DNA from: Nitrospirota bacterium
GTDB taxonomy: Bacteria > Nitrospirota > Thermodesulfovibrionia > Thermodesulfovibrionales > Dissulfurispiraceae
DNA: 64,000 bases
NCBI GenBank assembly: GCA_040752355.1
Contig: JBFMHE010000020.1
Span: 1 to 64,000, forward strand
Direction of reading: 5' to 3'
Part shown: piece by piece, positions 1-64,000 of the stretch
Numbering within the stretch: the stretch's first letter is position 1
Layout: the number at the start of each line of letters is the position of its first letter
The notes under the pieces: model-generated
What the model saw: the letters and a program-made list of their open reading frames with translations, nothing else
Database searches by the model: none
What the model was told of the DNA's origin: nothing
Translations under genes and position numbers: made by a program

Positions 1-1153
1 TGTCGAGCTCGGTCTCTGCCCCCTCGGTCGTCAGCTCTATCTCCTTGCCCAGCTCCTTCGAAAGATCCCGCACCAGACGCTTGAACTTCGTGAACGTGCT
101 GCCGATCGGCAGCATCCGGATGTTCATCACCTTGTCCCGCAGGCTGGTGCTTATCCGCTCCACCTCCTCGGCGATGACCTGCAGGGCAGGCTCTCTCCGC
201 ATGCCCGAGAATTGGCTGAGGCGGGCCTGCACGGTGACGAGCTCGCCGACGAGGTCGACAAGGCTGTCGAGCTTTTCGGACGGGACCCGCATGCTCGCCG
301 AAGACTCCCCTTTCTGGCCGCTCTCATTTTTCCGGGAGTCCTCCCTCTGGGCCCTGGCGTGATGCTGCTCCAGGAACGCTGATTCGATGCTGCCACCGTC
401 AGCGGACACGCCGGCGGGAGTCCGGACGACCTCGATATCCAGCTTGCTGTCATCCGCGATGAATATGAAGACATCCTTAACGGCGTTTATACCCTTATCA
501 GTGGTCAGAAGCACTTCCCAGGCAGTCCGGCACTGCTCGGGATCGAATTCCTCGAGCATCGGTATGGTCTCGGTATGCGCGACGATATTGCAGCCGCCGA
601 GCGAGCGGAGCTCGTTGAGCAGCAGCAGGGGATTGACGCCTCTCGCGAATATGTCGGGAGCAGGGCTAAAATAAATGCGATAGGTTACCAATCCCCCGGT
701 CCCCTCGGCAGCCCCGGAATCCTCTTTACGAGACGCCGGCAAGGGTCTTCCAGGAGATGCCGCTGATCCGGGGACCAGTCTCTTCAGGCCGGTAACGATC
801 TCGCCGGACCTCTCGACCGCTGCATCACCATCCCCGTTCGAGACGTCGATCATGGCGCGTATGAGGTCGCGCGAGGAGAGGGTCAGGTCGATCAACTCCC
901 GGGAGACCGCGACAGAACCGTTGCGTACGAGATCGAAGACCGTCTCCACCTCGTGCGTAAAGGCGGCGACCTCGCCGAACCCGCACATGGCGCCCGACCC
1001 CTTGATCGTATGCATGGCGCGGAAGACCCGCCCTATAAGGTCCGGATCATCCGGCCGCTCTTCGAGATCGAGGAGCGCGGTTTCGAGCTCGCCGAGAAGC
1101 TCGTACGCCTCCTCTTTGAATGCCTGCCGGTGCGTATCGCTCCACCCTGCCAT
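1..1153 (-). CDS. cheA: Chemotaxis histidine kinase CheA (3' truncated by window edge)
   Basis: Translating the minus strand from the ATG at 1153 gives 384 codons that run off the window. The N-terminal Hpt domain carries the phosphoacceptor motif MHTIKGSG. It is followed by a P2-like segment (YRIYFSPAPDIFARG), an acidic linker, and the start of the P3 dimerisation helices (LRDKVMNIRMLPIGSTF). The ATP-binding and CheW-like domains lie beyond the edge. CheA phosphorylates CheY/CheB-type regulators in the cytoplasmic chemoreceptor array. A GGGAGG Shine-Dalgarno lies about 6 nt before the ATG. No other chemotaxis gene is in the window, so the pathway (flagellar, pilus or alternative) cannot be stated. 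Confidence 0.93.
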   Translation of the reverse strand, partial: MAGWSDTHRQAFKEEAYELLGELETALLDLEERPDDPDLIGRVFRAMHTIKGSGAMCGFGEVAAFTHEVETVFDLVRNGSVAVSRELIDLTLSSRDLIRAMIDVSNGDGDAAVERSGEIVTGLKRLVPGSAASPGRPLPASRKEDSGAAEGTGGLVTYRIYFSPAPDIFARGVNPLLLLNELRSLGGCNIVAHTETIPMLEEFDPEQCRTAWEVLLTTDKGINAVKDVFIFIADDSKLDIEVVRTPAGVSADGGSIESAFLEQHHARAQREDSRKNESGQKGESSASMRVPSEKLDSLVDLVGELVTVQARLSQFSGMRREPALQVIAEEVERISTSLRDKVMNIRMLPIGSTFTKFKRLVRDLSKELGKEIELTTEGAETELD

Positions 1154-1270
1154 TATAACCCCTCCCTTGCCCTGAATTACCGGACTGAAAAAGTCTTATT
1201 CAAAAGCGATGCCAGGAAAGAAACGACTGATAACTAGACTTTCTCGGGAAAAAAGGAGAGGAGGCAGCCT

Positions 1271-1298
1271 ATCCCGCCCTGCCCTGAAAGGGTGGGAT
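1271..1298 (-). terminator. Possible hairpin terminator after the first sigma-54 regulator
   Basis: ATCCCgCCCT and AGGGtGGGAT can pair around a short loop 8 nt beyond the regulator's stop codon. No T-run follows on either strand, so intrinsic termination is uncertain. Confidence 0.3.
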
Positions 1299-1305
1299 GG
1301 TATAC

Positions 1306-2679
1306 CTAAATGCCATAGGTTTTGATCTTTCTGAGGAGCGTCTTGTAGTCGATCTGGAGAATGGCGGCAGCCTTCGTCTTATTGCCGCCGGTAGACTCGA
1401 GCGCCCGCTTTATGGCGTTCTTTTCGGCGTCCTGGAGGCTGGCGGGAGGAGGATCCGTCTCCGGAGCCGGCTGCGTTGCCGCCATCGAAGGGGAAGCAGC
1501 CTCTGCCGCGCCTTCGGCGCTCTTTATCAGGAACTCTATGTGCTCGGGCTTGACCGCGCTGTCGTCCGCGATGAGGACCGCTCTCCGCATCACGTTCTTC
1601 AGCTCCCTGATGTTCCCGGGCCACGCATACTGCTTCAGGAGCGCGGCAGCGCCGTCGTCTATCTCCCGCACCTGCTTGCTCAGCTCTTCGACCGCCTCGC
1701 TGAAGAACTTCTGCGCCAGGAAGGGGATATCGTCGCCCCGTTCCCTGAGCGGCGGTATGGTGATCATGAACTCGCTCAGCCGGTAGAAGAGGTCCTCCCT
1801 GAACGTGCGGTCCTTCACCGCCTGCCGGATATCGGTATTCGTGGCGCTGATGATGCGGACATCGATAGCAACCGGCTGGGTGCTGCCGAGGGGATAGATC
1901 CTCTTCTCCTCGACCGCCCTGAGGAGCTTGCTCTGCACGTAGGCGGACATGTTCTGGAGCTCGTCGATGAGAAGGGTGCCCCCCTGCGCCAGCTCGAAGA
2001 ACCCCTTCTTCTTCTTTTCGGCTCCGGTAAAAGCCCCTTTCTCGTACCCGAAGAGCTCGCTCTCGACGAGGGTTTCGGGTATCGACCCCATATCAACGGC
2101 GATGAACGGCCGGTCCGCCCGCTTGCTCAGGTTGTGCAGGGCCCGTGCGATGAAGGACTTGCCCGTACCCGTCTCGCCCTGGATGATGAGCGAGAAGTCG
2201 CTCCGGGCGACCTGGGAGATCTGTTTGATGATCGGTTTTATGGCAGGGCTCTTGCCGAGCAGCCACTCGAGCGAGGTGTCGACAACGGCATGCATGTTCT
2301 TCAGCTTCTTCTCGAGTTCGTACTTGTCGATCGCCCGTCTCAGGGTGAGGGAGAGCCGTTCGAAGTCAGGGGGTTTGGTGATGAAGTCGTACGCGCCGAG
2401 CTTGATCGCCTCCACGGCGATGGGGATGTCCCCGTGGGCGGTTACCATGATGACCGGCACATCGGGATCGAGCTTCTTGAGCTCCTGGAGGACCTCGATG
2501 CCGTTCGCTCCCGGCATCTTGTAGTCGAGGAGCACGGTGTCGGGCCGCTCTTTCCCGAAGATGTCGAGCGCCTCGCTGCCGTCGGCAGCCTCGAGCGTGG
2601 CAAAGCCGCTGCTCTTCAGATTTTCGCTGAAGGCGAGCCGCACTCTCTTTTCATCATCGACGATCAGTATCTTGCGCAT
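1306..2679 (-). CDS. Sigma-54-dependent response regulator, NtrC family (first of two)
   Basis: This activator of RNA polymerase-sigma54 has three domains. The receiver runs from residue 1 to about 120, with acidic pair D8/D9 and phosphoacceptor D52 in VLLDYKMPG. The AAA+ domain has Walker A GETGTGKS, the sigma54-contacting GAFTGA loop, and Walker B GTLLIDE. The C terminus is a Fis-type helix-turn-helix (NKTKAAAILQIDYKTLLRKI). The ATG at 2679 begins the conserved MRKILIVDDE; an in-frame TTG 18 nt upstream is less likely. It lies 3' of a second NtrC-type regulator and an SSS-type sensor kinase on the same strand, so it is probably driven by that kinase. The target genes are not known. Confidence 0.93.
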   Translation of the reverse strand: MRKILIVDDEKRVRLAFSENLKSSGFATLEAADGSEALDIFGKERPDTVLLDYKMPGANGIEVLQELKKLDPDVPVIMVTAHGDIPIAVEAIKLGAYDFITKPPDFERLSLTLRRAIDKYELEKKLKNMHAVVDTSLEWLLGKSPAIKPIIKQISQVARSDFSLIIQGETGTGKSFIARALHNLSKRADRPFIAVDMGSIPETLVESELFGYEKGAFTGAEKKKKGFFELAQGGTLLIDELQNMSAYVQSKLLRAVEEKRIYPLGSTQPVAIDVRIISATNTDIRQAVKDRTFREDLFYRLSEFMITIPPLRERGDDIPFLAQKFFSEAVEELSKQVREIDDGAAALLKQYAWPGNIRELKNVMRRAVLIADDSAVKPEHIEFLIKSAEGAAEAASPSMAATQPAPETDPPPASLQDAEKNAIKRALESTGGNKTKAAAILQIDYKTLLRKIKTYGI

Positions 2680-2808
2680 CGGCAGCGATTCCGGCAAGGG
2701 CTCGAAGCACTGCTCCCTCTCAATGGTTATCAGCGATTCCAGGGAAATCTTTAGCAGCGCCGCTGCAGGGATGTCCGGGGTGTCCCGGGCGCCCGGCTAC
2801 GAGCTCCC

Positions 2809-4158
2809 TTACGAGCTTTTATTCAGGCCCCAGCGCTTCCGCTTCTCCCAGAGGGATTTCCTTGTAATGCCGAGCATATCGGCGAGCTGCTGCTCGGTAA
2901 AGGCAGACTGGTACTTCTGGATGAAGGCCTTGGTATAGTCCTCGATCGAGAGCTTCCCGTCGAGGACCTCGTCGGTAAAGGAGCCGCCTGCGCGTACTCC
3001 CTCGGGGAGGTGTTCGGGGAGAATAGCGCCGTCCTCGGCGATCAGGATCGCCCGCTCGATGATATTCTGGAGCTCGCGGACATTGCCGGGCCATTGATAG
3101 CCGGTCAGGAGCTCCATGGACTGGGGATCGATCTCTTTCGCCCCTTTCCCCAGCTCAATGGAGTATTTCCTGGTGAGATAATCGACGAGCAGCCTGATGT
3201 CGTCCCGCCGCTCCCTGAGGGGCGGGAGCCTGAGGGTGATGACATTGATGCGGTAGAAGAGGTCCTCCCTGAACCGGCCCTCCTTCACCGCCTGCTCGAG
3301 GTTCCTGTTGGTGGCGCAGATGAAGCGGAGGTCGATCTTCACGCTCTGTGTTCCCCCGACCGGCCTGATCTGGTGATCCTCGAGCACGCGGAGGAGCTTG
3401 GCCTGGAGCCCGATGCCGAGGTCGCCGATCTCGTCGAGGAAGACGGTGCCGCCATCGGCCTCTTCGAAGAGCCCTTTCTTGAACATCACCGCGCCGGTGA
3501 ACGCGCCCTTCACATGACCGAAGAGCTCGGATTCGAGGAGGTTTTCGGGGATGGCGCTGCAGTTGATCGGGACAAAGGGCCGGCCGGCCCTGATGCTGTT
3601 GAAGTGGATCGCCCGCGCGATCAGCTCCTTCCCGGTCCCGGTCTCGCCGAGAAGCAGGACATTGCTCCGGGCGTTGGCGATCTTCTTCACCTCGTCGATC
3701 ACCTTCCTTATGGCAGGGCTGTCGCCGACGATATTGCTGAAATCGTACTCTTTTTCGATCTCCCGCTTGAGCAGGACGTTCTGGCGCTGCAGGGCGTTCT
3801 GGTTGAGGGCGTTGCGGACGATCTGCTTTATCTCTTCGTGTATAACCGGCTTGACCACGTAGTCGTAGGCGCCCGCCCTGAGCGCTTCGACAGCGGTCTC
3901 GAGCGATGCATAGGCGGTCATGACGATGACCGCCTGCCCCGGGACCCTGTCTCTCACTTTCCTGAGGAGCTCTATACCGTTGATGCCGGGGAGAATGATA
4001 TCGGTGATGACCAGGTCGTAGCGCCCCTCGTCGAACAGCTTGAGCGCGACCTCCGCACTGCCTGCGGTGTCGACCGCGTATCCCTCGCGGGTAAAGACCC
4101 TCTTCAACGAGGCGCCGAGCGCCTCTTCATCTTCGACGATAAGAATTCTTTCAGACAT
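2809..4158 (-). CDS. Sigma-54-dependent response regulator, NtrC family (second of two)
   Basis: The product has 449 aa. The receiver carries phosphoacceptor D53 (VITDIILPG). The AAA+ domain shows [14 protein letters not shown] and GTVFLDE, and the C-terminal helix-turn-helix reads [23 protein letters not shown]. The gene begins one base after the stop of the upstream sensor kinase (TGAcATG), so the pair is almost certainly co-translated and forms a cognate two-component system. About 110 bp separate it from the first regulator, so that gene may have its own signal. The family activates sigma54 promoters by ATP hydrolysis; one convincing sigma54 promoter is present at 38507 in this window. 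Confidence 0.94.
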
Positions 4159-4159
4159 G

Positions 4160-7120
4160 TCACTCCACGGGGAGCTTGATCACGAACGTCGTGCCCTCTC
4201 CCTTCCTGCTCCTGACCGTTATGCTGCCGTTGTGCTCCTTGATTATACCATAGCATATGCTCAGTCCTAGTCCGGTTCCCTTGCCGAGCGGCTTGGTGGT
4301 GAAGAAAGGATCGAAGATCCGGCCCATCACCGCATCGTCGATACCGGCGCCGGTGTCGCTGACGGCGATCTCCGCATAATTTCCCGCATTCTTCATGGAG
4401 ACGGTAAGCGCGCCGCCCGCGGGCATGGCATCGAGCGCGTTCAGCAGGAGGTTCAGCAGCACCTGCTGTATCTGGTCGGGATTGACGGTAAGGGGGGGGA
4501 GCGGATCGCCGATCTCCGTCGAGAAGCGTACTGCTTTGAACCGTTTGTCGTACTTGACCAGGTTGACCGTACGATCGAGGATATCGGCGACGGCTGAGGG
4601 CACCTTCTCGGTCGAGGAGACGCGGGCAAAGTCCCCCAGGCTCCTGACGATATTCGCTATGCGCTCGATGTTGCTGTTGATCGTCCTGAGCGAATCGCCG
4701 GTAAACCGGAGGTCCTCCTGCGTCTTCATATCGATGCTCCGGAGCTCCTGGACGAGCGAGGAGATGGAGGCGAGCGGGTTGCCGATCTCGTGGGATATGC
4801 CTGCCGTGAGCTTGCCGATGCTCGCCAGCTTCGATGCCTGGAGGAGCTGCTCTTCCATCTTCCTCTTCTCGGTAATGTCCTCCAGGACCACGACGTATCC
4901 GCCCGAGGGGTCTTTGAAAGGGCTGAGGTTCACCTTCAGGGTCTTGTGGCCGGGCGTCTGGAAGACCGCCTCGCTCTGGTCGCTCTGCAGGAGGACGCTC
5001 CCCGGCATCCACGGCAGCAGGAGGACGATAGACCTGTTGAATGCCTCGCTCTTGTCGATGCCGGTTATCGCCTCCATTTCGCGGTTCCAGTAATTGACCT
5101 TCAGGAGCGCGTCGACCGTGGCGATGCCGATGGGCGCGCTCTCGATGATGTTCTCGCTGAACTCCTTGAGGTGCGAGAGCTCCCGGTTCGCCTCGGTCAG
5201 CTCCCGGCGGGAGAAGCGGAGGTTTTCGGTAATCGTCTTGATCGACTCCGAGAGCTCGCTCCGCTCCTGCTCGGTGAGGACCAGCTTGTTCTCGAAGATG
5301 AGCGCTGCCATCGATGAGCCGATGGCGCCGCCGAGGACCTTCTCCGCCTCGTTCCGCAGCTCGAGGATATCCCGGCGGTTCAGCTCGTCCCGCTTCTTGC
5401 GCTTCCGGGCGAGAAACCGCTCGATCGCCTCCCGCGCCTCGCTCCTTCCGAGGCACTGGATCAGCACCTGCTCGATGTCCCTGACCGAATAGGAGCTGCC
5501 GCGGCCGAGGTCCCGCACCTGCTCGTAGGACTCGACGAAGATCAGCGCCTGTATCTCTTCCTCTTTGGACTGCTTGGTAAAGACCGAGAAGCCGACGAAG
5601 AGAAGGACGTTGATGAGCATGCTCCAGAAGAGCGCATTGCCCCACTTGCCGAGGCTGGTGATGCCGAGCAGGCTGTGGGGATTGAACCACTCCGAGCCGG
5701 TCAGCCGCGCCACCAGGCCGATATTCTTGATGATATCCGCCTCGATGAGCGTCGGCACGATGAGCGTGTAGAACCAGACGGCAAACCCCGCGAGGAGCCC
5801 TGCAATCGCCCCTTTCTTGTTCCCCCTCTTCCAGTAGAGCCCCAGGAAGAAGGAGGGCGCGAAGAGGGTAATCGCCTCGAACGAGCGGAGCCCCATATCG
5901 ACGAGGCTGTAGTACTCGCCCACCGAAGAGGTAAAGGAGTATCCCAGGAACACGATGCCGAGGATAACGAGCCGCTTGATGTTCAGGATGACCTTGGGGA
6001 ATCGGGGCGCCTCGTGGAAATTGATCAGGGCGGGCGTGATGATGCTGTTCATCACCATGGTGCTCAGGGCGATCGCCTCGACGATCACCATCCCGGTCGC
6101 CGCCGAAAAACCTCCGATGAAGGCGAGGAGCGAGAGATACTTCGCCCCGTTGTCCAGGGGAACGGTAAGCACGAAGTAGTCCGCGCCCTTCGGGCCGCCG
6201 CCCAGCAGGAGGCCGCCGAAGGCGATGGGCAGCACGAAGATATTGATCAGGAAGAGGTAGAGCGGGAAGAGCCAGGCTGCCTTGGCGAGGTGGGATTCGT
6301 CGTAGTTCTCGACGACCGCCATCTGGAACTGCCGGGGCAGAAAGACGATCGCCATCATCGAGAGGATGAGGAGCGCGAGCCACTCCGCGTACTCGGTCCC
6401 GGTGCCGGTGCCGAGGAAGAGGAGCACCGAATGCTCCGAGTCCTTGACCCTGGCCATGATATCGCCGAACCCGTCGAAGAGGCCGTAGGTGACGAAGATG
6501 CCGACCATGAGGAAGGCGACGAGCTTTACCAGCGACTCGAAGGCAATGGCGAAGACGAGCCCGCCGTGGCGCTCGGTCGAATCGAGCCGCCGTGCGCCGA
6601 ATATGATGGCGAAGACCCCGAGAATGAAGGTGATGACGACCCCTGCCGTCATGCTGCCGGCCCCCTCCCCCGAGATGATCGAGAAGGTGCCGATGATCGC
6701 CTTCATCTGGAGGCCCAGGTAAGGGGCTATGCCGACGACGATGATGACCGTGACGAGCGCCGAGAGCGAGAGCGACTTGCCGTACCGGGCGCCGATGAAG
6801 TCCGCGATCGTCGTCAGCCGGTTGGCCCGCGCGATCCTCACGACCTTCTTCAGCACCACGAGCCAAAGCGCGGCCATGAGCGTGGGGCCCAGGTACGTAG
6901 TGAGAAAGGAGAGACCCGAGGTAGCCGCTTTGCCGACGCTGCCGTAGAAGGTCCAGGACGTACAATAAACGGCGAGGGAAAGAGAGTAGATGTAGGGGTT
7001 ATTGACAATGCTCTTACCCGACCGCTCCTTGCGCTCCGCATAGTAGGCGAGCGCAAAGAGGAGCACCAGGTACAGGAGAACGATAATGAAAAGGTTATGT
7101 GGCGCAAACACGCCGACCAC
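4160..7120 (-). CDS. Sensor histidine kinase with N-terminal sodium/solute symporter (SSS) domain
   Basis: This is a 986-aa fusion, CbrA-like in layout. Roughly residues 1-500 form a polytopic SSS transporter domain (start MVGVFAPHNLFIIVLLYLVL; FYGSVGKAATSGLSFLTTYLG). A linker follows, then a PAS domain (about 630-740, ENIIESAPIGIATVDALL), a HisKA domain with the phosphorylated His in GISHEIGNPLAS, and a HATPase with N-box NLLLNALDAMP and G2 motif GTGLGLSICYGII. It is membrane-bound, and the transporter part probably senses or imports a solute. The start is GTG. The small membrane protein upstream ends 27 bp before it, and the NtrC gene follows after 1 bp. The ligand cannot be read from the sequence. 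Confidence 0.93.
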   Translation of the reverse strand: MVGVFAPHNLFIIVLLYLVLLFALAYYAERKERSGKSIVNNPYIYSLSLAVYCTSWTFYGSVGKAATSGLSFLTTYLGPTLMAALWLVVLKKVVRIARANRLTTIADFIGARYGKSLSLSALVTVIIVVGIAPYLGLQMKAIIGTFSIISGEGAGSMTAGVVITFILGVFAIIFGARRLDSTERHGGLVFAIAFESLVKLVAFLMVGIFVTYGLFDGFGDIMARVKDSEHSVLLFLGTGTGTEYAEWLALLILSMMAIVFLPRQFQMAVVENYDESHLAKAAWLFPLYLFLINIFVLPIAFGGLLLGGGPKGADYFVLTVPLDNGAKYLSLLAFIGGFSAATGMVIVEAIALSTMVMNSIITPALINFHEAPRFPKVILNIKRLVILGIVFLGYSFTSSVGEYYSLVDMGLRSFEAITLFAPSFFLGLYWKRGNKKGAIAGLLAGFAVWFYTLIVPTLIEADIIKNIGLVARLTGSEWFNPHSLLGITSLGKWGNALFWSMLINVLLFVGFSVFTKQSKEEEIQALIFVESYEQVRDLGRGSSYSVRDIEQVLIQCLGRSEAREAIERFLARKRKKRDELNRRDILELRNEAEKVLGGAIGSSMAALIFENKLVLTEQERSELSESIKTITENLRFSRRELTEANRELSHLKEFSENIIESAPIGIATVDALLKVNYWNREMEAITGIDKSEAFNRSIVLLLPWMPGSVLLQSDQSEAVFQTPGHKTLKVNLSPFKDPSGGYVVVLEDITEKRKMEEQLLQASKLASIGKLTAGISHEIGNPLASISSLVQELRSIDMKTQEDLRFTGDSLRTINSNIERIANIVRSLGDFARVSSTEKVPSAVADILDRTVNLVKYDKRFKAVRFSTEIGDPLPPLTVNPDQIQQVLLNLLLNALDAMPAGGALTVSMKNAGNYAEIAVSDTGAGIDDAVMGRIFDPFFTTKPLGKGTGLGLSICYGIIKEHNGSITVRSRKGEGTTFVIKLPVE

Positions 7121-7147
7121 CGCCGAATGCTGATGTATATGCCTGGG

Positions 7148-7401
7148 CTAGGGAGCCCGGAAATCCGCGGAGGAGGAAGGCCCTCCCCCTTCGCCTGTCA
7201 GCGGTTTCCGCGCCCCGCTCTCCCCGGTCTGCTGATCCTTGCTGTTGTTATACTTGTACGCTGCGCCCGCCGTAAGGACGATGAGGAGAAACCAGAAGAG
7301 GAAGAGATAGAGGGCCACCTCGGTATAAAAGACCTCGAGGAGAGGCCAGTTGAGACCGAGGAGGCCTACCATGAAGATGAATATCCAGACCTCGGCGTTC
7401 C

Positions 7402-7405
<4 letters not shown>
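7148..7405 (-). CDS. Small two-helix membrane protein between gyrA and the SSS kinase
   Basis: An 85-aa protein with two hydrophobic segments (about residues 6-25 and 30-50) and a polar Ser/Gly-rich tail. Its GTG start overlaps the gyrA stop as GTGA, so translation is coupled to gyrA. The partner kinase begins 27 bp downstream. By analogy with the small subunits that accompany some SSS transporters, it may assist the SSS domain of the kinase; this is inference. I recognise no named family. Confidence 0.7.
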
Positions 7406-9828
<2,423 letters not shown>

Positions 9829-9862
9829 TCATTAACCTCTCTTGCTTAAAAGTGTACTTGTT

Positions 9863-9868
9863 ATTATA
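9863..9868 (-). promoter_or_regulatory. -10 element of the gyrA promoter
   Basis: A perfect TATAAT on the minus strand, about 35 nt upstream of the gyrA ATG, would place the transcript start near 9856. No good -35 match is at the standard distance; the upstream stretch is T-rich. Confidence 0.5.
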
Positions 9869-10018
9869 ACATATTGAATCTCCAGAAAAAAACAGCCCAA
9901 GACCGTCCCAAAACCGCGCTGGTAACTCTCTGTTTCGGCACGCTTTTAAAAAGGAGAGATTGCCGCTGTGATCCGGTTGCCCGGGAGTATGGCTCCTGGC
10001 TTCTTATGCCGTACTTGT

Positions 10019-10024
10019 TATAAT
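10019..10024 (+). promoter_or_regulatory. -10 element immediately upstream of the ABC transporter genes
   Basis: TATAAT ends 7 nt before the ATG at 10032, and no Shine-Dalgarno lies between. A start site 6-8 nt downstream of the -10 would fall at or next to the initiation codon, so the mRNA would be leaderless. The -35 region is weak (CTGGCT). Confidence 0.55.
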
Positions 10025-10031
10025 TAGCATT

Positions 10032-10784
10032 ATGGACATAGTTACTGCGCGCAGCCTCGTGAAGGAGTACGGCTCCTTCCGGGCAGTCGATGGTATAGAT
10101 TTTTCGATCGTGAAGGGCGAGTGCTTCGGGTTCCTGGGGCCGAACGGGGCGGGGAAAACGACGGTCATGCGCATCATCCACTGCTTTCTGCCGCCCACGT
10201 CGGGAGAGGTGCGGGTCTTCGGCAGGGAGGTGACCGAAGAGCCGAGCGCGATCAAGGCCTGCATCGGCGTGATGCCGCAGGACAACAACCTCGACCCCGA
10301 TCTGACGGTCTTCGAGAACCTGATCGTCTATGCGCGGTATTTCGATATCCCGAAGCGGGATTCGGTACCCCTCGCCGGGGAGCTCCTCGACTTTGTCGAG
10401 CTGCGGGAAAAGGCGAAGGCGAAGATCGAGAGCCTTTCGGGCGGCATGAAGCACCGCCTCCTGCTGGCGCGGGCGCTCATCAATACGCCGGAGCTCCTCA
10501 TCCTCGACGAGCCGACGACCGGGCTCGACCCCCACAGCCGCCATGCCGTATGGAACAAGCTGAACCAGCTGAAGGAGAAGGGGACCACCCTGATTCTCAC
10601 GACCCACTACATGGAAGAGGCGGAGCAGATCTGCGACCGCGTGGCGATCATGGACCTGGGGAAGATCGTCACGATCGATTCGCCGGCCCGGCTCATGGAG
10701 ACGCACGGCGGCAATCTCGAAGACGTCTACCTGAAGCTCACCGGGAAGCGCCTCGCCACCGATATCTACCGGGGCGCCTCATGA
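10032..10784 (+). CDS. ABC-2 type exporter, ATP-binding protein (NodI-like)
   Basis: A 250-aa ATPase with Walker A GPNGAGKTT (residues 36-44), Q-loop region, signature LSGGM, Walker B LLILDEPTTGLD and switch His in LTTHYMEEAEQ. It would energise export by the membrane subunit encoded by the next gene, which overlaps as ATGA. The pair resembles NodIJ and DrrAB-type exporters of lipids, polysaccharides or drugs; the substrate cannot be told. The ATG at 10032 is chosen because the conserved beta-strand start (IVTARSLVKEYG) follows at once. Confidence 0.92.
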   Translation: MDIVTARSLVKEYGSFRAVDGIDFSIVKGECFGFLGPNGAGKTTVMRIIHCFLPPTSGEVRVFGREVTEEPSAIKACIGVMPQDNNLDPDLTVFENLIVYARYFDIPKRDSVPLAGELLDFVELREKAKAKIESLSGGMKHRLLLARALINTPELLILDEPTTGLDPHSRHAVWNKLNQLKEKGTTLILTTHYMEEAEQICDRVAIMDLGKIVTIDSPARLMETHGGNLEDVYLKLTGKRLATDIYRGAS

Positions 10785-11536
10785 ACATCAAACGCGCCTT
10801 CCGGGTCTGGCAGCGGCATCTCACGGTCTATACCAAGCTCTACAAGTCGAGCTTCGCCCTGAATTTCATAGAGCCGATTCTCTACCTTGCGGCCATGGGG
10901 CTCGGGCTCGGCGCCTTCGTCACCGAGGTGAAGGGCATGCCGTACATCAATTTCATCGCACCCGGGATCATCGCCTCGTCGGCGATGTTCGCAGCGATCT
11001 ACGAATGCACCTACGGCACCTACGTGCGCATGATGTTCCAGAAGACCTTCGATGCGATCCTCGCCACGCCGGTGAATATCGACGACCTCACTGCGGGCGA
11101 GATGATGTGGGGGGCGACGAAGAGCGTCTTCTACGGGACCACGATCATCATCGTGATCGCCCTTTTCGGGCTGGTAGCCTCTCCCCTCGTCGTGCTGGTC
11201 ATACCGCTGCTCTTCGTCAGCGGCATCATCTTTGCCGAGATCTCCCTTGTTTTTGTGGCGAAGGTGCCGGGCATCGATTCGTTCAACTACTTTTACACGC
11301 TCTTCATGACGCCGATGTTCCTTTTCTCGGGCATATTCTTCCCGCTCGATACCATGCCCCCTGTCGTCACCCAGATCGCTTTCTTCACGCCGCTCTACCA
11401 CCTGGTCAACATATGCCGTGCCTTTGCCCTGGGGAATCCCGGCGCGGCATTGTGGGATGTGGTATGGATACTCGCAGTGGCGGCGATCATCGCGCCTTAT
11501 CCCTTCCGTCTCATGCGCAAGAGAATACTGAAATAA
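10781..11536 (+). CDS. ABC-2 type exporter, membrane protein (NodJ-like)
   Basis: A 251-aa polytopic membrane protein with about six hydrophobic segments and the ABC-2 features of an N-terminal cytoplasmic helix, GMPYINFIAPGI, and FLFSGIFFPLDTMP near the end. The ATG overlaps the stop of the ATPase gene (ATGA), which fixes the start; an upstream extension of the same frame is not coding. It forms the transmembrane path of a homodimeric exporter with the upstream ATPase. Substrate unknown. Confidence 0.92.
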   Translation: MNIKRAFRVWQRHLTVYTKLYKSSFALNFIEPILYLAAMGLGLGAFVTEVKGMPYINFIAPGIIASSAMFAAIYECTYGTYVRMMFQKTFDAILATPVNIDDLTAGEMMWGATKSVFYGTTIIIVIALFGLVASPLVVLVIPLLFVSGIIFAEISLVFVAKVPGIDSFNYFYTLFMTPMFLFSGIFFPLDTMPPVVTQIAFFTPLYHLVNICRAFALGNPGAALWDVVWILAVAAIIAPYPFRLMRKRILK

Positions 11537-11553
11537 ATCCGAAACCCTAAGTA

Positions 11554-11639
11554 CGAAATCCTAAACAAATCAGAACACCCCTCAATAAAACCGTTTTACA
11601 TTTCGAGAAACTGTTTAGAGCTTCGAATTTAGGATTTCG
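11554..11639. repeat. Intergenic inverted repeat CGAAATCCTAAA / TTTAGGATTTCG
   Basis: Two perfect 12-bp arms (11554-11565 and 11628-11639) lie in the convergent gap between the ABC permease and a lipoprotein gene. Related degenerate units (AATCCGAAACCCTAA, TTTCGGATTT) flank them. It looks like a short dispersed palindromic repeat and is much more AT-rich than the genes. It may also act as a bidirectional terminator. Confidence 0.6.
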
Positions 11640-11648
11640 GATTTGCCT

Positions 11649-12182
11649 TCAGTCGCCGATATCGATGAAGAGCCCGCCGCCCTCGCGTATGCGTTCGACC
11701 GAGGGGATGAGCCTGACGCTGATATTGACCGTGCTGCCCCGCGTCCAGTAATCGATATCGAGAATATCGGTGTGTCCGAAGGTGAACGGCATGTAGAGGG
11801 GCCTCATCTCGTAGCCGATGACCGCCCCTGTCCTGTCGACGATCCTGCTCAGCTGCGCGCGGGAGAAATCACTGTGCCAGCTCACGAAGCGCTGCGCCCT
11901 GGCGAGCGCCTCCTGCGCCGGAACGCCCCGCCTGACGGTATACTCGAATTCAGGCGTATACGGCTGCAGGGTATACTGGTCTCCCTCCCGGTCGAGGAAC
12001 GCGACCGTCTTGATATCCTCGATATGCTGCGCTCCATGCAATATCAGGGTATAGGTCCCGGTCACCTCCTCGGGCCTCACGCTCTGCGTCCGTATGCCCG
12101 ACTGCCGGAATCCGGCACACCCGGAGAGAAAGAGCACCAGCACTGCCAGCACGCCGCACATTCTGAGCAATTCCCGCTTCAT
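11649..12182 (-). CDS. Lipoprotein of unknown function
   Basis: 177 aa. The N terminus is a lipoprotein signal peptide with lipobox LSGC, cleaved before Cys21. The mature part has no recognised domain; it contains GTYTLILHGAQHIEDIKTVAFLD and a YMPFTFGHTDILDIDYW stretch that look beta-rich. It is probably anchored in the outer membrane or periplasmic face. Convergent with the ABC transporter and divergent from the Slp-like gene. Confidence 0.75.
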   Translation of the reverse strand: MKRELLRMCGVLAVLVLFLSGCAGFRQSGIRTQSVRPEEVTGTYTLILHGAQHIEDIKTVAFLDREGDQYTLQPYTPEFEYTVRRGVPAQEALARAQRFVSWHSDFSRAQLSRIVDRTGAVIGYEMRPLYMPFTFGHTDILDIDYWTRGSTVNISVRLIPSVERIREGGGLFIDIGD

Positions 12183-12232
12183 AGTTCGATTATACCATCT
12201 TTTCAGCAGCTGCTCATGATCGGATGCTTACC

Positions 12233-12261
12233 TTGACAAGCACTGAGGGATGCTGTACAAG
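12233..12261 (+). promoter_or_regulatory. Sigma-70 promoter of the Slp-like gene, leaderless spacing
   Basis: TTGACA at 12233-12238, 17-nt spacer, TACAAG at 12256-12261. The coding ATG at 12268 is only 6 nt beyond the -10, so the transcript would start at the initiation codon. No Shine-Dalgarno is present. Confidence 0.6.
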
Positions 12262-12267
12262 TTAAGT

Positions 12268-12837
12268 ATGAGACGACTTCTTCCGCTCTCTCTGCTATTC
12301 GCCGTGCTCCTCTCCTGCGCCCCGGTATTGAGGCAGGACCTCCTCGACCGCGCCGCTATCAATCCCCCGCTCCAGGATATGCAGGCGAACCCCTCTGCCT
12401 ACAAGGGGCGGCTCTTCGTCCTCGGCGGGATGATCGTACAGACGAAGTTCGTTCCCAGGGGCGCTCAGATCGAGGCAGTGTATATCCCTGTCGATGAGGA
12501 CGGCGACCTGAAGAGTACGCGGTATGCCGGCGGGAGATACCTCGCCCTCTATCCGCGGGATATCGGCTTCCTCGAGCCGGAAATCTACAAAAAGGACAGG
12601 AGGATCACCATCGCGGGCGAATTCATCGGTATCCAGACCGGCAAGCTCGACGAGGTCGAGTACCCCTACCCTGTCTTCGAGATAAGGGACATTCACCTCT
12701 GGGAGGAGGAGCGGCCGTATTACTATCCTCCCTACTACGGCCCTCACTGGCGCTATCCCTACAGCTATCCGTACCGCTATCCCTTCTGGTGGGACGATCC
12801 CTTCTGGATGTCCCGTCCCTATCCTTACTGGTGGTAA
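12268..12837 (+). CDS. Slp-family outer-membrane lipoprotein
   Basis: 189 aa from MRRLLPLSLLF. A lipoprotein signal ends at LLSC. The body matches the Slp/YeaY pattern in order: NPSAYKGRLFVLGGMIVQT, a basic/acidic middle, then YLALYPRDIGFLEPEIYKKDRRITIAGEFIG. Slp proteins are outer-membrane lipoproteins linked to starvation and acid stress in enterics. The C terminus is unusual: the last 40 or so residues are packed with Tyr, Pro and Trp in (Y/W)-P-Y runs and end PYPYWW. An upstream in-frame start is less likely because the promoter -10 overlaps it. Confidence 0.85.
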   Translation: MRRLLPLSLLFAVLLSCAPVLRQDLLDRAAINPPLQDMQANPSAYKGRLFVLGGMIVQTKFVPRGAQIEAVYIPVDEDGDLKSTRYAGGRYLALYPRDIGFLEPEIYKKDRRITIAGEFIGIQTGKLDEVEYPYPVFEIRDIHLWEEERPYYYPPYYGPHWRYPYSYPYRYPFWWDDPFWMSRPYPYWW

Positions 12838-12930
12838 TCCCCTCCGCGCTGCTGCTACCGCATGGAAATAATCCCCTGAGTCCGGTATGATGTCCTGTTG
12901 CTACTCGCTCACAGGGAGGATTCGCTGACC

Positions 12931-15204
12931 GTGCTCCGCCGCTTTCTTGTTCCGGGCCTCTTCACGCTCACCCTTTTCACCAGCGCCGGTCTCCTCTTCA
13001 TGGTCCAGCCTATGGTCGCAAAGATGATCTTGCCCCTGCTCGGCGGCACACCGGCGGTATGGAACACCTGCATGATGTTCTTTCAGGCCCTGCTCCTCGC
13101 CGGATATCTCTATGCTCATTTCTCGGCGAGCCGGCTCTCGGCCCTGCAGCAGGTCGTACTGCACACCGCCATCCTCGGCCTGGCCCTGCTGGTCCTGCCG
13201 GTCGCCATATCGCGGGAGTGGCTCCTCACCGGCGAGAGCCATCCCATACTCGTCGTCCTCGTTCTCCTCATCACCTCGGTGGGGCTGCCGTTCTTCATCC
13301 TCTCCGCAAGCGCGCCGCTCCTCCAGAAGTGGTTCGCCGGGGTCGATCACCCCGCAGCGAAAAATCCCTACTTCCTCTATAGCGCGAGCAATGCCGGCAG
13401 CATGCTCGCCCTGATAGGTTATCCGGGGCTCATCGAGCCGGGCCTCACCCTTAAAGAGCAGGGCTCCCTCTGGACTCTCGGCTACGGCGCGCTCCTTGCG
13501 CTCACTATCGGCTGCGCCGTTGCGGTATGGCGCGCCTCCTCGAAGGTGCAGCAGAAGGGGATGGCTGCACCCGATCTGATCTCACTCGCCCTCGGCAGCG
13601 CCCCGGCAGAGCCGATCAGTCCGGGCCAACGCCTCCGCTGGGTCGCCCTTTCCTTCGTGCCCTCGAGCCTGATGCTGGGGGTCACCAGCTATCTCGGCAC
13701 CGACATAGCGGCAATCCCTCTCTTATGGGTAATTCCTCTTTCGCTCTATCTCCTCTCGTTCATCCTCGTCTTCGCGGAGCTTCCGGAGCGCCTCCACCGC
13801 GTCATGCTCCGCCTCTTTCCGGCGGCGACAGTCCTGCTGCTGGCCATGAACTTCTCCGACGAGAAGCCCGCGCTCTGGATCGTATTCCTGGTGAACCTGG
13901 CTGTCTTCTTCATCATCGCCATGGTCTGCCACGGCGAGCTCGCCCGGTCCCGCCCCTCCGCGCACCGCCTCACCGAGTTCTATCTCCTCATGTCCCTGGG
14001 AGGAGTGCTCGGCGGCGTCTTCAATGCCGTGATCGCTCCCCTCGTCTTCGATTCCGTTATCGAGTATCCGTTCGTACTGGCCCTTTCGCCGCTGCTGCTG
14101 CCGCTCGGCAAGGATGCGATACTGTCCGGCAGCCGGCTGCACCGGGGCCTCGATGTCGGGATTCCCGCTGTCCTGGGAGCGGCGAGCTTTCTCTTTATCC
14201 TGAAGGCGCCTGCGTCGAAGCTGGACATGACCGCGCTCAGCGCCTTCAGCGGCATCGGCAAAGATACCCTCGCCGCGCTCCTTACCTACGGTCCGCCGGC
14301 GCTGCTCTGCTATGCGCTGGTAACCATGAAGAGAATGCTACGATTCAGCCTCGGGGTCGTCGCCTTCGCCGCTGCGCTGGTCATTGCCGATGACTGGAAC
14401 AGGGATATCGTTCATCAGGAGCGGAGCTTCTTCGGGGTGATACGGGTCATCACTGCCGCTGATGCGAAATCACGGTATCTCGTCCACGGCGGCATCCAGC
14501 ACGGCAAACAGAGCCTCGACCCCGCGCTCTGCGACCTGCCGATCACCTATTACCATCCCGACGGCCCGGTGGGACAGATCTTCGACCGGTTCCGCCGCTC
14601 TCCGCACGGCACCCGTTTCGCCGTGATCGGCCTCGGCATAGGAACGCTCGCAGGGTACGGAGAGCCCGGAGAGAAGGTGACCTTCTACGAGATAGATCCC
14701 GCCGTGCGGCGCGTCGCCACCGACCCGGCGCTCTTCACCTACCTGAAGAAATGCAGGGCGGAATGGGATATCGTGATCGGCGATGCGCGCCTCAGGCTCG
14801 AAGAGGCGCCTCCCGGCAGCTACGGCCTCATGCTCATCGACGCCTTCAGCTCGGATTCGATCCCGGTCCACCTCCTCACCCGTGAGGCGCTCGCGCTCTA
14901 CTTCTCGAGGCTCGCGGACAGGGGGCTCCTGGCTGTCCATATCTCGAATAAATACCTCGATCTCGAGCCGGTGCTCGGACGTCTGGCCCGCGATGCGGGG
15001 CTGGCAGGCCGTATCCGGGATGACGACGAGGAAGACAGCACGGTCGAGAAGTACCGCTCCACCTGGGTGGCTCTCGCGCGGCAGGAGAGCGACCTCGGCG
15101 CAATAGCCGGTGACGGCCGCTGGAGGAGATTGAAAGACGGCGGAAAGGGAGCGGTATGGACCGACGACTTCTCGAATATCCTGGGCATCTTCAAGTGGAA
15201 CTGA
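12931..15204 (+). CDS. Membrane transporter-like / spermidine-synthase-like fusion protein
   Basis: About 757 aa. The N-terminal 430 residues form roughly a dozen membrane helices of MFS-like type (LFTSAGLLFMVQPMVAKMILPLLGGTPAVWNTCMMFFQ). The C terminus is a spermidine-synthase-like SAM-binding fold (FAVIGLGIGTLAGYGEPGEKVTFYEIDP, then DARLRLEE and LMLIDAFSSDSIPVHLLT). This fused family is widespread, but its substrate is unproven; polyamine-synthase activity should not be assumed. The GTG at 12931 is chosen because AGGGAGG lies upstream; a TTG at 12898 is the alternative. Confidence 0.85.
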   Translation: MLRRFLVPGLFTLTLFTSAGLLFMVQPMVAKMILPLLGGTPAVWNTCMMFFQALLLAGYLYAHFSASRLSALQQVVLHTAILGLALLVLPVAISREWLLTGESHPILVVLVLLITSVGLPFFILSASAPLLQKWFAGVDHPAAKNPYFLYSASNAGSMLALIGYPGLIEPGLTLKEQGSLWTLGYGALLALTIGCAVAVWRASSKVQQKGMAAPDLISLALGSAPAEPISPGQRLRWVALSFVPSSLMLGVTSYLGTDIAAIPLLWVIPLSLYLLSFILVFAELPERLHRVMLRLFPAATVLLLAMNFSDEKPALWIVFLVNLAVFFIIAMVCHGELARSRPSAHRLTEFYLLMSLGGVLGGVFNAVIAPLVFDSVIEYPFVLALSPLLLPLGKDAILSGSRLHRGLDVGIPAVLGAASFLFILKAPASKLDMTALSAFSGIGKDTLAALLTYGPPALLCYALVTMKRMLRFSLGVVAFAAALVIADDWNRDIVHQERSFFGVIRVITAADAKSRYLVHGGIQHGKQSLDPALCDLPITYYHPDGPVGQIFDRFRRSPHGTRFAVIGLGIGTLAGYGEPGEKVTFYEIDPAVRRVATDPALFTYLKKCRAEWDIVIGDARLRLEEAPPGSYGLMLIDAFSSDSIPVHLLTREALALYFSRLADRGLLAVHISNKYLDLEPVLGRLARDAGLAGRIRDDDEEDSTVEKYRSTWVALARQESDLGAIAGDGRWRRLKDGGKGAVWTDDFSNILGIFKWN

Positions 15205-15223
15205 TGCCCGCCTGCTTCCGCTC

Positions 15224-15445
15224 ATTCCAGGGAGGGGGAGAGGATACAGTGCTCGACTCATTCTCAGAAAGCATCCTGCCCTCAACCCGAAATGTCTTCG
15301 CCATTTCGGGGCCCCTCTGTTCTATGGGGTCCCCAAAAAGACAGAGTCTTTTTGGGGCAGGTGTGGAGGCTCGCTTGCCCGGACATCCTTGTCCTCCTGC
15401 AAGCTCACCATACCGCTCGCACAGCATCCTCTCCCCCTCCCTGGA
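15224..15445. repeat. MITE-like element with perfect 21-bp inverted ends and nested hairpins
   Basis: 15224-15244 and 15425-15445 are perfect 21-bp inverted copies (arm begins TTCCAGGGAGGGGGAGAGG). Inside are a 12-bp perfect stem with 3-nt loop (15331-15357, CCCCAAAAAGAC/GTCTTTTTGGGG), a GGGGCCCC palindrome and a GAAATG/CATTTC hairpin. No coding frame is convincing. Size, symmetry and location between convergent genes suit a small non-autonomous transposable element. Confidence 0.7.
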
Positions 15446-15463
15446 ACAGCTTTCAGATTACGA

Positions 15464-15820
15464 TTACTTCTCCACCGAATAGGTGTAGGTAATCTGCGCC
15501 TCTTCCTTCTGGGGGTTCGTCCACATCAGGCAGTAGTACTGGTCCTTTTCAGCGCGATACGTGCCACTGCTTTCGCGTACGTTCTCCTTCTCGATAGCAT
15601 ACGTTATGTGGCTGTCGTCGTGGTAGTGGAGATTGAAGCTGAGCAGCTGCGACGCCTGGAAAGAATAGACGAGCCGTTCGCCCTTCTTTATCTCCATGCA
15701 GTCCTCGTGAACGCGGGAAGGGGCGATCGCGATCTCCTGCTGCGCTCTCACCGGCATCGAGCCGCAGCCGGCGGCGGGAAAAAGCAAGATGGCACAGAGT
15801 AACACTGCTGCGATTTTCAT
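15464..15820 (-). CDS. Small lipoprotein of unknown function
   Basis: 118 aa. The N terminus is a lipoprotein signal with lipobox AAGC. The rest (GERLVYSFQASQLLSFNLHYHD, then YYCLMWTNPQKEEAQITYTYSVEK) reads as a small beta-sandwich reminiscent of GOLD/emp24-like domains, but I cannot assign it. AAGGAG lies just upstream of the ATG. It converges on the MITE-like repeat. Confidence 0.7.
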   Translation of the reverse strand: MKIAAVLLCAILLFPAAGCGSMPVRAQQEIAIAPSRVHEDCMEIKKGERLVYSFQASQLLSFNLHYHDDSHITYAIEKENVRESSGTYRAEKDQYYCLMWTNPQKEEAQITYTYSVEK

Positions 15821-15928
15821 AACGAACTCCTTTCGTCTCTTTATGCTCCTTTACCAGTATACGGCATGGACGGCGCTTTTCCTAATCGGCCCCGGCCTCT
15901 CCGGTTTCGCCAGCAGAGGACAACCGGC

Positions 15929-15957
15929 TTGCCGCTCCACCGCGAATGCCGTACAAT
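15929..15957 (+). promoter_or_regulatory. Promoter of the pseudouridine synthase gene
   Basis: TTGCCG (15929-15934), 17-nt spacer, TACAAT (15952-15957). The ATG at 15966 is 8 nt beyond the -10, so the leader is absent or 1-3 nt. Confidence 0.5.
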
Positions 15958-15965
15958 AGTTGATT

Positions 15966-16877
15966 ATGGTACACACCCCGGCCCCCCTCATCACGGTCAC
16001 GATCAAAGAAGAGACGACGCTCGCCGCCTATCTCTCGCGGCGGGGCTACCGGAGCAACAGGATCAGGCAGCTCCTCAAGTTCAGGGCGATAGCGGTCAAC
16101 GGCGCGACGGTGACCCGTTACGACCATCCGCTCGTGCCGGGCGACGAGCTCGTCATCTCCCCTACCGAGCAGGGAAGGGTCGAGGATATCCTCAGGAAGT
16201 CCCATATCGCTCTTCTCTACGAGGACGACGCGCTCATCGTCATCGACAAGCCTCCGGGGCTCCTCTCCATCGGGACTGAACGGGAGAGGACGCGCACCGC
16301 CTACTACCAGCTCAACGAATACCTGAAGGAGCGCGCACCCGAAAGACAGGAGCGCATCTTTATCGTGCACCGCACAGACCGCGAGACCTCGGGGCTCCTC
16401 GTCTTTGCGAAGAGCGAGCGGGTAAAACGGGCGCTCCAGCAGCACTGGAATAACGTCGACAAGCGTTACCTGGCGGTGATAGAGGGCGTGCCGCGCAGGA
16501 AGGAAGACACCATCGCCCTGCCGCTGCGAGAGAGCAAGGCCCTCAAGGTGCATGCTGCTCGAGACGATGATGAGGCGCGCAGTGCGGTGACCCGCTACCG
16601 GACGCTCAGGGCGGGCCACGACTACGCGCTGCTCGAACTGGCGCTCGACACCGGGAGAAAGAACCAGATCCGCGTGCACCTCGCGCAGATCGGCCACCCC
16701 GTGGCAGGCGACAAGAAGTACGGCGCGCGCACCGATCCCTTCGGGCGGCTCGCCCTCCACGCGCACCAGCTCGCCTTCAAACACCCGGTGACCGGAAAAC
16801 CGCTCCGCTTCAGGAGCGAGCTGCCCTGGAGCTTCGAAAAGGTCGTGAAGACGATGAAAAAGGCGCCCTTACCATAG
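15966..16877 (+). CDS. RluA-family pseudouridine synthase
   Basis: 303 aa. An N-terminal S4 RNA-binding domain (TLAAYLSRRGYRSNRIRQLLKFRAIAVNG) precedes the RluA catalytic domain. The catalytic Asp is in HRTDRETSGLLVFAK, where the usual HRLDR has Thr for Leu. The downstream motifs are KRYLAVIEGVP and GRKNQIRVHLAQIGHPVAGDKKYG. The enzyme isomerises uridine to pseudouridine in 23S rRNA or tRNA; the exact site (RluC- or RluD-like) cannot be told. Its last nine bases overlap the convergent gene's end. Confidence 0.92.
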   Translation: MVHTPAPLITVTIKEETTLAAYLSRRGYRSNRIRQLLKFRAIAVNGATVTRYDHPLVPGDELVISPTEQGRVEDILRKSHIALLYEDDALIVIDKPPGLLSIGTERERTRTAYYQLNEYLKERAPERQERIFIVHRTDRETSGLLVFAKSERVKRALQQHWNNVDKRYLAVIEGVPRRKEDTIALPLRESKALKVHAARDDDEARSAVTRYRTLRAGHDYALLELALDTGRKNQIRVHLAQIGHPVAGDKKYGARTDPFGRLALHAHQLAFKHPVTGKPLRFRSELPWSFEKVVKTMKKAPLP

Positions 16878-17162
16878 GCGGCTGCCGCAGCAGCGGCAGT
16901 CCTGGCGGAAGAGGTCCGGTCCCAGGTACCTTTTGCACGAGGGGCAGCGCCAGTTAAGGCGGCTGAACCAGATAAAGAGGGCTACAAGGACGAGCTGCCC
17001 TGCCATGATCGCCCCTTTCGATATCCCCTCCCCGAAGAGGTCCGGCCGACGGTAGACGAGCACGAGGAAGACGAGACCGAGCAGCGTTACGGCAATGGCG
17101 AGGAACTGGCGGCTCTGCCGCCGTCTGAATTCCCGCCTGATCCCTTCTCTGTCGTTGCTCAC
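16869..17162 (-). CDS. Small membrane protein with C-terminal zinc ribbon
   Basis: 97 aa: a basic N terminus (RREFRRRQSRQ), two hydrophobic helices (about 20-38 and 50-68), then CPSCKRYLGPDLFRQDCRCCGSRLW, a four-cysteine zinc-ribbon pattern. Domain order suggests a cytoplasmic zinc ribbon anchored to the membrane. The last codons overlap the convergent rluA-type gene by 9 bp. Function unknown. Confidence 0.75.
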   Translation of the reverse strand: MSNDREGIRREFRRRQSRQFLAIAVTLLGLVFLVLVYRRPDLFGEGISKGAIMAGQLVLVALFIWFSRLNWRCPSCKRYLGPDLFRQDCRCCGSRLW

Positions 17163-17340
17163 CGTGCAGCGCTCCTCGACTCTCGGAATAGAGATTTATT
17201 ATACCCCTCGGCCCTGCTCCTTTTCAAAAGCGGAGGGAAAATCAGGAGGCGTTCGGGAGCGCTTTTCTGGTACAATGTGAAGAGTACGATGCTCTACACG
17301 AAAAAGGGAGCGGGCCCGTTTGCTGCAGTATTGCAAGTCA

Positions 17341-17724
17341 ATGGAAATCAAATACATTGAAGCGATCGATCTGCACGAAGATGATGCCTTCGACCATCAG
17401 GAGAAAGAGCACGATATCCTCTGCAGGACCTGCGGCCACCGTATCACGACGATAGATCACATCATCGCTGTCAATGGGCAGCACCGCCACACCTTCACCA
17501 ATCCCGCCGGGCATACCTTCGACTTAGGCTGCTACAGTCATGCCGACGGCTGCTACATCTATGGGGTCCCTACGGTCGAGTACACCTGGTTCCAGGGTTT
17601 CGGCTGGTGCTACGCCTTCTGCGCCCACTGCGCCACCCATCTCGGCTGGCTCTACCAATCGGACCAAGAGAGCTTCTACGGATTGATAGTAAAACGCCTG
17701 ATCGAGAACATCAGGACCCACTGA
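17341..17724 (+). CDS. CULT-domain protein (bacterial cereblon-like)
   Basis: 127 aa, nearly all one domain. Zinc ligands C28/C31 (CRTC) and C94/C97 (CAHC) and the aromatic cage W83, W89 and W103 (EYTWFQGFGW and LGW) give the CULT pattern. FTNPAG and GVPTVEYTWF are family hallmarks. As I recall it, the crystallised Magnetospirillum protein MsCI4 has the same spacings between ligands and cage Trp residues (6 and 14). CULT domains bind glutarimide or cyclic-imide ligands such as degraded protein C-termini; the bacterial role is unknown. The TTG at 17320 has a better Shine-Dalgarno (GGGAG) and would add seven residues. Confidence 0.85.
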   Translation: MEIKYIEAIDLHEDDAFDHQEKEHDILCRTCGHRITTIDHIIAVNGQHRHTFTNPAGHTFDLGCYSHADGCYIYGVPTVEYTWFQGFGWCYAFCAHCATHLGWLYQSDQESFYGLIVKRLIENIRTH

Positions 17725-17922
17725 GGCGTTCCTCCCCGTAGACGAGAGATATCCACCGAAATTTTCCTGCATATCCTGAGCGCCCCGGGCCGTGAAGAGA
17801 CCCTCGCCCTGCTCGCCGGGCGGGGGTATACCGAAGAGGTGCGGAGAAGGGGCGGTCAAACGGTCTGCCGGCCGCCGGAGGGGCTTGATGAAAGGACGGC
17901 GAAGCGCCGTCGATCCCTCGAT

Positions 17923-17951
17923 TTGACAGCCCCTCCCATTGGCTCTACACT
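17923..17951 (+). promoter_or_regulatory. Strong sigma-70 promoter upstream of the 18026 gene
   Basis: TTGACA (17923-17928), 17-nt spacer, TACACT (17946-17951). It drives the gene at 18026 with a leader of about 65 nt. The rest of the 301-nt gap 17725-18025 has no frame I trust. Confidence 0.7.
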
Positions 17952-18025
17952 TTAAAAAGAAAATGCTTGGATAAGGACCGCTCATCGTTAACCACCCCTC
18001 GCACCACTTATGAAAGGAGGGCCCC

Positions 18026-18478
18026 ATGGCACGTCTCAGCAGAACCTCTTCAAGGAGCTCGGGAAGGGCATCGAGCAGCAGCGTTTCAGGAGGGACAGGA
18101 GGGAGGTCGCCGAAGATGTCGAGCTCGGGCGGCTCGGCCCCGAAGACGGTATCGAAGGTGACCACGGATCACGAGGAAATAAAGCAGTGGGTCGAGTCGC
18201 GCGGCGGCCACCCGGCCTCGGTGAAGCGGACGATGGCGGGCGGACCCGACATTATCCGGATCGACTTCCCGGGGTATTCGGGCAGGGAGTCGCTCGAGCC
18301 GATCTCGTGGGACGACTTCTTCCATCAGTTCGACGAACGGCACCTGGCGTTCCTCTACCAGGACAAGACCGCATCGGGAAGGCCGAGCCGTTTCAACAAG
18401 ATCATCTCGGAAGATACCGCAGAAGAGGCTGCCGGGAAGCGGCGGCCCTCTCTCAAGAGATCGGGCTCGAAAAAATAG
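18026..18478 (+). CDS. Conserved protein of unknown function with Ser-rich N terminus
   Basis: 150 aa. The first 45 residues are low-complexity (Ser, Gly, Arg). A compact domain follows: TTDHEEIKQWVESRGGHPASVKRT, then IIRIDFPGYSGRESLEPISWDDFFHQFDERHLAFLYQDKT. The same WDDFF...LAFLYQ pattern occurs in many short bacterial proteins of unknown role. A strong GAAAGGAGG Shine-Dalgarno and a near-consensus promoter suggest high expression. The basic C-terminal tail (KRRPSLKRSGSKK) and Ser/Arg N terminus hint at nucleic-acid contact, but this is speculation. Confidence 0.75.
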   Translation: MARLSRTSSRSSGRASSSSVSGGTGGRSPKMSSSGGSAPKTVSKVTTDHEEIKQWVESRGGHPASVKRTMAGGPDIIRIDFPGYSGRESLEPISWDDFFHQFDERHLAFLYQDKTASGRPSRFNKIISEDTAEEAAGKRRPSLKRSGSKK

Positions 18479-18552
18479 TCTCGCGGCTGTTCCTGCGGGG
18501 TCGTTTGCCCGTGCGGTACGCAGGCATGTGCACATACCTGCGTACCGCATAT

Positions 18553-18581
18553 TTGCGCGGAGCAGCGGCAATCGGTATAAT
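18553..18581 (+). promoter_or_regulatory. Promoter of the YkgJ-type gene
   Basis: TTGCGC (18553-18558), 17-nt spacer, perfect TATAAT (18576-18581), with the ATG at 18591 only 9 nt further on. The leader would be at most a few nucleotides. Confidence 0.55.
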
Positions 18582-18590
18582 CATAAGGTT

Positions 18591-18923
18591 ATGCCGTCGC
18601 CAAAGGTTTCCGAAAAACAGAAGCTCTGCATCTCCTGCCGCAAGTGCTGCGAAGCGGTCGGCATCTATATCGATCCGGAGAACTATATAGAGACGAAAAG
18701 AGAGCTCGCCCGCTTCTACCGCGCCCGCGGCTTCCATGTCACGACCGAGGACGGCCTCCTGTATCTCACCATCGATTTCCCCTGCCCGAACCTGACCAAG
18801 CGCGGCTGCGCGATCTACGAGAGGCGGCCGCGCATCTGCAAGACCTACTCGGGGCTCGACGACTTCAGAGAGCACTGCCTCTGGTCCAAGCTCCCGGAGC
18901 ACCGGAACAAGAAAAATAAGTAA
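18591..18923 (+). CDS. YkgJ-family cysteine-cluster protein
   Basis: 110 aa from MPSPKVSEKQ. The cysteine set CISCRKCC, CPNLTKRGC and RICKTYSG...HC is the zinc/iron-chelating pattern of the YkgJ family (formerly UPF0153). These proteins probably bind a metal or Fe-S cluster; their reaction is not established. The ATG at 18591 fits the family's normal N-terminal length and lies just past a TATAAT. Monocistronic. Confidence 0.85.
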   Translation: MPSPKVSEKQKLCISCRKCCEAVGIYIDPENYIETKRELARFYRARGFHVTTEDGLLYLTIDFPCPNLTKRGCAIYERRPRICKTYSGLDDFREHCLWSKLPEHRNKKNK

Positions 18924-19001
18924 GCCCCGCCTCCCTCCATCCCTGGCATTCTCCCCGTGATATGCTATGATTACTTACAAGAACGCTTTCGGAGGTCCGG
19001 C

Positions 19002-19502
19002 ATGCAGGTGCTCGTTCTCTACTACACGAAGGGCGGCTCTACCAGGAAGCTCGCCGAGGCAGTGGCAAAGGGCGTCGAGGCGGCGGGAGTTAAAGCCGTG
19101 CTGAAATCGACGCAGGAGGTCTCGAAGGAAGATTTTCTCGCCTCCGCAGGGGTCATCGCAGGCTCGCCCGTCTATTTCGGCGTCATGGCAGCGGACCTCA
19201 AGCGGGTCTTCGACGAATTCATCGGCACGCGGCGCCAGATGGAGAACAAGGTCGGCGCCGCCTTCGCCACCGGCGGTCACCACACCGGCGGCAAGGAGAC
19301 GACGCTCCTGTCGATCATCCAGTGCATGCTGATCTACGGCATGATCATCGCCGGCGACCCCATGAGCGCCTCGGGACACTACGGCGTCGCCTGCGTGGGC
19401 GCTCCCACCGAAGAGGCGAAGGACGACGGCCACAAGCTCGGATACCGTGTCGCCGAAGTCTGCAAGGCTGTCGAGGGCAGACTGAAGCTGACGAAGCCGT
19501 AG
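19002..19502 (+). CDS. Flavodoxin / NAD(P)H-dependent oxidoreductase (WrbA-like)
   Basis: 166 aa. The first strand and FMN phosphate loop read VLVLYYTKGGSTRKLAEAVAKG, followed by GSPVYFGVMAADLKRVFDEF and AFATGGHHTGGKETTLLSIIQ, the pattern of WrbA/flavodoxin-like FMN proteins. It is a likely cytoplasmic quinone or electron-transfer flavoprotein. GGAGG 6 nt before the ATG at 19002 decides the start over an upstream frame extension. Confidence 0.88.
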   Translation: MQVLVLYYTKGGSTRKLAEAVAKGVEAAGVKAVLKSTQEVSKEDFLASAGVIAGSPVYFGVMAADLKRVFDEFIGTRRQMENKVGAAFATGGHHTGGKETTLLSIIQCMLIYGMIIAGDPMSASGHYGVACVGAPTEEAKDDGHKLGYRVAEVCKAVEGRLKLTKP

Positions 19503-19726
19503 TTGCGCACCGCCTTCCGTTTACGGTATACGGTCGGGGCGCTCTGGGCGCCCCTTCCCCTTGCTTCTTGCATAATCTCCCCGAAGTGGTATGGTTTAGG
19601 TAGTACCGGGAGCCCCGGGCTTCTCCATTACCGGAACCATTCTTTCCCTCTCTGTTCACGCCGGCCTGCCAGGCCGAGCTATCAGGATAAATGCCCTCCG
19701 CAGTATCCCGATAGTCTCATTCAGTG

Positions 19727-19769
19727 GTGCAGGCCGTGGTGCAGGCCGTGATGCGGGCCGTGGCGCAGG
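19727..19769. repeat. 12-bp tandem repeat, about 3.6 copies
   Basis: GTGCAGGCCGTG occurs twice perfectly (19727-19738, 19739-19750), then as ATGCGGGCCGTG and a partial GCGCAGG. It lies about 30 bp upstream of a small secreted-protein gene in an otherwise featureless 297-nt gap (19503-19799). It may be a slippage-prone spacer or a regulatory tandem site. Confidence 0.7.
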
Positions 19770-19799
19770 GAAAACGGGAAGACGACAAAGGAGCGTGTC

Positions 19800-20141
19800 A
19801 TGACCATGATAAAGCGTATAGCGCTCAAAGCAACAGCGATCACCGCCGTACTCTTAACGGTGCTGCTCGCAGGACTGCCCGTCGCGGCAGATGCCGAAGA
19901 AGTGACTATAGAAGAGGTGAACGAGATGCGTGCCGGCGCCGGTCTCGAGCCGCTCGCGGGCGAGCTCTCGACCGACATCCCGCTGCTGCTTTCGGAGTGC
20001 GAAAAGGGCATCGAGGCGTCCTGCGTGCTGCTGCAGGCGCTTATCGACACCTATGCCCCCGATCATCCCCCGGTCACTCCCGGACCGGACGGAGAGGCGC
20101 CGGCAACCCGGGGCGGCTCAGAGAATGAAGTAACGCTCTGA
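19800..20141 (+). CDS. Small secreted protein of unknown function
   Basis: 113 aa. The N-terminal signal peptide (MIKRIALKATAITAVLLTVLLAGLPVAADA) has a plausible A-D-A cleavage site. The mature part is acidic with two cysteines (SECEKGIEASCVLL) and a Pro/Gly-rich tail. AAAGGAG precedes the ATG by 8 nt. No family is recognised; the two-Cys helical segment faintly resembles short alpha-hairpin repeats. Confidence 0.65.
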   Translation: MTMIKRIALKATAITAVLLTVLLAGLPVAADAEEVTIEEVNEMRAGAGLEPLAGELSTDIPLLLSECEKGIEASCVLLQALIDTYAPDHPPVTPGPDGEAPATRGGSENEVTL

Positions 20142-20303
20142 GATACGTCTTGCAGCGTCCGAGGGAAACCGGGGCACAAGAATAGCTGCGCAAAAGCCCG
20201 GCTGCTGTTACCGGGATGCGGAAGTGAGAGAGGCTACGCTTGCCGGGCCGGAATAATGCGGTGATCCACGGCTGGCCGGGGAGAGCTCGCTGCCCCGTCC
20301 CGA

Positions 20304-20507
20304 CTACTTCAGTTTCGTCACCCTGACTGCCTTGGGGCCTTTGGGCCCTTTCTCGACATCGAAGGAGACCTTATCGCCCTCGGCAAGAGATTTGAACCCA
20401 TTACCCTGGATTTCAGAATGGTGCACGAAGACATCCTGCCCGTCCTCGCTGGTAATGAAGCCGAAGCCCTTCGAATCATTGAACCACTTCACTGTTCCTT
20501 TCGGCAT
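20304..20507 (-). CDS. Cold-shock domain protein
   Basis: 67 aa, the standard single-domain size. RNP1 KGFGFI and RNP2 VFVHHS are intact in [23 protein letters not shown]...DVFVHHSEI. It binds single-stranded RNA/DNA and acts as an RNA chaperone. A consensus-like promoter and GGAGAC Shine-Dalgarno precede it. The leader is only about 27 nt, so it lacks the long thermosensing 5' UTR of E. coli cspA; it may be constitutive rather than cold-induced. Confidence 0.96.
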
Positions 20508-20540
20508 CTGCGTCGTCTCCTTAATGATTGGTATACCTAA

Positions 20541-20568
20541 ATTTTAGCAGGCCCCTGCGGGTTGTCAA
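20541..20568 (-). promoter_or_regulatory. Promoter of the cold-shock gene
   Basis: On the minus strand: TTGACA (20568-20563), 16-nt spacer, TAAAAT (20546-20541). A GGTATACC palindrome lies between the -10 and the coding start. Confidence 0.7.
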
Positions 20569-20599
20569 CCGGAGTTTCCCCGTTCTTTTCACAGTCTCG

Positions 20600-23284
20600 T
20601 CACTTCGCCATTCTTCTGAGCACCTGCCCCAGCTGCCGCAGGCTCTCGCCGTACCCGGCCCAGTCGCCCTGCCGCATGAGCTCCTGCGCCCTCTCGTACA
20701 GCCGCATCGCCTCCTTGGCGAGCTCGGCAGCGGAGCCGACGGCGCTCTCGGCCGTCTTCTCCTTTGCCCGGGGAGCCCTCACTCCGCTGAAAAGCCGCTG
20801 GAGGCCGAGCTCGAGGTTCTCCTCCATGACCACGTTGTTCTCATAGGCGAGGATGACCCGCCGCAGTTCGGGTAATCCCTTGTCCGCGGCAGCCAGGTAG
20901 AGCGGCTGCACATAGAGAAGCGATCCCTCGACGGGGATGACGAGGAGGCTTCCGCGGATGACCTGGGAGCCGCGCTGGCCCCATAGGGTCAACTGCTGCG
21001 AAATATACGAGTCCTGGTCGATACGGGCATCGATCTGCTTCGGTCCGAAGACGAGCCGATCTCTCGGGAACGTATAGACGATCAGCTTCCCGTAGTCGGG
21101 TCCGTCGCAGCGCGCTGCGAGCCAGGCGGCGAGATTGTCTCTCTTGGAGGGAGTATAGGGGAGCAGGAGTATATACTCCTCCCTCTTCTCCCCGGGGAGC
21201 TTCATTATGGTGTAGTAGGGATCTATGGAGACATCGCCGTAGGCAGGCAGCTCCCAGAGGTCTTCCTTGTTGTAGAAGACCTTCGGGTCGGTCATGTGGT
21301 AGGCCGAGTACATCTGCGCCTGCACCTGGAGAAAGCCTTTCGGGTACCGTATATGCCTGCGCAGGTCGTCCGGCATCTGCTCGAGCGGTTTGAAAAGCCC
21401 GGGGAAGGCGGCGCGGTAGACCTTGAGCACTACATCCTCCGGGTCGCTTATGTAAAAATCGACGGAGCCGTTATAGGCGTCCACAACGACCTTGACCGAA
21501 TTCCTGATGTAATTGTACTGGGCGTTCTTACCCAGCGGTCTCGAATAGGGGACCCTGTTCGAATAGGTGTAGGCATCGATAATCCAGAACAGCCTGCCGT
21601 CGTCGGCAACAACGATGTAGGGGTCCTTGTCGTACAAAAGGAACGGCGCGGCGGTGCGTATCCTCTCCGCGATATTCCTGTTATACAGTATCTTGCTTTC
21701 AGGAGTAATGTCGGAAGAGAGGACGAGCTTCGCCGTCTGAAATTTTATTGCGAACAACGCCTTTCTGAAAAACGAGGACAGGCCGACCCCACCCTTGCCC
21801 TCATACGATGTCGAGACGTTGCCTTCCGAGGTAGGATAGTTGAATTCCGGCACCTTTGTCTTTACCAGGACGTAGTCGCTCGAAAGCTCGCCGTAGTAGA
21901 TTTCCGGCCGTGTCACCTTCAGGTCCGCCGAAGAGACCGGGGGGATGTCCTTGACGAGGAACTCGGGAAGCCCCTCTCTCGATATTCTGCTGACAGGGCC
22001 CATGGCGATACCGAAGCCGTGGGTGAAGACCATCTTCTCGTTGATCCACGATCTGCTCGGCAGGTCCTCATAGGAGAGCTCGCGCGGGGAGAGCATCACC
22101 TGCATATATTCGCCGTTGATGGTATAACGATCATTATCCACATCGGTAAACTTATAGTACGTGCGTATCTGCTGGAGCTGGCTGTAGGTCCTGAGAAGGG
22201 GAGCGTCGTCCCACAGCCTGATATTCCTGATGGTCGCGTTGTTTCGCTCGATATCGCCGGAGGTGAGATTGTAGGAGACATCGAAGGGCCTGACCTCTAT
22301 CCCCTCGAGGCCATAGCCGAACCGGGTGAACTTTATATGGCGCTCTATGAACTCTCGTTCGAGCGCAAGCTCGTTCGGAGTGACCTTCAGATTCTGGAGC
22401 AGCGCGGGGTAGGCCACCAGCCCGGCCAGATACGCCACGCCGGTAAGGAGCAGCGGGAACACCGCTGCCTTCCATGATCCCCTGACGACCCCGGCGGCAA
22501 ACAGGATGCCGCTGAGCGCGGCAAGCACGACGAGCACCCGCAGGGCAAGGAGCTTGGCATTCACATCCGTATACCCTGCGCCGGTAATGACCTGGTGCGA
22601 TGAGAACAGGAGATTGAACTGGTCGATATAAAAGCCGGCGGCTATCGCAAGAATAAGCATCCCCGCAAGGATACCGAGATGCTTTCTCGCTCCCGGGTTG
22701 ATCGTGATCCCCGCCTGCTTCGGCAGTATGCCGCCCCTGATGAAGTAACCGGCCGCTGTGAGGAGCAGTGCGACAAACAGGAGAAAACCGGTAAACCCTC
22801 TCACTGCCTCGAGCAGCGGAAGCTCGAAGAGATAGAACCCGATGTCCCTGCCGAAGACAGGGTCGGCTGCTCCCACCGCCACACGGTTCTGAAAGGCCAG
22901 GACCTCGTCCCAGAGGGAAACGCCCCAGGAGGCGCCGATGAACGCGGCGGCGGCGCCCGAGAGCACGGTCAGGGGCTTGCGCCACCTGCTCATGCGCTCT
23001 ATATCGAGGGTGGTCCCCGTGTGATCGAGGACGAGCAGCTGGAGCGGGGATATCCGCATTCTGTTCGCGATGACGATATTCCCCAGAACAACGGCGAGCG
23101 CGAAGGCAGCGCCTGCAAGGCCGAGGGCCGCTTTGGTCGAGAGGATCGTGGTGAAGACGCCGGCATAGTTGAGCTCGGTGAAGAAGAGCCACTCGGCATA
23201 GAGGTCGATTATAGCCACGTTTCCCGTTATCGCGAGGAAGACCGCGAGCACGAGCAGCCAGACAACTATTCTGTTCTTTTGCAT
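20600..23284 (-). CDS. UPF0182 family membrane protein
   Basis: 894 aa. The first 320 residues form about seven membrane helices; the rest is a large extracytoplasmic or soluble region with conserved blocks such as ERNNATIRNIRLWDD, FTDVDNDRYTINGEYMQVMLSPRELS and VFTHGFGIAMGPV. These are typical of UPF0182 (COG1615), found in actinobacteria, cyanobacteria and some anaerobes, with no proven function. The C-terminal 90 residues contain a predicted helix. AAGGAG precedes the ATG. Length matches the family. Confidence 0.9.
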   Translation of the reverse strand: MQKNRIVVWLLVLAVFLAITGNVAIIDLYAEWLFFTELNYAGVFTTILSTKAALGLAGAAFALAVVLGNIVIANRMRISPLQLLVLDHTGTTLDIERMSRWRKPLTVLSGAAAAFIGASWGVSLWDEVLAFQNRVAVGAADPVFGRDIGFYLFELPLLEAVRGFTGFLLFVALLLTAAGYFIRGGILPKQAGITINPGARKHLGILAGMLILAIAAGFYIDQFNLLFSSHQVITGAGYTDVNAKLLALRVLVVLAALSGILFAAGVVRGSWKAAVFPLLLTGVAYLAGLVAYPALLQNLKVTPNELALEREFIERHIKFTRFGYGLEGIEVRPFDVSYNLTSGDIERNNATIRNIRLWDDAPLLRTYSQLQQIRTYYKFTDVDNDRYTINGEYMQVMLSPRELSYEDLPSRSWINEKMVFTHGFGIAMGPVSRISREGLPEFLVKDIPPVSSADLKVTRPEIYYGELSSDYVLVKTKVPEFNYPTSEGNVSTSYEGKGGVGLSSFFRKALFAIKFQTAKLVLSSDITPESKILYNRNIAERIRTAAPFLLYDKDPYIVVADDGRLFWIIDAYTYSNRVPYSRPLGKNAQYNYIRNSVKVVVDAYNGSVDFYISDPEDVVLKVYRAAFPGLFKPLEQMPDDLRRHIRYPKGFLQVQAQMYSAYHMTDPKVFYNKEDLWELPAYGDVSIDPYYTIMKLPGEKREEYILLLPYTPSKRDNLAAWLAARCDGPDYGKLIVYTFPRDRLVFGPKQIDARIDQDSYISQQLTLWGQRGSQVIRGSLLVIPVEGSLLYVQPLYLAAADKGLPELRRVILAYENNVVMEENLELGLQRLFSGVRAPRAKEKTAESAVGSAAELAKEAMRLYERAQELMRQGDWAGYGESLRQLGQVLRRMAK

Positions 23285-23571
23285 CTCCTGCTGTCTCCTT
23301 AGTACGTCAGTACGTCGTTACCTTATTCTCGTCGAAATGCCGGGTATGTCCGAACGTGATCGTCAGCCACGGCGCGCGTACACTGCCGGACTCTCCTGTT
23401 ATCCACAGGCTATCTTACCACAACAAACCTGCGGGCTTCCCGCTCAGATGCGGAGAGGAACAGGAAGCGCGCTCCCCGGCACGGCGGGCGATTCATTGGT
23501 GGAAGAGGTCATGAGAAGAGAGGCGGGGATATATGAGAGAGGTGCGTCTTGGCGAAGGCGCATTCGGACAA
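23285..23571. other. Non-coding gap upstream of UPF0182
   Basis: Apart from the UPF0182 ribosome-binding site and a direct ACGTACTGACGTAC repeat (near 23303-23316), I see no gene or clear element in this stretch; long open frames here lack start signals and family similarity. Confidence 0.4.
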
Positions 23572-23593
23572 GAGCGGCCGGCGGCGGCCGCTC
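23572..23593 (-). terminator. GC-rich hairpin after the 23610 gene
   Basis: GAGCGGCCG, 4-nt loop, CGGCCGCTC form a perfect 9-bp stem 17 nt beyond the stop codon. No T-run follows, so it may terminate or simply protect the 3' end. Confidence 0.4.
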
Positions 23594-23609
23594 CTTTGCC
23601 GTGCAGCGG

Positions 23610-23948
23610 TCAGTTCAGGCTCTCGTCGAAGAGCTCTGCGCGGATATGCTCCGCCTCCTCGCGCGCCAGGACAGCGGCTTCAGTGAAGGGCAGCCCTCTC
23701 TTGATATGTTCGGCCAGCAGATCGAACTCGAGCTCGCCGCTCAAGATGCCGTCATCCATGATATCGACATGCTCTTCGATATCCCTGATCTCGGCCCTGG
23801 TGAGCTCGCGGCCACGCTCTTCCGTTACGGTCTCGACCGCAGCGGCAACCGCCTCAAGATAGAGCTCCCGGTTCTCGGGGTCCTGCAGCTGCTCGAGACG
23901 CCGGTATCTATTATAGGTGTCGATTGAGCAATCGGTTATATTCTTCAT
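23610..23948 (-). CDS. Small acidic helical protein of unknown function
   Basis: 112 aa from MKNITDCSIDTYNRYRRLEQ. It is rich in Glu and helical throughout (LTRAEIRDIEEHVDIMDDGILSGELEFDLLAEHIKRG), with no membrane segment. A TATAAT (23971-23966) places the transcript start near 23959, inside an upstream ATG, so the second ATG at 23948 with GGAG 6 nt before it is the real start. No family is recognised. Confidence 0.65.
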   Translation of the reverse strand: MKNITDCSIDTYNRYRRLEQLQDPENRELYLEAVAAAVETVTEERGRELTRAEIRDIEEHVDIMDDGILSGELEFDLLAEHIKRGLPFTEAAVLAREEAEHIRAELFDESLN

Positions 23949-23965
23949 TCTTTTCTCCATACCTT

Positions 23966-23971
23966 ATTATA
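23966..23971 (-). promoter_or_regulatory. -10 element of the 23610-23948 gene
   Basis: Perfect TATAAT on the minus strand. The predicted start site is about 11 nt upstream of ATG 23948, leaving a short leader that contains GGAG. Confidence 0.5.
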
Positions 23972-24119
23972 CCATTTGAGCAATGTTCCCTTTCGGGCCG
24001 CATGATACGGGCTGTTACGATCGGAGGGAGGATCATGCGGCCCCCCTCCCTGGTAGACCTGCCGCTGAAAGTGGGCTACGATTTAGAGAGAGGCGAACGC
24101 GGCCACAAGGAGGGACAGC

Positions 24120-24527
24120 ATGGAATACCGAGAGTTTGTTCAGCAGGTGCAGAGCCGGGCCGGCATCACCACCTTCGAACAGGCGGAGTATGCGGTCATC
24201 ACGTCGCTCGAGATGCTCGGCAAAAGGATGGGAAGGGACGCGGCAGCGCATATCGCGCAGCAGCTCCCGCCGGAGCTCGCCAGTTATATCATAAGCACTG
24301 AGGAGCCCGATCTGGATATCCATGATCTCAATGAGCTGCTCGCGCGCGTGGGCAAAAAGGAGCGCGCGGGCTACGAGGCGGTGGAGTCGCATGTCCGGGC
24401 AGTCATCCCGGTGCTCGTGGACGCGGTAACGCCGGCTGCGATGCAGAGGGCGATCGCGGGACTGCCGCGGGAGATGCGCATCCCCTTCGAAAAGGAGCTC
24501 GCCGCAGAGGCGCAGATCCCCCTTTGA
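24120..24527 (+). CDS. DUF2267 family protein
   Basis: 135 aa, all-helical. MEYREFVQQVQSRAGITTFEQAEYAVITSLEMLGKRMG...AHIAQQLPPELASYI fits DUF2267, in which a repeated helical unit with a QLP motif appears. AAGGAGGGACAGC precedes the ATG. Proteins of this family often sit among stress-related small genes; their molecular role is unknown. A second small gene follows 33 bp downstream and may be co-transcribed. Confidence 0.85.
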   Translation: MEYREFVQQVQSRAGITTFEQAEYAVITSLEMLGKRMGRDAAAHIAQQLPPELASYIISTEEPDLDIHDLNELLARVGKKERAGYEAVESHVRAVIPVLVDAVTPAAMQRAIAGLPREMRIPFEKELAAEAQIPL

Positions 24528-24560
24528 CGATCAGGAGCCCCCAACACGACAGGAGGAACT

Positions 24561-25088
24561 ATGAAGGTATCGGTCTGCAGTGCTGCACTCTGGGTAGCGC
24601 TGTTCATAGCGGTTGCGTCGCCGGCCCGGGGCCAGGAAAGCGAAACATACACGATTATCCCCCAGCCGGGAGGAATGCGGGTCTGCGTCGGCGCCTGGAT
24701 ACCCCCGACCGATATCGCGCAGACCGGCGTCTGCGAAGGACAGCTCCTGGACCTCTCTCAATTCGCCGAGATCTCCGCGCGCCAGACGGTCGAACAGCTC
24801 GATCAGGTTGCCGCCATCCTCACCGCGATCGATCAGAAGCTCGCGGCGAACAATGAACTGATGAACCGGCTCATCAAAACGACCGCTGCCGCCCAGGCCC
24901 CTCCCGGACAGCAGACCAGGGGGGGCGATGAAGCGCTGAACGAGGCGATAGACAGGAGGTTTGCAGCCCTCCCCGAGGAGCTCTTGAACAACGAGCGGTT
25001 CAGGGAAGAGCTCGCACGGATGAAAAAAGATATCCTCGAGGAGGTCGAGAAGCGACTCTCCCCCAAAAAAGAGCCCGCGAGGAAATGA
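24561..25088 (+). CDS. Secreted protein of unknown function with coiled-coil tail
   Basis: 175 aa. A signal peptide (MKVSVCSAALWVALFIAVASPARG) is followed by a short domain with two cysteines (MRVCVGAWIPPTDIAQTGVCEG), then helical segments (TVEQLDQVAAILTAIDQKLAANNELMNRL and FREELARMKKDILEEVEKRL). The pattern suggests a periplasmic protein that oligomerises by coiled coil. AGGAGG precedes the ATG. Unrecognised family. Confidence 0.7.
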   Translation: MKVSVCSAALWVALFIAVASPARGQESETYTIIPQPGGMRVCVGAWIPPTDIAQTGVCEGQLLDLSQFAEISARQTVEQLDQVAAILTAIDQKLAANNELMNRLIKTTAAAQAPPGQQTRGGDEALNEAIDRRFAALPEELLNNERFREELARMKKDILEEVEKRLSPKKEPARK

Positions 25089-25129
25089 TCCGGAAGTGAG
25101 TAAACGCTGTTGCGGGCGCGGGGCCGCAG

Positions 25130-25468
25130 CTAGCAGGTGAGGTGGAGCGCGGCTGCCTTCTTTGCGACATTCAGGATATTGTATATCCCCACCGCTTCGG
25201 GCGTATTCTTCACGACGACCCGGATGCCCTCTATGGCGAGCTCCTGGACAAGATCGTCCGGTGCTTCCATGACACCGGAAAAGCCTCTGCCGATCACGAG
25301 GACCTCGGGCTTCTCCTTGAGAACCTCTCCGAGGTCCTCCATCCTGAGGAGATGCCCCTCTCTCCTCCACCAGGGCGAAAAGACCCGTTCGGGGAAGATG
25401 ATCACGTCCTTCGTATACGTATTCCCCCCGATGACGATCTTTCCGAATGAGTAGTGGTCGATGCGCAT
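25130..25468 (-). CDS. Mth938-like domain protein
   Basis: 112 aa. MRIDHYSFGKIVIGGNTYTKDVIIFPERVFSPWWRREGH, then EVLVIGRGFSG, and IRVVVKNTPEAVGIYNILN match the Mth938/NDUFAF3-like fold (COG3737/COG1504), a small alpha/beta domain of unknown bacterial function. In eukaryotes the relatives assist complex I assembly. The last intact core gene before the AT-rich insert at 25660. Confidence 0.85.
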   Translation of the reverse strand: MRIDHYSFGKIVIGGNTYTKDVIIFPERVFSPWWRREGHLLRMEDLGEVLKEKPEVLVIGRGFSGVMEAPDDLVQELAIEGIRVVVKNTPEAVGIYNILNVAKKAAALHLTC

Positions 25469-25553
25469 TTGTCTACAGATTAGAGAAACCGGGAAGAGAT
25501 GTCAAGGGGAGGTTGCGCTGATACGCCGTCTGTGACAGAATAGAGGCGCGACG

Positions 25554-25658
25554 ATGGAACTGCATATCTTCACCGCACAGATCGGGAAGTATAAGGGGCC
25601 TGATGCCGTAGACGTCACGGTCAAGACCGGCGACCGCACCTTCTCCCCTTTGGGCTAA
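25554..25658 (+). pseudogene. 5' fragment of a DUF488-type gene (second subfamily)
   Basis: ATG at 25554 opens 34 codons ending at TAA 25658. The reading MELHIFTAQIGKYKGPDA then VDVTVKTGDRTFSP corresponds to the N terminus of the DUF488 subfamily that reads ...YRGPDALDITVKSGDK.FAPTW. The match stops after TFSP, exactly where base composition drops to AT-rich. The gene therefore appears cut by the insertion that brought in 25660-27110. The remainder was not found downstream. Confidence 0.6.
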
Positions 25659-25859
25659 GATTTGTTTTTCTAACTAGCAGACCACATTCCTTACTGGGTA
25701 AGTTTTGACGCGAAGTTTACTTTTTGACACACTTGCATTAGGAGCACCTATATATATCAGCGACATACGGGCTCATCATAGTTGGCACACAAAATGCTTT
25801 TCAGTCTCCTGAAAAGTTGTAATAATTAAGCTATATTGGTATTTGCAGAGGAGGGCGGC

Positions 25860-26306
25860 ATGACTCGACAATCTATTTTTACCATTGGATATGAAGGTAA
25901 AAACGTCGATGATTTCATCAACAGGCTAAAAAGGTACAATATTACAACGTTAATCGACGTAAGAGAAATTCCCTCAAGCAGAAAGCCGGGATTCTCAAAA
26001 GGCAGGCTCTCTGAAAACCTTAAATCAGCAAATATAAGTTATATTCATATGAAAGAGCTAGGGAGTCCCAGAGAATTAAGAGAAAAGCTGCATGAGGATA
26101 ACGACTATAGCTCCTTCTTTGAGGGATATGGAAAATATTTAGATACGCAGCTTGGAAGTGTAAAATACCTTCATGATGAAGTTTTATCAAACGGGGTCAG
26201 TTGCATTATGTGCATGGAAAGGGATCCTCTTCATTGTCATAGAAAGATTGTTGCAGAAAAAATTAAAGAGGTCAATGGCAATGGACTTACTATCACACAT
26301 ATCTGA
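25860..26306 (+). CDS. DUF488 family protein
   Basis: 148 aa. IFTIGYEGKNVDDFINRLKRYNITTLIDVREIPSSRKPGFSKGRL and MCMERDPLHCHRKIVAE are diagnostic of DUF488 (COG3189/COG5483 type); the C-terminal C-x-x-x-x-x-x-C-H-R resembles a rhodanese-like or metal-binding active site. Codon use is AT-rich, unlike the flanks. GGAGG precedes the ATG at 25860. It is paired with the gene at 26328. Function is unproven; DUF488 pairs are often carried by mobile or defence-associated regions. Confidence 0.85.
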   Translation: MTRQSIFTIGYEGKNVDDFINRLKRYNITTLIDVREIPSSRKPGFSKGRLSENLKSANISYIHMKELGSPRELREKLHEDNDYSSFFEGYGKYLDTQLGSVKYLHDEVLSNGVSCIMCMERDPLHCHRKIVAEKIKEVNGNGLTITHI

Positions 26307-26327
26307 TCCTAATAGTAATAAGGCTTA

Positions 26328-27110
26328 GTGGAAATCAAGCGCGTTTTAGTAACGGTCAAAGCTTATCCCAACCCGAGTAAGAAGTATTCAGAAACTGTCT
26401 GCATAGCAGGGATAGACCTTCACGACAAAAAGTGGATTAGGCTCTATCCAGTCCCTTTCAGAGATCTTGAGGACAGCCAAAAGTTTAAGAAGTACAGTAT
26501 CATAGAGGTAAGAGCCTCGAAAGCTAGAGCTGATAGTAGGCCCGAAAGCTACAAGATAGATTCTGATAGCATTGCTGTAGTCGAGCAGTTAGATACGAAA
26601 AATAACTGGGAGAGGAGAAAGCAAATTCTTCTACCATCTCTCTCAAAGTCCCTTTGCGAGATATACAGAGATAATGAGCGCTCTGGAAAGTCCTTAGGAA
26701 TGTTTAAGCCTCACAAGATTAGTTTTACCACACAAAAAATAAAGATAGAAGACTCCTCAAAAAGAGAAGAATGTTACAACCAGCGAAGCCTATTTAGGAA
26801 AGATAAATGTGTTATAGAAGCAGTTCCTTTCGAGTTCCGATATCAATTTTCTTGTTTTGCTGAGCCAGATTGTCCGGGTCATGATCTCCTAATAATCGAT
26901 TGGGAAATAAATCAAGCTTTCCGCTCTTGGAGATACAAGTACAAACAGGAAACTGTTCTGCTACAGAAAATAGAGGAAAGATGGTTGAATGATTTATGCT
27001 CAGACAAAAAGGATACTTATTTTATAGTTGGGAATATGGCGCGATTCAGAAAGAACTTTATGCTTCTCGGAGTTTTCTATCCTGGGCTAAGTTCACGAAA
27101 TAAATATTGA
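26328..27110 (+). CDS. Conserved DUF488-associated protein of unknown function
   Basis: 260 aa from GTG. The N terminus RVLVTVKAYPNPSKKYSETVCIAGIDLHDKKWIRLYPVPFRDLED has the form of a family I have seen next to DUF488 genes (ITDDGQWIRLFPVPYR-like). Late cysteines (FSCFAEPDCPGHDLLIIDWEINQ) and a basic C terminus suggest nucleic-acid or metal binding. It starts 21 bp after the DUF488 gene and shares its AT-rich composition, so the two form a transferred module. Catalytic residues cannot be named. Confidence 0.6.
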   Translation: MEIKRVLVTVKAYPNPSKKYSETVCIAGIDLHDKKWIRLYPVPFRDLEDSQKFKKYSIIEVRASKARADSRPESYKIDSDSIAVVEQLDTKNNWERRKQILLPSLSKSLCEIYRDNERSGKSLGMFKPHKISFTTQKIKIEDSSKREECYNQRSLFRKDKCVIEAVPFEFRYQFSCFAEPDCPGHDLLIIDWEINQAFRSWRYKYKQETVLLQKIEERWLNDLCSDKKDTYFIVGNMARFRKNFMLLGVFYPGLSSRNKY

Positions 27111-27362
27111 CGCTGCAGGCCTCCTACAACTCCAGAGAAAAAGAAGGGATTACGGTTATCATCGAGGGGGAGCGGCAGAGCTGAGGCTCTGCGCGTATCC
27201 CCTCGCTCGGCAATGCGACGCGAACCCTGAGCGAGCAGCGGCGCTGTCTTATTTACAGTTCTATTAGAGAGCAGGCCGTTTGGCAACCCCGAAGGTGCTC
27301 GAACCGTGTCGCGGAATGAGGGGGGGGATCCTCGAGGCATGGATGGAATGCAAGGGGAGAGT
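27111..27362. other. Right border zone of the AT-rich insert
   Basis: Composition returns to GC-rich at about 27120. A 20-odd codon open stretch ending at the TGA at 27180-27182 reads like the tail of a gene, but I cannot assign it. No promoter or repeat is clear. Confidence 0.35.
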
Positions 27363-27752
27363 TCAGGCTGCTCTTTTGACCATATCCAGGAATTCTCTAG
27401 CATTTCCAAGCGCACTGCCCGCATCGGCAATCGTTACCTCGGCAAACTCTCTATAATCACCCTCCTGCCGGGCATCAAAGGTATCGTGCAGCATTCTTGA
27501 ATAACGCTTGTCTATCCTTCCGGCCCTCACGAGCTCCTTATCGAATAACGAAATCATACCACTATGCTTAGAGGTTTTCGTGTCTATGCCGGCTTTCAGG
27601 AAAAGCGCCAATAACGCATAGAACATCGAATAATATGCCCGGTTGACAACAGTCCTGGCGCTGAAGCCGCCCTCTATCATCCTCTCGGCTTCCTGTAAGG
27701 TCTCTTCCGCCTGTCTCAGGCGGTACTGAAAGAGCGCCTCTCTTTCCGTCAT
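27363..27752 (-). CDS. HEPN-domain protein (partner of MNT nucleotidyltransferase)
   Basis: 129 aa. The helical HEPN domain carries RTVVNRAYYSMFYALLALFLKAGI and KTSKHSGMISLFDKELVRAGRI...RQEGDY, the pattern of COG1895 proteins. It overlaps the upstream nucleotidyltransferase gene as ATGA, the usual layout of MNT/HEPN toxin-antitoxin pairs, in which HEPN is often a ribonuclease inhibited by AMPylation from MNT. A canonical R-x4-6-H RNase motif is not obvious here, so toxicity is not assured. Confidence 0.85.
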   Translation of the reverse strand: MTEREALFQYRLRQAEETLQEAERMIEGGFSARTVVNRAYYSMFYALLALFLKAGIDTKTSKHSGMISLFDKELVRAGRIDKRYSRMLHDTFDARQEGDYREFAEVTIADAGSALGNAREFLDMVKRAA

Positions 27753-28066
27753 ACGCGAACTCCCTCCCCTGTAATGCTCTTGACAAGAGGAGATGCCCGT
27801 AAGGGAGAGCTTTCTATTTCGTCCCGCGTAAAGATAAGCGGCGAGATATAGATGGCATTCTCGAAGCCTACCTCCCAGACGATATCCCGGATCTTCTGCT
27901 TCAGTTCTCTATCGATGCTCTCCACTTCGATAAACACGTCCATATCGGAATATTCGTCCGCATCGCCGCGCGACCGCGATCCGAATACCCTGAAGTCGAT
28001 CAAGCCGACGACTTCGGATAAACGATCTTTCAGACTCCTTGCTATTTCATAATCCTGCGCATTCAT
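27749..28066 (-). CDS. MNT-family nucleotidyltransferase (antitoxin of MNT/HEPN pair)
   Basis: 105 aa from MNAQDYEIARS. The minimal nucleotidyltransferase signature is complete: GSRSRGDADEYSDMDVF with the two metal-binding Asp residues (D41, D43). A TATAAT overlaps a more upstream in-frame ATG (28084), so the ATG at 28066, preceded by GGAGAGGGG, is the likely start. It is expected to AMPylate and neutralise the HEPN partner encoded downstream. Confidence 0.87.
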   Translation of the reverse strand: MNAQDYEIARSLKDRLSEVVGLIDFRVFGSRSRGDADEYSDMDVFIEVESIDRELKQKIRDIVWEVGFENAIYISPLIFTRDEIESSPLRASPLVKSITGEGVRV

Positions 28067-28208
28067 GCGCGGTCCCCTCTCCATTATAGTCTGTCCCGGC
28101 CTTCCTTATCAGAACATCCGAAGCAAGACTGAACAGAAGTACTTTACCGGGAGGGCCGGTCAAGATTCAAGGCCCGCGCCCTTATAAACGGAAGGCGTCT
28201 TCCCTCCT

Positions 28209-29033
28209 TTACGAAACCCGGGATATCTCTGCGGGTTCCCACTCCTCTGCTCCGCGCAGGAAGCGTTCGGTCCGTGCCAGGACAAAGGTGAGAGTCTCTC
28301 TATCGAGCTCGTAGCGCTCTACGCTGAGGCGGGGGTAGTCGACGACGATGATATTGAAGGAGTTCGGTTCGATGCGGAGGCGGGTCGAGAGGGGGGTCCC
28401 GGCCTGGACGATCAGCGGCTTCCGGTACCGGAGCCGGTACGCGGTGTTCCTGTACTCGGCAAGGGTGCTGTGCAGGTGGCCCGAGAGGAGCAGGTCCACG
28501 CCGGCCTTCCCGAACCACTCGAGGGCTGTGCGGGCGCGGCCGATGTAGTGTCCCCGGTATCCCTCGGGGAGATTGAAGGGGTGGTGCGCGACGACTATCT
28601 TCACGACATGCTGCGGCACGGTCGAGAAGAAGTCGCGGATCGCCTCGAGCTGCCGCACATTGATTCGCCCCTCCTTCCACTTCAGCCGGCGCACGGAGTT
28701 GACTCCCATGACCGCAAGCTCGTCATCCCTGTAGTGCGGATTGAGCTCTTCCGAAATATGCCGCCGGTACCTCCCGAACGGGTTCAGGAGGCGGGTCCAG
28801 AAGGCATACAGGGGGATATCGTGGTTGCCGGGAATGACGAGGACCGGATGAGGCAGGAGAGAGAAGAGCTCTTTCGCCTGCCTGAACTGGGAGGTCTTCG
28901 CCCGCTGGGTCAGGTCGCCCGAGACCACGATCAGATGAGGCATGCGCGCCTGTATTATTTCGACGAGGGGGTCGATCAAGGAGGGCTGGCTCCTGCCGAA
29001 ATGCAGATCGGAAAGATGGACGATGGTGCGCAT
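28209..29033 (-). CDS. Calcineurin-like metallophosphoesterase
   Basis: 274 aa. All binuclear-metal motifs are present in order: DLHFG, GDLTQ, GNHD, HHP and GHLH. The family includes cyclic-nucleotide phosphodiesterases (CpdA), UDP-DAGP hydrolase-like and other phosphatases; the substrate cannot be read. It ends a two-gene cluster: the lipid-kinase gene upstream ends 3 bp before this start, so the two are probably co-transcribed and could act in phospholipid turnover. Confidence 0.92.
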   Translation of the reverse strand: MRTIVHLSDLHFGRSQPSLIDPLVEIIQARMPHLIVVSGDLTQRAKTSQFRQAKELFSLLPHPVLVIPGNHDIPLYAFWTRLLNPFGRYRRHISEELNPHYRDDELAVMGVNSVRRLKWKEGRINVRQLEAIRDFFSTVPQHVVKIVVAHHPFNLPEGYRGHYIGRARTALEWFGKAGVDLLLSGHLHSTLAEYRNTAYRLRYRKPLIVQAGTPLSTRLRIEPNSFNIIVVDYPRLSVERYELDRETLTFVLARTERFLRGAEEWEPAEISRVS

Positions 29034-29036
29034 GCG

Positions 29037-29942
29037 TTATCTCTTCACGATGACCTTCAGCGCGCGCGGCTGGGCCCTGAAATGGAGCGGGGTCTCGAGG
29101 CTGACCAGCTCTCCGTCCAGTGCCGTCTCGAGGCGCTTTCTGTCGCTATCGATCCAGAATTCCTGCGCGCGGTACGCATCGAAATCCGGTTCTCCCGCCC
29201 CTCTTCTCAAATTGCCCAGAAGCGCACGGAAGAGCAGACCGACCAGTCCGCGCCTCGTCGTCCGGCGCGAGAGATAGAGGCTGAGGACGCCCTGATCCAC
29301 CCTCTTCCTGATCCCGATCCGGAGGCCGGAGATTTCATACTCGTTGTTGCCGACGAAGATGATGTTGGTCGTCATCTCGATATCTTTTCCTTCCACGCTC
29401 AGGCGTACGCGCAGCCGGGCAGGCGCTTTGACCATCACGGCAAGAGCAGCGGGGATAAGCGCCATCCATTTGGAGAGCCCTTTTTTCTGCATCCGCTCGC
29501 GAAACGTGATGAGCTGCGGATAGACGCCGATGCTCGCATTGTTTATGAAGCCCTTGTCGTTTACTCTGCCTGCATCCACGGCAACCGTATGCCCTTCCGT
29601 TATGGTCGCCGCGGCTTCTCCGATATCGAGGGGGAGGTTGAGGTCTTTGGCGAAATGGTTGAGCGTGCCGGTGGGCAGAATGCCGAGCGCCGCTTCCGAG
29701 CCGGCCAGGGTATCGGCGACCTTGCTGACGGTGCCGTCTCCTCCTGCAGCGACAATGACCGGAAAGCCCAATCCTATCGCCTCTTTGGCCGCCTGCTTGA
29801 GATCTGCTCCGGACCGGGCCGGCCAGATCTTCGGCTCGACGCCGAGAGCGGCGAAGGCCTCTTCGATCTCCCGGAGTTGGGGACCGGCATCCGCTTTTCC
29901 GGCAGCAACATTGACTAAAACCGCGACCTTCCTGGTGTCCAT
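29037..29942 (-). CDS. Diacylglycerol kinase / lipid kinase family protein (YegS/DgkB-like)
   Basis: 301 aa. The nucleotide loop GGDGT (residues 67-71) and LGILPTGTLNHFAKDL, followed by NNASIGVYPQL and the C-terminal DGELV, define the DagK catalytic family (PF00781). It likely phosphorylates diacylglycerol or another lipid at the membrane. It immediately precedes the phosphoesterase gene on the same strand. Confidence 0.93.
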   Translation of the reverse strand: MDTRKVAVLVNVAAGKADAGPQLREIEEAFAALGVEPKIWPARSGADLKQAAKEAIGLGFPVIVAAGGDGTVSKVADTLAGSEAALGILPTGTLNHFAKDLNLPLDIGEAAATITEGHTVAVDAGRVNDKGFINNASIGVYPQLITFRERMQKKGLSKWMALIPAALAVMVKAPARLRVRLSVEGKDIEMTTNIIFVGNNEYEISGLRIGIRKRVDQGVLSLYLSRRTTRRGLVGLLFRALLGNLRRGAGEPDFDAYRAQEFWIDSDRKRLETALDGELVSLETPLHFRAQPRALKVIVKR

Positions 29943-30055
29943 CGGGGCTGTCCTGAACAGAATTGGGAACGGAGGCTTCCGATGAACAAGTGTAGCAGTA
30001 TTTGGGGGTGAATACTACCGCTTTTTAAGCCCTGCTGCCCCGAAAAACAGGCGGT

Positions 30056-30098
30056 TTGACATAGGTCAATGTCTTTCTCCGGCTGTTCAGAGTACACT
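30056..30098 (+). promoter_or_regulatory. FNR/HcpR-like operator with -10 element upstream of the YgbA-type gene
   Basis: TTGACATAGGTCAA (30056-30069) is a perfect TTGAC-N4-GTCAA palindrome, the half-site form reported for DNR/HcpR-type members of the CRP/FNR family. A TACACT -10 lies at 30093-30098. The predicted start near 30105 places the operator centre at about -42, the class II activator position. This supports induction by nitric oxide or nitrosative stress. Confidence 0.65.
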
Positions 30099-30104
30099 AT
30101 GTTC

Positions 30105-30467
30105 ATGAAAAGCCACAGCCCGGGCCACAATCGAAGAATGACGAGAGAGCGCAAGACCGTAAGCGCCATGATCGGCATCTACTGCCGGGACATCCACGCC
30201 GGGAGCGGAAACGCGTTATGTCCCCACTGCAGCGAGCTGTGGATATATGCGAAGGAGCGGCTCGACCGCTGCCCGTTCCAGGGGAGCAAGACAACGTGCG
30301 CAAACTGCGCCGTGCACTGCTACAGACCCAGCATGCGCGAAAAGATCAGGGAGGTAATGCGCTATGCCGGCCCCCGCATGACCTATCGCCACCCCCTCCT
30401 CGCCCTGTTCCACTTCATCGACGGCTTCCGGAAGAGCGCAAGCCGGCCCCGTTCGCCTGCTTCGTAA
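30105..30467 (+). CDS. YgbA-family protein (nitrous oxide-stimulated promoter family)
   Basis: 120 aa. The diagnostic stretch RDIHAGSGNALCPHCSELWIYAKERLDRCPFQGSKTTCANCAVHCYRP...MREKIREVMRYAGPRM contains six conserved cysteines, probably a metal site. E. coli YgbA is NsrR-regulated and supports growth under nitrosative stress. The start at 30105 coincides with the predicted transcript start; ATG 30138 (MTRERKT) is an alternative. Its upstream FNR/HcpR-like box agrees with a nitrosative-stress role. Confidence 0.85.
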   Translation: MKSHSPGHNRRMTRERKTVSAMIGIYCRDIHAGSGNALCPHCSELWIYAKERLDRCPFQGSKTTCANCAVHCYRPSMREKIREVMRYAGPRMTYRHPLLALFHFIDGFRKSASRPRSPAS

Positions 30468-30536
30468 CGCGGGACAACTCTGAGAGCCCTAAACAAAATG
30501 ACGCAGCTTGGAGTCGTCCGCTCCATCGCTCTTCCC

Positions 30537-31103
30537 TCACGCCTGTTCGTCCTTTTCAGCAGCGACCCGGAGCTCCCGGAACATCCGTGCGAGCGCAGCA
30601 GGCGTGAAATGGGCATTGATGCCGCTCGGATTCGGCAGCACCCATACCACTGCCCCGCCGAACCGCTCGCGCTGCCTGCCCGGCGCCGCCTTCGGCTGCC
30701 TGAACGCCTTGCGGTAGGCATCGATCCCCAAAACAGCGACGAACTTTGGTTTATATTTTTCGACCTTCTTCTTCAGCCGCGCCGCGCCTTCGATCAGCTC
30801 TTCTTTCGACACTTCATCAGCCCTCGCCGTGGCCCGGTCCACGAGGTTCGTAATCCCGCAGCCGCGCTGCAGCAGCTCCCGCTCTTCATAGGGCGAAAGC
30901 AGCCGGTCGGTAAACCCCGCCGCGAACAGCGCAGGCCAGAACCGGTTGCCGGGCCGTCCGAAGTGGTGCCCTATCGCCGCCGTATACAATCCCGGATTGA
31001 TACCGACGAGCAGCACCTTCAGCCCGGGCGCGATCACATCGGGCACCGTCTTGCCGGCAGCCGCAAGGATCTCCTCTTTGGTCGGTTTGCGATAGGACTT
31101 CAT
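30537..31103 (-). CDS. mug: Mismatch-specific uracil/thymine DNA glycosylase
   Basis: 188 aa from MKSYRKPTKEEI. The active-site motif GINPGLYTAAIGHHFGRPGNRFWPAL and the second loop LPNPSGIN define the Mug/TDG family, which removes U or T from G mismatches and ethenocytosine. The Asn of GINPGL is the catalytic-water residue. An upstream frame extension to 31151 lacks a conserved start. It overlaps a decayed frame upstream. Confidence 0.93.
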   Translation of the reverse strand: MKSYRKPTKEEILAAAGKTVPDVIAPGLKVLLVGINPGLYTAAIGHHFGRPGNRFWPALFAAGFTDRLLSPYEERELLQRGCGITNLVDRATARADEVSKEELIEGAARLKKKVEKYKPKFVAVLGIDAYRKAFRQPKAAPGRQRERFGGAVVWVLPNPSGINAHFTPAALARMFRELRVAAEKDEQA

Positions 31104-31147
31104 TCGATGGACCTGACAGCGATCTCTGACTATAGTATAGCCCGTTC

Positions 31148-31351
31148 TCAATCACCACGTATCCAGCTTCGCGACTTCCATCCTGCTGAAGATGGGATCG
31201 AGGAGCTCGCGCGCCCAGCATCGATCGCATACGAGGTGTCGTTATCATCCGTATACTGGCTTGCATAGGCGATTTTGTATGCCTCATCCCTCTTGAAACC
31301 GGCCCTTAGAGCAATAAGGAACGTGATGTAATAGTGGTACTCGATGTCCAT
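31148..31351 (-). pseudogene. 5' fragment of a DUF6765-like gene
   Basis: 67 codons from ATG 31351. The first 35 residues (MDIEYHYYITFLIALRAGFK...YKIAYASQYTDDN) match the strongly conserved N terminus of a several-hundred-residue family (DUF6765-like); the match then stops and a short unrelated tail leads to a stop. The rest of the gene is absent, so this is a decayed remnant beside the restriction locus. Confidence 0.6.
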
Positions 31352-31428
31352 CTCTTCCCCCCACGTGCAAAGATTAAAACAATTACGGTTTTCCCCTCAT
31401 AAAATGCTTTGCTGGAATATGAGGTCAC

Positions 31429-31448
31429 GATTCAAGCCGTCTGACCCC
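31429..31448 (+). repeat. Solo REP/RAYT-type end sequence
   Basis: GATTCAAGCCGTCTGACCCC resembles the inverted-repeat end of the RAYT element at 52972-52997 (GATTCAAGACC.TGACCCC) with a small substitution/insertion. It marks the 3' edge of the decayed type I restriction locus. Confidence 0.55.
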
Positions 31449-31459
31449 GTTCCTTCTTT

Positions 31460-31909
31460 TTATGCCGCCCACTTCTGCCCTTTGGTTGCATAATCGAGCA
31501 TTACATCGAAAACCCTGTCACACGTTTGTTTGAACAATGCCCGATCATAGCTTTCAGGGAGCTTTTCATTTAAAACTTCCTCGACTGCTGAACGGACAGT
31601 TATTTTCGTCTGAGAGTCCTTATACCAATCCTGCACCAGCACCTTCGGCTGCTCCTCCAGCAGGCGATGCAATAATGCTTTTGCAGCGAGTTTGACTCTC
31701 TGGGTTTCTTCCTGTGTCATTTTCTCTTTCTTGATCAGATCGAAGAGTTCCAGCTCATCCTCGGTCAAGCCTTCCCGTATATGCCGTTCCTCTTCCGCCT
31801 GCATATCTTTCGTGAACTTGACTAGCTCTTCAAAGTAATTCTCTGTCGATGAGCCGCCTGCGTTATAGGTATCGATGAGAGGTCCAGACTGAAAGGCCTT
31901 ATATTTAGC
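31460..31909 (-). pseudogene. hsdR: 3' remnant of type I restriction subunit HsdR
   Basis: The frame reads AKYKAFQSGPLIDTYNAGGS, NYFEELVKFTKDMQAEEERHIREGLTEDELELFDL and ends QTCDRVFDVMLDYA, the helical C-terminal region of HsdR, which couples the motor to HsdM/HsdS. The nuclease and helicase motifs are missing. Upstream the reading merges, in a different frame, with an hsdS start (overlap about 31878-31909), so an internal deletion has joined the two genes. Confidence 0.8.
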
Positions 31910-32022
31910 GACCGTAAAAATGTGACACCTTCCTCGCGATACTGTTCGGCCATAGGGCCAACGTATCCAACAGTTACCCTGTCACATACATCCTTAAGCT
32001 TGACAGTTTGCCACTCGCTCAT
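31822..32022 (-). pseudogene. hsdS: 5' remnant of type I specificity subunit HsdS
   Basis: From ATG 32022: MSEWQTVKLKDVCDRVTVGYV and VTFLRSLNIRPFSLDL are the start of the first target-recognition domain of HsdS. After about residue 48 the frame runs into hsdR DNA read out of frame and stops at 31822. Both recognition domains are therefore lost. The ATG overlaps the DUF1016 stop (ATGA), as in an intact operon. Confidence 0.8.
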
Positions 32023-33041
32023 TCAATCCCCGCCTTCCCCTCCCTCTGCTCCATAAACAACCGCCGTTCCCGCTCGATCTCCGCCCGCAGTTCATCCTCA
32101 GTCGGCAGCACGAGCCGGTATTTCGAGGCGAACAACTGCCTGCTCTCTTCCAGTACGCTGTACTTTACGATGGTCTCGTCCTTCTCGGTGCAGAGAATGA
32201 TGCCGATGGTGGGATTGTCGTCTGCCCCCTTGATGCGGTCCTCGAACAGACGCACGTACATGTCCATCTGGCCGATGTCCTGGTGGGTGAGGTCGTCTAT
32301 TTTCAGGTCGATCAGCACGAAGCATTTGAGAATGAAGTTATAAAAGACGAGGTCGATGAAGAAATGCTTTGTTTCGGTGCTGATCCGGTATTGCCTGCCG
32401 ACAAAGGAAAAGCCCTTTCCCAATTCCAGCAGGAAGTGTTGGAGATTATCGATGATAGCTGATTCTATCTGCTGCTCCGAGGTGGAGGGATGCTCAGGCA
32501 ACTGGAGGAACTCAAGGACATACGGGTCTTTGATAAAGTCTCGCGGCATCTGCTTCTCAAAAGCGCTTTCCCGGGCAATTGCCGCCCTCTTGTCCGGCGA
32601 GGATAAAAGCCGCTCATACCAAAGAGTGTTTATATTCCGCTCCAACTGGCGGACGCTCCAGTTCTGCTGCGACGCCTCGGTGATGTAGTAGTCTCTTGCT
32701 TTCTCGTTGTCTACCCGCATGATGAGGCGCAGATGGGACCATGATAATTGGCTACACGCTGTGTAGCTTTTTTCAAAATCGGGGAACGATAGATAAAACT
32801 GCCTGAAATTCTTGAGGTTAGCTACTGAAAAGCCTTTGCCGAATTCCTTTGAAAGCTGCTTCGATAGGTCCAGGATCAGGCCTTTACCGTATTCAGCCCG
32901 CAATGCGCCATGTTGTTCTTCCTTTACAATCCTTTTCCCGATAAGCCAGTATGCTTCCACCATGGCGAAGTTGACCGATGCGTAGGCCTTCTGCCGGGCT
33001 TTGCGTATAATGTCGAAGATATCTTTGGTGATGGTGTTCAT
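32019..33041 (-). CDS. DUF1016 / YhcG-type PD-(D/E)xK nuclease-domain protein
   Basis: 340 aa. The N-terminal helical domain (ARQKAYASVNFAMVEAYWLIGKRIVKEEQHGALRAEYGKGLI) is DUF1016_N. The C-terminal part has the PD-(D/E)xK-like core FFIDLVFYNFILKCFVLIDLK. These proteins are often carried within type I restriction operons, as here between hsdM and hsdS with ATGA overlaps on both sides. Whether it cleaves DNA or assists the complex is not known. Confidence 0.9.
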   Translation of the reverse strand: MNTITKDIFDIIRKARQKAYASVNFAMVEAYWLIGKRIVKEEQHGALRAEYGKGLILDLSKQLSKEFGKGFSVANLKNFRQFYLSFPDFEKSYTACSQLSWSHLRLIMRVDNEKARDYYITEASQQNWSVRQLERNINTLWYERLLSSPDKRAAIARESAFEKQMPRDFIKDPYVLEFLQLPEHPSTSEQQIESAIIDNLQHFLLELGKGFSFVGRQYRISTETKHFFIDLVFYNFILKCFVLIDLKIDDLTHQDIGQMDMYVRLFEDRIKGADDNPTIGIILCTEKDETIVKYSVLEESRQLFASKYRLVLPTEDELRAEIERERRLFMEQREGKAGIE

Positions 33042-35110
33042 GCATCCCCTGCGATCTGCCGGATATTGTGGGCGATCACTTTTTCCAGCGTCCGCGCTTC
33101 GTCATTCAACCGCGTGAGTTCGTCATTCATGGCAAGCAGCTCCTCGATGAACTCCTCCTCCGTCTTTCCATCCTCCTCGATCACTACGCCGACATAACGA
33201 CCCGGATTGAGCGAGTAATCCTGCTCTTTGACGTCTTCCGGCGTCGCCAGCTTGCAAAGGCCGGTTACGTCTTCGTATTCGGCCTTCGGGAAGCGCTCGT
33301 GCAGCCAGTGAATATGCTTGTAGCAGCTCTCGGCATTTTTCACCTCGGTATGCAGCGTTTCGAGCGCGGTCTTCAGGGCTTTGGTCTTTCTGTCGATTGC
33401 CGCACGCTTGCCATTGGATTTCGCCTCTTCGGCCTGCGCCTTTTCATGGCTCCGGATAATTTTGTCGAGCCGCTTCAGGCCTTCATGCAGCGCAACGAAA
33501 AAGGGATCAAAAGCCTCGCGCAATTGATGCTGGGCTTTGTTTTTCTTTTCAATAGCTGCCTCTTTACCGTATTTCCCCCAATACTGGGTATACCTGGTCT
33601 GCAATGTTTTCAGGCCGGACCACTGCTTTACCAGCTCGGCTACCGCTTGTTTGCCTTCCTTATCATCCAGCACTTCCAACAGTTGCTCGGAAACAGGCTC
33701 CACCTGAGCCTTGTTTTCAATCAGCCGCTCCATTCCCTGCTGAAAATAGCGGTCGATCAGCTGCACGAACTTTGGCCGGTTTCCTTTACGCAGATGGCTG
33801 ATAACGGCAATGTTCTGGATCTGCTCTTCGGAAAATTCGCGGTGGGCGCGGTCGATCTGGGTGAAGATATTGCGGGCGTCGATAAACAGGATGTTTTTAT
33901 CCTTTTTGCCTTTGTCGAAAAACCAGAGAGTAGCCGGTAACGTGACCGTATAGAACATATTGGACGGCAGCGTCAGCATGCCGTAGATAAGATTTTCCTC
34001 AATAAGCTTTTTTCTGATATCGGCCTCTGAGTGGCGCGCATCCGATGCGGAGTTGGCCATAACCAATGCCGCACGACCTTTTGGCTTTAATGAGGTAGCA
34101 AACAGGTTGATCCAGAGATAATTGGCATTGGGCACGGTTTCTTTTCCCTGCTCGCTTTTCTTCACCTTGCTCTTGTTGCGCGGGATACCGTAAGTGTTAA
34201 AGCGTTTGTCCTTCTCGACCGTGCTGAGGCTCACATCATCCACGTTGAACGGCGGATTAGCCAGGACATAATCAAATTTGCCGAAGCTGCCGTAGGGGTC
34301 TTCGTAGTAAGTATTCGCCTGCCGGATATCGCCGCGCAAACCGTTGACGGCGAGGTTCATCTTCGCCAGCTTTACCGTCTCAAGGGTCTTCTCCTGGCCG
34401 TAGACATAGATATCTCCTTTATTCCCGTTGGACAACTCATGACGATGCTGCTCTATGAAATGTGCGGATTGCACGAACATGCCGCCTGAGCCGCAAGCAG
34501 GATCGTACACCATACCGCGGTGGGGTTCGATAATCTCCACCATTAATCGCACGACCGAGCGCGGCGTAAAAAACTCGCCGCCGCCCTGACCCTCAGCCAT
34601 AGCAAAGTTGCCGAGAAAATATTCATAGATCTGTCCGAACATATCACCCGTCGCATCTTCGGGGATATCGGCAAAGTTTTTAAGAAGTTGTTTTGGAATG
34701 GTTTTGTCGGTGCGGGTGAGTCTGAAGTATTCATCCTGAGGGAGAACACCCCGAAGTTCCGGTTTGTCTTTCTCTATCGCCTTCATGGCATCTTTAATTT
34801 CTTTGGCGATATCCCTTTCCTCGGGAAGTTTGAGCAGGTAGTCATAGCGTGCATTGTCCGGCAAATAGAATCCGCACTTTTCGATAGCGATGTCGGACAG
34901 GGATCTTTCCCGGCGTGTTCCTTTAAGCTTTAAATATTCAGCAAGAATAGCTTTTTCATGCTGTCGATATTTATTGTCGGCGAACTTAAGGAAGATCAGC
35001 CCCATAACTGGCGTGGAATATTCGCTGGATTTCAGATCAGAGTTGGCGCGGAGCGTGTCGGCGCTGCGCCAGAGGTCGTCTTCCAGTTGTTTCAGTTTTT
35101 CATGGGGCAT
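33038..35110 (-). CDS. hsdM: Type I restriction-modification DNA methyltransferase HsdM
   Basis: 690 aa, longer than the common 500-aa form because of a coiled-coil C terminus. The HsdM_N helical bundle (KLKQLEDDLWRSADTLRANSDLKSSEYSTPVMGLIFLKF) precedes the N6-adenine methylase fold with FFTPRSVVRLMVE, DPACGSGGMFV (SAM) and NPPF (catalysis). It overlaps the DUF1016 gene (ATGA). With HsdS deleted, the methylase probably lacks sequence specificity unless an HsdS is supplied elsewhere. Confidence 0.95.
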   Translation of the reverse strand: MPHEKLKQLEDDLWRSADTLRANSDLKSSEYSTPVMGLIFLKFADNKYRQHEKAILAEYLKLKGTRRERSLSDIAIEKCGFYLPDNARYDYLLKLPEERDIAKEIKDAMKAIEKDKPELRGVLPQDEYFRLTRTDKTIPKQLLKNFADIPEDATGDMFGQIYEYFLGNFAMAEGQGGGEFFTPRSVVRLMVEIIEPHRGMVYDPACGSGGMFVQSAHFIEQHRHELSNGNKGDIYVYGQEKTLETVKLAKMNLAVNGLRGDIRQANTYYEDPYGSFGKFDYVLANPPFNVDDVSLSTVEKDKRFNTYGIPRNKSKVKKSEQGKETVPNANYLWINLFATSLKPKGRAALVMANSASDARHSEADIRKKLIEENLIYGMLTLPSNMFYTVTLPATLWFFDKGKKDKNILFIDARNIFTQIDRAHREFSEEQIQNIAVISHLRKGNRPKFVQLIDRYFQQGMERLIENKAQVEPVSEQLLEVLDDKEGKQAVAELVKQWSGLKTLQTRYTQYWGKYGKEAAIEKKNKAQHQLREAFDPFFVALHEGLKRLDKIIRSHEKAQAEEAKSNGKRAAIDRKTKALKTALETLHTEVKNAESCYKHIHWLHERFPKAEYEDVTGLCKLATPEDVKEQDYSLNPGRYVGVVIEEDGKTEEEFIEELLAMNDELTRLNDEARTLEKVIAHNIRQIAGDA

Positions 35111-35597
35111 GCTTCACTCGTGGCAAATTAATAAATGATTGACACAAAGGGCACATATCCCTTGATCTCTCTGTGACTCGAATGTATGCAAGATGCCCCT
35201 CACCAATGCAAGTGACTTAAGCCAGTCTATTATGCACAAAGCGGGGGTAAATTTTACAGTAGTTACAGAGGGAATCGGCCTGTAACAGCTTTAAAATCTA
35301 ATTTTGCTGACACTGTCCGCAATTGTCCAGACAGCGTCTGGAATATCTGTAAGGAAGACCATAGACTCGAGGCCATACCATCTCATGTACCTTCTTCTCG
35401 CTTATAAGAAAGCCCCCTTGCAGCGGTGAAGGGCGCCTCCTCTTGACTCTCTTCCAAAAGTATTTACACTTGTAGGTAAGCAACGGCAGAGGGCCGTCCG
35501 GCTCTGCTGCGCCTTCCTCGTTAACGACACACGCCGCACAACGGGAGATACCGCTATCCATAAGCCCCTCTCGCCTCCCCATGCCCCTTTTGTACCG
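35111..35597. other. Intergenic region at the upstream edge of the restriction locus
   Basis: 487 bp, AT-richer than host DNA near hsdM and GC-rich beyond 35400. It contains a plus-strand promoter (35443-35470). The plus frame of the next gene stays open upstream through 35472 without a standard start codon. No other gene is seen. Confidence 0.45.
35443..35470 (+). promoter_or_regulatory. Sigma-70 promoter upstream of the methyltransferase gene
   Basis: TTGACT (35443-35448), 16-nt spacer, TACACT (35465-35470). It would start transcription about 120 nt before ATG 35598. Confidence 0.55.
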
Positions 35598-36332
35598 ATG
35601 CCGCACAGGATCGTCGGCGGGCTGCTCGATGCCGCGGGCGTACACGAAGACGATCTGCTCTACGATCTCGGCTGCGGCGACGGCCGCGTGGTGATCAGGG
35701 CAGCGCAGGAGCGCGGCTGCCGCGCTGTCGGCATCGACAGTAACCCCGAGCGGATCAAGGAGTGCAATGAAAATGCACAAAAGGCAGGAGTGAGCAGCCG
35801 CGTGCGCTTCATTCGGGGAGACCTCTTCGAGGCGGAGATCGGCGAGGCGACGGTGGTGGTGCTCTACCTGCTCTCGCTGATCAATGTGAAGCTGCGGCCC
35901 CGGCTGTTCGAGACCCTGAGGCCCGGGACCAGGGTCATCTCGTACGAGTTCGATATGGGAGGCTGGCAGCCCGACCAGGAGCACGAGGTAGAAGGCTACC
36001 CCGTGTATGTCTGGTCGATTCCCGCCGGGGTGGCAGGGGCGTGGGAATGCTCGGTCGGCGTGGGCTGCATGCAGGAGCGCTCTACGCTGAAGCTCGAGCA
36101 GCAGTTCCAGCATGTATTCGGCGCGCTCCATTCGGGATCGACAGCAGCGCCGCTGACCGGCACTGTCGTCGAGGGGACGCTCCTTCAGCTCACGGCGCAC
36201 GACCAGCGAGCGCTCCTCACCGGTCCGATCCGCTTCAGCGGCAGGGTTGAGGGCGACGCGATCCGGGGCGCCATGGCTCCCGAGCGGGCGCTGAACAAGG
36301 CGGTCCCGTGGTCGGCGAAGCGCCTGCGCTGA
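35598..36332 (+). CDS. Class I SAM-dependent methyltransferase-like protein
   Basis: 244 aa. Motif I is VHEDDLLYDLGCGDGRVVIRAAQERGCRAVGIDSNPERI and motif IV-like VVVLYLLSLINVKLRPRLFETLRPGTRVIS, as in the DOT1-like/family-25 group. A beta-rich C-terminal extension (SGSTAAPLTGTVVEGTLLQLTAHDQ...FSGRVEGDAIRG) follows, typical of secreted or stand-alone relatives. Relatives usually begin VPTPH..V; here VPMPHRIV follows a frame open upstream, so a non-ATG start farther upstream is possible. Substrate unknown. Confidence 0.8.
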   Translation: MPHRIVGGLLDAAGVHEDDLLYDLGCGDGRVVIRAAQERGCRAVGIDSNPERIKECNENAQKAGVSSRVRFIRGDLFEAEIGEATVVVLYLLSLINVKLRPRLFETLRPGTRVISYEFDMGGWQPDQEHEVEGYPVYVWSIPAGVAGAWECSVGVGCMQERSTLKLEQQFQHVFGALHSGSTAAPLTGTVVEGTLLQLTAHDQRALLTGPIRFSGRVEGDAIRGAMAPERALNKAVPWSAKRLR

Positions 36333-36363
36333 CCCTTCTCATGCCGGAACGAACGGGCACCGG

Positions 36364-36663
36364 TTACGCTGCGGGGATGTTCGCTACGTCCGTGACGATC
36401 CAGGTCCTGCCGCGCAGCTCCTCCCGCTCCCGTATACGCACTGCAGCCCCGGTGAAGGTCTTCTCGTCCGCGACTCCCCTCGTCCGTGCATCGGCGAGGG
36501 TGATGGACTTCACCTCGATAGTGTACGTCGGGGACCCGCCGAAGACGCGATCGCTCACCGGGATGCGCTGGATATTTCCCAGCTCGAGAGCGACCACATC
36601 ATAGCCGAGCTGATCGTAGTAGCTGATGATCGTCTCCCGCGCCTCGCGCGCCGTGGGGCTCAC
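36364..36663 (-). CDS. Small domain probably belonging to a secreted protein
   Basis: 99 codons from GTG 36663. SPTAREARETIISYYDQLGYDVVALELGNIQRIPVSDRV...YTIEVKSITLADAR reads as a compact alpha/beta domain. The GTG overlaps the stop of a 35-codon frame that encodes only a signal peptide (GTGA). The two frames together would make one exported protein, so either coupling or a frameshift is involved. No family is recognised. Confidence 0.55.
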   Translation of the reverse strand: MSPTAREARETIISYYDQLGYDVVALELGNIQRIPVSDRVFGGSPTYTIEVKSITLADARTRGVADEKTFTGAAVRIREREELRGRTWIVTDVANIPAA

Positions 36664-36767
36664 CGTGCTCCGGAGATGGCCGAGAGGGCGATCGCAGCGG
36701 CAAGGAGCGCTGCAGCCAGGGCGAGCGGTCCGGCACGCGCCGTTCTTATGGCGGTCATCTTCCTCAT
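36660..36767 (-). CDS. Signal-peptide-like 35-aa frame upstream of the 36364 gene
   Basis: MRKMTAIRTARAGPLALAAALLAAAI ends ALSAISGAR then stop. This is a basic n-region, hydrophobic core and A-I-S-G cleavage-like end with nothing after it. TATACT (36779-36774) stands 6 nt before its ATG. It is best read as the exported leader of the following frame, separated by a one-base shift or joined by coupling. Confidence 0.5.
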   Translation of the reverse strand: MRKMTAIRTARAGPLALAAALLAAAIALSAISGAR

Positions 36768-36889
36768 ACTAAAAGTATAGTGGAAGGGTACATAGCACGC
36801 TACCGCTGCCGGTGAGCGCTCCAGGAGCCTTGAAAGTGAAAAGCCCCGTTGCGTAATATACGAAAAAGCACGTTGCAAAGGAGCCGGTC

Positions 36890-37222
36890 ATGTCGGAGTT
36901 GATCAACAGGATACGCTATGTTCATTATATGGCCCGTATGCTCGAAGGCCAGCAGGACGATCCGCTCTGCGGAAAATGCAAGGCCCTGGTGAACACGGTC
37001 ATACGGGTAGAAGAGGGTCTTGCGGAGCTCGAGAGCAGCCGCGCCGGGGAGATCAAGGCTCTGCCCGGGGACCTGCGCCACCTCCTCGCCGAGGCGCGGA
37101 GCAGGATAGCGGTAATGAAACGCCCTGAAAACGCAGTGGGCCAGAAGAAGGCGGGCAACTGCGCCATGCCCGAAGGCGTCTGCTTCATAAAGATATCGAA
37201 GGCAGTAGTCGATAAGATATAA
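36890..37222 (+). CDS. Conserved-looking small protein of unknown function
   Basis: 110 aa. It is helical, with a CGKC pair (DDPLCGKCKALVNTVIRVEEGLAELESS) and a later CAMPEGVC pair, four cysteines that could hold a metal. AAAGGAG lies 8 nt before the ATG. It precedes a SEC-C protein by 34 bp and may share its transcript. No family is recognised. Confidence 0.65.
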   Translation: MSELINRIRYVHYMARMLEGQQDDPLCGKCKALVNTVIRVEEGLAELESSRAGEIKALPGDLRHLLAEARSRIAVMKRPENAVGQKKAGNCAMPEGVCFIKISKAVVDKI

Positions 37223-37256
37223 AAGCACCAAATCTATCGGCGATCAAGGAATACGA

Positions 37257-38009
37257 ATGCCCGCTCATACACTGCCGTCCGGTCCCGATGACCAGGAGCT
37301 CGAGAGGCTCCTCAAACGGTCGGGAGCTAAAATCAGCCTCGCCGCAATCTACGGACTCTTCTACGGCTGTCTCGCCGCACCCCGCCCGGTGGCGCCCTCG
37401 ATGTACCTGCCGGTCATCTTCGGTAAGGAGCCGGTTCCCTCTGAACCGTCCGGCGCAGGAGGAGCTCCCGGGTCGAAGAGCCCGGGGAACAGCGGCGCCA
37501 CGGTAATGGAAGGGCTCAGCAGCCTCTGGAACCGCCTTGCGCGGTGGAAGCCCTCGTCCGCGCCGATCATCCTCCCTGAATCGCACTATTCCGACGATAC
37601 GGCAGGGCTGCTCCAGCGGGCGGCGGATGCAGCGGCGCTCATCGAGTACTTCATGGAAGGGATCGCCCTCGGCGGCACGCGGGATGAGGACCTCTCGGAG
37701 GTCCCGCTCGAGGCCCTCGACATACTCGGCCGGGTGAGGACGCACCTGGAGGAATACCGCGATGCCCTCAAGCGCGGCAATGAAGAGCTGGGGATGTCGC
37801 CGCAAGAGACCCGGGGGCTCCTCGAACAGGTCGAGGCAGCCATCGCCGACTCTATCGCGTGCGTCTCCCTGGGACTGCTCGAAGCGCGGCGGCAGGGGAT
37901 GCAGACTTTTACCGCGCTCGCGCGGGCCTGTCGGAGGGGAGGCCACGCCGACTTCTGCGACTGCGGCAGCGGCAGGAAGTACAACCGCTGCTGCGGCCTG
38001 ACACATTAG
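37257..38009 (+). CDS. SEC-C motif (YecA/UPF0149-like) protein
   Basis: 250 aa. The N-terminal 200 residues form a helical domain of UPF0149/YecA type (ELERLLKRSGAKISLAAIYGLFYGCLAAP at the start, LRALDILGRVRTHLEEYRDALKRG-like end). The C terminus is a SEC-C zinc-binding motif (CDCGSGRKYNRCCG), as in SecA and YecA. SEC-C domains bind zinc and ribosomal or Sec partners. Likely a cytoplasmic accessory of protein export or ribosomes. Confidence 0.85.
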   Translation: MPAHTLPSGPDDQELERLLKRSGAKISLAAIYGLFYGCLAAPRPVAPSMYLPVIFGKEPVPSEPSGAGGAPGSKSPGNSGATVMEGLSSLWNRLARWKPSSAPIILPESHYSDDTAGLLQRAADAAALIEYFMEGIALGGTRDEDLSEVPLEALDILGRVRTHLEEYRDALKRGNEELGMSPQETRGLLEQVEAAIADSIACVSLGLLEARRQGMQTFTALARACRRGGHADFCDCGSGRKYNRCCGLTH

Positions 38010-38031
38010 TCCCCGTCCCTTCTGTCTGTGC

Positions 38032-38037
38032 TAGAAT
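38032..38037 (+). promoter_or_regulatory. -10 element of the SUI1/YciH gene
   Basis: TAGAAT ends 6 nt before the ATG at 38044, so the mRNA would be leaderless. No Shine-Dalgarno is seen and the -35 is weak. Confidence 0.45.
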
Positions 38038-38043
38038 TGAGCT

Positions 38044-38394
38044 ATGTCCGGTAACCGATCACGCCTCGTCTATTCCACCGAAAAGCCCGTGCCCCGCAAG
38101 GCCCGCGCCGCTGAGCCCGCGGCAAAGCCGCCGCACGAAGCGCTGCCACCGTCTCACCAGAAGATCACGGTCCGTCTCGAGCGCAAGGGCCGCGGCGGCA
38201 AGGCGGTGAGCATTATCGAAGGGCTCAGTCTCTCTTCGAGAGACCGCGAGGCCTTCCTGAAGCAGCTCAAGGCAAAGCTCGGCGCCGGCGGCACTCTCAA
38301 AGAGGAGGCGATCGAGATCCAGGGAGACCACCGCGACGCCCTCATAGCCCACCTCGACGCCCTGGGCTACCGGCCGAAACGCTCCGGCGGCTGA
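38044..38394 (+). CDS. SUI1-domain translation factor (YciH-like)
   Basis: 116 aa. A basic, disordered N terminus precedes the SUI1 fold: KITVRLERKGRGGKAVSIIEGLSLSSRDREAFLKQLKAKLGAGGTLKEEAIEIQGDHRDALIAHLDALGYRPKR. YciH/eIF1-like proteins monitor start-codon choice and, in E. coli, repress translation of some mRNAs. Interesting here because its own mRNA, and others in the window, appear leaderless. Confidence 0.93.
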   Translation: MSGNRSRLVYSTEKPVPRKARAAEPAAKPPHEALPPSHQKITVRLERKGRGGKAVSIIEGLSLSSRDREAFLKQLKAKLGAGGTLKEEAIEIQGDHRDALIAHLDALGYRPKRSGG

Positions 38395-38506
38395 GGAGCT
38401 CCTCATCTCTCTCCTCTTTCACTGCTTTGCAATGCGCGGGGGCCTTTTTCGCAGAATTGCAAACACATTTAAAATATTATCCTTTATTTCCAGTCTGTTC
38501 TGTTCT

Positions 38507-38522
38507 GGCACGGCTTATGCAT
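38507..38522 (+). promoter_or_regulatory. Sigma-54 promoter
   Basis: TGGCACGGCTTATGCA: GG at -24 and GC at -12 with exactly 10 nt between, matching TGGCAC-N5-TTGC except one base. The start would be near 38533, 26 nt before ATG 38559. The upstream 100 bp is AT-rich, as expected for an IHF/activator region. Confidence 0.7.
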
Positions 38523-38558
38523 TTCTATAAGCAAGAACGGCGGAAGGAGGAAGGGACC

Positions 38559-38876
38559 ATGAAGACAAGGACAGCAAAAAGAGGAATTTATATCGGAGCG
38601 GCAGCAGGGCTGCTCGCATTTGCGCTCGGCGGGCTTCTGCACGGCGCCTTCATAGGCGGTGTTTTAGGATTGAATATCGCGGGGAGCCTCTTCGGACTCC
38701 CGCTCACCTCAGCCATCATGCCCCGCCTCATCGTCGGCGCCATGATGGTGCTCGGCATCGTGATTTCAGGCGTCCTTCTGGTGACCGGCGGGTCGCTGCT
38801 GGGATGCGTAGCCGGTGCGGCCCTCGAGAGCCTGCTCCACCGGGGGCCCGCGGAAACGGCAACGCAGGCGAAGTAA
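38559..38876 (+). CDS. Small glycine-rich membrane protein (first of a paralogous pair)
   Basis: 105 aa. Two or three hydrophobic segments rich in Gly and Ala (GIYIGAAAGLLAFALGGLLHGAFIGGVLGLNIAG and LIVGAMMVLGIVISGVLLVTGGSLLGCVAGAALESLL). GAAGGAGG precedes ATG 38559. The next gene encodes a similar protein, so the two arose by duplication. Preceded by a sigma54 promoter, so expression probably depends on an NtrC-type regulator. Function unknown. Confidence 0.7.
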   Translation: MKTRTAKRGIYIGAAAGLLAFALGGLLHGAFIGGVLGLNIAGSLFGLPLTSAIMPRLIVGAMMVLGIVISGVLLVTGGSLLGCVAGAALESLLHRGPAETATQAK

Positions 38877-38949
38877 CCATCCAGGGTATGATGAACGGAT
38901 AAGCACTAATCCATTACACTATATATCGATACGGTAAAGGAGGAATACC

Positions 38950-39282
38950 ATGAAAGCAAGAAAAGAGATAGTGAGAAGGGGAACCAAGATCGGCGCAGCC
39001 ATCGGCGGCATCATCTTCGTGATCTTCGGGCTGCTTCCGGGCGTATACTTCGGCAGCTACGGCTCGCTGATGGTCATCAAGCACCTGACCGGCAGCGTCG
39101 AGCCCTCGGCCATCGTGAGGATCGTGACCGCGGTAGGCATCCTGCTCGGCGTCTTCTGCATCGGAGCGGTCAGTGTGGTGGTCGGCTCTATTCTGGGTAC
39201 GGTGAGCGGCTATCTCTACGAGGCGGTCGCAGGGCCCAAAGAGGCGAAAGAGGGCGCCGAGGCAAAGGCCAAGGCCCACTGA
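38950..39282 (+). CDS. Small membrane protein, paralogue of the preceding gene
   Basis: 110 aa: MKARKEIVRRGTKIGAAIGGIIFVIFGLLPGVYFGSYGSLMVIKHLTG, then IVRIVTAVGILLGVFCIGAVSVVVGSILGTVSGYLYEAV and an Ala/Lys/Glu tail. Topology and sequence follow the protein encoded just upstream. AAAGGAGG precedes the ATG. A strong terminator at 39312 ends the unit. Function unknown. Confidence 0.72.
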   Translation: MKARKEIVRRGTKIGAAIGGIIFVIFGLLPGVYFGSYGSLMVIKHLTGSVEPSAIVRIVTAVGILLGVFCIGAVSVVVGSILGTVSGYLYEAVAGPKEAKEGAEAKAKAH

Positions 39283-39311
39283 TTCGCTGTTACCATAACT
39301 CCCGCTGAAAG

Positions 39312-39340
39312 GGCCGCTTCTTCCGGAAGCGGCCTTTTTA
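39312..39340 (+). terminator. Intrinsic terminator after the small membrane protein pair
   Basis: GGCCGCTTC, loop TTCCG, GAAGCGGCC, then TTTTTA: a 9-bp GC-rich stem with U-tract. Confidence 0.9.
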
Positions 39341-39353
39341 GCGAGGCTTGCCT

Positions 39354-39716
39354 TTAGAGGATTCCCCGCCGTTCCAGGCCCTCGTAGCTGCTGCGCCGGA
39401 CACGGAGCGGCGAGCACCCGATGACCGCCCATCCGTCAGTGCGGTAGAACATCTTGATCTGCGCCTGCCATATAAGCTCATCCAGTCGCTGCTTGTCCAC
39501 GAGACCGGAAGTATCGTCATGATAGACCACCCGTATCTTCCGGGCGCCTTTTACACTATGCAGCGGGCAGGAGCGGTACTTTCCGGTGAGGCAGTAGTCT
39601 AGGCGCTCCACAATGCTCGGCACATGTGCCTCGTGCGCAGCGCAGATTCCGTATGGTTCATAGCAGAACAGCGGACAGCCCTTGTCCTCGATTCTTTGCA
39701 TTGCCTTCCCCTTCAT
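39354..39716 (-). CDS. Cysteine-containing protein with GSU3473-like C-terminal domain
   Basis: 120 aa. The N-terminal half has a cysteine pattern (CPLFCYEPYGICAAHEA...YCLTGKYRSCPL), possibly metal-binding. The C-terminal half, IRVVYHDDTSGLVDKQRLDELIWQAQIKMFYRTDGWAVIGCSPLR then YEGLERRG, matches the GSU3473 family (YxG.ERR end). The family is common in Geobacter and Nitrospirota, function unknown. ATG 39701 is an alternative start with its own AAGGGG. Confidence 0.78.
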   Translation of the reverse strand: MKGKAMQRIEDKGCPLFCYEPYGICAAHEAHVPSIVERLDYCLTGKYRSCPLHSVKGARKIRVVYHDDTSGLVDKQRLDELIWQAQIKMFYRTDGWAVIGCSPLRVRRSSYEGLERRGIL

Positions 39717-39790
39717 CTCTGCCCCCTCTGCGACACGTTGATATATCTGTTTTCGAAGGAAAAAGCAAAAACTTTACCTCGGCGGAGACG

Positions 39791-40312
39791 CTACAGCCTC
39801 CGGTAGGTCATGGTGTGGTTGCTGTGGAGCTCCCTGAGCACCAGGACAACGCCGTCCTCGAGCACGCCCCGCTCGGGCGCTGCCATGATAGTGTCGAAGA
39901 GCATGCTGCTCTCGATAACCTTGACGCCGAGGATAGGTTTATCGACCGCCACCTCTGCCTGCTCGAAGACCACGACCGGGGTGATGGGGGTATCGAGGCC
40001 GATCCTCTCCCGCAGCGTGCTCTTGAGCCAGAAGGTATCTTTCAACGTTTTCTTGATCGATTCGGAACGGGGCTTCCTGTTGATGCAGAGATGGGCGCCG
40101 TCGTACGTGGCGGTCCCCCGTTCGGAGGAGACATTGATGAGGAACAGGCCCTGGCTCCTGCTGAAGACGATATGGCTGACCTCGCTGTCGTTGTAGAGGA
40201 CCGTGCTGAAGAGCAGATAGTCGCCGGGCAGCCTGCTCAACTGGTGGGAGGCCGTCTCCCTCGGCTCCCTGCTCTTCCCGAAGACATCGAGAACTTTTTT
40301 AACCAGTCCCAT
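39791..40312 (-). CDS. NERD-like domain protein
   Basis: 173 aa from MGLVKKVLDVFGK, chosen because GAGGAGAGGAG lies upstream; the open frame continues to 40429 without a start signal. LLFSTVLYNDSEVSHIVFSRSQGLFLINVSSERGTATYDGAHL...KTLKDTFWLKSTLRERIGLDTPITPVVVFEQAEV follows the NERD layout (nuclease-related domain): a conserved strand-rich core, then a helix-strand pair. Catalytic acidic residues are not clear. Probably an envelope- or plasmid-related nuclease-like protein; uncertain. Confidence 0.65.
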   Translation of the reverse strand: MGLVKKVLDVFGKSREPRETASHQLSRLPGDYLLFSTVLYNDSEVSHIVFSRSQGLFLINVSSERGTATYDGAHLCINRKPRSESIKKTLKDTFWLKSTLRERIGLDTPITPVVVFEQAEVAVDKPILGVKVIESSMLFDTIMAAPERGVLEDGVVLVLRELHSNHTMTYRRL

Positions 40313-40547
40313 CCGGTCTCCTCTCCTCTTTTCTCCTCTCTTATTATCGGGATGACGGGAGCGCACCTTTATTCTACCGTATGCAGGGGAAAACTGTAGT
40401 ACTCTATACACTCCGGTCGGTTTTGTCAAATACCGAGGCCCTCGAAAGCACCGGCATCAAAAAGCGGTTCCCGTGATTGCGGTCACAGCGGCCACCGGCC
40501 TGCCGGGAGTATCATGGAGCCAATTCGGAAGAAAAGAGGGGGAATTC

Positions 40548-40859
40548 ATGGAGACAATGAAGACTCACCGGGGAATGCTGTATGCAGTGCTGTCGATAAG
40601 CATGCTTTTTACGGGGCTCCTCTGCCTGGTGCAGCCTGTCGGGACCGCTCCCCTCGACGGGCTCCTGTTTTCGGGCTATCCGCTCTGCCTGAGCGGCCAG
40701 ATCAATCTCATGTGGAGCGTAGTGGCCCGCTCGGTCGGCACGGTCGAGCCGCTCGGCACGCTCGTAAAGAGCGTGAAGTTCTGGAACATGCCCTCCCCGC
40801 CGCAGCCGGGCAGGTATAACACCTACGATGCGCGGCTCCTGGAGTCCGCTGCAGGGTAG
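40548..40859 (+). CDS. Small secreted or membrane-anchored protein of unknown function
   Basis: 103 aa from METMKTHRG. A hydrophobic segment (MLYAVLSISMLFTGLLCLVQPVG) could be a signal or anchor; the rest has two cysteines and a Pro-rich end. GAGGGGGAA lies 4-5 nt before ATG 40548. A strong terminator follows. Family not recognised. Confidence 0.6.
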   Translation: METMKTHRGMLYAVLSISMLFTGLLCLVQPVGTAPLDGLLFSGYPLCLSGQINLMWSVVARSVGTVEPLGTLVKSVKFWNMPSPPQPGRYNTYDARLLESAAG

Positions 40860-40870
40860 ACGACATCCGC

Positions 40871-40912
40871 GAGGGCTGCTGCCGCGCTATCCGGCATCAG
40901 CCCTCTCTTTTA
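40871..40912 (+). terminator. Intrinsic terminator after the small secreted-protein gene
   Basis: GAGGGCTGc-TGCCG, loop, CGGCA-t-CAGCCCTC forms a two-segment stem with one mismatch, followed by TCTTTTA. Confidence 0.8.
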
Positions 40913-41044
40913 CCCCCCTGCCGGGGCGTTCACCCGGCGGATAACCCATTCCTCGAAAATCCCAGTAGTCTAACGCATGCCTTATCCTTTATAATTATTG
41001 GTCTTGAGAATCGCGTCTAAAAAATACGGCAGGGGTAAACGTCT

Positions 41045-42388
41045 ATGGACAATGTGCTGAAGAAGGTCGAGACCCTGGCATTGCAGCATGACCGGCTCGA
41101 CCCTAAAATGGTCAAGGAGAAGAACATCAAGCTGGGCCTGAGAAACGAAGACGGCACCGGCGTGTTCGTGGGGATAACCAGCAAAGGGCAGGTGATCGGC
41201 TATGAAAAGATCATCAGCGCCGACGGCACCGAACGGGTCAACCCCATCCCGGGCAAGCTGTACTATTGCGGCTACGATGTCGAGGATCTGGTAGCAGGCA
41301 AAGAGGCGGAGGGGCGGCTGGGCTTCGAAGAGACCGTTTACCTTCTCCTGACCGGCGAGCTTCCTGCAGAGGGCGACCTGAAGAGCTTCTCGCGGGAGCT
41401 CGGAAAACGCCGGGCGCTGCCGAAAGAGGTAAAGGACATGATCCTCAGCCGGCCGCAGCACGAAGACCAGATGGGCTCGCTCCACACTATCGTGTCGGCA
41501 ATGCACCTCTTCGATAGAAATCCGAACTCGACGGATATAAAAGACGTCACCCGTCAGTGCATCGACCTGATCGCGAAGTTTCCGACCATCATCGCGTACA
41601 ACTACCAGAGAAACCTGATGAAGAAGAAGGATATGAAACGGCTGATCGAGCCCGACCCGGATCTCGGCATCGCCGAGAACTTCCTCTATATGCTCTCCGG
41701 CAAGACGCCCGACCGGGTCACCGCAGAGCTCTTCGACACGATGCTGATCTTCCATGCCGAGCACGGCGGCGGCAACAACTCGACCTTCTCGACCCGCTGC
41801 GTCTCTTCTTCAGGCGCGAACACCTACATGGCGATCTGCGCGGGCATCGGCTCGCTCTCGGGCCACCTCCACGGCGGCGCCAACGAAGCGGTCGTCAAGA
41901 TGATGAGCGAGATCAAGAAGCAGGTCAAGGACTGCGAAAAAGAGGGCGAGGTCTGCTCCTGTCTCGAAGCGATCCTCGACAAGAGGGCAGGAGACGGCTC
42001 CGGAAAGATTTTCGGCCTGGGCCATGCGGTCTACACTGTTTCGGACCCCCGGGCCGTGTACCTCGAGAAGAAGGCCGAAGAGCTCGCGAAGATGGCCGGA
42101 AGAGAGCGGGAGTTCGCGCTCTACAAAAAGATCGCCCATCTGGCGCCGAAGCTCGTGAAGGAGAGGAAAGGCAAGGTGGTCTGCACCAACGTCGACTTCT
42201 ATTCCGGCTTCGTCTACCAGTGCATGGGCATCCCCAAGGCGCTCTTCACCCCGATCTTCGCCATGGCGCGAGTCGCCGGCTGGTCGGCGCACCGCATCGA
42301 AGAGATCATTCAGGGGAGGATTATCAGACCGTCGTATGTGTCGTCCCTGAAAAACAGACCCAAGTACGTGCCGATGGCGAGGCGATAG
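41045..42388 (+). CDS. gltA: Citrate synthase
   Basis: 447 aa. The catalytic triad is visible: His in LSGHLHGGANEAV, His in GLGHAVYT and Asp in VDFYSGFVYQCMG. PTIIAYNY and the C-terminal RPSYVSSLKNRPKYVPM are typical. It condenses acetyl-CoA and oxaloacetate, entering the TCA cycle. Flanked by strong terminators on both sides, so it is monocistronic. A 2-methylcitrate synthase role cannot be excluded, as no prp genes are nearby. Confidence 0.94.
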   Translation: MDNVLKKVETLALQHDRLDPKMVKEKNIKLGLRNEDGTGVFVGITSKGQVIGYEKIISADGTERVNPIPGKLYYCGYDVEDLVAGKEAEGRLGFEETVYLLLTGELPAEGDLKSFSRELGKRRALPKEVKDMILSRPQHEDQMGSLHTIVSAMHLFDRNPNSTDIKDVTRQCIDLIAKFPTIIAYNYQRNLMKKKDMKRLIEPDPDLGIAENFLYMLSGKTPDRVTAELFDTMLIFHAEHGGGNNSTFSTRCVSSSGANTYMAICAGIGSLSGHLHGGANEAVVKMMSEIKKQVKDCEKEGEVCSCLEAILDKRAGDGSGKIFGLGHAVYTVSDPRAVYLEKKAEELAKMAGREREFALYKKIAHLAPKLVKERKGKVVCTNVDFYSGFVYQCMGIPKALFTPIFAMARVAGWSAHRIEEIIQGRIIRPSYVSSLKNRPKYVPMARR

Positions 42389-42406
42389 GGTTTCTCGGTG
42401 CTCAAC

Positions 42407-42441
42407 AAAAGGGGGCCGCGATCGAGACGCGGCCCCCTTTT
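42407..42441. terminator. Bidirectional terminator between citrate synthase and the CBS gene
   Basis: AAAAGGGGGCCGCG, 7-nt loop, CGCGGCCCCCTTTT: a 14-bp perfect stem with A- and T-tracts that serves both convergent genes. Confidence 0.9.
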
Positions 42442-42477
42442 GTGCTCTCCATTCCCTGCTCCTGGGGCAGCAGCAGG

Positions 42478-42855
42478 CTACAGCCCGATGACATCGCGGA
42501 TCGAGAGCATGCCCAGGACATTGCCGTTCTCCATGACCGGCATGTGCCTGATGTTGTTCCGGACCATCAGGCCCATCACGTCTCCCACATTGTCCTCGCG
42601 GCCTGCGGAGATCAGGGTGGCGGTCATGACGTCCCTCAGCGGGATATCCTTGAACTTCTTTCCGTCCTTCGAAATGTAGGACCTGACCACATCCCGCTCC
42701 GTGAAGATCCCGACGGTTTTGCCGCTCTCGGTCACCAGGACCCCGCTGATCTTCTCTTCGTGCATCAGCCGGATCGCATCCTCCACGGACTTGCCGCCGT
42801 CGATCGTGATGATCCTCTTGTTCTTCTTCGTCTCCAAAAGGCTCCCTACTTTCAT
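42478..42855 (-). CDS. Tandem CBS-domain protein
   Basis: 125 aa, a Bateman pair: GKSVEDAIRLMHEEKISGVLVTESGKTVGIFTERDVVR and DNVGDVMGLMVRNNIRHMPVMENGNVLGMLSIRDVI. CBS pairs bind adenosyl nucleotides (AMP, ATP, SAM) and act as energy sensors, here without an effector domain. GGGAGGAA precedes the ATG. Confidence 0.92.
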   Translation of the reverse strand: MKVGSLLETKKNKRIITIDGGKSVEDAIRLMHEEKISGVLVTESGKTVGIFTERDVVRSYISKDGKKFKDIPLRDVMTATLISAGREDNVGDVMGLMVRNNIRHMPVMENGNVLGMLSIRDVIGL

Positions 42856-43205
42856 GACGCGCTTCCTCCCTTTTCGTCTGCCGGAACGGTATCCCTCGTT
42901 ACGGTTCCGGGCTTGAGGATTCCCTCCTCGGGAGAGAGGTCCCCTCTCTCCGCCGCTGCAGCTCTCCCACTGCCCACGGGCCGAAAAAGCATCCTGCTTT
43001 CTCCCTTACTATCATGAAAATTACCACAGAACAAGAGGCAGATCAAATTAATTAATCAAATCTTTCCATAGGTGGCGTTTATATACACTGTCTCCCGCCG
43101 TCCGCCGCTCCTTATGGTACAGTATAGATATACGAACAGTCCGGGTGCTGCGGCCGGTTAGGCTGGTTATCGGTAAGGAGGTCGGCGATAAGGAACCCTT
43201 ACGGC
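42856..43205. other. Intergenic region with hairpin and AT-rich segment
   Basis: 350 bp. A GGAGAGAGG/CCTCTCTCC hairpin lies at 42931-42951 and an ATTAATTAAT segment near 43048-43057 may hold the CBS promoter. No clear reading frame. Confidence 0.45.
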
Positions 43206-43391
43206 ATGAGCAAGAGCGAGATCGAGGAGTTTATCGGCGCGGTGGATTCGGTCCTTTCGTGCAGAGGAAAGGCGTGCCTGCTGGATGCGGTCAGGGAGTA
43301 TGCGGAAAAGAACGGCTATCCCTCGGATGAAAGGGGAAGCTATCAGCTCAAGGAAATATACGAAAACCACAAAGCCCTGCATCGGCAGTAG
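43206..43391 (+). CDS. Small hypothetical protein
   Basis: 61 aa: MSKSEIEEFIGAVDSVLSCRGKACLLDAVREYAEKNGYPSDERG and on. Helical, two cysteines, no recognised motif. AAGGAA lies about 10 nt before the ATG, and the frame has host-like codon use. It runs toward the HDOD gene, ending 8 bp from it. Confidence 0.5.
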   Translation: MSKSEIEEFIGAVDSVLSCRGKACLLDAVREYAEKNGYPSDERGSYQLKEIYENHKALHRQ

Positions 43392-43399
43392 CACGGTGA

Positions 43400-44629
43400 C
43401 TACTGCCTCAAGGCAGCAAGGGTGCACTCCAGCCGCATGCATTCCGCACGGATACGCTCTGTCTGCTTCCACGGTCCCGCCAGCCTGTCCAGGCGCTCTC
43501 GCAGCCCTTCTGCAAACTCCAGGATCGTCGCCATCCCTGCGGCCAGCTCTTCCGCCACCATCTCGAGCTTCTGTTTGGTGGTATAGCTCCCCTCTCCGGG
43601 TGACGCTCTCTCTCTGCCGCGCACCGCCTTTCCGGCAGCGTAGTGCTGCCAGCATTCCGCTGCCTTATGAAGCGCTGCCAAGGCGTGCCGCGCCTTATCG
43701 AGGACCGCGGCGAGGTCCTTCTCCCTGCTCGCAACCACTTTGAGGGTCATGGACACGTCTTCCACCTCATCGAAGGCGACCGAGAGGATCTTCGCCAGCA
43801 CGTCGCTCTCGATGCCGTAGAGACTCTTTGCTGCATAGAACGGGACATGCCAGCTTACAGCCTTGTCGTTTATAATGCTCGAAAAGCTCCGCGCCACATC
43901 GCAGACCAGGGCGAGCGGGGGGACCTCGGACTCCCGGATGTTTACATGATAGGAGCGCTGGCATGCCACGATGTGCTCGGGAAAGCGCCAGTACCGGAGC
44001 GCCGCTTCTCCTATCTCCCGGTGGTCGATGCCGAACTCCTTCCGCTCCCAGGCGATGAGGTCTTCGAGGGGGCAGGGTTTGATGCCCCGGATGCCGCTCC
44101 TTCCCTTGATGAAGAGGTCGATGAATACCAGGAACCCTATCTCGAGCGTCAATGCCGAGATAAAGGCCTCGTCGGGATTGCAGGTGTGGAGCCGGGCTGC
44201 GAGCGACTTCGCGATGACCGCCCGGTAGAGCGCCCCCCGCCAGAACTCCTCGTAATCGACGGGCCCGGCCTTGGCCAGGGGGAAGGTCTCCCGCAGCGAG
44301 AGCGAGAGCGCCATGATCCTGAGCTGGTTGACCCCGATCCGCTGGATCGCCTGGGCTATCGTGCTCACCTGCACGCCGTTCCTCATGAAGGCCGAGTTCG
44401 CGAGCTGAACCACGCGCACTGCCAGCGAGGGGTCTTCCTCTATCAGGACGGACAGCTCCCCTACCGAGCAGGCCTCGCTCGTCGCGAGCTCCATAAGCCG
44501 GACGACGACCGGGGAGAGCGCGGGCAGTGCGTAGCCGTTCCGTATCTTCAGAAGGAGTTCTTCTTTTGGCAGTTGCAACACAGCAAAGACGTTATCGGCG
44601 GGCGCCCGGAAAGCTTGAGCCCGTCTCAA
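43400..44629 (-). CDS. HDOD-domain signalling protein
   Basis: About 390-409 aa; several starts (TTG 44629, GTG/TTG near 44575) are possible and none has a good ribosome site. The HDOD core reads YALPALSPVVVRLMELATSEACSVGELSVLIEEDPSLAVRVVQLANSAFMRNG...QAIQRIGVNQLRIMALSLS. HDOD proteins keep the HD-like fold without the phosphohydrolase residues and scaffold regulatory pathways. A C-terminal helical region follows. Divergent from an HD-GYP-like gene, which suggests shared regulation. Confidence 0.85.
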   Translation of the reverse strand: MRRAQAFRAPADNVFAVLQLPKEELLLKIRNGYALPALSPVVVRLMELATSEACSVGELSVLIEEDPSLAVRVVQLANSAFMRNGVQVSTIAQAIQRIGVNQLRIMALSLSLRETFPLAKAGPVDYEEFWRGALYRAVIAKSLAARLHTCNPDEAFISALTLEIGFLVFIDLFIKGRSGIRGIKPCPLEDLIAWERKEFGIDHREIGEAALRYWRFPEHIVACQRSYHVNIRESEVPPLALVCDVARSFSSIINDKAVSWHVPFYAAKSLYGIESDVLAKILSVAFDEVEDVSMTLKVVASREKDLAAVLDKARHALAALHKAAECWQHYAAGKAVRGRERASPGEGSYTTKQKLEMVAEELAAGMATILEFAEGLRERLDRLAGPWKQTERIRAECMRLECTLAALRQ

Positions 44630-44672
44630 GCCGGAGCAGGGAATCTCCGATAGATGAGGGGAGGAGCGGTAT

Positions 44673-45914
44673 ATGGTAAAGATATACCATATAGACGATG
44701 AGGCCGAACGTTATATCCCCATAACGCTCGACGAGCTCGTGCCGGGCACGCAGATTTCCTTCGAGATATTCTGCCATGACGGCACCATGATCAAGTCCCT
44801 CCTCGACAAGGGCGCGACCTACAGCCTCTTTGCCCAAAAGATGATCGAAAAGCAGGCGGTGGGCCGGTTCTTTATCCGGCAGGGCAGCGCCCTCAACCTG
44901 AACGAGTACATGCACAACGCCGCCAAGCTGAAACGGATGCTCCTCGATCCGCACTTCTTCGAGTCGCGGTATCGCGAGTTCAGGGATAAGTGGTTCGTTG
45001 TGGACAAGCAGGTGCTCAACTCCGGGATACCCTTCGATATCCGGCTCGGCGGCCTGCGCTTCCCGGTATTCGGCGAGATACCGTTCAGTGTCGACAACAA
45101 TGCCACCTACCGCCACCTGCTCGACCTGAACTCGGATATCGCCGTCCGCAAACAGGACGTGGACGCCTACTACACTTACCTGGACACCATCCTGGATGCG
45201 GAATGGATCGAGGACCCGCTGCTGAAGCTCAGGGCGCGGCGTGAAAAGCTCAACGTATGGTGCTACCGGGTGCTCGAGGAGGCCTCCGGTGACGGCATCA
45301 GGCAGGATACACTGCTGAAGCTCTATAAACATATCAGCATCGTTCTGAAGCTGCTGATCAATGACTTCAGCTATGCGGGCAATTTCCTCTTCTTCGACGT
45401 GTCCGACGTCTTCCTCCCTCTTCATTCGGTGAATGTCTGCCTCCTCTCGATGATCGTCGGGCATATGATGAACAGGGAGGAGAGCGCCCTCTTCAACCTG
45501 GGGATAGCGGCGGTGCTCCATGATGTGGGCCGCGTGGCGATCAACGATGAGGGAGGCGAGGATGCCCCGAGCGGAGCAGCACGGGAGCTCTTCAAATCCC
45601 ACGTCGTCAAAGGCCACGAGATCCTCGCGCCGTGCAGCGACGTGCCCAGGGCGGCGAAAGTCGTTGCGCTCACCCACCATGAGCACGTGGACGGCAGCGG
45701 CTATGTCTATGGGCTCACGGGGGAGAGGATACACCCGTTCTCGAAGATCGTGGGTGTAGTCGACACCTTCGAAAACCGCCTTGTAACCGACTTCAGGCAT
45801 GCCTCCCTGAAGCGCGCGGAAATCATAGAAATGATGGCGAGGAACGGAGGGAGATTCGACCCCGATGTCCTCGCTGCCTTCATCCGCTTCATGGCCGGGG
45901 TTGCGCTGCTGTAA
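44673..45914 (+). CDS. HD-GYP-like domain protein with modified GYP motif
   Basis: 413 aa. The C-terminal HD domain has LHDVGR and ALTHHEHVDGSGYVYGLTGERIHPFSKIVGVVDTFENRL. The usual GYP becomes GYV, so it is a variant whose c-di-GMP phosphodiesterase activity is uncertain. The N-terminal 200 residues (ITLDELVPGTQISFEIFCHDG and so on) resemble the regulatory part of other HD-GYP proteins. GGGGAGGAG precedes the ATG. Paired divergently with the HDOD gene. Confidence 0.8.
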   Translation: MVKIYHIDDEAERYIPITLDELVPGTQISFEIFCHDGTMIKSLLDKGATYSLFAQKMIEKQAVGRFFIRQGSALNLNEYMHNAAKLKRMLLDPHFFESRYREFRDKWFVVDKQVLNSGIPFDIRLGGLRFPVFGEIPFSVDNNATYRHLLDLNSDIAVRKQDVDAYYTYLDTILDAEWIEDPLLKLRARREKLNVWCYRVLEEASGDGIRQDTLLKLYKHISIVLKLLINDFSYAGNFLFFDVSDVFLPLHSVNVCLLSMIVGHMMNREESALFNLGIAAVLHDVGRVAINDEGGEDAPSGAARELFKSHVVKGHEILAPCSDVPRAAKVVALTHHEHVDGSGYVYGLTGERIHPFSKIVGVVDTFENRLVTDFRHASLKRAEIIEMMARNGGRFDPDVLAAFIRFMAGVALL

Positions 45915-45959
45915 CGCCCCGCCGCAGCCCTCCCTGCGCCCACGCTCTCCTGCTCGTGA

Positions 45960-45988
45960 TTGCAAATGAGCCCGTTTGCTGCTACTCT
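45960..45988 (+). promoter_or_regulatory. Promoter of the PRC-barrel gene
   Basis: TTGCAA (45960-45965), 17-nt spacer, TACTCT (45983-45988) overlapping a CTCTTTAAAGAG palindrome (45985-45996). The leader to ATG 46161 would be about 165 nt. Confidence 0.5.
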
Positions 45989-46160
45989 TTAAAGAGAAAG
46001 ATCGTACGGCCTTCGCGCTCACGCTAACCCTTAATCAATCACCATGCATTCAATGGCAGCTCGCGTGTTCCCGTTTCGCATGTCGCACTTCGGAAGTGGC
46101 CCGATGCATACCGCATCGGCGTACGATTACCGCCGTGGGTGGGCTCGAAAAAGGGGGATT

Positions 46161-46685
46161 ATGATGAAGAGAAGCATCCTCGTCGTTTTGTTTGCAGTAT
46201 GTTTGGTAGCCTCTTCAACAGCGTTTGCCACCGGCCAGAGCGGAATGGCGGACCAGTCGGGTAGCGCAGGCGCTACGAGAGGCGCAGAAGACCAATCGGC
46301 AGGCGCCGATGCCACGAGAGGCGCGCAGGCCGGCAAGGCCGGCAAGGTCGTCAAGGCGGACGACCTGGCGGGCAAGAAGGTCCAGGACAGAAACCGCGCC
46401 GAAATCGGAGAGATCAAGAGCGTCGCCATCGACACCTCGACCGGCACCGCCTATGCGCTGATCTCGATGAACGACAAGCTGCACCCTGTTCCGGTAAGCG
46501 CCCTGACAAGAGTGCAGGACAACTACTCGTTGAACATCGACAAAAACAGGCTCGCGCAAGCGCCGACGGTCACTGAAGACAACATGCAGCAGCAGCTCGC
46601 CCAGAGCAGCTTCAGCATGCAGGTGCATCAGTTCTTCGGCATCGCTCCCCCCACGGGCGGCGGCAGCCAGAGACAGCAGCGATAG
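46161..46685 (+). CDS. Secreted PRC-barrel-domain protein
   Basis: 174 aa. Signal peptide MMKRSILVVLFAVCLVASSTAFA, cleaved near A-F-A. A low-complexity linker has two imperfect copies of GATRGAEDQSAGA/DATRGAQAG. The PRC-barrel core reads KADDLAGKKVQDRNRAEIGEIKSVAIDTSTGTAYALISMNDKLHPVPVSALT. A Gln-rich tail follows. PRC-barrels bind RNA or proteins; secreted ones are often stress or envelope proteins. GGGGGATT precedes ATG 46161. Confidence 0.82.
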   Translation: MMKRSILVVLFAVCLVASSTAFATGQSGMADQSGSAGATRGAEDQSAGADATRGAQAGKAGKVVKADDLAGKKVQDRNRAEIGEIKSVAIDTSTGTAYALISMNDKLHPVPVSALTRVQDNYSLNIDKNRLAQAPTVTEDNMQQQLAQSSFSMQVHQFFGIAPPTGGGSQRQQR

Positions 46686-46845
46686 CTGTCGGCGTGCAGA
46701 CCGGGAGCAGCGAGCGGCATTGAGGAGCGGGCAGAGTCTGCTCTGCTCGAACTTAAGAACAACGCGAGAGCCCACCCACCGGTAATCACTGTCTTCTAGT
46801 AACAGGCGCAGGAGGGGGCAGGCCGCGCCCCCATACGAGAATACG

Positions 46846-47391
46846 CTACACCTCTTTCGGCTGGTCGAGATGGGCCTCCCGGATCACGCGGAATCTTCCG
46901 GTAGCGAGGTCCACGTCGTAGATATTGAAGTTCGTCCGCATGTCGATCCCTTCGTGGTGCACCGCGAAGTTGATCGCCACCGAGCCCTCGGCAAAGCTCC
47001 GGACTCTATGAAAGACCGCGCGGGGCCAGCAGAGCATCGCCGCGCCCTCGTAAGCGACCGTGCCGCCTTTCCTGATGAATTCCGGGCCGACCTCGAAGCT
47101 CTCGATCTTCCCGTGCCTCTTGGTAAAGAGCTCGACATGCCGCACTCCGTGGGTCACGAGCAGATTGTCTTCCTGGTGGGTATGCATGTACCAGGGCCGC
47201 TCCACCTCGCCGACCGCTCCCGGCGACGTCGCATTGCTCACATGGACCACGCGGTCGATCGCATCGATGCTCCTGAACGCCCTGGTGGGCACATTGTCGA
47301 AGAAGACGCCCGGCGTGCGCCGGAAGACGTTGAGCGGAATGATTTTATAGAGCCCGGGGACCTCTTCGATAATCCTGGCATCGTTCAGCAC
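46846..47391 (-). CDS. Cupin-like protein
   Basis: 181 aa from GTG 47391 (GGAGG about 9 nt upstream). RPWYMHTHQEDNLLVTHGVRHVELFTKRHG is a cupin motif 1 with candidate metal ligands (HTH...E), and motif 2-like PRAVFHRVRSFAEGSVAINFAVHHEG follows. It is probably a metal-binding beta-barrel enzyme or regulator, substrate unknown. Confidence 0.7.
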   Translation of the reverse strand: MLNDARIIEEVPGLYKIIPLNVFRRTPGVFFDNVPTRAFRSIDAIDRVVHVSNATSPGAVGEVERPWYMHTHQEDNLLVTHGVRHVELFTKRHGKIESFEVGPEFIRKGGTVAYEGAAMLCWPRAVFHRVRSFAEGSVAINFAVHHEGIDMRTNFNIYDVDLATGRFRVIREAHLDQPKEV

Positions 47392-47537
47392 AGCGATAAC
47401 CTCCGGCAGAATAGGATCTCAATTGCATTATATCACCTGTGCGTCCGTCCCCGCAGAGATGAGCGTACTCTGGAAACGCGCTATAGTTAAAATGTGTCTG
47501 TGAAATACGGACCGGATCAAAAACAAGGGAGTCTTCC

Positions 47538-48080
47538 ATGGTAAAGAACATGACAGCAGGGGAGCTCTTCTCCTCGAACCAGGGCGCCGTCAGGCTCGTC
47601 GGCGCGGAAATAGCGAAGAGCTATCGCGGCGATCTGTACGCGATGAACGATACGGCAGTGATCGAGATATGCAGTGCGGAGGGATGTATTCTCGAGAGCC
47701 ACCCGGTCGTCAGGGGATCAAAGCTCTTCATCGATCACGACCTCAGCGTCGATAAAGGACAGAGGCTGGCGCAGTGGTACCCCTTCATCCCCGTCTTTTC
47801 CGAAGCCCGGGGGAGGGTCGCCTACGGCGATATCATCGACGGCGAGACGGTCGTGGTGGACAGGGATAAACTCCCCGAGGTCGAGCACCGGATGGTAATC
47901 TCGGTCCGGAATGCCCGGCCACGGATAGAAATAAGAGATGCCCGTGGAGAGACCGTAACGCTCGCGGAGAGCCGCCCCGCACGATACCCCCTCCCCGTCG
48001 GCGCCTTTCTCATCGCCGAAAACGGAGAGCACGTCCGGCCCGGCGACCTGCTGGCGCTCCTCCCGCGTTCCGCGGGATAA
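47538..48080 (+). CDS. Stand-alone RNA polymerase beta-prime-like (SBHM) domain protein
   Basis: 180 aa. The body follows the part of RpoC between the trigger loop halves and the C terminus: SVDKGQRLAQWYPFIPVFSEARGRVAYGDIIDGETVVVD, RPRIEIRDARGETVTL, RYPLPVGAFLIAENGEHVRPGDLLALLPR. In RpoC the same order reads WDPyt.pIitEv.G.vrf.Di.eG, RPai.i.d..G, ryflpvgA.l.v.dG..v..GD.lA+iPR. The catalytic and DNA-binding parts of RNAP are absent. GGGAG precedes the ATG. Could be a regulatory mimic or an RpoC-derived fragment. Confidence 0.6.
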   Translation: MVKNMTAGELFSSNQGAVRLVGAEIAKSYRGDLYAMNDTAVIEICSAEGCILESHPVVRGSKLFIDHDLSVDKGQRLAQWYPFIPVFSEARGRVAYGDIIDGETVVVDRDKLPEVEHRMVISVRNARPRIEIRDARGETVTLAESRPARYPLPVGAFLIAENGEHVRPGDLLALLPRSAG

Positions 48081-48118
48081 TTGCCGGGGGGCTTTACGAA
48101 GGGGCGGATGCTTCGCCC

Positions 48119-48262
48119 ATGGATAGTCTCGCCGCATCACTCTCCATTCTCTCCTCGATCATCACTCCGGCGGTGCTGCTATCGGCCTGCGCGCTCCTGC
48201 GGTACCGCTTATCCGGGCGCCTGTTGAAAAGAGTTTTTCGACGTGTTTTCACTCACCGCTGA
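48119..48262 (+). pseudogene. Truncated DUF2721-like fragment
   Basis: 47 codons: MDSLAASLSILSSIITPAVLLSACALLRYRLSGRLL resembles the first helix of DUF2721 (ISTL..ALSVLSSMITPALLISA.G.L), then a few basic residues and a stop. The rest of the family domain is missing. No clear ribosome site. Confidence 0.4.
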
Positions 48263-48518
48263 GTACTTTCACGCACTGTTCTCCGCTCTTCAAGTCATCC
48301 TTCCACAAAATATTCAAGCAAGCGATCATTTTCACGATAATTCGTATACAGCACATTTTCCCCTCGGTATTACAAGAGCTTGTATTCTGGCAACGCTTTT
48401 TGGAGAGCTCTCTGCCCCTCGGACGGCTGCCGCAGCGCACACAATCGGGTGCAGCCGGCTGTTGGTATGATTATTGATTTATATAGGTATATATGGTGCA
48501 ATAAGGAACAACTTTCCG
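48263..48518. other. Intergenic region upstream of the multiheme cytochrome
   Basis: AT-rich with a CGGCTGC/GCAGCCG hairpin (48424-48457). I found no GEMM-type riboswitch or terminator, and no coding frame. Confidence 0.4.
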
Positions 48519-48524
48519 TATAAT
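48519..48524 (+). promoter_or_regulatory. -10 element of the cytochrome gene
   Basis: Perfect TATAAT, with GTGCAA about 17 nt upstream as a weak -35. The leader is about 35 nt and contains AAAGGAG. Confidence 0.5.
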
Positions 48525-48565
48525 AAAAAGGCCTTTCAAACCCTTTCAGAAGAAAGGAGTGTGTA

Positions 48566-49723
48566 ATGAGAAGACAATCTCGGAGACTCGGAACCGCTCT
48601 GCTCGGTATTTTTCCGTCGGCGCTCTTCGTCCTCCTGCTTCTCAACGTACCGCTCTCGACCTCGGCAAAGGTGACCGGCCCCTGCTCCAACTGCCACACC
48701 ATGCACAACAGTCAGGGCGGAAGCCCGATGGCCACCTACGGCGCTGACGGCAAGCCGTGGAAGGCGACGAATCCCGCCACTGCATTCCCCGCCTTGACAC
48801 GAGGAACCTGCCTGGGGTGTCACGGCATAGGCACGTCCATGATCGTCACCATCGGCGGCAGCGAGATTCCCCAGGTGTACCACACCGACGCCTCCGGAGA
48901 CCTCGCCGGCGGCAACTTCGCTTACCTGCTCGGGACCAAGGGAGGCGGCGCTTCCGACACCAAAGGGCACAACGTCGTCGACCTCGGAAGCGCCTACAAG
49001 GAAGATCTGCTCACGACGCCTCCCGGAATGTACCATGATCACGGCGTCAGGAATACCAATCTCACCTGCAGCGGCGACAATGGCTGCCATGGATGGCGCG
49101 GGAGCTGGTCCAGCATCAGCAGTATCAAAGGCGCCCACCATGCAAACGTGAACGGCAAGCTCGACGTTGCCGACCAGGTACACAACAGCTACCGCTTTCT
49201 GATGAATGTCAAAGGCTTCGAAAACAACGGCACGTACAAATGGCAGAACAAGGACGCAACCAACCATAACGAATACTTCGGCGCCTCGACCCCTCTGAAC
49301 CCTGCAAACGGCTGCGGCATGTGCCACGGCAGCTACTGGAACGGATACGTATCCATCACCTACACCCGTCCGCAGAATTTCACCATCAGCGGCTTCTGCG
49401 CCACCTGCCACGGAAATTTCCACACGCTCGATCAGATCGGCGGGGACAACGTCTCGCCGTTTACGCGCCATCCGACCGATGTGCTCATGTCGGCTGCCGA
49501 CGAGTATGCCGCCTACAACACGTATAACGTGCAGACGCCGGTAGCGCGGGCAACAGTCCCCGCTGCCATAAGCAGCACCGTCCCTGCGGGGGAGAGGGTC
49601 GTCATGTGCCTCTCCTGCCATGCAGCCCATGCTACCGATTATCCGGATATGCTCAGATGGAACTGGAGTACAATGGTAAGCACCAGGAGCGGCGGCTGCT
49701 ATAACTGCCACACGGAGAAGTGA
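48566..49723 (+). CDS. Multiheme c-type cytochrome
   Basis: 385 aa with a signal peptide ([23 protein letters not shown]). Six CxxCH heme sites: CSNCH, CLGCH, CGMCH, CATCH, CLSCH and CYNCH, plus an atypical C-x5-CH (CSGDNGCH). The [16 protein letters not shown] start is typical of secreted multiheme cytochromes of Geobacter and Nitrospirota. It would carry electrons in the periplasm or at the outer surface. Strong AAAGGAG and TATAAT. Stands alone, followed by an HD-GYP gene. Confidence 0.93.
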
Positions 49724-49831
49724 GGTCCCGGTGTCCCGCCGCCGGGCACTGATAAAGAACGATCTCCGCGTGCCGATAACGAATGAGCGGGTGTTTCGCG
49801 CCGGCTCATAACGAAGGGCTGCTGGAACGAG

Positions 49832-51220
49832 ATGGGGCTTCTCAGGAATACTATCGTCCATTATACCGTCATCACTTTTGTCGTGATGCTTTTCTCGTCC
49901 GTCAGCCTCGGCGTCGTCCTCTCACGCCAGGTTACCGATTACCTCATACAGACCCATATCGACATTTTTCCCCATGTAATCAGATCATTAGCCGATGAGC
50001 ATCCGGAGGTAATTTCCTTCCTGAATGCTCCTCCGGGCTCAGCGGTTCCCGAGAGCGTCAAAATCTTTTTCGATGAGATCCTCTCTTTCGGAGCAGTATT
50101 CAGGATAAAGGTCTGGGGGAAGGACGGCACGATTCTGTGGTCCGATAAGGCGGAGGTCATCGGCAAGAACTTCAAGGACAACCCCCACTTCATAGAGGCA
50201 ATGCAGGGTAAAACCAACTATTCCAAGGCAATGCCCGAAAAAGCGGAGAACGTGACGGAGAGGGGACACGGTATGGTGCTCGAAATCTACACTCCCCTGA
50301 AAGGCGCAGGATCATTCGAGGGCGTCGTGGAGCTTTATGAATCGGACAGCAGGCTCTACGAACAGATCAGCACGAACATCCGCTTTGTATGGCTTACCGT
50401 TTCGGGCGCTGTAACCTCTCTCTACGTGCTCCTCTTTCTGGTCTTTTACCGCTCCCATGCCGCCCAGCAGAAGATCGCCAGGCAGCTCATGCAGACGCAG
50501 GACGTCACGATCCTCGCTCTCGCTTACCAGGCCGAGCTCCGCGACATGGAAACCGGCAACCACATCGAGCGGACATCCCACTATGTCGAAATACTCGCGA
50601 GGGAATTGAGGAAAGACTCCCCTTACCGCGCCCCCCTGAGCGAAGAGTACATAAAAGACCTTGTCAGGTCAGCACCCCTCCACGATATCGGCAAGGTCGG
50701 AGTGCCCGACGCCGTACTCTGCAAGCCCGGCAGGCTCGATCCCGGGGAGTTCGAAACGGTCAAGCGGCACTGCGCATACGGCGTCATGATCCTCGAAAAG
50801 GCCGAACAGCGGCTTACCTTCCAATCGTTCCTCAAAGTCGCTCTTCAGCTCGTCATGCACCATCATGAGAAATGGAACGGACAGGGCTATCCGCACGGCC
50901 TCAAGGGAGACGAAATACCGCTTGCAGCCCGCATCATGACCCTCTCGGACGTTTATGACGCCCTGAGGTCGAAGCGGTGCTACAAGGAGGCCCTCTCGCA
51001 TGAGCAGGCCGTCGAGATTATCCGCAAAGAGAGGGGGGCGCACTTCGATCCCGTTATCGTCGATGCCTTTCTCAAAAGAGAGCGTGACTTCCTCGCCGTT
51101 TCCGAGCAGTTCGCCGATACGCCTGAGCACCGGCCTGACCCCCTCATCAAAGACGCCGCGTGCAACTGCCCGGAAGACGCCCAAACAACAGGTGCTGGTT
51201 TGGTTACCGGCAAGATCTGA
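49832..51220 (+). CDS. Membrane HD-GYP c-di-GMP phosphodiesterase
   Basis: 462 aa. TM helix about residues 13-33, an extracytoplasmic sensor domain to about 185 (VFRIKVWGKDGTILWSDKAEVIGKNFKDNPHF, CACHE-like), a second TM (about 188-210), then the HD-GYP domain. The HD is LHDIGKVGVPDAVL and the GYP is MHHHEKWNGQGYPHGLKGDEIPLAARI. It should hydrolyse c-di-GMP in response to an external ligand. The cytochrome gene lies 108 bp upstream; co-regulation is plausible. Confidence 0.93.
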   Translation: MGLLRNTIVHYTVITFVVMLFSSVSLGVVLSRQVTDYLIQTHIDIFPHVIRSLADEHPEVISFLNAPPGSAVPESVKIFFDEILSFGAVFRIKVWGKDGTILWSDKAEVIGKNFKDNPHFIEAMQGKTNYSKAMPEKAENVTERGHGMVLEIYTPLKGAGSFEGVVELYESDSRLYEQISTNIRFVWLTVSGAVTSLYVLLFLVFYRSHAAQQKIARQLMQTQDVTILALAYQAELRDMETGNHIERTSHYVEILARELRKDSPYRAPLSEEYIKDLVRSAPLHDIGKVGVPDAVLCKPGRLDPGEFETVKRHCAYGVMILEKAEQRLTFQSFLKVALQLVMHHHEKWNGQGYPHGLKGDEIPLAARIMTLSDVYDALRSKRCYKEALSHEQAVEIIRKERGAHFDPVIVDAFLKRERDFLAVSEQFADTPEHRPDPLIKDAACNCPEDAQTTGAGLVTGKI

Positions 51221-51244
51221 CCCCGCCGGTACTGATCCTCCTTG

Positions 51245-52102
51245 TCACAACCAGATATCCAGCTTTTCCTTTATGAACTGCAGTGTATCGCGAAGAAAGG
51301 TTTTGGTCCTGCTGATGAGGCTCTGCTTATTCTCCTCGATGGATCGGGCCCTGCCTTCCAGTTGGGCCTGGAGCCGTTCGGCCCTCGCACCGGGGTCCGG
51401 GTGGCTCGAGAGGAAGGAGTGACCGCTGCCCAGGCCCGCAAGTTTCTTCAACGCCGACACCGCGTCCCCGGGCCTGTACTTTTCGCGCCGGAGAAAGGCC
51501 AGCCCGTAGTCATCCGCCTCTTTCTCTTCGAGCTGGGAGAACTGGGCGTTCATCAGGTCTTCGGCGAGCCCGCCGAGCACCGACTGCGCGATATCGCCCG
51601 CAGCATTGTTCTGGGATGCGATACCCTTGCGCACTGCGCTCGCGGCATAGGCGAGCTGCACCTTTTTCCGGATATGCTTCTTCATCACATGCCCCATCTC
51701 GTGGCCGATAACGAAGCGCACTTCTCCGTCATTCAGCATATCCATGAGACCGCTATGGATGCGGATCGTCCCGTCCGCCATCGCAAACGCGTTCGCCTCG
51801 GGGGATATATAGACAGCATAATTGAATTTCTGGTCACCGTCCTGGTAGTGCCGCCCCACCAGCCGCCGGAGCCGCTTCGCATACTCGCTGTCGGCCGGGG
51901 CGAGCCTCTGCTTTGCATCCGCATACCGCGCCGACGCTGCCGCGATCTCCACCACCTCCTTGTCGGAAAGCGTCACCGCCCTCACCGCATCGATCCCCGC
52001 GTCGGTAGCGACAGTGATATCCGTATTTTCGCAGCCGGCAAAAAGGATAAGACAAAGCAGCAACAGCGGGGTCAGGTCTTGAATCTTGAATTCGGCGATC
52101 AT
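51245..52102 (-). CDS. M48-family metalloprotease lipoprotein (N terminus rewritten by a RAYT element)
   Basis: 285 aa. Zinc site HEMGH with the later Glu in EEKEADDYG, and a BepA/LoiP-like body (DAVRAVTLSDKEVVEIAAASARY). A lipobox ends the signal (LLLLCLILFAGC). The ATG overlaps the stop of the RAYT transposase (ATGA), and residues 4-12 (EFKIQDLTP) are encoded by the transposon's terminal repeat. The original start has been replaced; export of the resulting peptide is unverified. Probably outer-membrane quality control. Confidence 0.85.
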   Translation of the reverse strand: MIAEFKIQDLTPLLLLCLILFAGCENTDITVATDAGIDAVRAVTLSDKEVVEIAAASARYADAKQRLAPADSEYAKRLRRLVGRHYQDGDQKFNYAVYISPEANAFAMADGTIRIHSGLMDMLNDGEVRFVIGHEMGHVMKKHIRKKVQLAYAASAVRKGIASQNNAAGDIAQSVLGGLAEDLMNAQFSQLEEKEADDYGLAFLRREKYRPGDAVSALKKLAGLGSGHSFLSSHPDPGARAERLQAQLEGRARSIEENKQSLISRTKTFLRDTLQFIKEKLDIWL

Positions 52103-52997
52103 CTCTTTAAGACTTTGCTCACGGTCGAGTAATGCACGCTCAGATAATCAGCAATCTCTTTCTGGCTGTAACCGAATCTTTCTACTGCCTCAGCGATCTT
52201 TCTATTGCGCGCATCCTTGTTTCTTGCTGTCCGCTCTTTGAATAGTTGATCGAGATCGGGCCTATTGGGGTACCTCTGTTTTTTGGGAATCTCACATACA
52301 TCGCGGTGTCCTTTCAGGCGGTCGCCGAGCCCCTTGGAGAATTCCTCGTCGCCGAGCAGCACTTGCCCGGTGAGCTGTTTCCAAACTGTCTCGTTTCCGA
52401 TCCCTTCACTGACAAAGTCTCCATACTTCCGCCCGGCAGTTCTCCTGGTCTTGGCAAACTGGCCGAGTATCCATTCCGTCGTGAGCGCCGCATGGGGCTG
52501 TTCCATTCCTGCAGTTGCCCGGTAGCTGCTCCACGGCCACCGCTCCGGGCTCTTCACCGCTCCGGCCCGCACCGGATTCAATACCACATAGCGGCTCACT
52601 TCAAGAAGGTGGCTCTCTTTCTGAATGATTACCGCTTTATACCTGCCCTGAAATATATGGCCGCACCGATCGCGGCGTTTGTTGAAGGCTTGAGTATAAA
52701 CTCCATTCAGCTGCCGCATTCCCTTTGAGAGGTTTCCTTCGGGGGTCTCGATGACGAGGTGATAGTGGTTGTCCATGAGGCAATAGGCATGGCAGAGCCA
52801 GTGAAAGCGTTCGTTTACTTTCTGGAGAAGGTTGAGGAAGAGGTGGCGGTCCTCTTTATCGAGGAAAACCGGCTTGCGTTCGTTGCCGCGGGTGGTGACG
52901 TGATACACTGCGCCCTCATATTCGATTCTCAAGGGTCTCGCCATGGGATTTTATACCATAAGGATTGGCGTGAATTCAAGATTCAAGACCTGACCCC
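52068..52997. mobile_element. RAYT transposable element with perfect 26-bp inverted ends
   Basis: 52068-52093 and 52972-52997 are exact reverse complements (outer GGGGTCAGGTCTTGAATC...; inner GAATTC). Between them is a single transposase gene. No target-site duplication is visible, as expected for HUH-type transposases. The left end is inside the M48 gene, the right end inside a cytochrome-like gene. Confidence 0.9.
52099..52944 (-). CDS. REP-associated tyrosine transposase (RAYT, Y1_Tnp)
   Basis: 281 aa. The HUH motif is NHYHLVIETP and the catalytic tyrosine sits in FQGRYKAVII. MARPLRIEYEGAVYHVTTRGN and YLVLNPVRAG-like (RYVVLNPVRAGAV) are RAYT hallmarks. A C-terminal helix-turn-helix (SQKEIADYLSVHYSTVSKVLKR) may bind the REP ends. 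It acts as a single-strand nuclease on REP hairpins. Its stop overlaps the M48 start (ATGA). Confidence 0.95.
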   Translation of the reverse strand: MARPLRIEYEGAVYHVTTRGNERKPVFLDKEDRHLFLNLLQKVNERFHWLCHAYCLMDNHYHLVIETPEGNLSKGMRQLNGVYTQAFNKRRDRCGHIFQGRYKAVIIQKESHLLEVSRYVVLNPVRAGAVKSPERWPWSSYRATAGMEQPHAALTTEWILGQFAKTRRTAGRKYGDFVSEGIGNETVWKQLTGQVLLGDEEFSKGLGDRLKGHRDVCEIPKKQRYPNRPDLDQLFKERTARNKDARNRKIAEAVERFGYSQKEIADYLSVHYSTVSKVLKR

Positions 52998-53538
52998 ATT
53001 CGTCGCTCTCATTTACTCCTACTACCGCATCGAGCCTGAGCAGCGCAATCGTTGTTGCGGGGTCATCGAGATCGACCTGTCCTCCCCGTAACTGATCAAT
53101 GAGGTCCTGCGGGAGCGCGTCTGCATCGACCTTCAGGCCAATCCCTAATGCAGCATTCGGGGTCAATCCGCCACCCACACCGCCGAGATCGCGCCCTGCA
53201 ATTGCCTGGTGCAGCCTCAGAGTCCCTCCCCAGAAGTCCTCATCTCCGAACGTATTGAATCGGAAGGTCTCTCTGCCTTCATCGATAAGGTCCTGGGCTC
53301 GACTCTGATTAGCCCTGTCGACAGCAGTGAGCCGTACCGTATCCGACGAACTGTTCTCTTCATCAGCAGCTATGCTTCCTGCAAAGAGTGGTAACAGCAC
53401 CGCAATGATGACTATAAAGAAAAGAGTTACTGCGGAGGGGATCTTTTTCCCACTTTTCTTGCCCGCCACCCTGCAGCTGATGCCCTGCTGCTGCTTCCCA
53501 TTCCCCGCTTCATCCAGATCGACTCGGATCCTCGTCAT
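52951..53538 (-). pseudogene. 5' part of a cytochrome-like gene truncated by the RAYT element
   Basis: From ATG 53538 (AGGAGG upstream): a signal or anchor (VTLFFIVIIAVLLPLFAGSIAA) and the conserved region TFRFNTFGDEDFWGGTLRLHQAIAGRDLGGVGGGLTPNAALGIGLKVDADALPQDLIDQLRGGQVDLDDPATTIALLRLDAVVGV. In the family as I know it this leads into a CxxCH heme segment. Here, after VVGV and a few residues, the frame enters the transposon end (GQVLNLEFTP) and stops, so the heme domain is lost. Confidence 0.75.
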
Positions 53539-53900
53539 AATCAGCCTCCTTATGGTATAAATTTACGCCAAAGGCGTAGTGGTAAGCAGCTGCACTCGGC
53601 CCGGTCACAATCAGAAGAAAATGGCTGTTCGATCTCGCTTGGTGATAAAGCGTCTTTGGTGTTTAGAGCAGAATGCCGTGGTCACCTATAGGGGATACGA
53701 AGGGAGGAGAGGAAGAGATACAGGCCATACGGATCATCTACGCGGTTCACCTCCTTGAATGCCTCGAGAGAGGCCTCGACGGCGTGAAAGCACATTCGCC
53801 TATGTACTCGTTTTACTTACTTAGTATCACAAATCGTACATTCGGGCAAGTTGTTCGACTCCACGGTGAGGCCACCACCGCAGTGGGGTCACACCGCAGT
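53539..53900. other. Gap between the truncated cytochrome gene and the small RAYT element
   Basis: 362 bp. A 15-mer ACCGCAGTGGGGTCA occurs twice (53877-53891, 53893-53907), the second copy running into the element's end. An 80-codon open frame (53673-53915) lacks a start signal and looks like debris. No other feature seen. Confidence 0.5.
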
Positions 53901-54139
53901 GGGGTCAGGTCTTGAATCTTGAATTCGTCGACCAGCTCCCCATAATCCTACTCACTGTAGAGCGCTTCCGCGCTCTTTTTCAGGCTATTGCTATGGCTCT
54001 ACAAGTCATTCAACACGATGGAGTTCCGCCCCGGCGGGTGGTGTCGCGATACACTGCCCCCTCATATTCGATTCTCAAGGGACGGGATTCTTTTATGCCC
54101 TAAGTAATAGCGAGAATTCAGGATTCAAGACCTGACCCC
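53901..54139. mobile_element. Internally deleted RAYT derivative (MITE-like, 239 bp)
   Basis: The left end (53901-53926) is identical to the RAYT left end; the right end (54114-54139) matches with one change. Internally, the segment just before the right end (GATACACTGCCCCCTCATATTCGATTCTCAAGG region) is homologous to the transposase start of the full element. It has no intact gene and must depend on the transposase in trans. Its right end abuts the Dam fragment. Confidence 0.85.
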
Positions 54140-54141
54140 AT

Positions 54142-54420
54142 TCACCATCCCCTAATCGTGTAATAGAAGTCCTCAGTGTTCTTATATGCTCGCAGGATTT
54201 TAATAAGGCCCTCAGGGTCGGTCTGCAAACTGATGTAAGTACAGATCAATTCTCTGTTTAAGTCTGAGAGAAATGCTTTTGTTGGCTTAATTGATAGGAA
54301 AATTGAGCCGCCGCCCAGAAAAGGTTCATGATAGTTTTTGAATCCATCCATAGGCAGAAACTTAGTAATATGACCTACAAGCCAGTTTTTACCACCAGCC
54401 CATCTCAAAAAAGGTTTCAC
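54142..54420 (-). pseudogene. 5' fragment of a Dam-type adenine methylase
   Basis: From GTG 54420: VKPFLRWAGGKNWLVGHI, HEPFLGGGSIFLSI and FLSDLNRELICTY, the SAM-binding motifs of the M.DpnII/Dam class (N6-adenine, GATC). The frame ends at YYTIRGW just before the right end of the small RAYT element, so the catalytic DPPY half is missing. An upstream extension of the frame crosses a terminator hairpin and is not coding. Confidence 0.75.
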
Positions 54421-54480
54421 TGTGCCTGTTGCTCTTATAGCCACTGTTCTCTTCGTGATACAGAACGAAATATTCCAATA

Positions 54481-54541
54481 AAAAAGGGCTGACCTCAAAG
54501 AGGACAGCCCCTTGCTCACCCTATGTGCAATACAGCCTTTG
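54481..54541. repeat. Copy of the gyrB terminator region at the far edge of the restriction island
   Basis: Stem GGGCTG.CCTC/GAGG.CAGCCC with A/T flanks, followed by ACCCTATGTGCAATACAGCC, then TTTG (54518-54541). The same hairpin and the same trailing 24 bases (one mismatch) lie next to the gyrB stop at 56592-56653. The hairpin is inverted between the copies while the trailing part is direct. Confidence 0.75.
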
Positions 54542-54547
54542 TATCGG

Positions 54548-54675
54548 TTTGCACAATTAATGAAAATTCCCCTTACGGCATTTCAATGACTTACAAGAAT
54601 TTTTTGCATAAATAATGAAAAGGTTTTTGCACATAAAGTGAAAAAAAACCGAAGAATTTGCATATAAAATGAAAA
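54548..54675. repeat. Four iteron-like palindromic repeats
   Basis: TTTGCAY-N5-RTGAAAA occurs at 54548-54566, 54603-54621, 54626-54644 and 54657-54675, all in the same orientation. Each is an imperfect palindrome. In copy 3 the arms are CAC/GTG; in copies 2 and 4 they are CAT/ATG, a compensatory change. Copy 1 has CAC/ATG. The spacing is irregular (55, 23, 31 bp), so it is not a CRISPR. Confidence 0.65.
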
Positions 54676-54847
54676 TTTCCGGAAGTTTTAGTTCTCCACG
54701 CAATTGTTAGCCAGGATGTCTATGATATATATGCTAATTTATATGATGCTTATTAAAGAATAGCTCGATCTTAAAAGTGATGGTTCTTATTGATGCAGCT
54801 TCCGATGTAGTTCCGTTAAAAGTGTTTCTCTTATTTTGAGTCAGTGA
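54676..54847. other. Rest of the gap before the small membrane protein
   Basis: Very AT-rich, no reading frame with a start signal, no repeat recognised. Confidence 0.35.
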
Positions 54848-55081
54848 CTAGCGCTGGGAATTGGAAGGGGAACTTTTTTTGTGGCTTTGCTTGGTTTTTT
54901 TGCTACCAGGACTGTCCTGCTTGCGATCTTGTTGAGGTTTTATCGTATTACTATTGGGACTACCCTGTTGCTGTTCTATTTGTCCTCCCTTTGATTGCGA
55001 ACTCTTCCATAAGGAGTATACATGCTGAAAGCCAAGAGTCAGGAGAATTCCAACGATTGCAGACACAATTGCCCATTCCAT
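54848..55081 (-). CDS. Small membrane protein of the restriction island
   Basis: 77 aa from MEWAIVSAIVGILLTLGFQHVYSLW: one N-terminal membrane helix followed by a polar Gln/Ser/Lys/Pro tail. AT-rich codons match the island. It could anchor at the membrane; no family recognised. A longer frame start (55129) lacks a ribosome site. Confidence 0.5.
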   Translation of the reverse strand: MEWAIVSAIVGILLTLGFQHVYSLWKSSQSKGGQIEQQQGSPNSNTIKPQQDRKQDSPGSKKTKQSHKKSSPSNSQR

Positions 55082-55296
55082 ATTGTGAGACCATGTTCCC
55101 CTGTCTGTTAGGGTTGCAGCGTGGTGCAACTCCTCATGCTTATTAGCGATTTTTAATTACTTCTTAGTGTAAGTTGAACATACTGGAAGTAGTTGTTTGA
55201 AATAACTTAAATATAACGAGGGCGATGTACTATAGTTGCTGGCTGTTACAAAAGAGCTTCCAGAAAGCTATAAATAAAATATTAAATCGTTCTCAG

Positions 55297-55962
55297 TTAC
55301 GGAAGATACCTTCGTTTCCTCTCGAAAAGAGAGACCACTCGCTGACTATGGTTCGCATATGTTGACCATGAGGGCGTGTAATCCTCAACCTCATTTCCCC
55401 ACTGATGCCAGTTTTTGCGTTTACCTCTAGCAAAAAGCTCAAGGTAAGGCCCAGGGCTGCATGCCTCGATAATTCCATAAAGCTCATCAGGCTTCCTTGA
55501 ATGTTCTCGTTTTTGTGATTTTATTATGTTCACTTGGCTTCTTCCAGGAGCAAGTGTCCTTAATTTGCCCCTTATACCAAAGAGAATCATTTCTGTCGTA
55601 TTACGGAAGTAAAAACCAACGCCACGGCCGTCTGGCCCGCCATCCTTACGAATTTTGTGCCAAATAATGTTTGTTTTATATTGAAAGCCCCATGCCTCCA
55701 TCACTTCCATTCCCTCTCTGAGCAATGCATTAGGTACCCACAGATACAGATGACTCTCCTCAGCAACAGCCAAAGAAACCGGTACCTCCTTAATTTCTTG
55801 AAGGGTAAGCGTTGAATATCTATTTAGCCTTTTGTGTTCGGGCGCCATTTTGCCGGTACGATTAGCAAACTGCCAAGGCGGGTCCGCTAAAATAGTACTA
55901 TATTTCTTTGACCCGATATATTTAATAAAATCTTCAGCTGGTTTTAACACACGCTCAGTCAT
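55297..55962 (-). CDS. MT-A70-family DNA N6-adenine methyltransferase
   Basis: 221 aa from ATG 55962 (GAGGAG upstream). The catalytic motif DPPW (STILADPPWQFANRTGKM) and the SAM region PDELYGIIEACSPGPYLELFAR are typical of MT-A70 enzymes, which methylate adenine N6. It begins 2 bp after the stop of the BglII-like endonuclease gene and is its likely partner in a type II system. AT-rich codons. Confidence 0.9.
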   Translation of the reverse strand: MTERVLKPAEDFIKYIGSKKYSTILADPPWQFANRTGKMAPEHKRLNRYSTLTLQEIKEVPVSLAVAEESHLYLWVPNALLREGMEVMEAWGFQYKTNIIWHKIRKDGGPDGRGVGFYFRNTTEMILFGIRGKLRTLAPGRSQVNIIKSQKREHSRKPDELYGIIEACSPGPYLELFARGKRKNWHQWGNEVEDYTPSWSTYANHSQRVVSLFERKRRYLP

Positions 55963-55964
55963 AT

Positions 55965-56555
55965 TTAGCACTCCTCATCATATAATTTCTTGCTTATCCC
56001 AAAAACGAGAATCGGACACCCGCCACCACTCCCGCCCTCTACTCTTGGTTTCAATTTTGATATATGAGTTGTTGATTGCCCATATGATGAGCCTCTACCT
56101 AAATCATTGAATAATTCTTGGAGATGATCACATCTTGTTATAATTACCCCAACACTGACCGTTCTCAACTCAAATAATAAGCGAAAATTATTCAAATCTC
56201 GATCAAAAAATGGATCCTTATTATTCCATTCAATTTCCAATGCCACTCTATTTTTGAAGCAGTCGACCTTGTGCGTGGGAGAATCCATTATATGCTCATC
56301 TACTTTTACCGATGTGGAGAATTTTTTCTCTACCCAACCACGCGCATATAAGAAATCATCTATTGCTTTTGATACAGACGACTTGCTTCCTCCCCCGACA
56401 GTAATCCAACTCTTGCAGAAACGAAACTGTTTTAATAAATCTATGATATCCTGCCATTCTGAAGGAAAATCCTGCGCCAAGATAGCGCAGGCATGCTTCC
56501 ATTCATAGACTTCATAATTCTCTAAGATAAATTCAGGTAAAAGCTCTTTGCCCAT
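55965..56555 (-). CDS. BglII/BstYI-like type II restriction endonuclease
   Basis: 196 aa from MGKELLPEF (ATG 56567 is an alternative). The PD-(D/E)xK-like core is visible: HKVDCFKNRVALEIEWNNKDPFFDRDLNNFRLLF, and the C-terminal GGCPILVFGI. The match to the BglII family (recognition of AGATCT/RGATCY-type sites) is based on remembered motif order and the MT-A70 partner. Specificity cannot be read from the sequence. Confidence 0.75.
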   Translation of the reverse strand: MGKELLPEFILENYEVYEWKHACAILAQDFPSEWQDIIDLLKQFRFCKSWITVGGGSKSSVSKAIDDFLYARGWVEKKFSTSVKVDEHIMDSPTHKVDCFKNRVALEIEWNNKDPFFDRDLNNFRLLFELRTVSVGVIITRCDHLQELFNDLGRGSSYGQSTTHISKLKPRVEGGSGGGCPILVFGISKKLYDEEC

Positions 56556-56591
56556 TATGGCCCCCAACTATATAGAAAGCTTCAAACATAC

Positions 56592-56653
56592 AAAAAGGGG
56601 CTGTCCTCTTTGAGGTCAGCCCCTTTTTTACCCTATGTGCAATACAACCTTTG
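56592..56653 (-). terminator. gyrB terminator and island border repeat
   Basis: GGGGCTG-t-CCTC, TTT loop, GAGG-t-CAGCCCC flanked by A5 and T6 (56592-56629) terminates gyrB on the minus strand and the island on the plus strand. The adjacent ACCCTATGTGCAATACAACC (56630-56649), then TTTG, is the direct-repeat partner of 54518-54541. Confidence 0.85.
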
Positions 56654-56657
56654 CACT

Positions 56658-59102
<2,445 letters not shown>

Positions 59103-59201
59103 TTACGACATCCTGTCTGCTGCCTGCCGCTTGTTTCTTATTTCTCTGTTTTCAATTCCTTGTTTTTACCGTTCACGCATTACGCATTACGCTTCACGTC
59201 C

Positions 59202-60311
59202 TTACAGGCGCATGGGCATTACTACGTATTTATAATCCTCCCTGCCGTCCTCCATGATGAGGGTGGGGCTCAGGGGCTCATTGAGCTTCAGCATGATCTT
59301 TTCCGAATCCATGACGCCGAGCGCATCGAGAATGTAGCGGGCGTTGAAGGCGAGCGTCAGGGGATCGCCGTTATACTCCACGCCGAATTCGTCCTTTGCC
59401 TCGCCCACGTCCGGATTGGAGGCGGAGATGCTGAGGCTGTTGTCGCCGATGTCGACCTTCACGGCGCTGCTCCGCTCCCTGCTCATGATCGAGACCCTCC
59501 TCAGCGACTTGGCGAAGGTCTGGCGGTCGAGGAGCAGGGTCTTGTCGCTGTTCGCGGGGATCACCTGCTCGTAGTTCGGGTAGGTGCCCTCGATCAGCCG
59601 GGTCAGGAACTGAATCGCATCGATGGTGAAGAGGACATGGTTCTTCCCGATCAGGAGTTTCACCGTCTTCTGTTCGTCGCTCAGGAACCGCCGGAGCTCC
59701 GAGAGCGACTTCCGGGAGAAGATGACCCGCTTCTCCTCCTTGGGTTTCGAGCCGATCGTCTTTTTCGAGAGCGCCAGGCGGTGGCCGTCGGTGCCGACGA
59801 CGGTCAGGGAGCCGTCGGGCTTTATATTGAAGAGCAGGCCGTTCAGCACATAGCGCGTGTCCGACTCGCCGGCGGCATAGAGGGTCTTGTCGATCATCTC
59901 GAGGAGGAGCGCTGAGTCGAGCTCCATCTCCTCGGCAGCCCCCGACTCAGCGAGCGACGGCCAGACCGGGAACTCCTCGAAGGGCAGGCAGGCGAGACGG
60001 AAGCTGCTCTTGCCGGACTTCACCTTCAGCCACTTGGCGTCGGCAGACTCGAGCACCACCTCGTCGTCCATCTCCCTCACGATCTCGAAGAGCTTCTTTG
60101 CAGGGACGCAGACCTTGCCGTCTTCGCCGACGGTGAGGGTGATCGGCTCCTTGAAGGCGGTCTCGAGATCGGTCGCAGTGATATATGATCCCCCCTGCTC
60201 GGCGACGAGGAGAAAGTGGCTCAGGATCGGCATGGTATTCTTTTTCTCGACGATGTTCTGGATATCCGAGAGTTTCTTCTGCAACTCGGCGCGTTCTACG
60301 GTTACCTTCAT
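59202..60311 (-). CDS. dnaN: DNA polymerase III beta sliding clamp
   Basis: 369 aa, three clamp domains. KVTVERAELQKKLSDIQNIVEKKNTMPILSHFLLVAEQGG, NGLLFNIKPDGSLTVVGTDGHRLALSKK and the end YKYVVMPMRL are diagnostic. The ring tethers polymerases and repair proteins to DNA. GGGAG precedes the ATG. 45 bp separate it from dnaA, so the genes are probably co-transcribed from the dnaA side. Confidence 0.98.
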   Translation of the reverse strand: MKVTVERAELQKKLSDIQNIVEKKNTMPILSHFLLVAEQGGSYITATDLETAFKEPITLTVGEDGKVCVPAKKLFEIVREMDDEVVLESADAKWLKVKSGKSSFRLACLPFEEFPVWPSLAESGAAEEMELDSALLLEMIDKTLYAAGESDTRYVLNGLLFNIKPDGSLTVVGTDGHRLALSKKTIGSKPKEEKRVIFSRKSLSELRRFLSDEQKTVKLLIGKNHVLFTIDAIQFLTRLIEGTYPNYEQVIPANSDKTLLLDRQTFAKSLRRVSIMSRERSSAVKVDIGDNSLSISASNPDVGEAKDEFGVEYNGDPLTLAFNARYILDALGVMDSEKIMLKLNEPLSPTLIMEDGREDYKYVVMPMRL

Positions 60312-60356
60312 CTGCTCCCTCCGTTTATCATCCCTGTAACGTCCCTAAGGGGAACG

Positions 60357-61700
60357 TTAAAAACCGGTAATTCTCTTCTTCAGCTGCTCTATGTTCCTGT
60401 TGAGATGCTCGTCCTTGTTCCGCCGCTCCTCGATCTGGCGGCAGGCGTAGATGACGGTCGCATGGTCCTTGCCGCCGAAGTACTTCCCGATCTCGCTCAG
60501 CGAGAGATTGGTGAGCTGCTTGGCGATGAACATGGCGACCTGGCGCGCGCTCGCGATCTCCTTGGTCCTCTTCTTCGCCTTGAGGTCCTGGAGCTTGATG
60601 CCGAAATACTCGCAGACCGCCTTCTGTATGCCCTCGACCGTGACCGGCCGCTCCTCCTCGGCGATGAGGTCCTTCAGCACCACCTTTGCCATGGCCGTGT
60701 CGATGGGCGTGTTCGTGAGCGAGGCGTGGGCGCCGAGCTTGATGAGGCAGCCCTCGAGCTCCCGGATGTTCGACTTTACCCGCGTGGCGATGAAGTAGGC
60801 GACCTCGTCGGGAATGACCATCTTCTCGGCCGCCGCCTTCTTCAAGATGATGGCGACTTTCGTCTCGACCTCGGGGGCCTGGATGTCAGCGATGAGCCCC
60901 ATGCTGAAGCGCGACCTGAGGCGGTCGGTGATGTCCGCGATCTCCATGGGCGCCCGGTCGCTCGAGATCACGATCTGGCGCTGCTTCTCGTAGAGGGAGT
61001 TGAAGGTATGGAAGAACTCCTCCTGGGTCGTCGTCTTGTTAGCGATGAACTGGATATCGTCGATCAGCATCACATCCACGTTGCGGTACTTCTCCTTGAA
61101 GTCCGCCATCTTCTCGTGGCGCAGGGCGGAGATCACCTCGTTGGTGAACTGCTCGGCAGAGACGCAGCAGATCGTCTTTTCGGGAAGCTTGTCCGCTATG
61201 GCGTTGCCGATGGCGTTCATGAGATGGGTCTTGCCGAGCCCAACCCCTCCGTAGATGAAGAGGGGATTATACGCAACCCCCGGGTTTTCGGCGACCCTCC
61301 GCGAGGCGGCATGGGCGAACTGGTTCGAGGGCCCGACCACGAACGTATCGAAGGTGTAGCGGGGGTTCAGGTGGATCCCTTTGATCGCCAGTTTGTTCTT
61401 CCTGTTCTCGAGCTTGCTGTCCATCTTTTTCAGCGCCGCGTCTTCCTTCTCGACGATACGGTACTTCACCGACACCGGGTAGCCGAGGGGGCCCTCCATC
61501 GCCTCGGAGAGGAGCGAGGGATAGTAGTCCTCGACCCACTCCCTGAAAAAGCGGTTCGGGATGCCTACGGTCAGCACCCGGTCCTTGAGGCTGATGAGCC
61601 GCATCGGCTTGAACCACAATTCGAAAAGGCTTTCGCCCACGCGTTCCGAGATCTTCGACAGACTGTTATGCCAGAGCTCCTCTATGTTCACGACACTCAC
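60357..61700 (-). CDS. dnaA: Chromosomal replication initiator DnaA
   Basis: 447 aa. Domain I (NIEELWHNSLSKISERVGESLFELWF), the AAA+ with Walker A GGVGLGKTH and Walker B MLIDDIQFI, and the DnaA-box-binding HTH signature GKDHATVIYACRQIEERR. GTG 61700 has GGAG about 10 nt upstream; GTG 61691 is the alternative. It initiates replication at DnaA boxes, probably in the gap upstream. Confidence 0.97.
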   Translation of the reverse strand: MSVVNIEELWHNSLSKISERVGESLFELWFKPMRLISLKDRVLTVGIPNRFFREWVEDYYPSLLSEAMEGPLGYPVSVKYRIVEKEDAALKKMDSKLENRKNKLAIKGIHLNPRYTFDTFVVGPSNQFAHAASRRVAENPGVAYNPLFIYGGVGLGKTHLMNAIGNAIADKLPEKTICCVSAEQFTNEVISALRHEKMADFKEKYRNVDVMLIDDIQFIANKTTTQEEFFHTFNSLYEKQRQIVISSDRAPMEIADITDRLRSRFSMGLIADIQAPEVETKVAIILKKAAAEKMVIPDEVAYFIATRVKSNIRELEGCLIKLGAHASLTNTPIDTAMAKVVLKDLIAEEERPVTVEGIQKAVCEYFGIKLQDLKAKKRTKEIASARQVAMFIAKQLTNLSLSEIGKYFGGKDHATVIYACRQIEERRNKDEHLNRNIEQLKKRITGF

Positions 61701-61718
61701 GACGCACGATCTCCACAA

Positions 61719-62073
61719 GTAACAGGCACTGCGCTTAGACCCGTTCTGAATACAATGCTATAGGGAAGAATCCCCCCCGAAGATGAACGACGCCTCATCA
61801 CGTTACTAACAGAATGTTCACAATTGTTAATAACCGATGTTTTTCGGCATGCTCATTATATCTTATATGTTTATAGAAGGGCAATAAATTGTTGACCGGC
61901 CTGTGTACAAGCCGACCCGCCGGCAGGCGCCCCCCTGCCTGTCGGCAACGAGCCGCCGCTTTTTTTCTTAGAAACCTCTGAATGAAAAGTATTTTTTATA
62001 CTTCCCCACATTTTCACCCCGTCTATTACTACTATCTTTAACTGCATAAAACAGAGTAGTAGAGAGCCTTCTT
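61719..62073. other. Putative replication origin (oriC) upstream of dnaA
   Basis: 355 bp of non-coding DNA between dnaA and prfB. AT-rich stretches (around 61855-61875 and 61985-62010) could unwind. A DnaA-box-like TGTGTACAA lies at 61902-61910 and a weaker CCCCACA near 62016. A long stem GCCGGCAGGC/GCCTGTCGGC (61919-61946) precedes a T-run. Strong repeated DnaA boxes are not evident, so the call is tentative. Confidence 0.45.
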
Positions 62074-63196
62074 TCATGCCTCTTTTCCCATCCTGGCGTT
62101 AAGAATTCCTTTAATGAAAGGATCGATCCCGCCATCGAGCACCGCCTCGACATTACCGATCTCTATGCCCGTCCGGTGGTCTTTCACCAGCTGGTAGGGC
62201 TGGAGCGTGTACGACCTGATCTGGTTGCCCCAGGAGATGTCCTTCTTGTCTCCGACGATGTCTTCCATCCTCTTTTCTTTCTCTTTTATCGCGATATCGT
62301 AAAGCCTCGACCTGAGGATTTTCATGGCCCTCTCCCTGTTCCGGTGCTGGGAGCGCTCGCTCTGGCAGCTGATGATGATCCCGGTGGGGAGGTGCGTGAG
62401 CCTCACTGCCGAGGAGACCTTGTTCACATGCTGTCCGCCTGCGCCCGAGGCCCTGAAGGTATCGATCTTGAGGTCCTCTTCCCTGATCTCTATCCCTGGT
62501 CCCGGGGCGTCGTCCTTTATCTCGGGGTAGACGAGCACTGCCGAGAAGGAGGTGTGCCTCCTCTTCGCCTGGTCGAAGGGCGATATCCGCACCAGGCGGT
62601 GAATGCCCGCCTCGCCTTTGAGATAGCCGTAGGCGTACGATCCCTCAACCGAGAAGGTGGCTCCCTTGATCCCCGCCTCTTCGCCCGGCTGTGAGTCGAT
62701 GACCTCGGTGGCATAGCCGTGCCGTTCAGCCCACCTGAGATACATGCGCATGAGCATCTGGGCCCAGTCCTGGCTCTCGATGCCTCCGGCGCCCGGGTGA
62801 ATGGTGATGATGGCGTTGTTCTTGTCGAGCTCGCCCGAGAGGAGCATCTTGAGCTCCAGGTCCTCGAGCTCTCTCTTGAGCGCCTCGGTCTCGTTCCGGA
62901 GCTCCTCGAGAAATATATCCCCTTCCTCCTCGTTCAGGACGCTCAGGGATGACTCGAGATACTGCGCCTTGCCGAGTAGCGCTTCGACGGGTTGGAGTGA
63001 TTCGAGGATGTCGGCTTTGTTTTTGTTGAGTTCTTTCAGCTTTTCAGGGGAAGACCAGACGTCCTCGGAAGAGAGCTCGGTGTCGATCTCAGCGAGCCGG
63101 TGCTGCAGCCGTTCTACATCAAAGATAACCTCTGAGCGAAAGCACCTTTTCCTTTATGCGCGCCACGTCCTCTTTCAATTCATTCTGCAACAGCAT
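62074..63196 (-). CDS. prfB: Peptide chain release factor 2, with programmed +1 frameshift
   Basis: 373 aa, from ATG 63196. After 25 codons an in-frame TGA (63121-63119) follows AGA GGT TAT CTT, the known shift signal; +1 slippage on CTT gives LDVERLQ and on. The TGA is codon 26, as in E. coli. Later: SPF (stop recognition) in [10 protein letters not shown] and GGQ in [20 protein letters not shown]2 reads UGA and UAA; the frameshift makes its synthesis self-limiting. Confidence 0.97.
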
Positions 63197-63214
63197 TCTC
63201 CCGTTCCTCCCTTT

Positions 63215-64000
63215 TTATAATTTATTTATTCTCCCGATCAGCAGCAGCAGCGAGCCCACGATGCAGAGATAGGCGAAGATGTCGCCGTATTTGGTGTAGG
63301 GCGCGAGGGTGCTGTCGGTCCTTACATCATGCACGCTGAACGTCCTCTCGAAGAGGCCCGTCTTCTTCACGATCCTGCCGTTGCTGTCGATGAAGCCCGA
63401 TATGCCGGTGTTGGCCGAGCGTACCAGCGGCTTCCTGTTCTCGACCGCCCTGAAGACCGCCATGCTGAAGTGCTGCGCCGGGCCATAGGTCCTGCCGAAC
63501 CAGGCGTCGTTGGTGATGTTTACCATGAAGTCGCCGCCCCTCGCATAGAACTTCCTGACCATCCCGGGAAATATGATCTCATAGCAGATGAGCGTCCCGA
63601 AACTGCCGAACGGGGTGATCGCCTTGATGTAGCTCTCCCCCGGCAGGTAATCACCGATCGCACCGGTCAGGTCAACAACAGAGAGCAAGCCCCTGAGCGG
63701 GACGAACTCTCCAAACGGGACCAAATGTATTTTATCATAAATGTAGGTTGTATTTCCATATTTATCAAGGAGAATTGCGCTGTTGGCATACGCCGGACCG
63801 GCCTCGGTGCTCTTCTTCGTCACCCCGCCGAAGAGCAGGTAGGCGTTCAGCTCCTGCTGGAAGGAGACGAGGTAGTCCGACCACTCCTTATGCGTCCTGA
63901 AATAGAAGGGAACCGCTGTTTCGGGCCAGACGATAAGCGCGGGGTTGTACCGGGCAGCCTCGAAAGAGAGAGCGCGATAGGTATCGACCACCGCCTGCTG
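63215..64000 (-). CDS. lnt: Apolipoprotein N-acyltransferase (5' truncated by window edge)
   Basis: C-terminal 262 residues of Lnt; the frame continues past 64000. The nitrilase-type triad is Glu in IVWPETAVPF, Lys in DKIHLVPFGEFVP and Cys in LICYEIIFPGMVR, followed by NITNDAWFGRTYGPAQH. A C-terminal membrane helix (AYLCIVGSLLLLIGRINK) follows. The enzyme adds the third acyl chain to lipoproteins in the inner membrane, in keeping with the many lipoproteins in this window. 18 bp separate it from prfB. Confidence 0.96.
   Translation of the reverse strand, partial: QQAVVDTYRALSFEAARYNPALIVWPETAVPFYFRTHKEWSDYLVSFQQELNAYLLFGGVTKKSTEAGPAYANSAILLDKYGNTTYIYDKIHLVPFGEFVPLRGLLSVVDLTGAIGDYLPGESYIKAITPFGSFGTLICYEIIFPGMVRKFYARGGDFMVNITNDAWFGRTYGPAQHFSMAVFRAVENRKPLVRSANTGISGFIDSNGRIVKKTGLFERTFSVHDVRTDSTLAPYTKYGDIFAYLCIVGSLLLLIGRINKL

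Follow-up and report, generated by a model that had tools for sequence, protein, structure and literature searches.

Gene Content and Repeats 3' of gyrB

The analysed window, a stretch of 64,000 nucleotides from a genome of 3.57 Mb whose gyrB has its closest named relatives in Nitrospirota genomes, harbors gyrB on the minus strand (56658–59069), with 59–85% identity to its relatives, and a restriction-modification (R-M) island on the 3' side of this gene. Three minus-strand reading frames were observed in the island, which include a BglII/BstYI-family type II restriction endonuclease of 200 aa (55965–56567), an MT-A70 family adenine methyltransferase with a DPPW motif (55297–55971) and, from the ORF list and family search, a small ORF of 93 aa (54848–55129) that exhibits an N-terminal hydrophobic stretch, lacks a family match and may not be a real gene. 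The endonuclease and the methylase had been named from the letters in an earlier sequence-only reading, and both gave full-length Pfam matches (BglII, E = 2.8e-46; MT-A70, E = 6.5e-31). Their genes are adjacent with a 7-bp overlap, the domains of both are complete, and the endonuclease residues D102, E111 and E113 are conserved in the alignment with homologues. BglII-family endonucleases lie nearly always beside an MT-A70 methylase in other genomes and viral contigs, and the same gene pair occurs on rhizobial and xanthomonad plasmids, from which the pair described here differs solely in its genomic setting. The sequence identities of the endonuclease ranged from 27 to 60% with plasmid homologues and from 52 to 72% with the closest aligned endonucleases, and those of the methylase from 61 to 70% with its best 17 plasmid matches. 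By its sequence, the R-M pair looks intact and ordinary in kind, and it is presumably active; going by the family, its specificity may be RGATCY-like.

The island is bounded by a 62-bp direct repeat (54480–54541 and 56592–56653; spacing 2112), each copy of which comprises a hairpin and a trailing sequence. The copies are 84% identical, and the search of the 3.57-Mb genome returned the second copy (E = 9.7e-13) and no third, which rules out a dispersed genomic repeat. The two gyrB-adjacent copies around the island and the AT-rich character of the segment, both pointed out in the sequence-only reading, were borne out, with a GC content of 37–43% between the repeats versus 57–66% in gyrB. The 13-nt hairpin core TCCTCTTTGAGGT is present as its exact reverse complement in the left copy, and inverting this core cuts the mismatches between the copies from ten to five, indicating that the trailing part is direct and the hairpin inverted, as had been described. 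Both hairpins fold stably (−25.4 and −23.3 kcal/mol; z −5.8 and −3.7). The gyrB 3' flanks of relatives, compared for a single-copy empty site (comparison set of 30 genomes of the same family), differ from the flank in the window. No examined relative has both copies without the island, and the genome holds no further repeat of this form, so that neither of the two cases named as refuting the sequence-only reading was encountered. An ancestral order in which gyrB is followed by an M48 protease was dropped, as the relatives do not keep such an order.

Just outside the left repeat copy lies a fragment of a Dam-family D12 adenine methylase (54142–54447, minus strand; family search), which represents the first ~100 aa, the N-terminal third, the remainder being missing from the window. 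The D12 methylase was rejected as the partner of the endonuclease since homologues mostly pair with MT-A70; the endonuclease homologues of Dyadobacter, Acinetobacter and one viral contig have a different D12 enzyme of ~395 aa as partner. Where the D12 gene breaks off, the repeat search revealed a repeat unit with inverted ends GGGGTCAGGTCTTGAATCTTGAATTC (53900–54140), and the family and repeat searches revealed a REP-associated tyrosine transposase unit (52068–52997, minus strand; gene 52099–52944). These two units share the inverted ends GGGGTCAGGTCTTGAATC, and the one at 53900 abuts the broken D12 gene.

Transposon-like Ends at the Repeat Boundary

In published Tn7-like ends, ~20-bp sites form arrays, the outermost site lying a median of 12 bp from the boundary (PMC8649781). 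Motif matches delimited a proposed left end (54540–54680, plus strand) with a TGT terminus and four ~19-bp sites, TTTGCAYAWDWADTGAAAA, which lie at 54548, 54603, 54626 and 54657 and all face inward. The terminus sequence at 54540 is TGTATCGG, and the direct repeat stops at 54541. The site pattern has four matches in the window versus 0.16 expected and a single match, with 2 mismatches, elsewhere in the genome, and the array found no match in plasmids, E. coli genomes or viral contigs. A TGT followed by four inward sites is how Tn7-like left ends are laid out. This array (54540–54675), the adjoining 5-bp spacing and the truncated D12 methylase outside the left copy were absent from the earlier reading, which had proposed site-specific or homologous insertion at a terminator. 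The TGT left end and its four inward sites lie exactly at the repeat boundary, and neither a circular intermediate nor plain homology is required for the integration.

Each repeat copy holds one right-end-like site ending in ...ACA, followed by 5 bp; in the minus-strand sense each copy reads TGTATTGCACATAGGGT..., and the plus strand finishes with ...ATACA (at 56646 on the gyrB side). The repeat, its folding and the comparison of ends place a proposed right end (TGTATTGCACATAGGGTAAAAAAGGGGCTG... on the minus strand) at 56592–56646, 11 bp from the gyrB stop codon, and its hairpin (56592–56628) is bidirectional and terminator-like, with a layout resembling the end after gyrB in the relative G022. 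From the repeat comparison, a presumed older element is assigned a right end in the distal copy (TGTATTGCACATAGGGTGAGCAAGGGGCTG...; 54480–54534, minus strand), whose hairpin core is inverted relative to the copy at 56592; no left end of this older element was found, and the D12 fragment is presumed to be a relic of its cargo. The window element shows TGT at 54540 and ACA at 56646. The proposed target duplication consists of ACCTT on the gyrB side (56647–56651) and, with one mismatch to it, GCCTT on the distal side (54535–54539), the latter occupying exactly the 5 bp that separate the old right end from the new left TGT. The target duplication of Tn7 is 5 bp. The right end is the weakest part of the transposon reading: a single site is recognisable, with a motif score of 15.1 versus a mean background maximum of 13.2 per 3 kb, which is no better than chance, its distance to the terminus is short, at 6 nt where relatives have 9 and the left end has 11, and the duplication carries one mismatch. 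Its exact position is presumptive.

The interval 54540–56646 is probably a 2.1-kb non-autonomous Tn7-like transposon carrying the BglII-family/MT-A70 pair as R-M cargo. The interval contains no tnsB, tnsC or tniQ, so the element is non-autonomous at best and not a complete Tn7-like transposon, and neither TniQ nor Mu_transpos_C_2 gave a match in the whole genome, so nothing was found there that could move it now. The site would first have held an older element from the same lineage, with the D12 methylase beside its right end, and transposition proteins acting in trans, or since lost, would then have placed the newer element 11 bp past the gyrB stop, between gyrB and the older element, with a TniQ/TnsD protein presumably reading the conserved gyrB 3' end. 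Read toward gyrB, the resulting layout would be the old right end and 5 bp, then the left end, the cargo and the right end, and a further 5 bp before the gene, and the 62-bp repeat would represent the right end (55 bp), the 5-bp target duplication and TG. Tn7-like elements inserted side by side have been reported, and R-M modules are their commonest defence cargo (PMC8649781). Since the right end carries the terminator hairpin, gyrB would keep a terminator and the cassette would lie between two; the inverted hairpin core may have arisen locally at a later stage, for instance by template switching within the palindrome. The part of the sequence-only reading that stands is an R-M island inserted at the 3' end of gyrB, which still has a terminator, whereas its view of the repeat as a duplicated gyrB terminator gives way to two proposed transposon right ends, which fit better.

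The direct repeats at both edges, together with the similar hairpin-bearing gyrB 3' flanks of G022 and G027, would also suit a circular element integrated by a single crossover or an integrase at a gyrB-terminator site, the 62-bp repeats then being attL and attR. We regard this as very improbable, since the interval has no integrase or recombinase gene, the left-end array is left unexplained, and homologous R-M loci elsewhere are generally without flanking direct repeats, no consistent flanking repeats having been found around the homologous pairs.

Termini Downstream of gyrB in Relatives

A terminus regular expression built from the proposed ends (TGT-N7-9-[GC]CA[TC]A-...-TGAA) matched the window once, at 54540, and matched directly 3' of gyrB in G022, G029 and G081 and, in G017, after the distal gyrB 3' copy, whereas 1.7 million strand-bases from unrelated contigs gave no match. 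The sequence TGTRGGNTNNNGCATANNGTGAAA, with at most one mismatch, was found six times in 175 genomes, four of the matches (the distal copy of G017, G022, G029 and G072) sitting 6–10 bp past the gyrB stop, and the reversed-pattern control gave none in the 175 genomes. TGTNGG within 30 bp past the gyrB stop (at 0–21 bp) was observed in 19 of 76 flanks of the order versus a background of 1.4%; the second copy of G017 was counted separately in this set, and as this copy, G072, G081 and G118 had been fetched for earlier matches, the unselected rate is ~15/72. Site arrays were likewise present in the gyrB flanks of G330, G111 and G034. The recurrent termini of relatives would mean that Tn7-like elements have repeatedly settled at the spot after gyrB within this order. 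TniQ was detected in only 7 of 175 genomes, so the majority of the ends linked to gyrB are relics or belong to non-autonomous elements.

Other gyrB flanks showed diverse features. In G402 (L259, the initial ~150 bp past gyrB), two different transposon-like termini follow one another within ~80 bp of the gene, which suggests that the site has been occupied more than once. G100 (L286) has a short remnant, TGTCGGATTGCACATAAGC...TCCGACA, after gyrB and, farther along, CRISPR-array-like repeats and long minus-strand ORFs resembling, by eye, Cas1 and Cas9. In G081, a frameshifted 156-bp second gyrB 3' copy lies on a separate contig, C228 (L195, ~10300–10460), where YD-repeat proteins are encoded upstream of it and ABC-transporter genes beside it. 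The additional gyrB 3' copy of G074 was not taken as a duplication, as it looks like a contig overlap instead.

G118 is the only gyrB-linked locus with tns genes. A TGTAGGAT terminus lies 3 bp past its gyrB together with three TGCARTAAA repeats, which differ in sequence from those of the window; farther out, type I R-M genes are accompanied by CBASS-like ones (a CD-NTase and a patatin gene), and beyond these defence genes, ~12–19 kb from gyrB, are tnsA, tnsB, tnsC and tniQ, the far end being off the contig. Its TnsA belongs to PF08722, its TnsB matches the TnsB chains of Tn6677 and PseTnsAB (E to 1e-50), and the locus also encodes TniB/TnsC and a TniQ protein of 1052 aa that contains several HTH domains. 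These genes bear on whether the ends in the window belong instead to some other kind of TGT/ACA element that has subterminal repeats, such as an IS21- or Tn402-like one. Multi-site ends occur in several families of this sort, and a similar array lies away from gyrB on contig C55 of G029 (L230:5780–5930), where ~six ~21-bp repeats, GTATCGCATAARATGAAATTT, and a terminus, TGTGGGAT, were found and no transposase was apparent on the stretch that was read. Such an origin is nevertheless unlikely, since the IS21-type loci recovered in the family end differently (AGGGGGTCA...TCTACA type), for which reason IS21 ends were rejected for the window element, and the gyrB-linked locus that does have transposition genes carries tnsA, tnsB, tnsC and tniQ.

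In G017 (L123:2373–3363), HEPN and MNT genes lie between 112-bp direct gyrB 3' copies that are 96% identical; a TGTAGG terminus as well as vsr, NgoMIV-type endonuclease and C5-methylase genes lie beyond the second copy. The HEPN-MNT pair between its copies is a clean-looking case, in the same family and at gyrB, of a long target duplication, and R-M genes between direct repeats of host sequence fit the pattern known from H. pylori (PMC3031569, PMC1643837). An R-M complex could similarly have entered the window by a transposase-independent route that duplicated the 62-bp gyrB 3' flank. This route has a somewhat better claim than the others weighed here, yet it is also unlikely, as it gives no account of the TGT and four-site array at the repeat boundary, of the 5-bp gap or of the matching post-gyrB termini in relatives. 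The window repeat resembles the H. pylori case in enclosing R-M genes between direct chromosomal repeats and differs from it in including a transposon-like end and a proposed 5-bp duplication.

Comparison with Known Elements and Significance

The Tn7-like transposon proposed for the window shares with Tn7 and Tn7-like elements that use TniQ/TnsD sites (glmS, tRNA genes, parE and comM) the TGT termini, ~20-bp site arrays, a putative 5-bp target duplication, insertion just downstream of an unbroken conserved gene and defence cargo (PMC8649781, PMC11406308, PMC10293859), and differs from them in lying at gyrB, in its size of 2.1 kb, in having no tns genes and in a right end made of one site and a terminator hairpin. 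Among the known chromosomal sites of Tn7-like elements are glmS, tRNA genes, parE, guaC, yciA, ffs, rsmJ and comM (review PMC11406308); gyrB or gyrase is absent from PMC8649781 and PMC10293859, and text searches of the open-access literature returned no report of Tn7 at gyrB. The Tn7017-type CAST has a TniQ-targeted site at parE (PMC11406308), and as parE is a paralogue of gyrB, a related 3'-end sequence may be recognised; the G118 locus differs from this CAST in that no CRISPR genes were seen there, in its tns proteins and in its host phylum. We put at about even chances the wider proposal of a Tn7-like attachment site, not described before, at the gyrB 3' end. It would serve several families of the order, be reoccupied repeatedly and gather defence cargo (R-M and CBASS-like genes), at times in the form of very small non-autonomous R-M cassettes that carry a terminator of their own in the right end.

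R-M systems display fast turnover, yet they are seldom found within recognisable mobile elements, and complete systems more often move autonomously or in small elements (PMC4176335). With its transposon-like ends and scarcely any cargo besides the R-M genes, the 2.1-kb cassette represents a concrete candidate vehicle for R-M transfer. The gyrB site, if true, would add an essential and universally conserved gene to the safe harbours of Tn7 and would mark a place to seek defence genes in a poorly cultured phylum.
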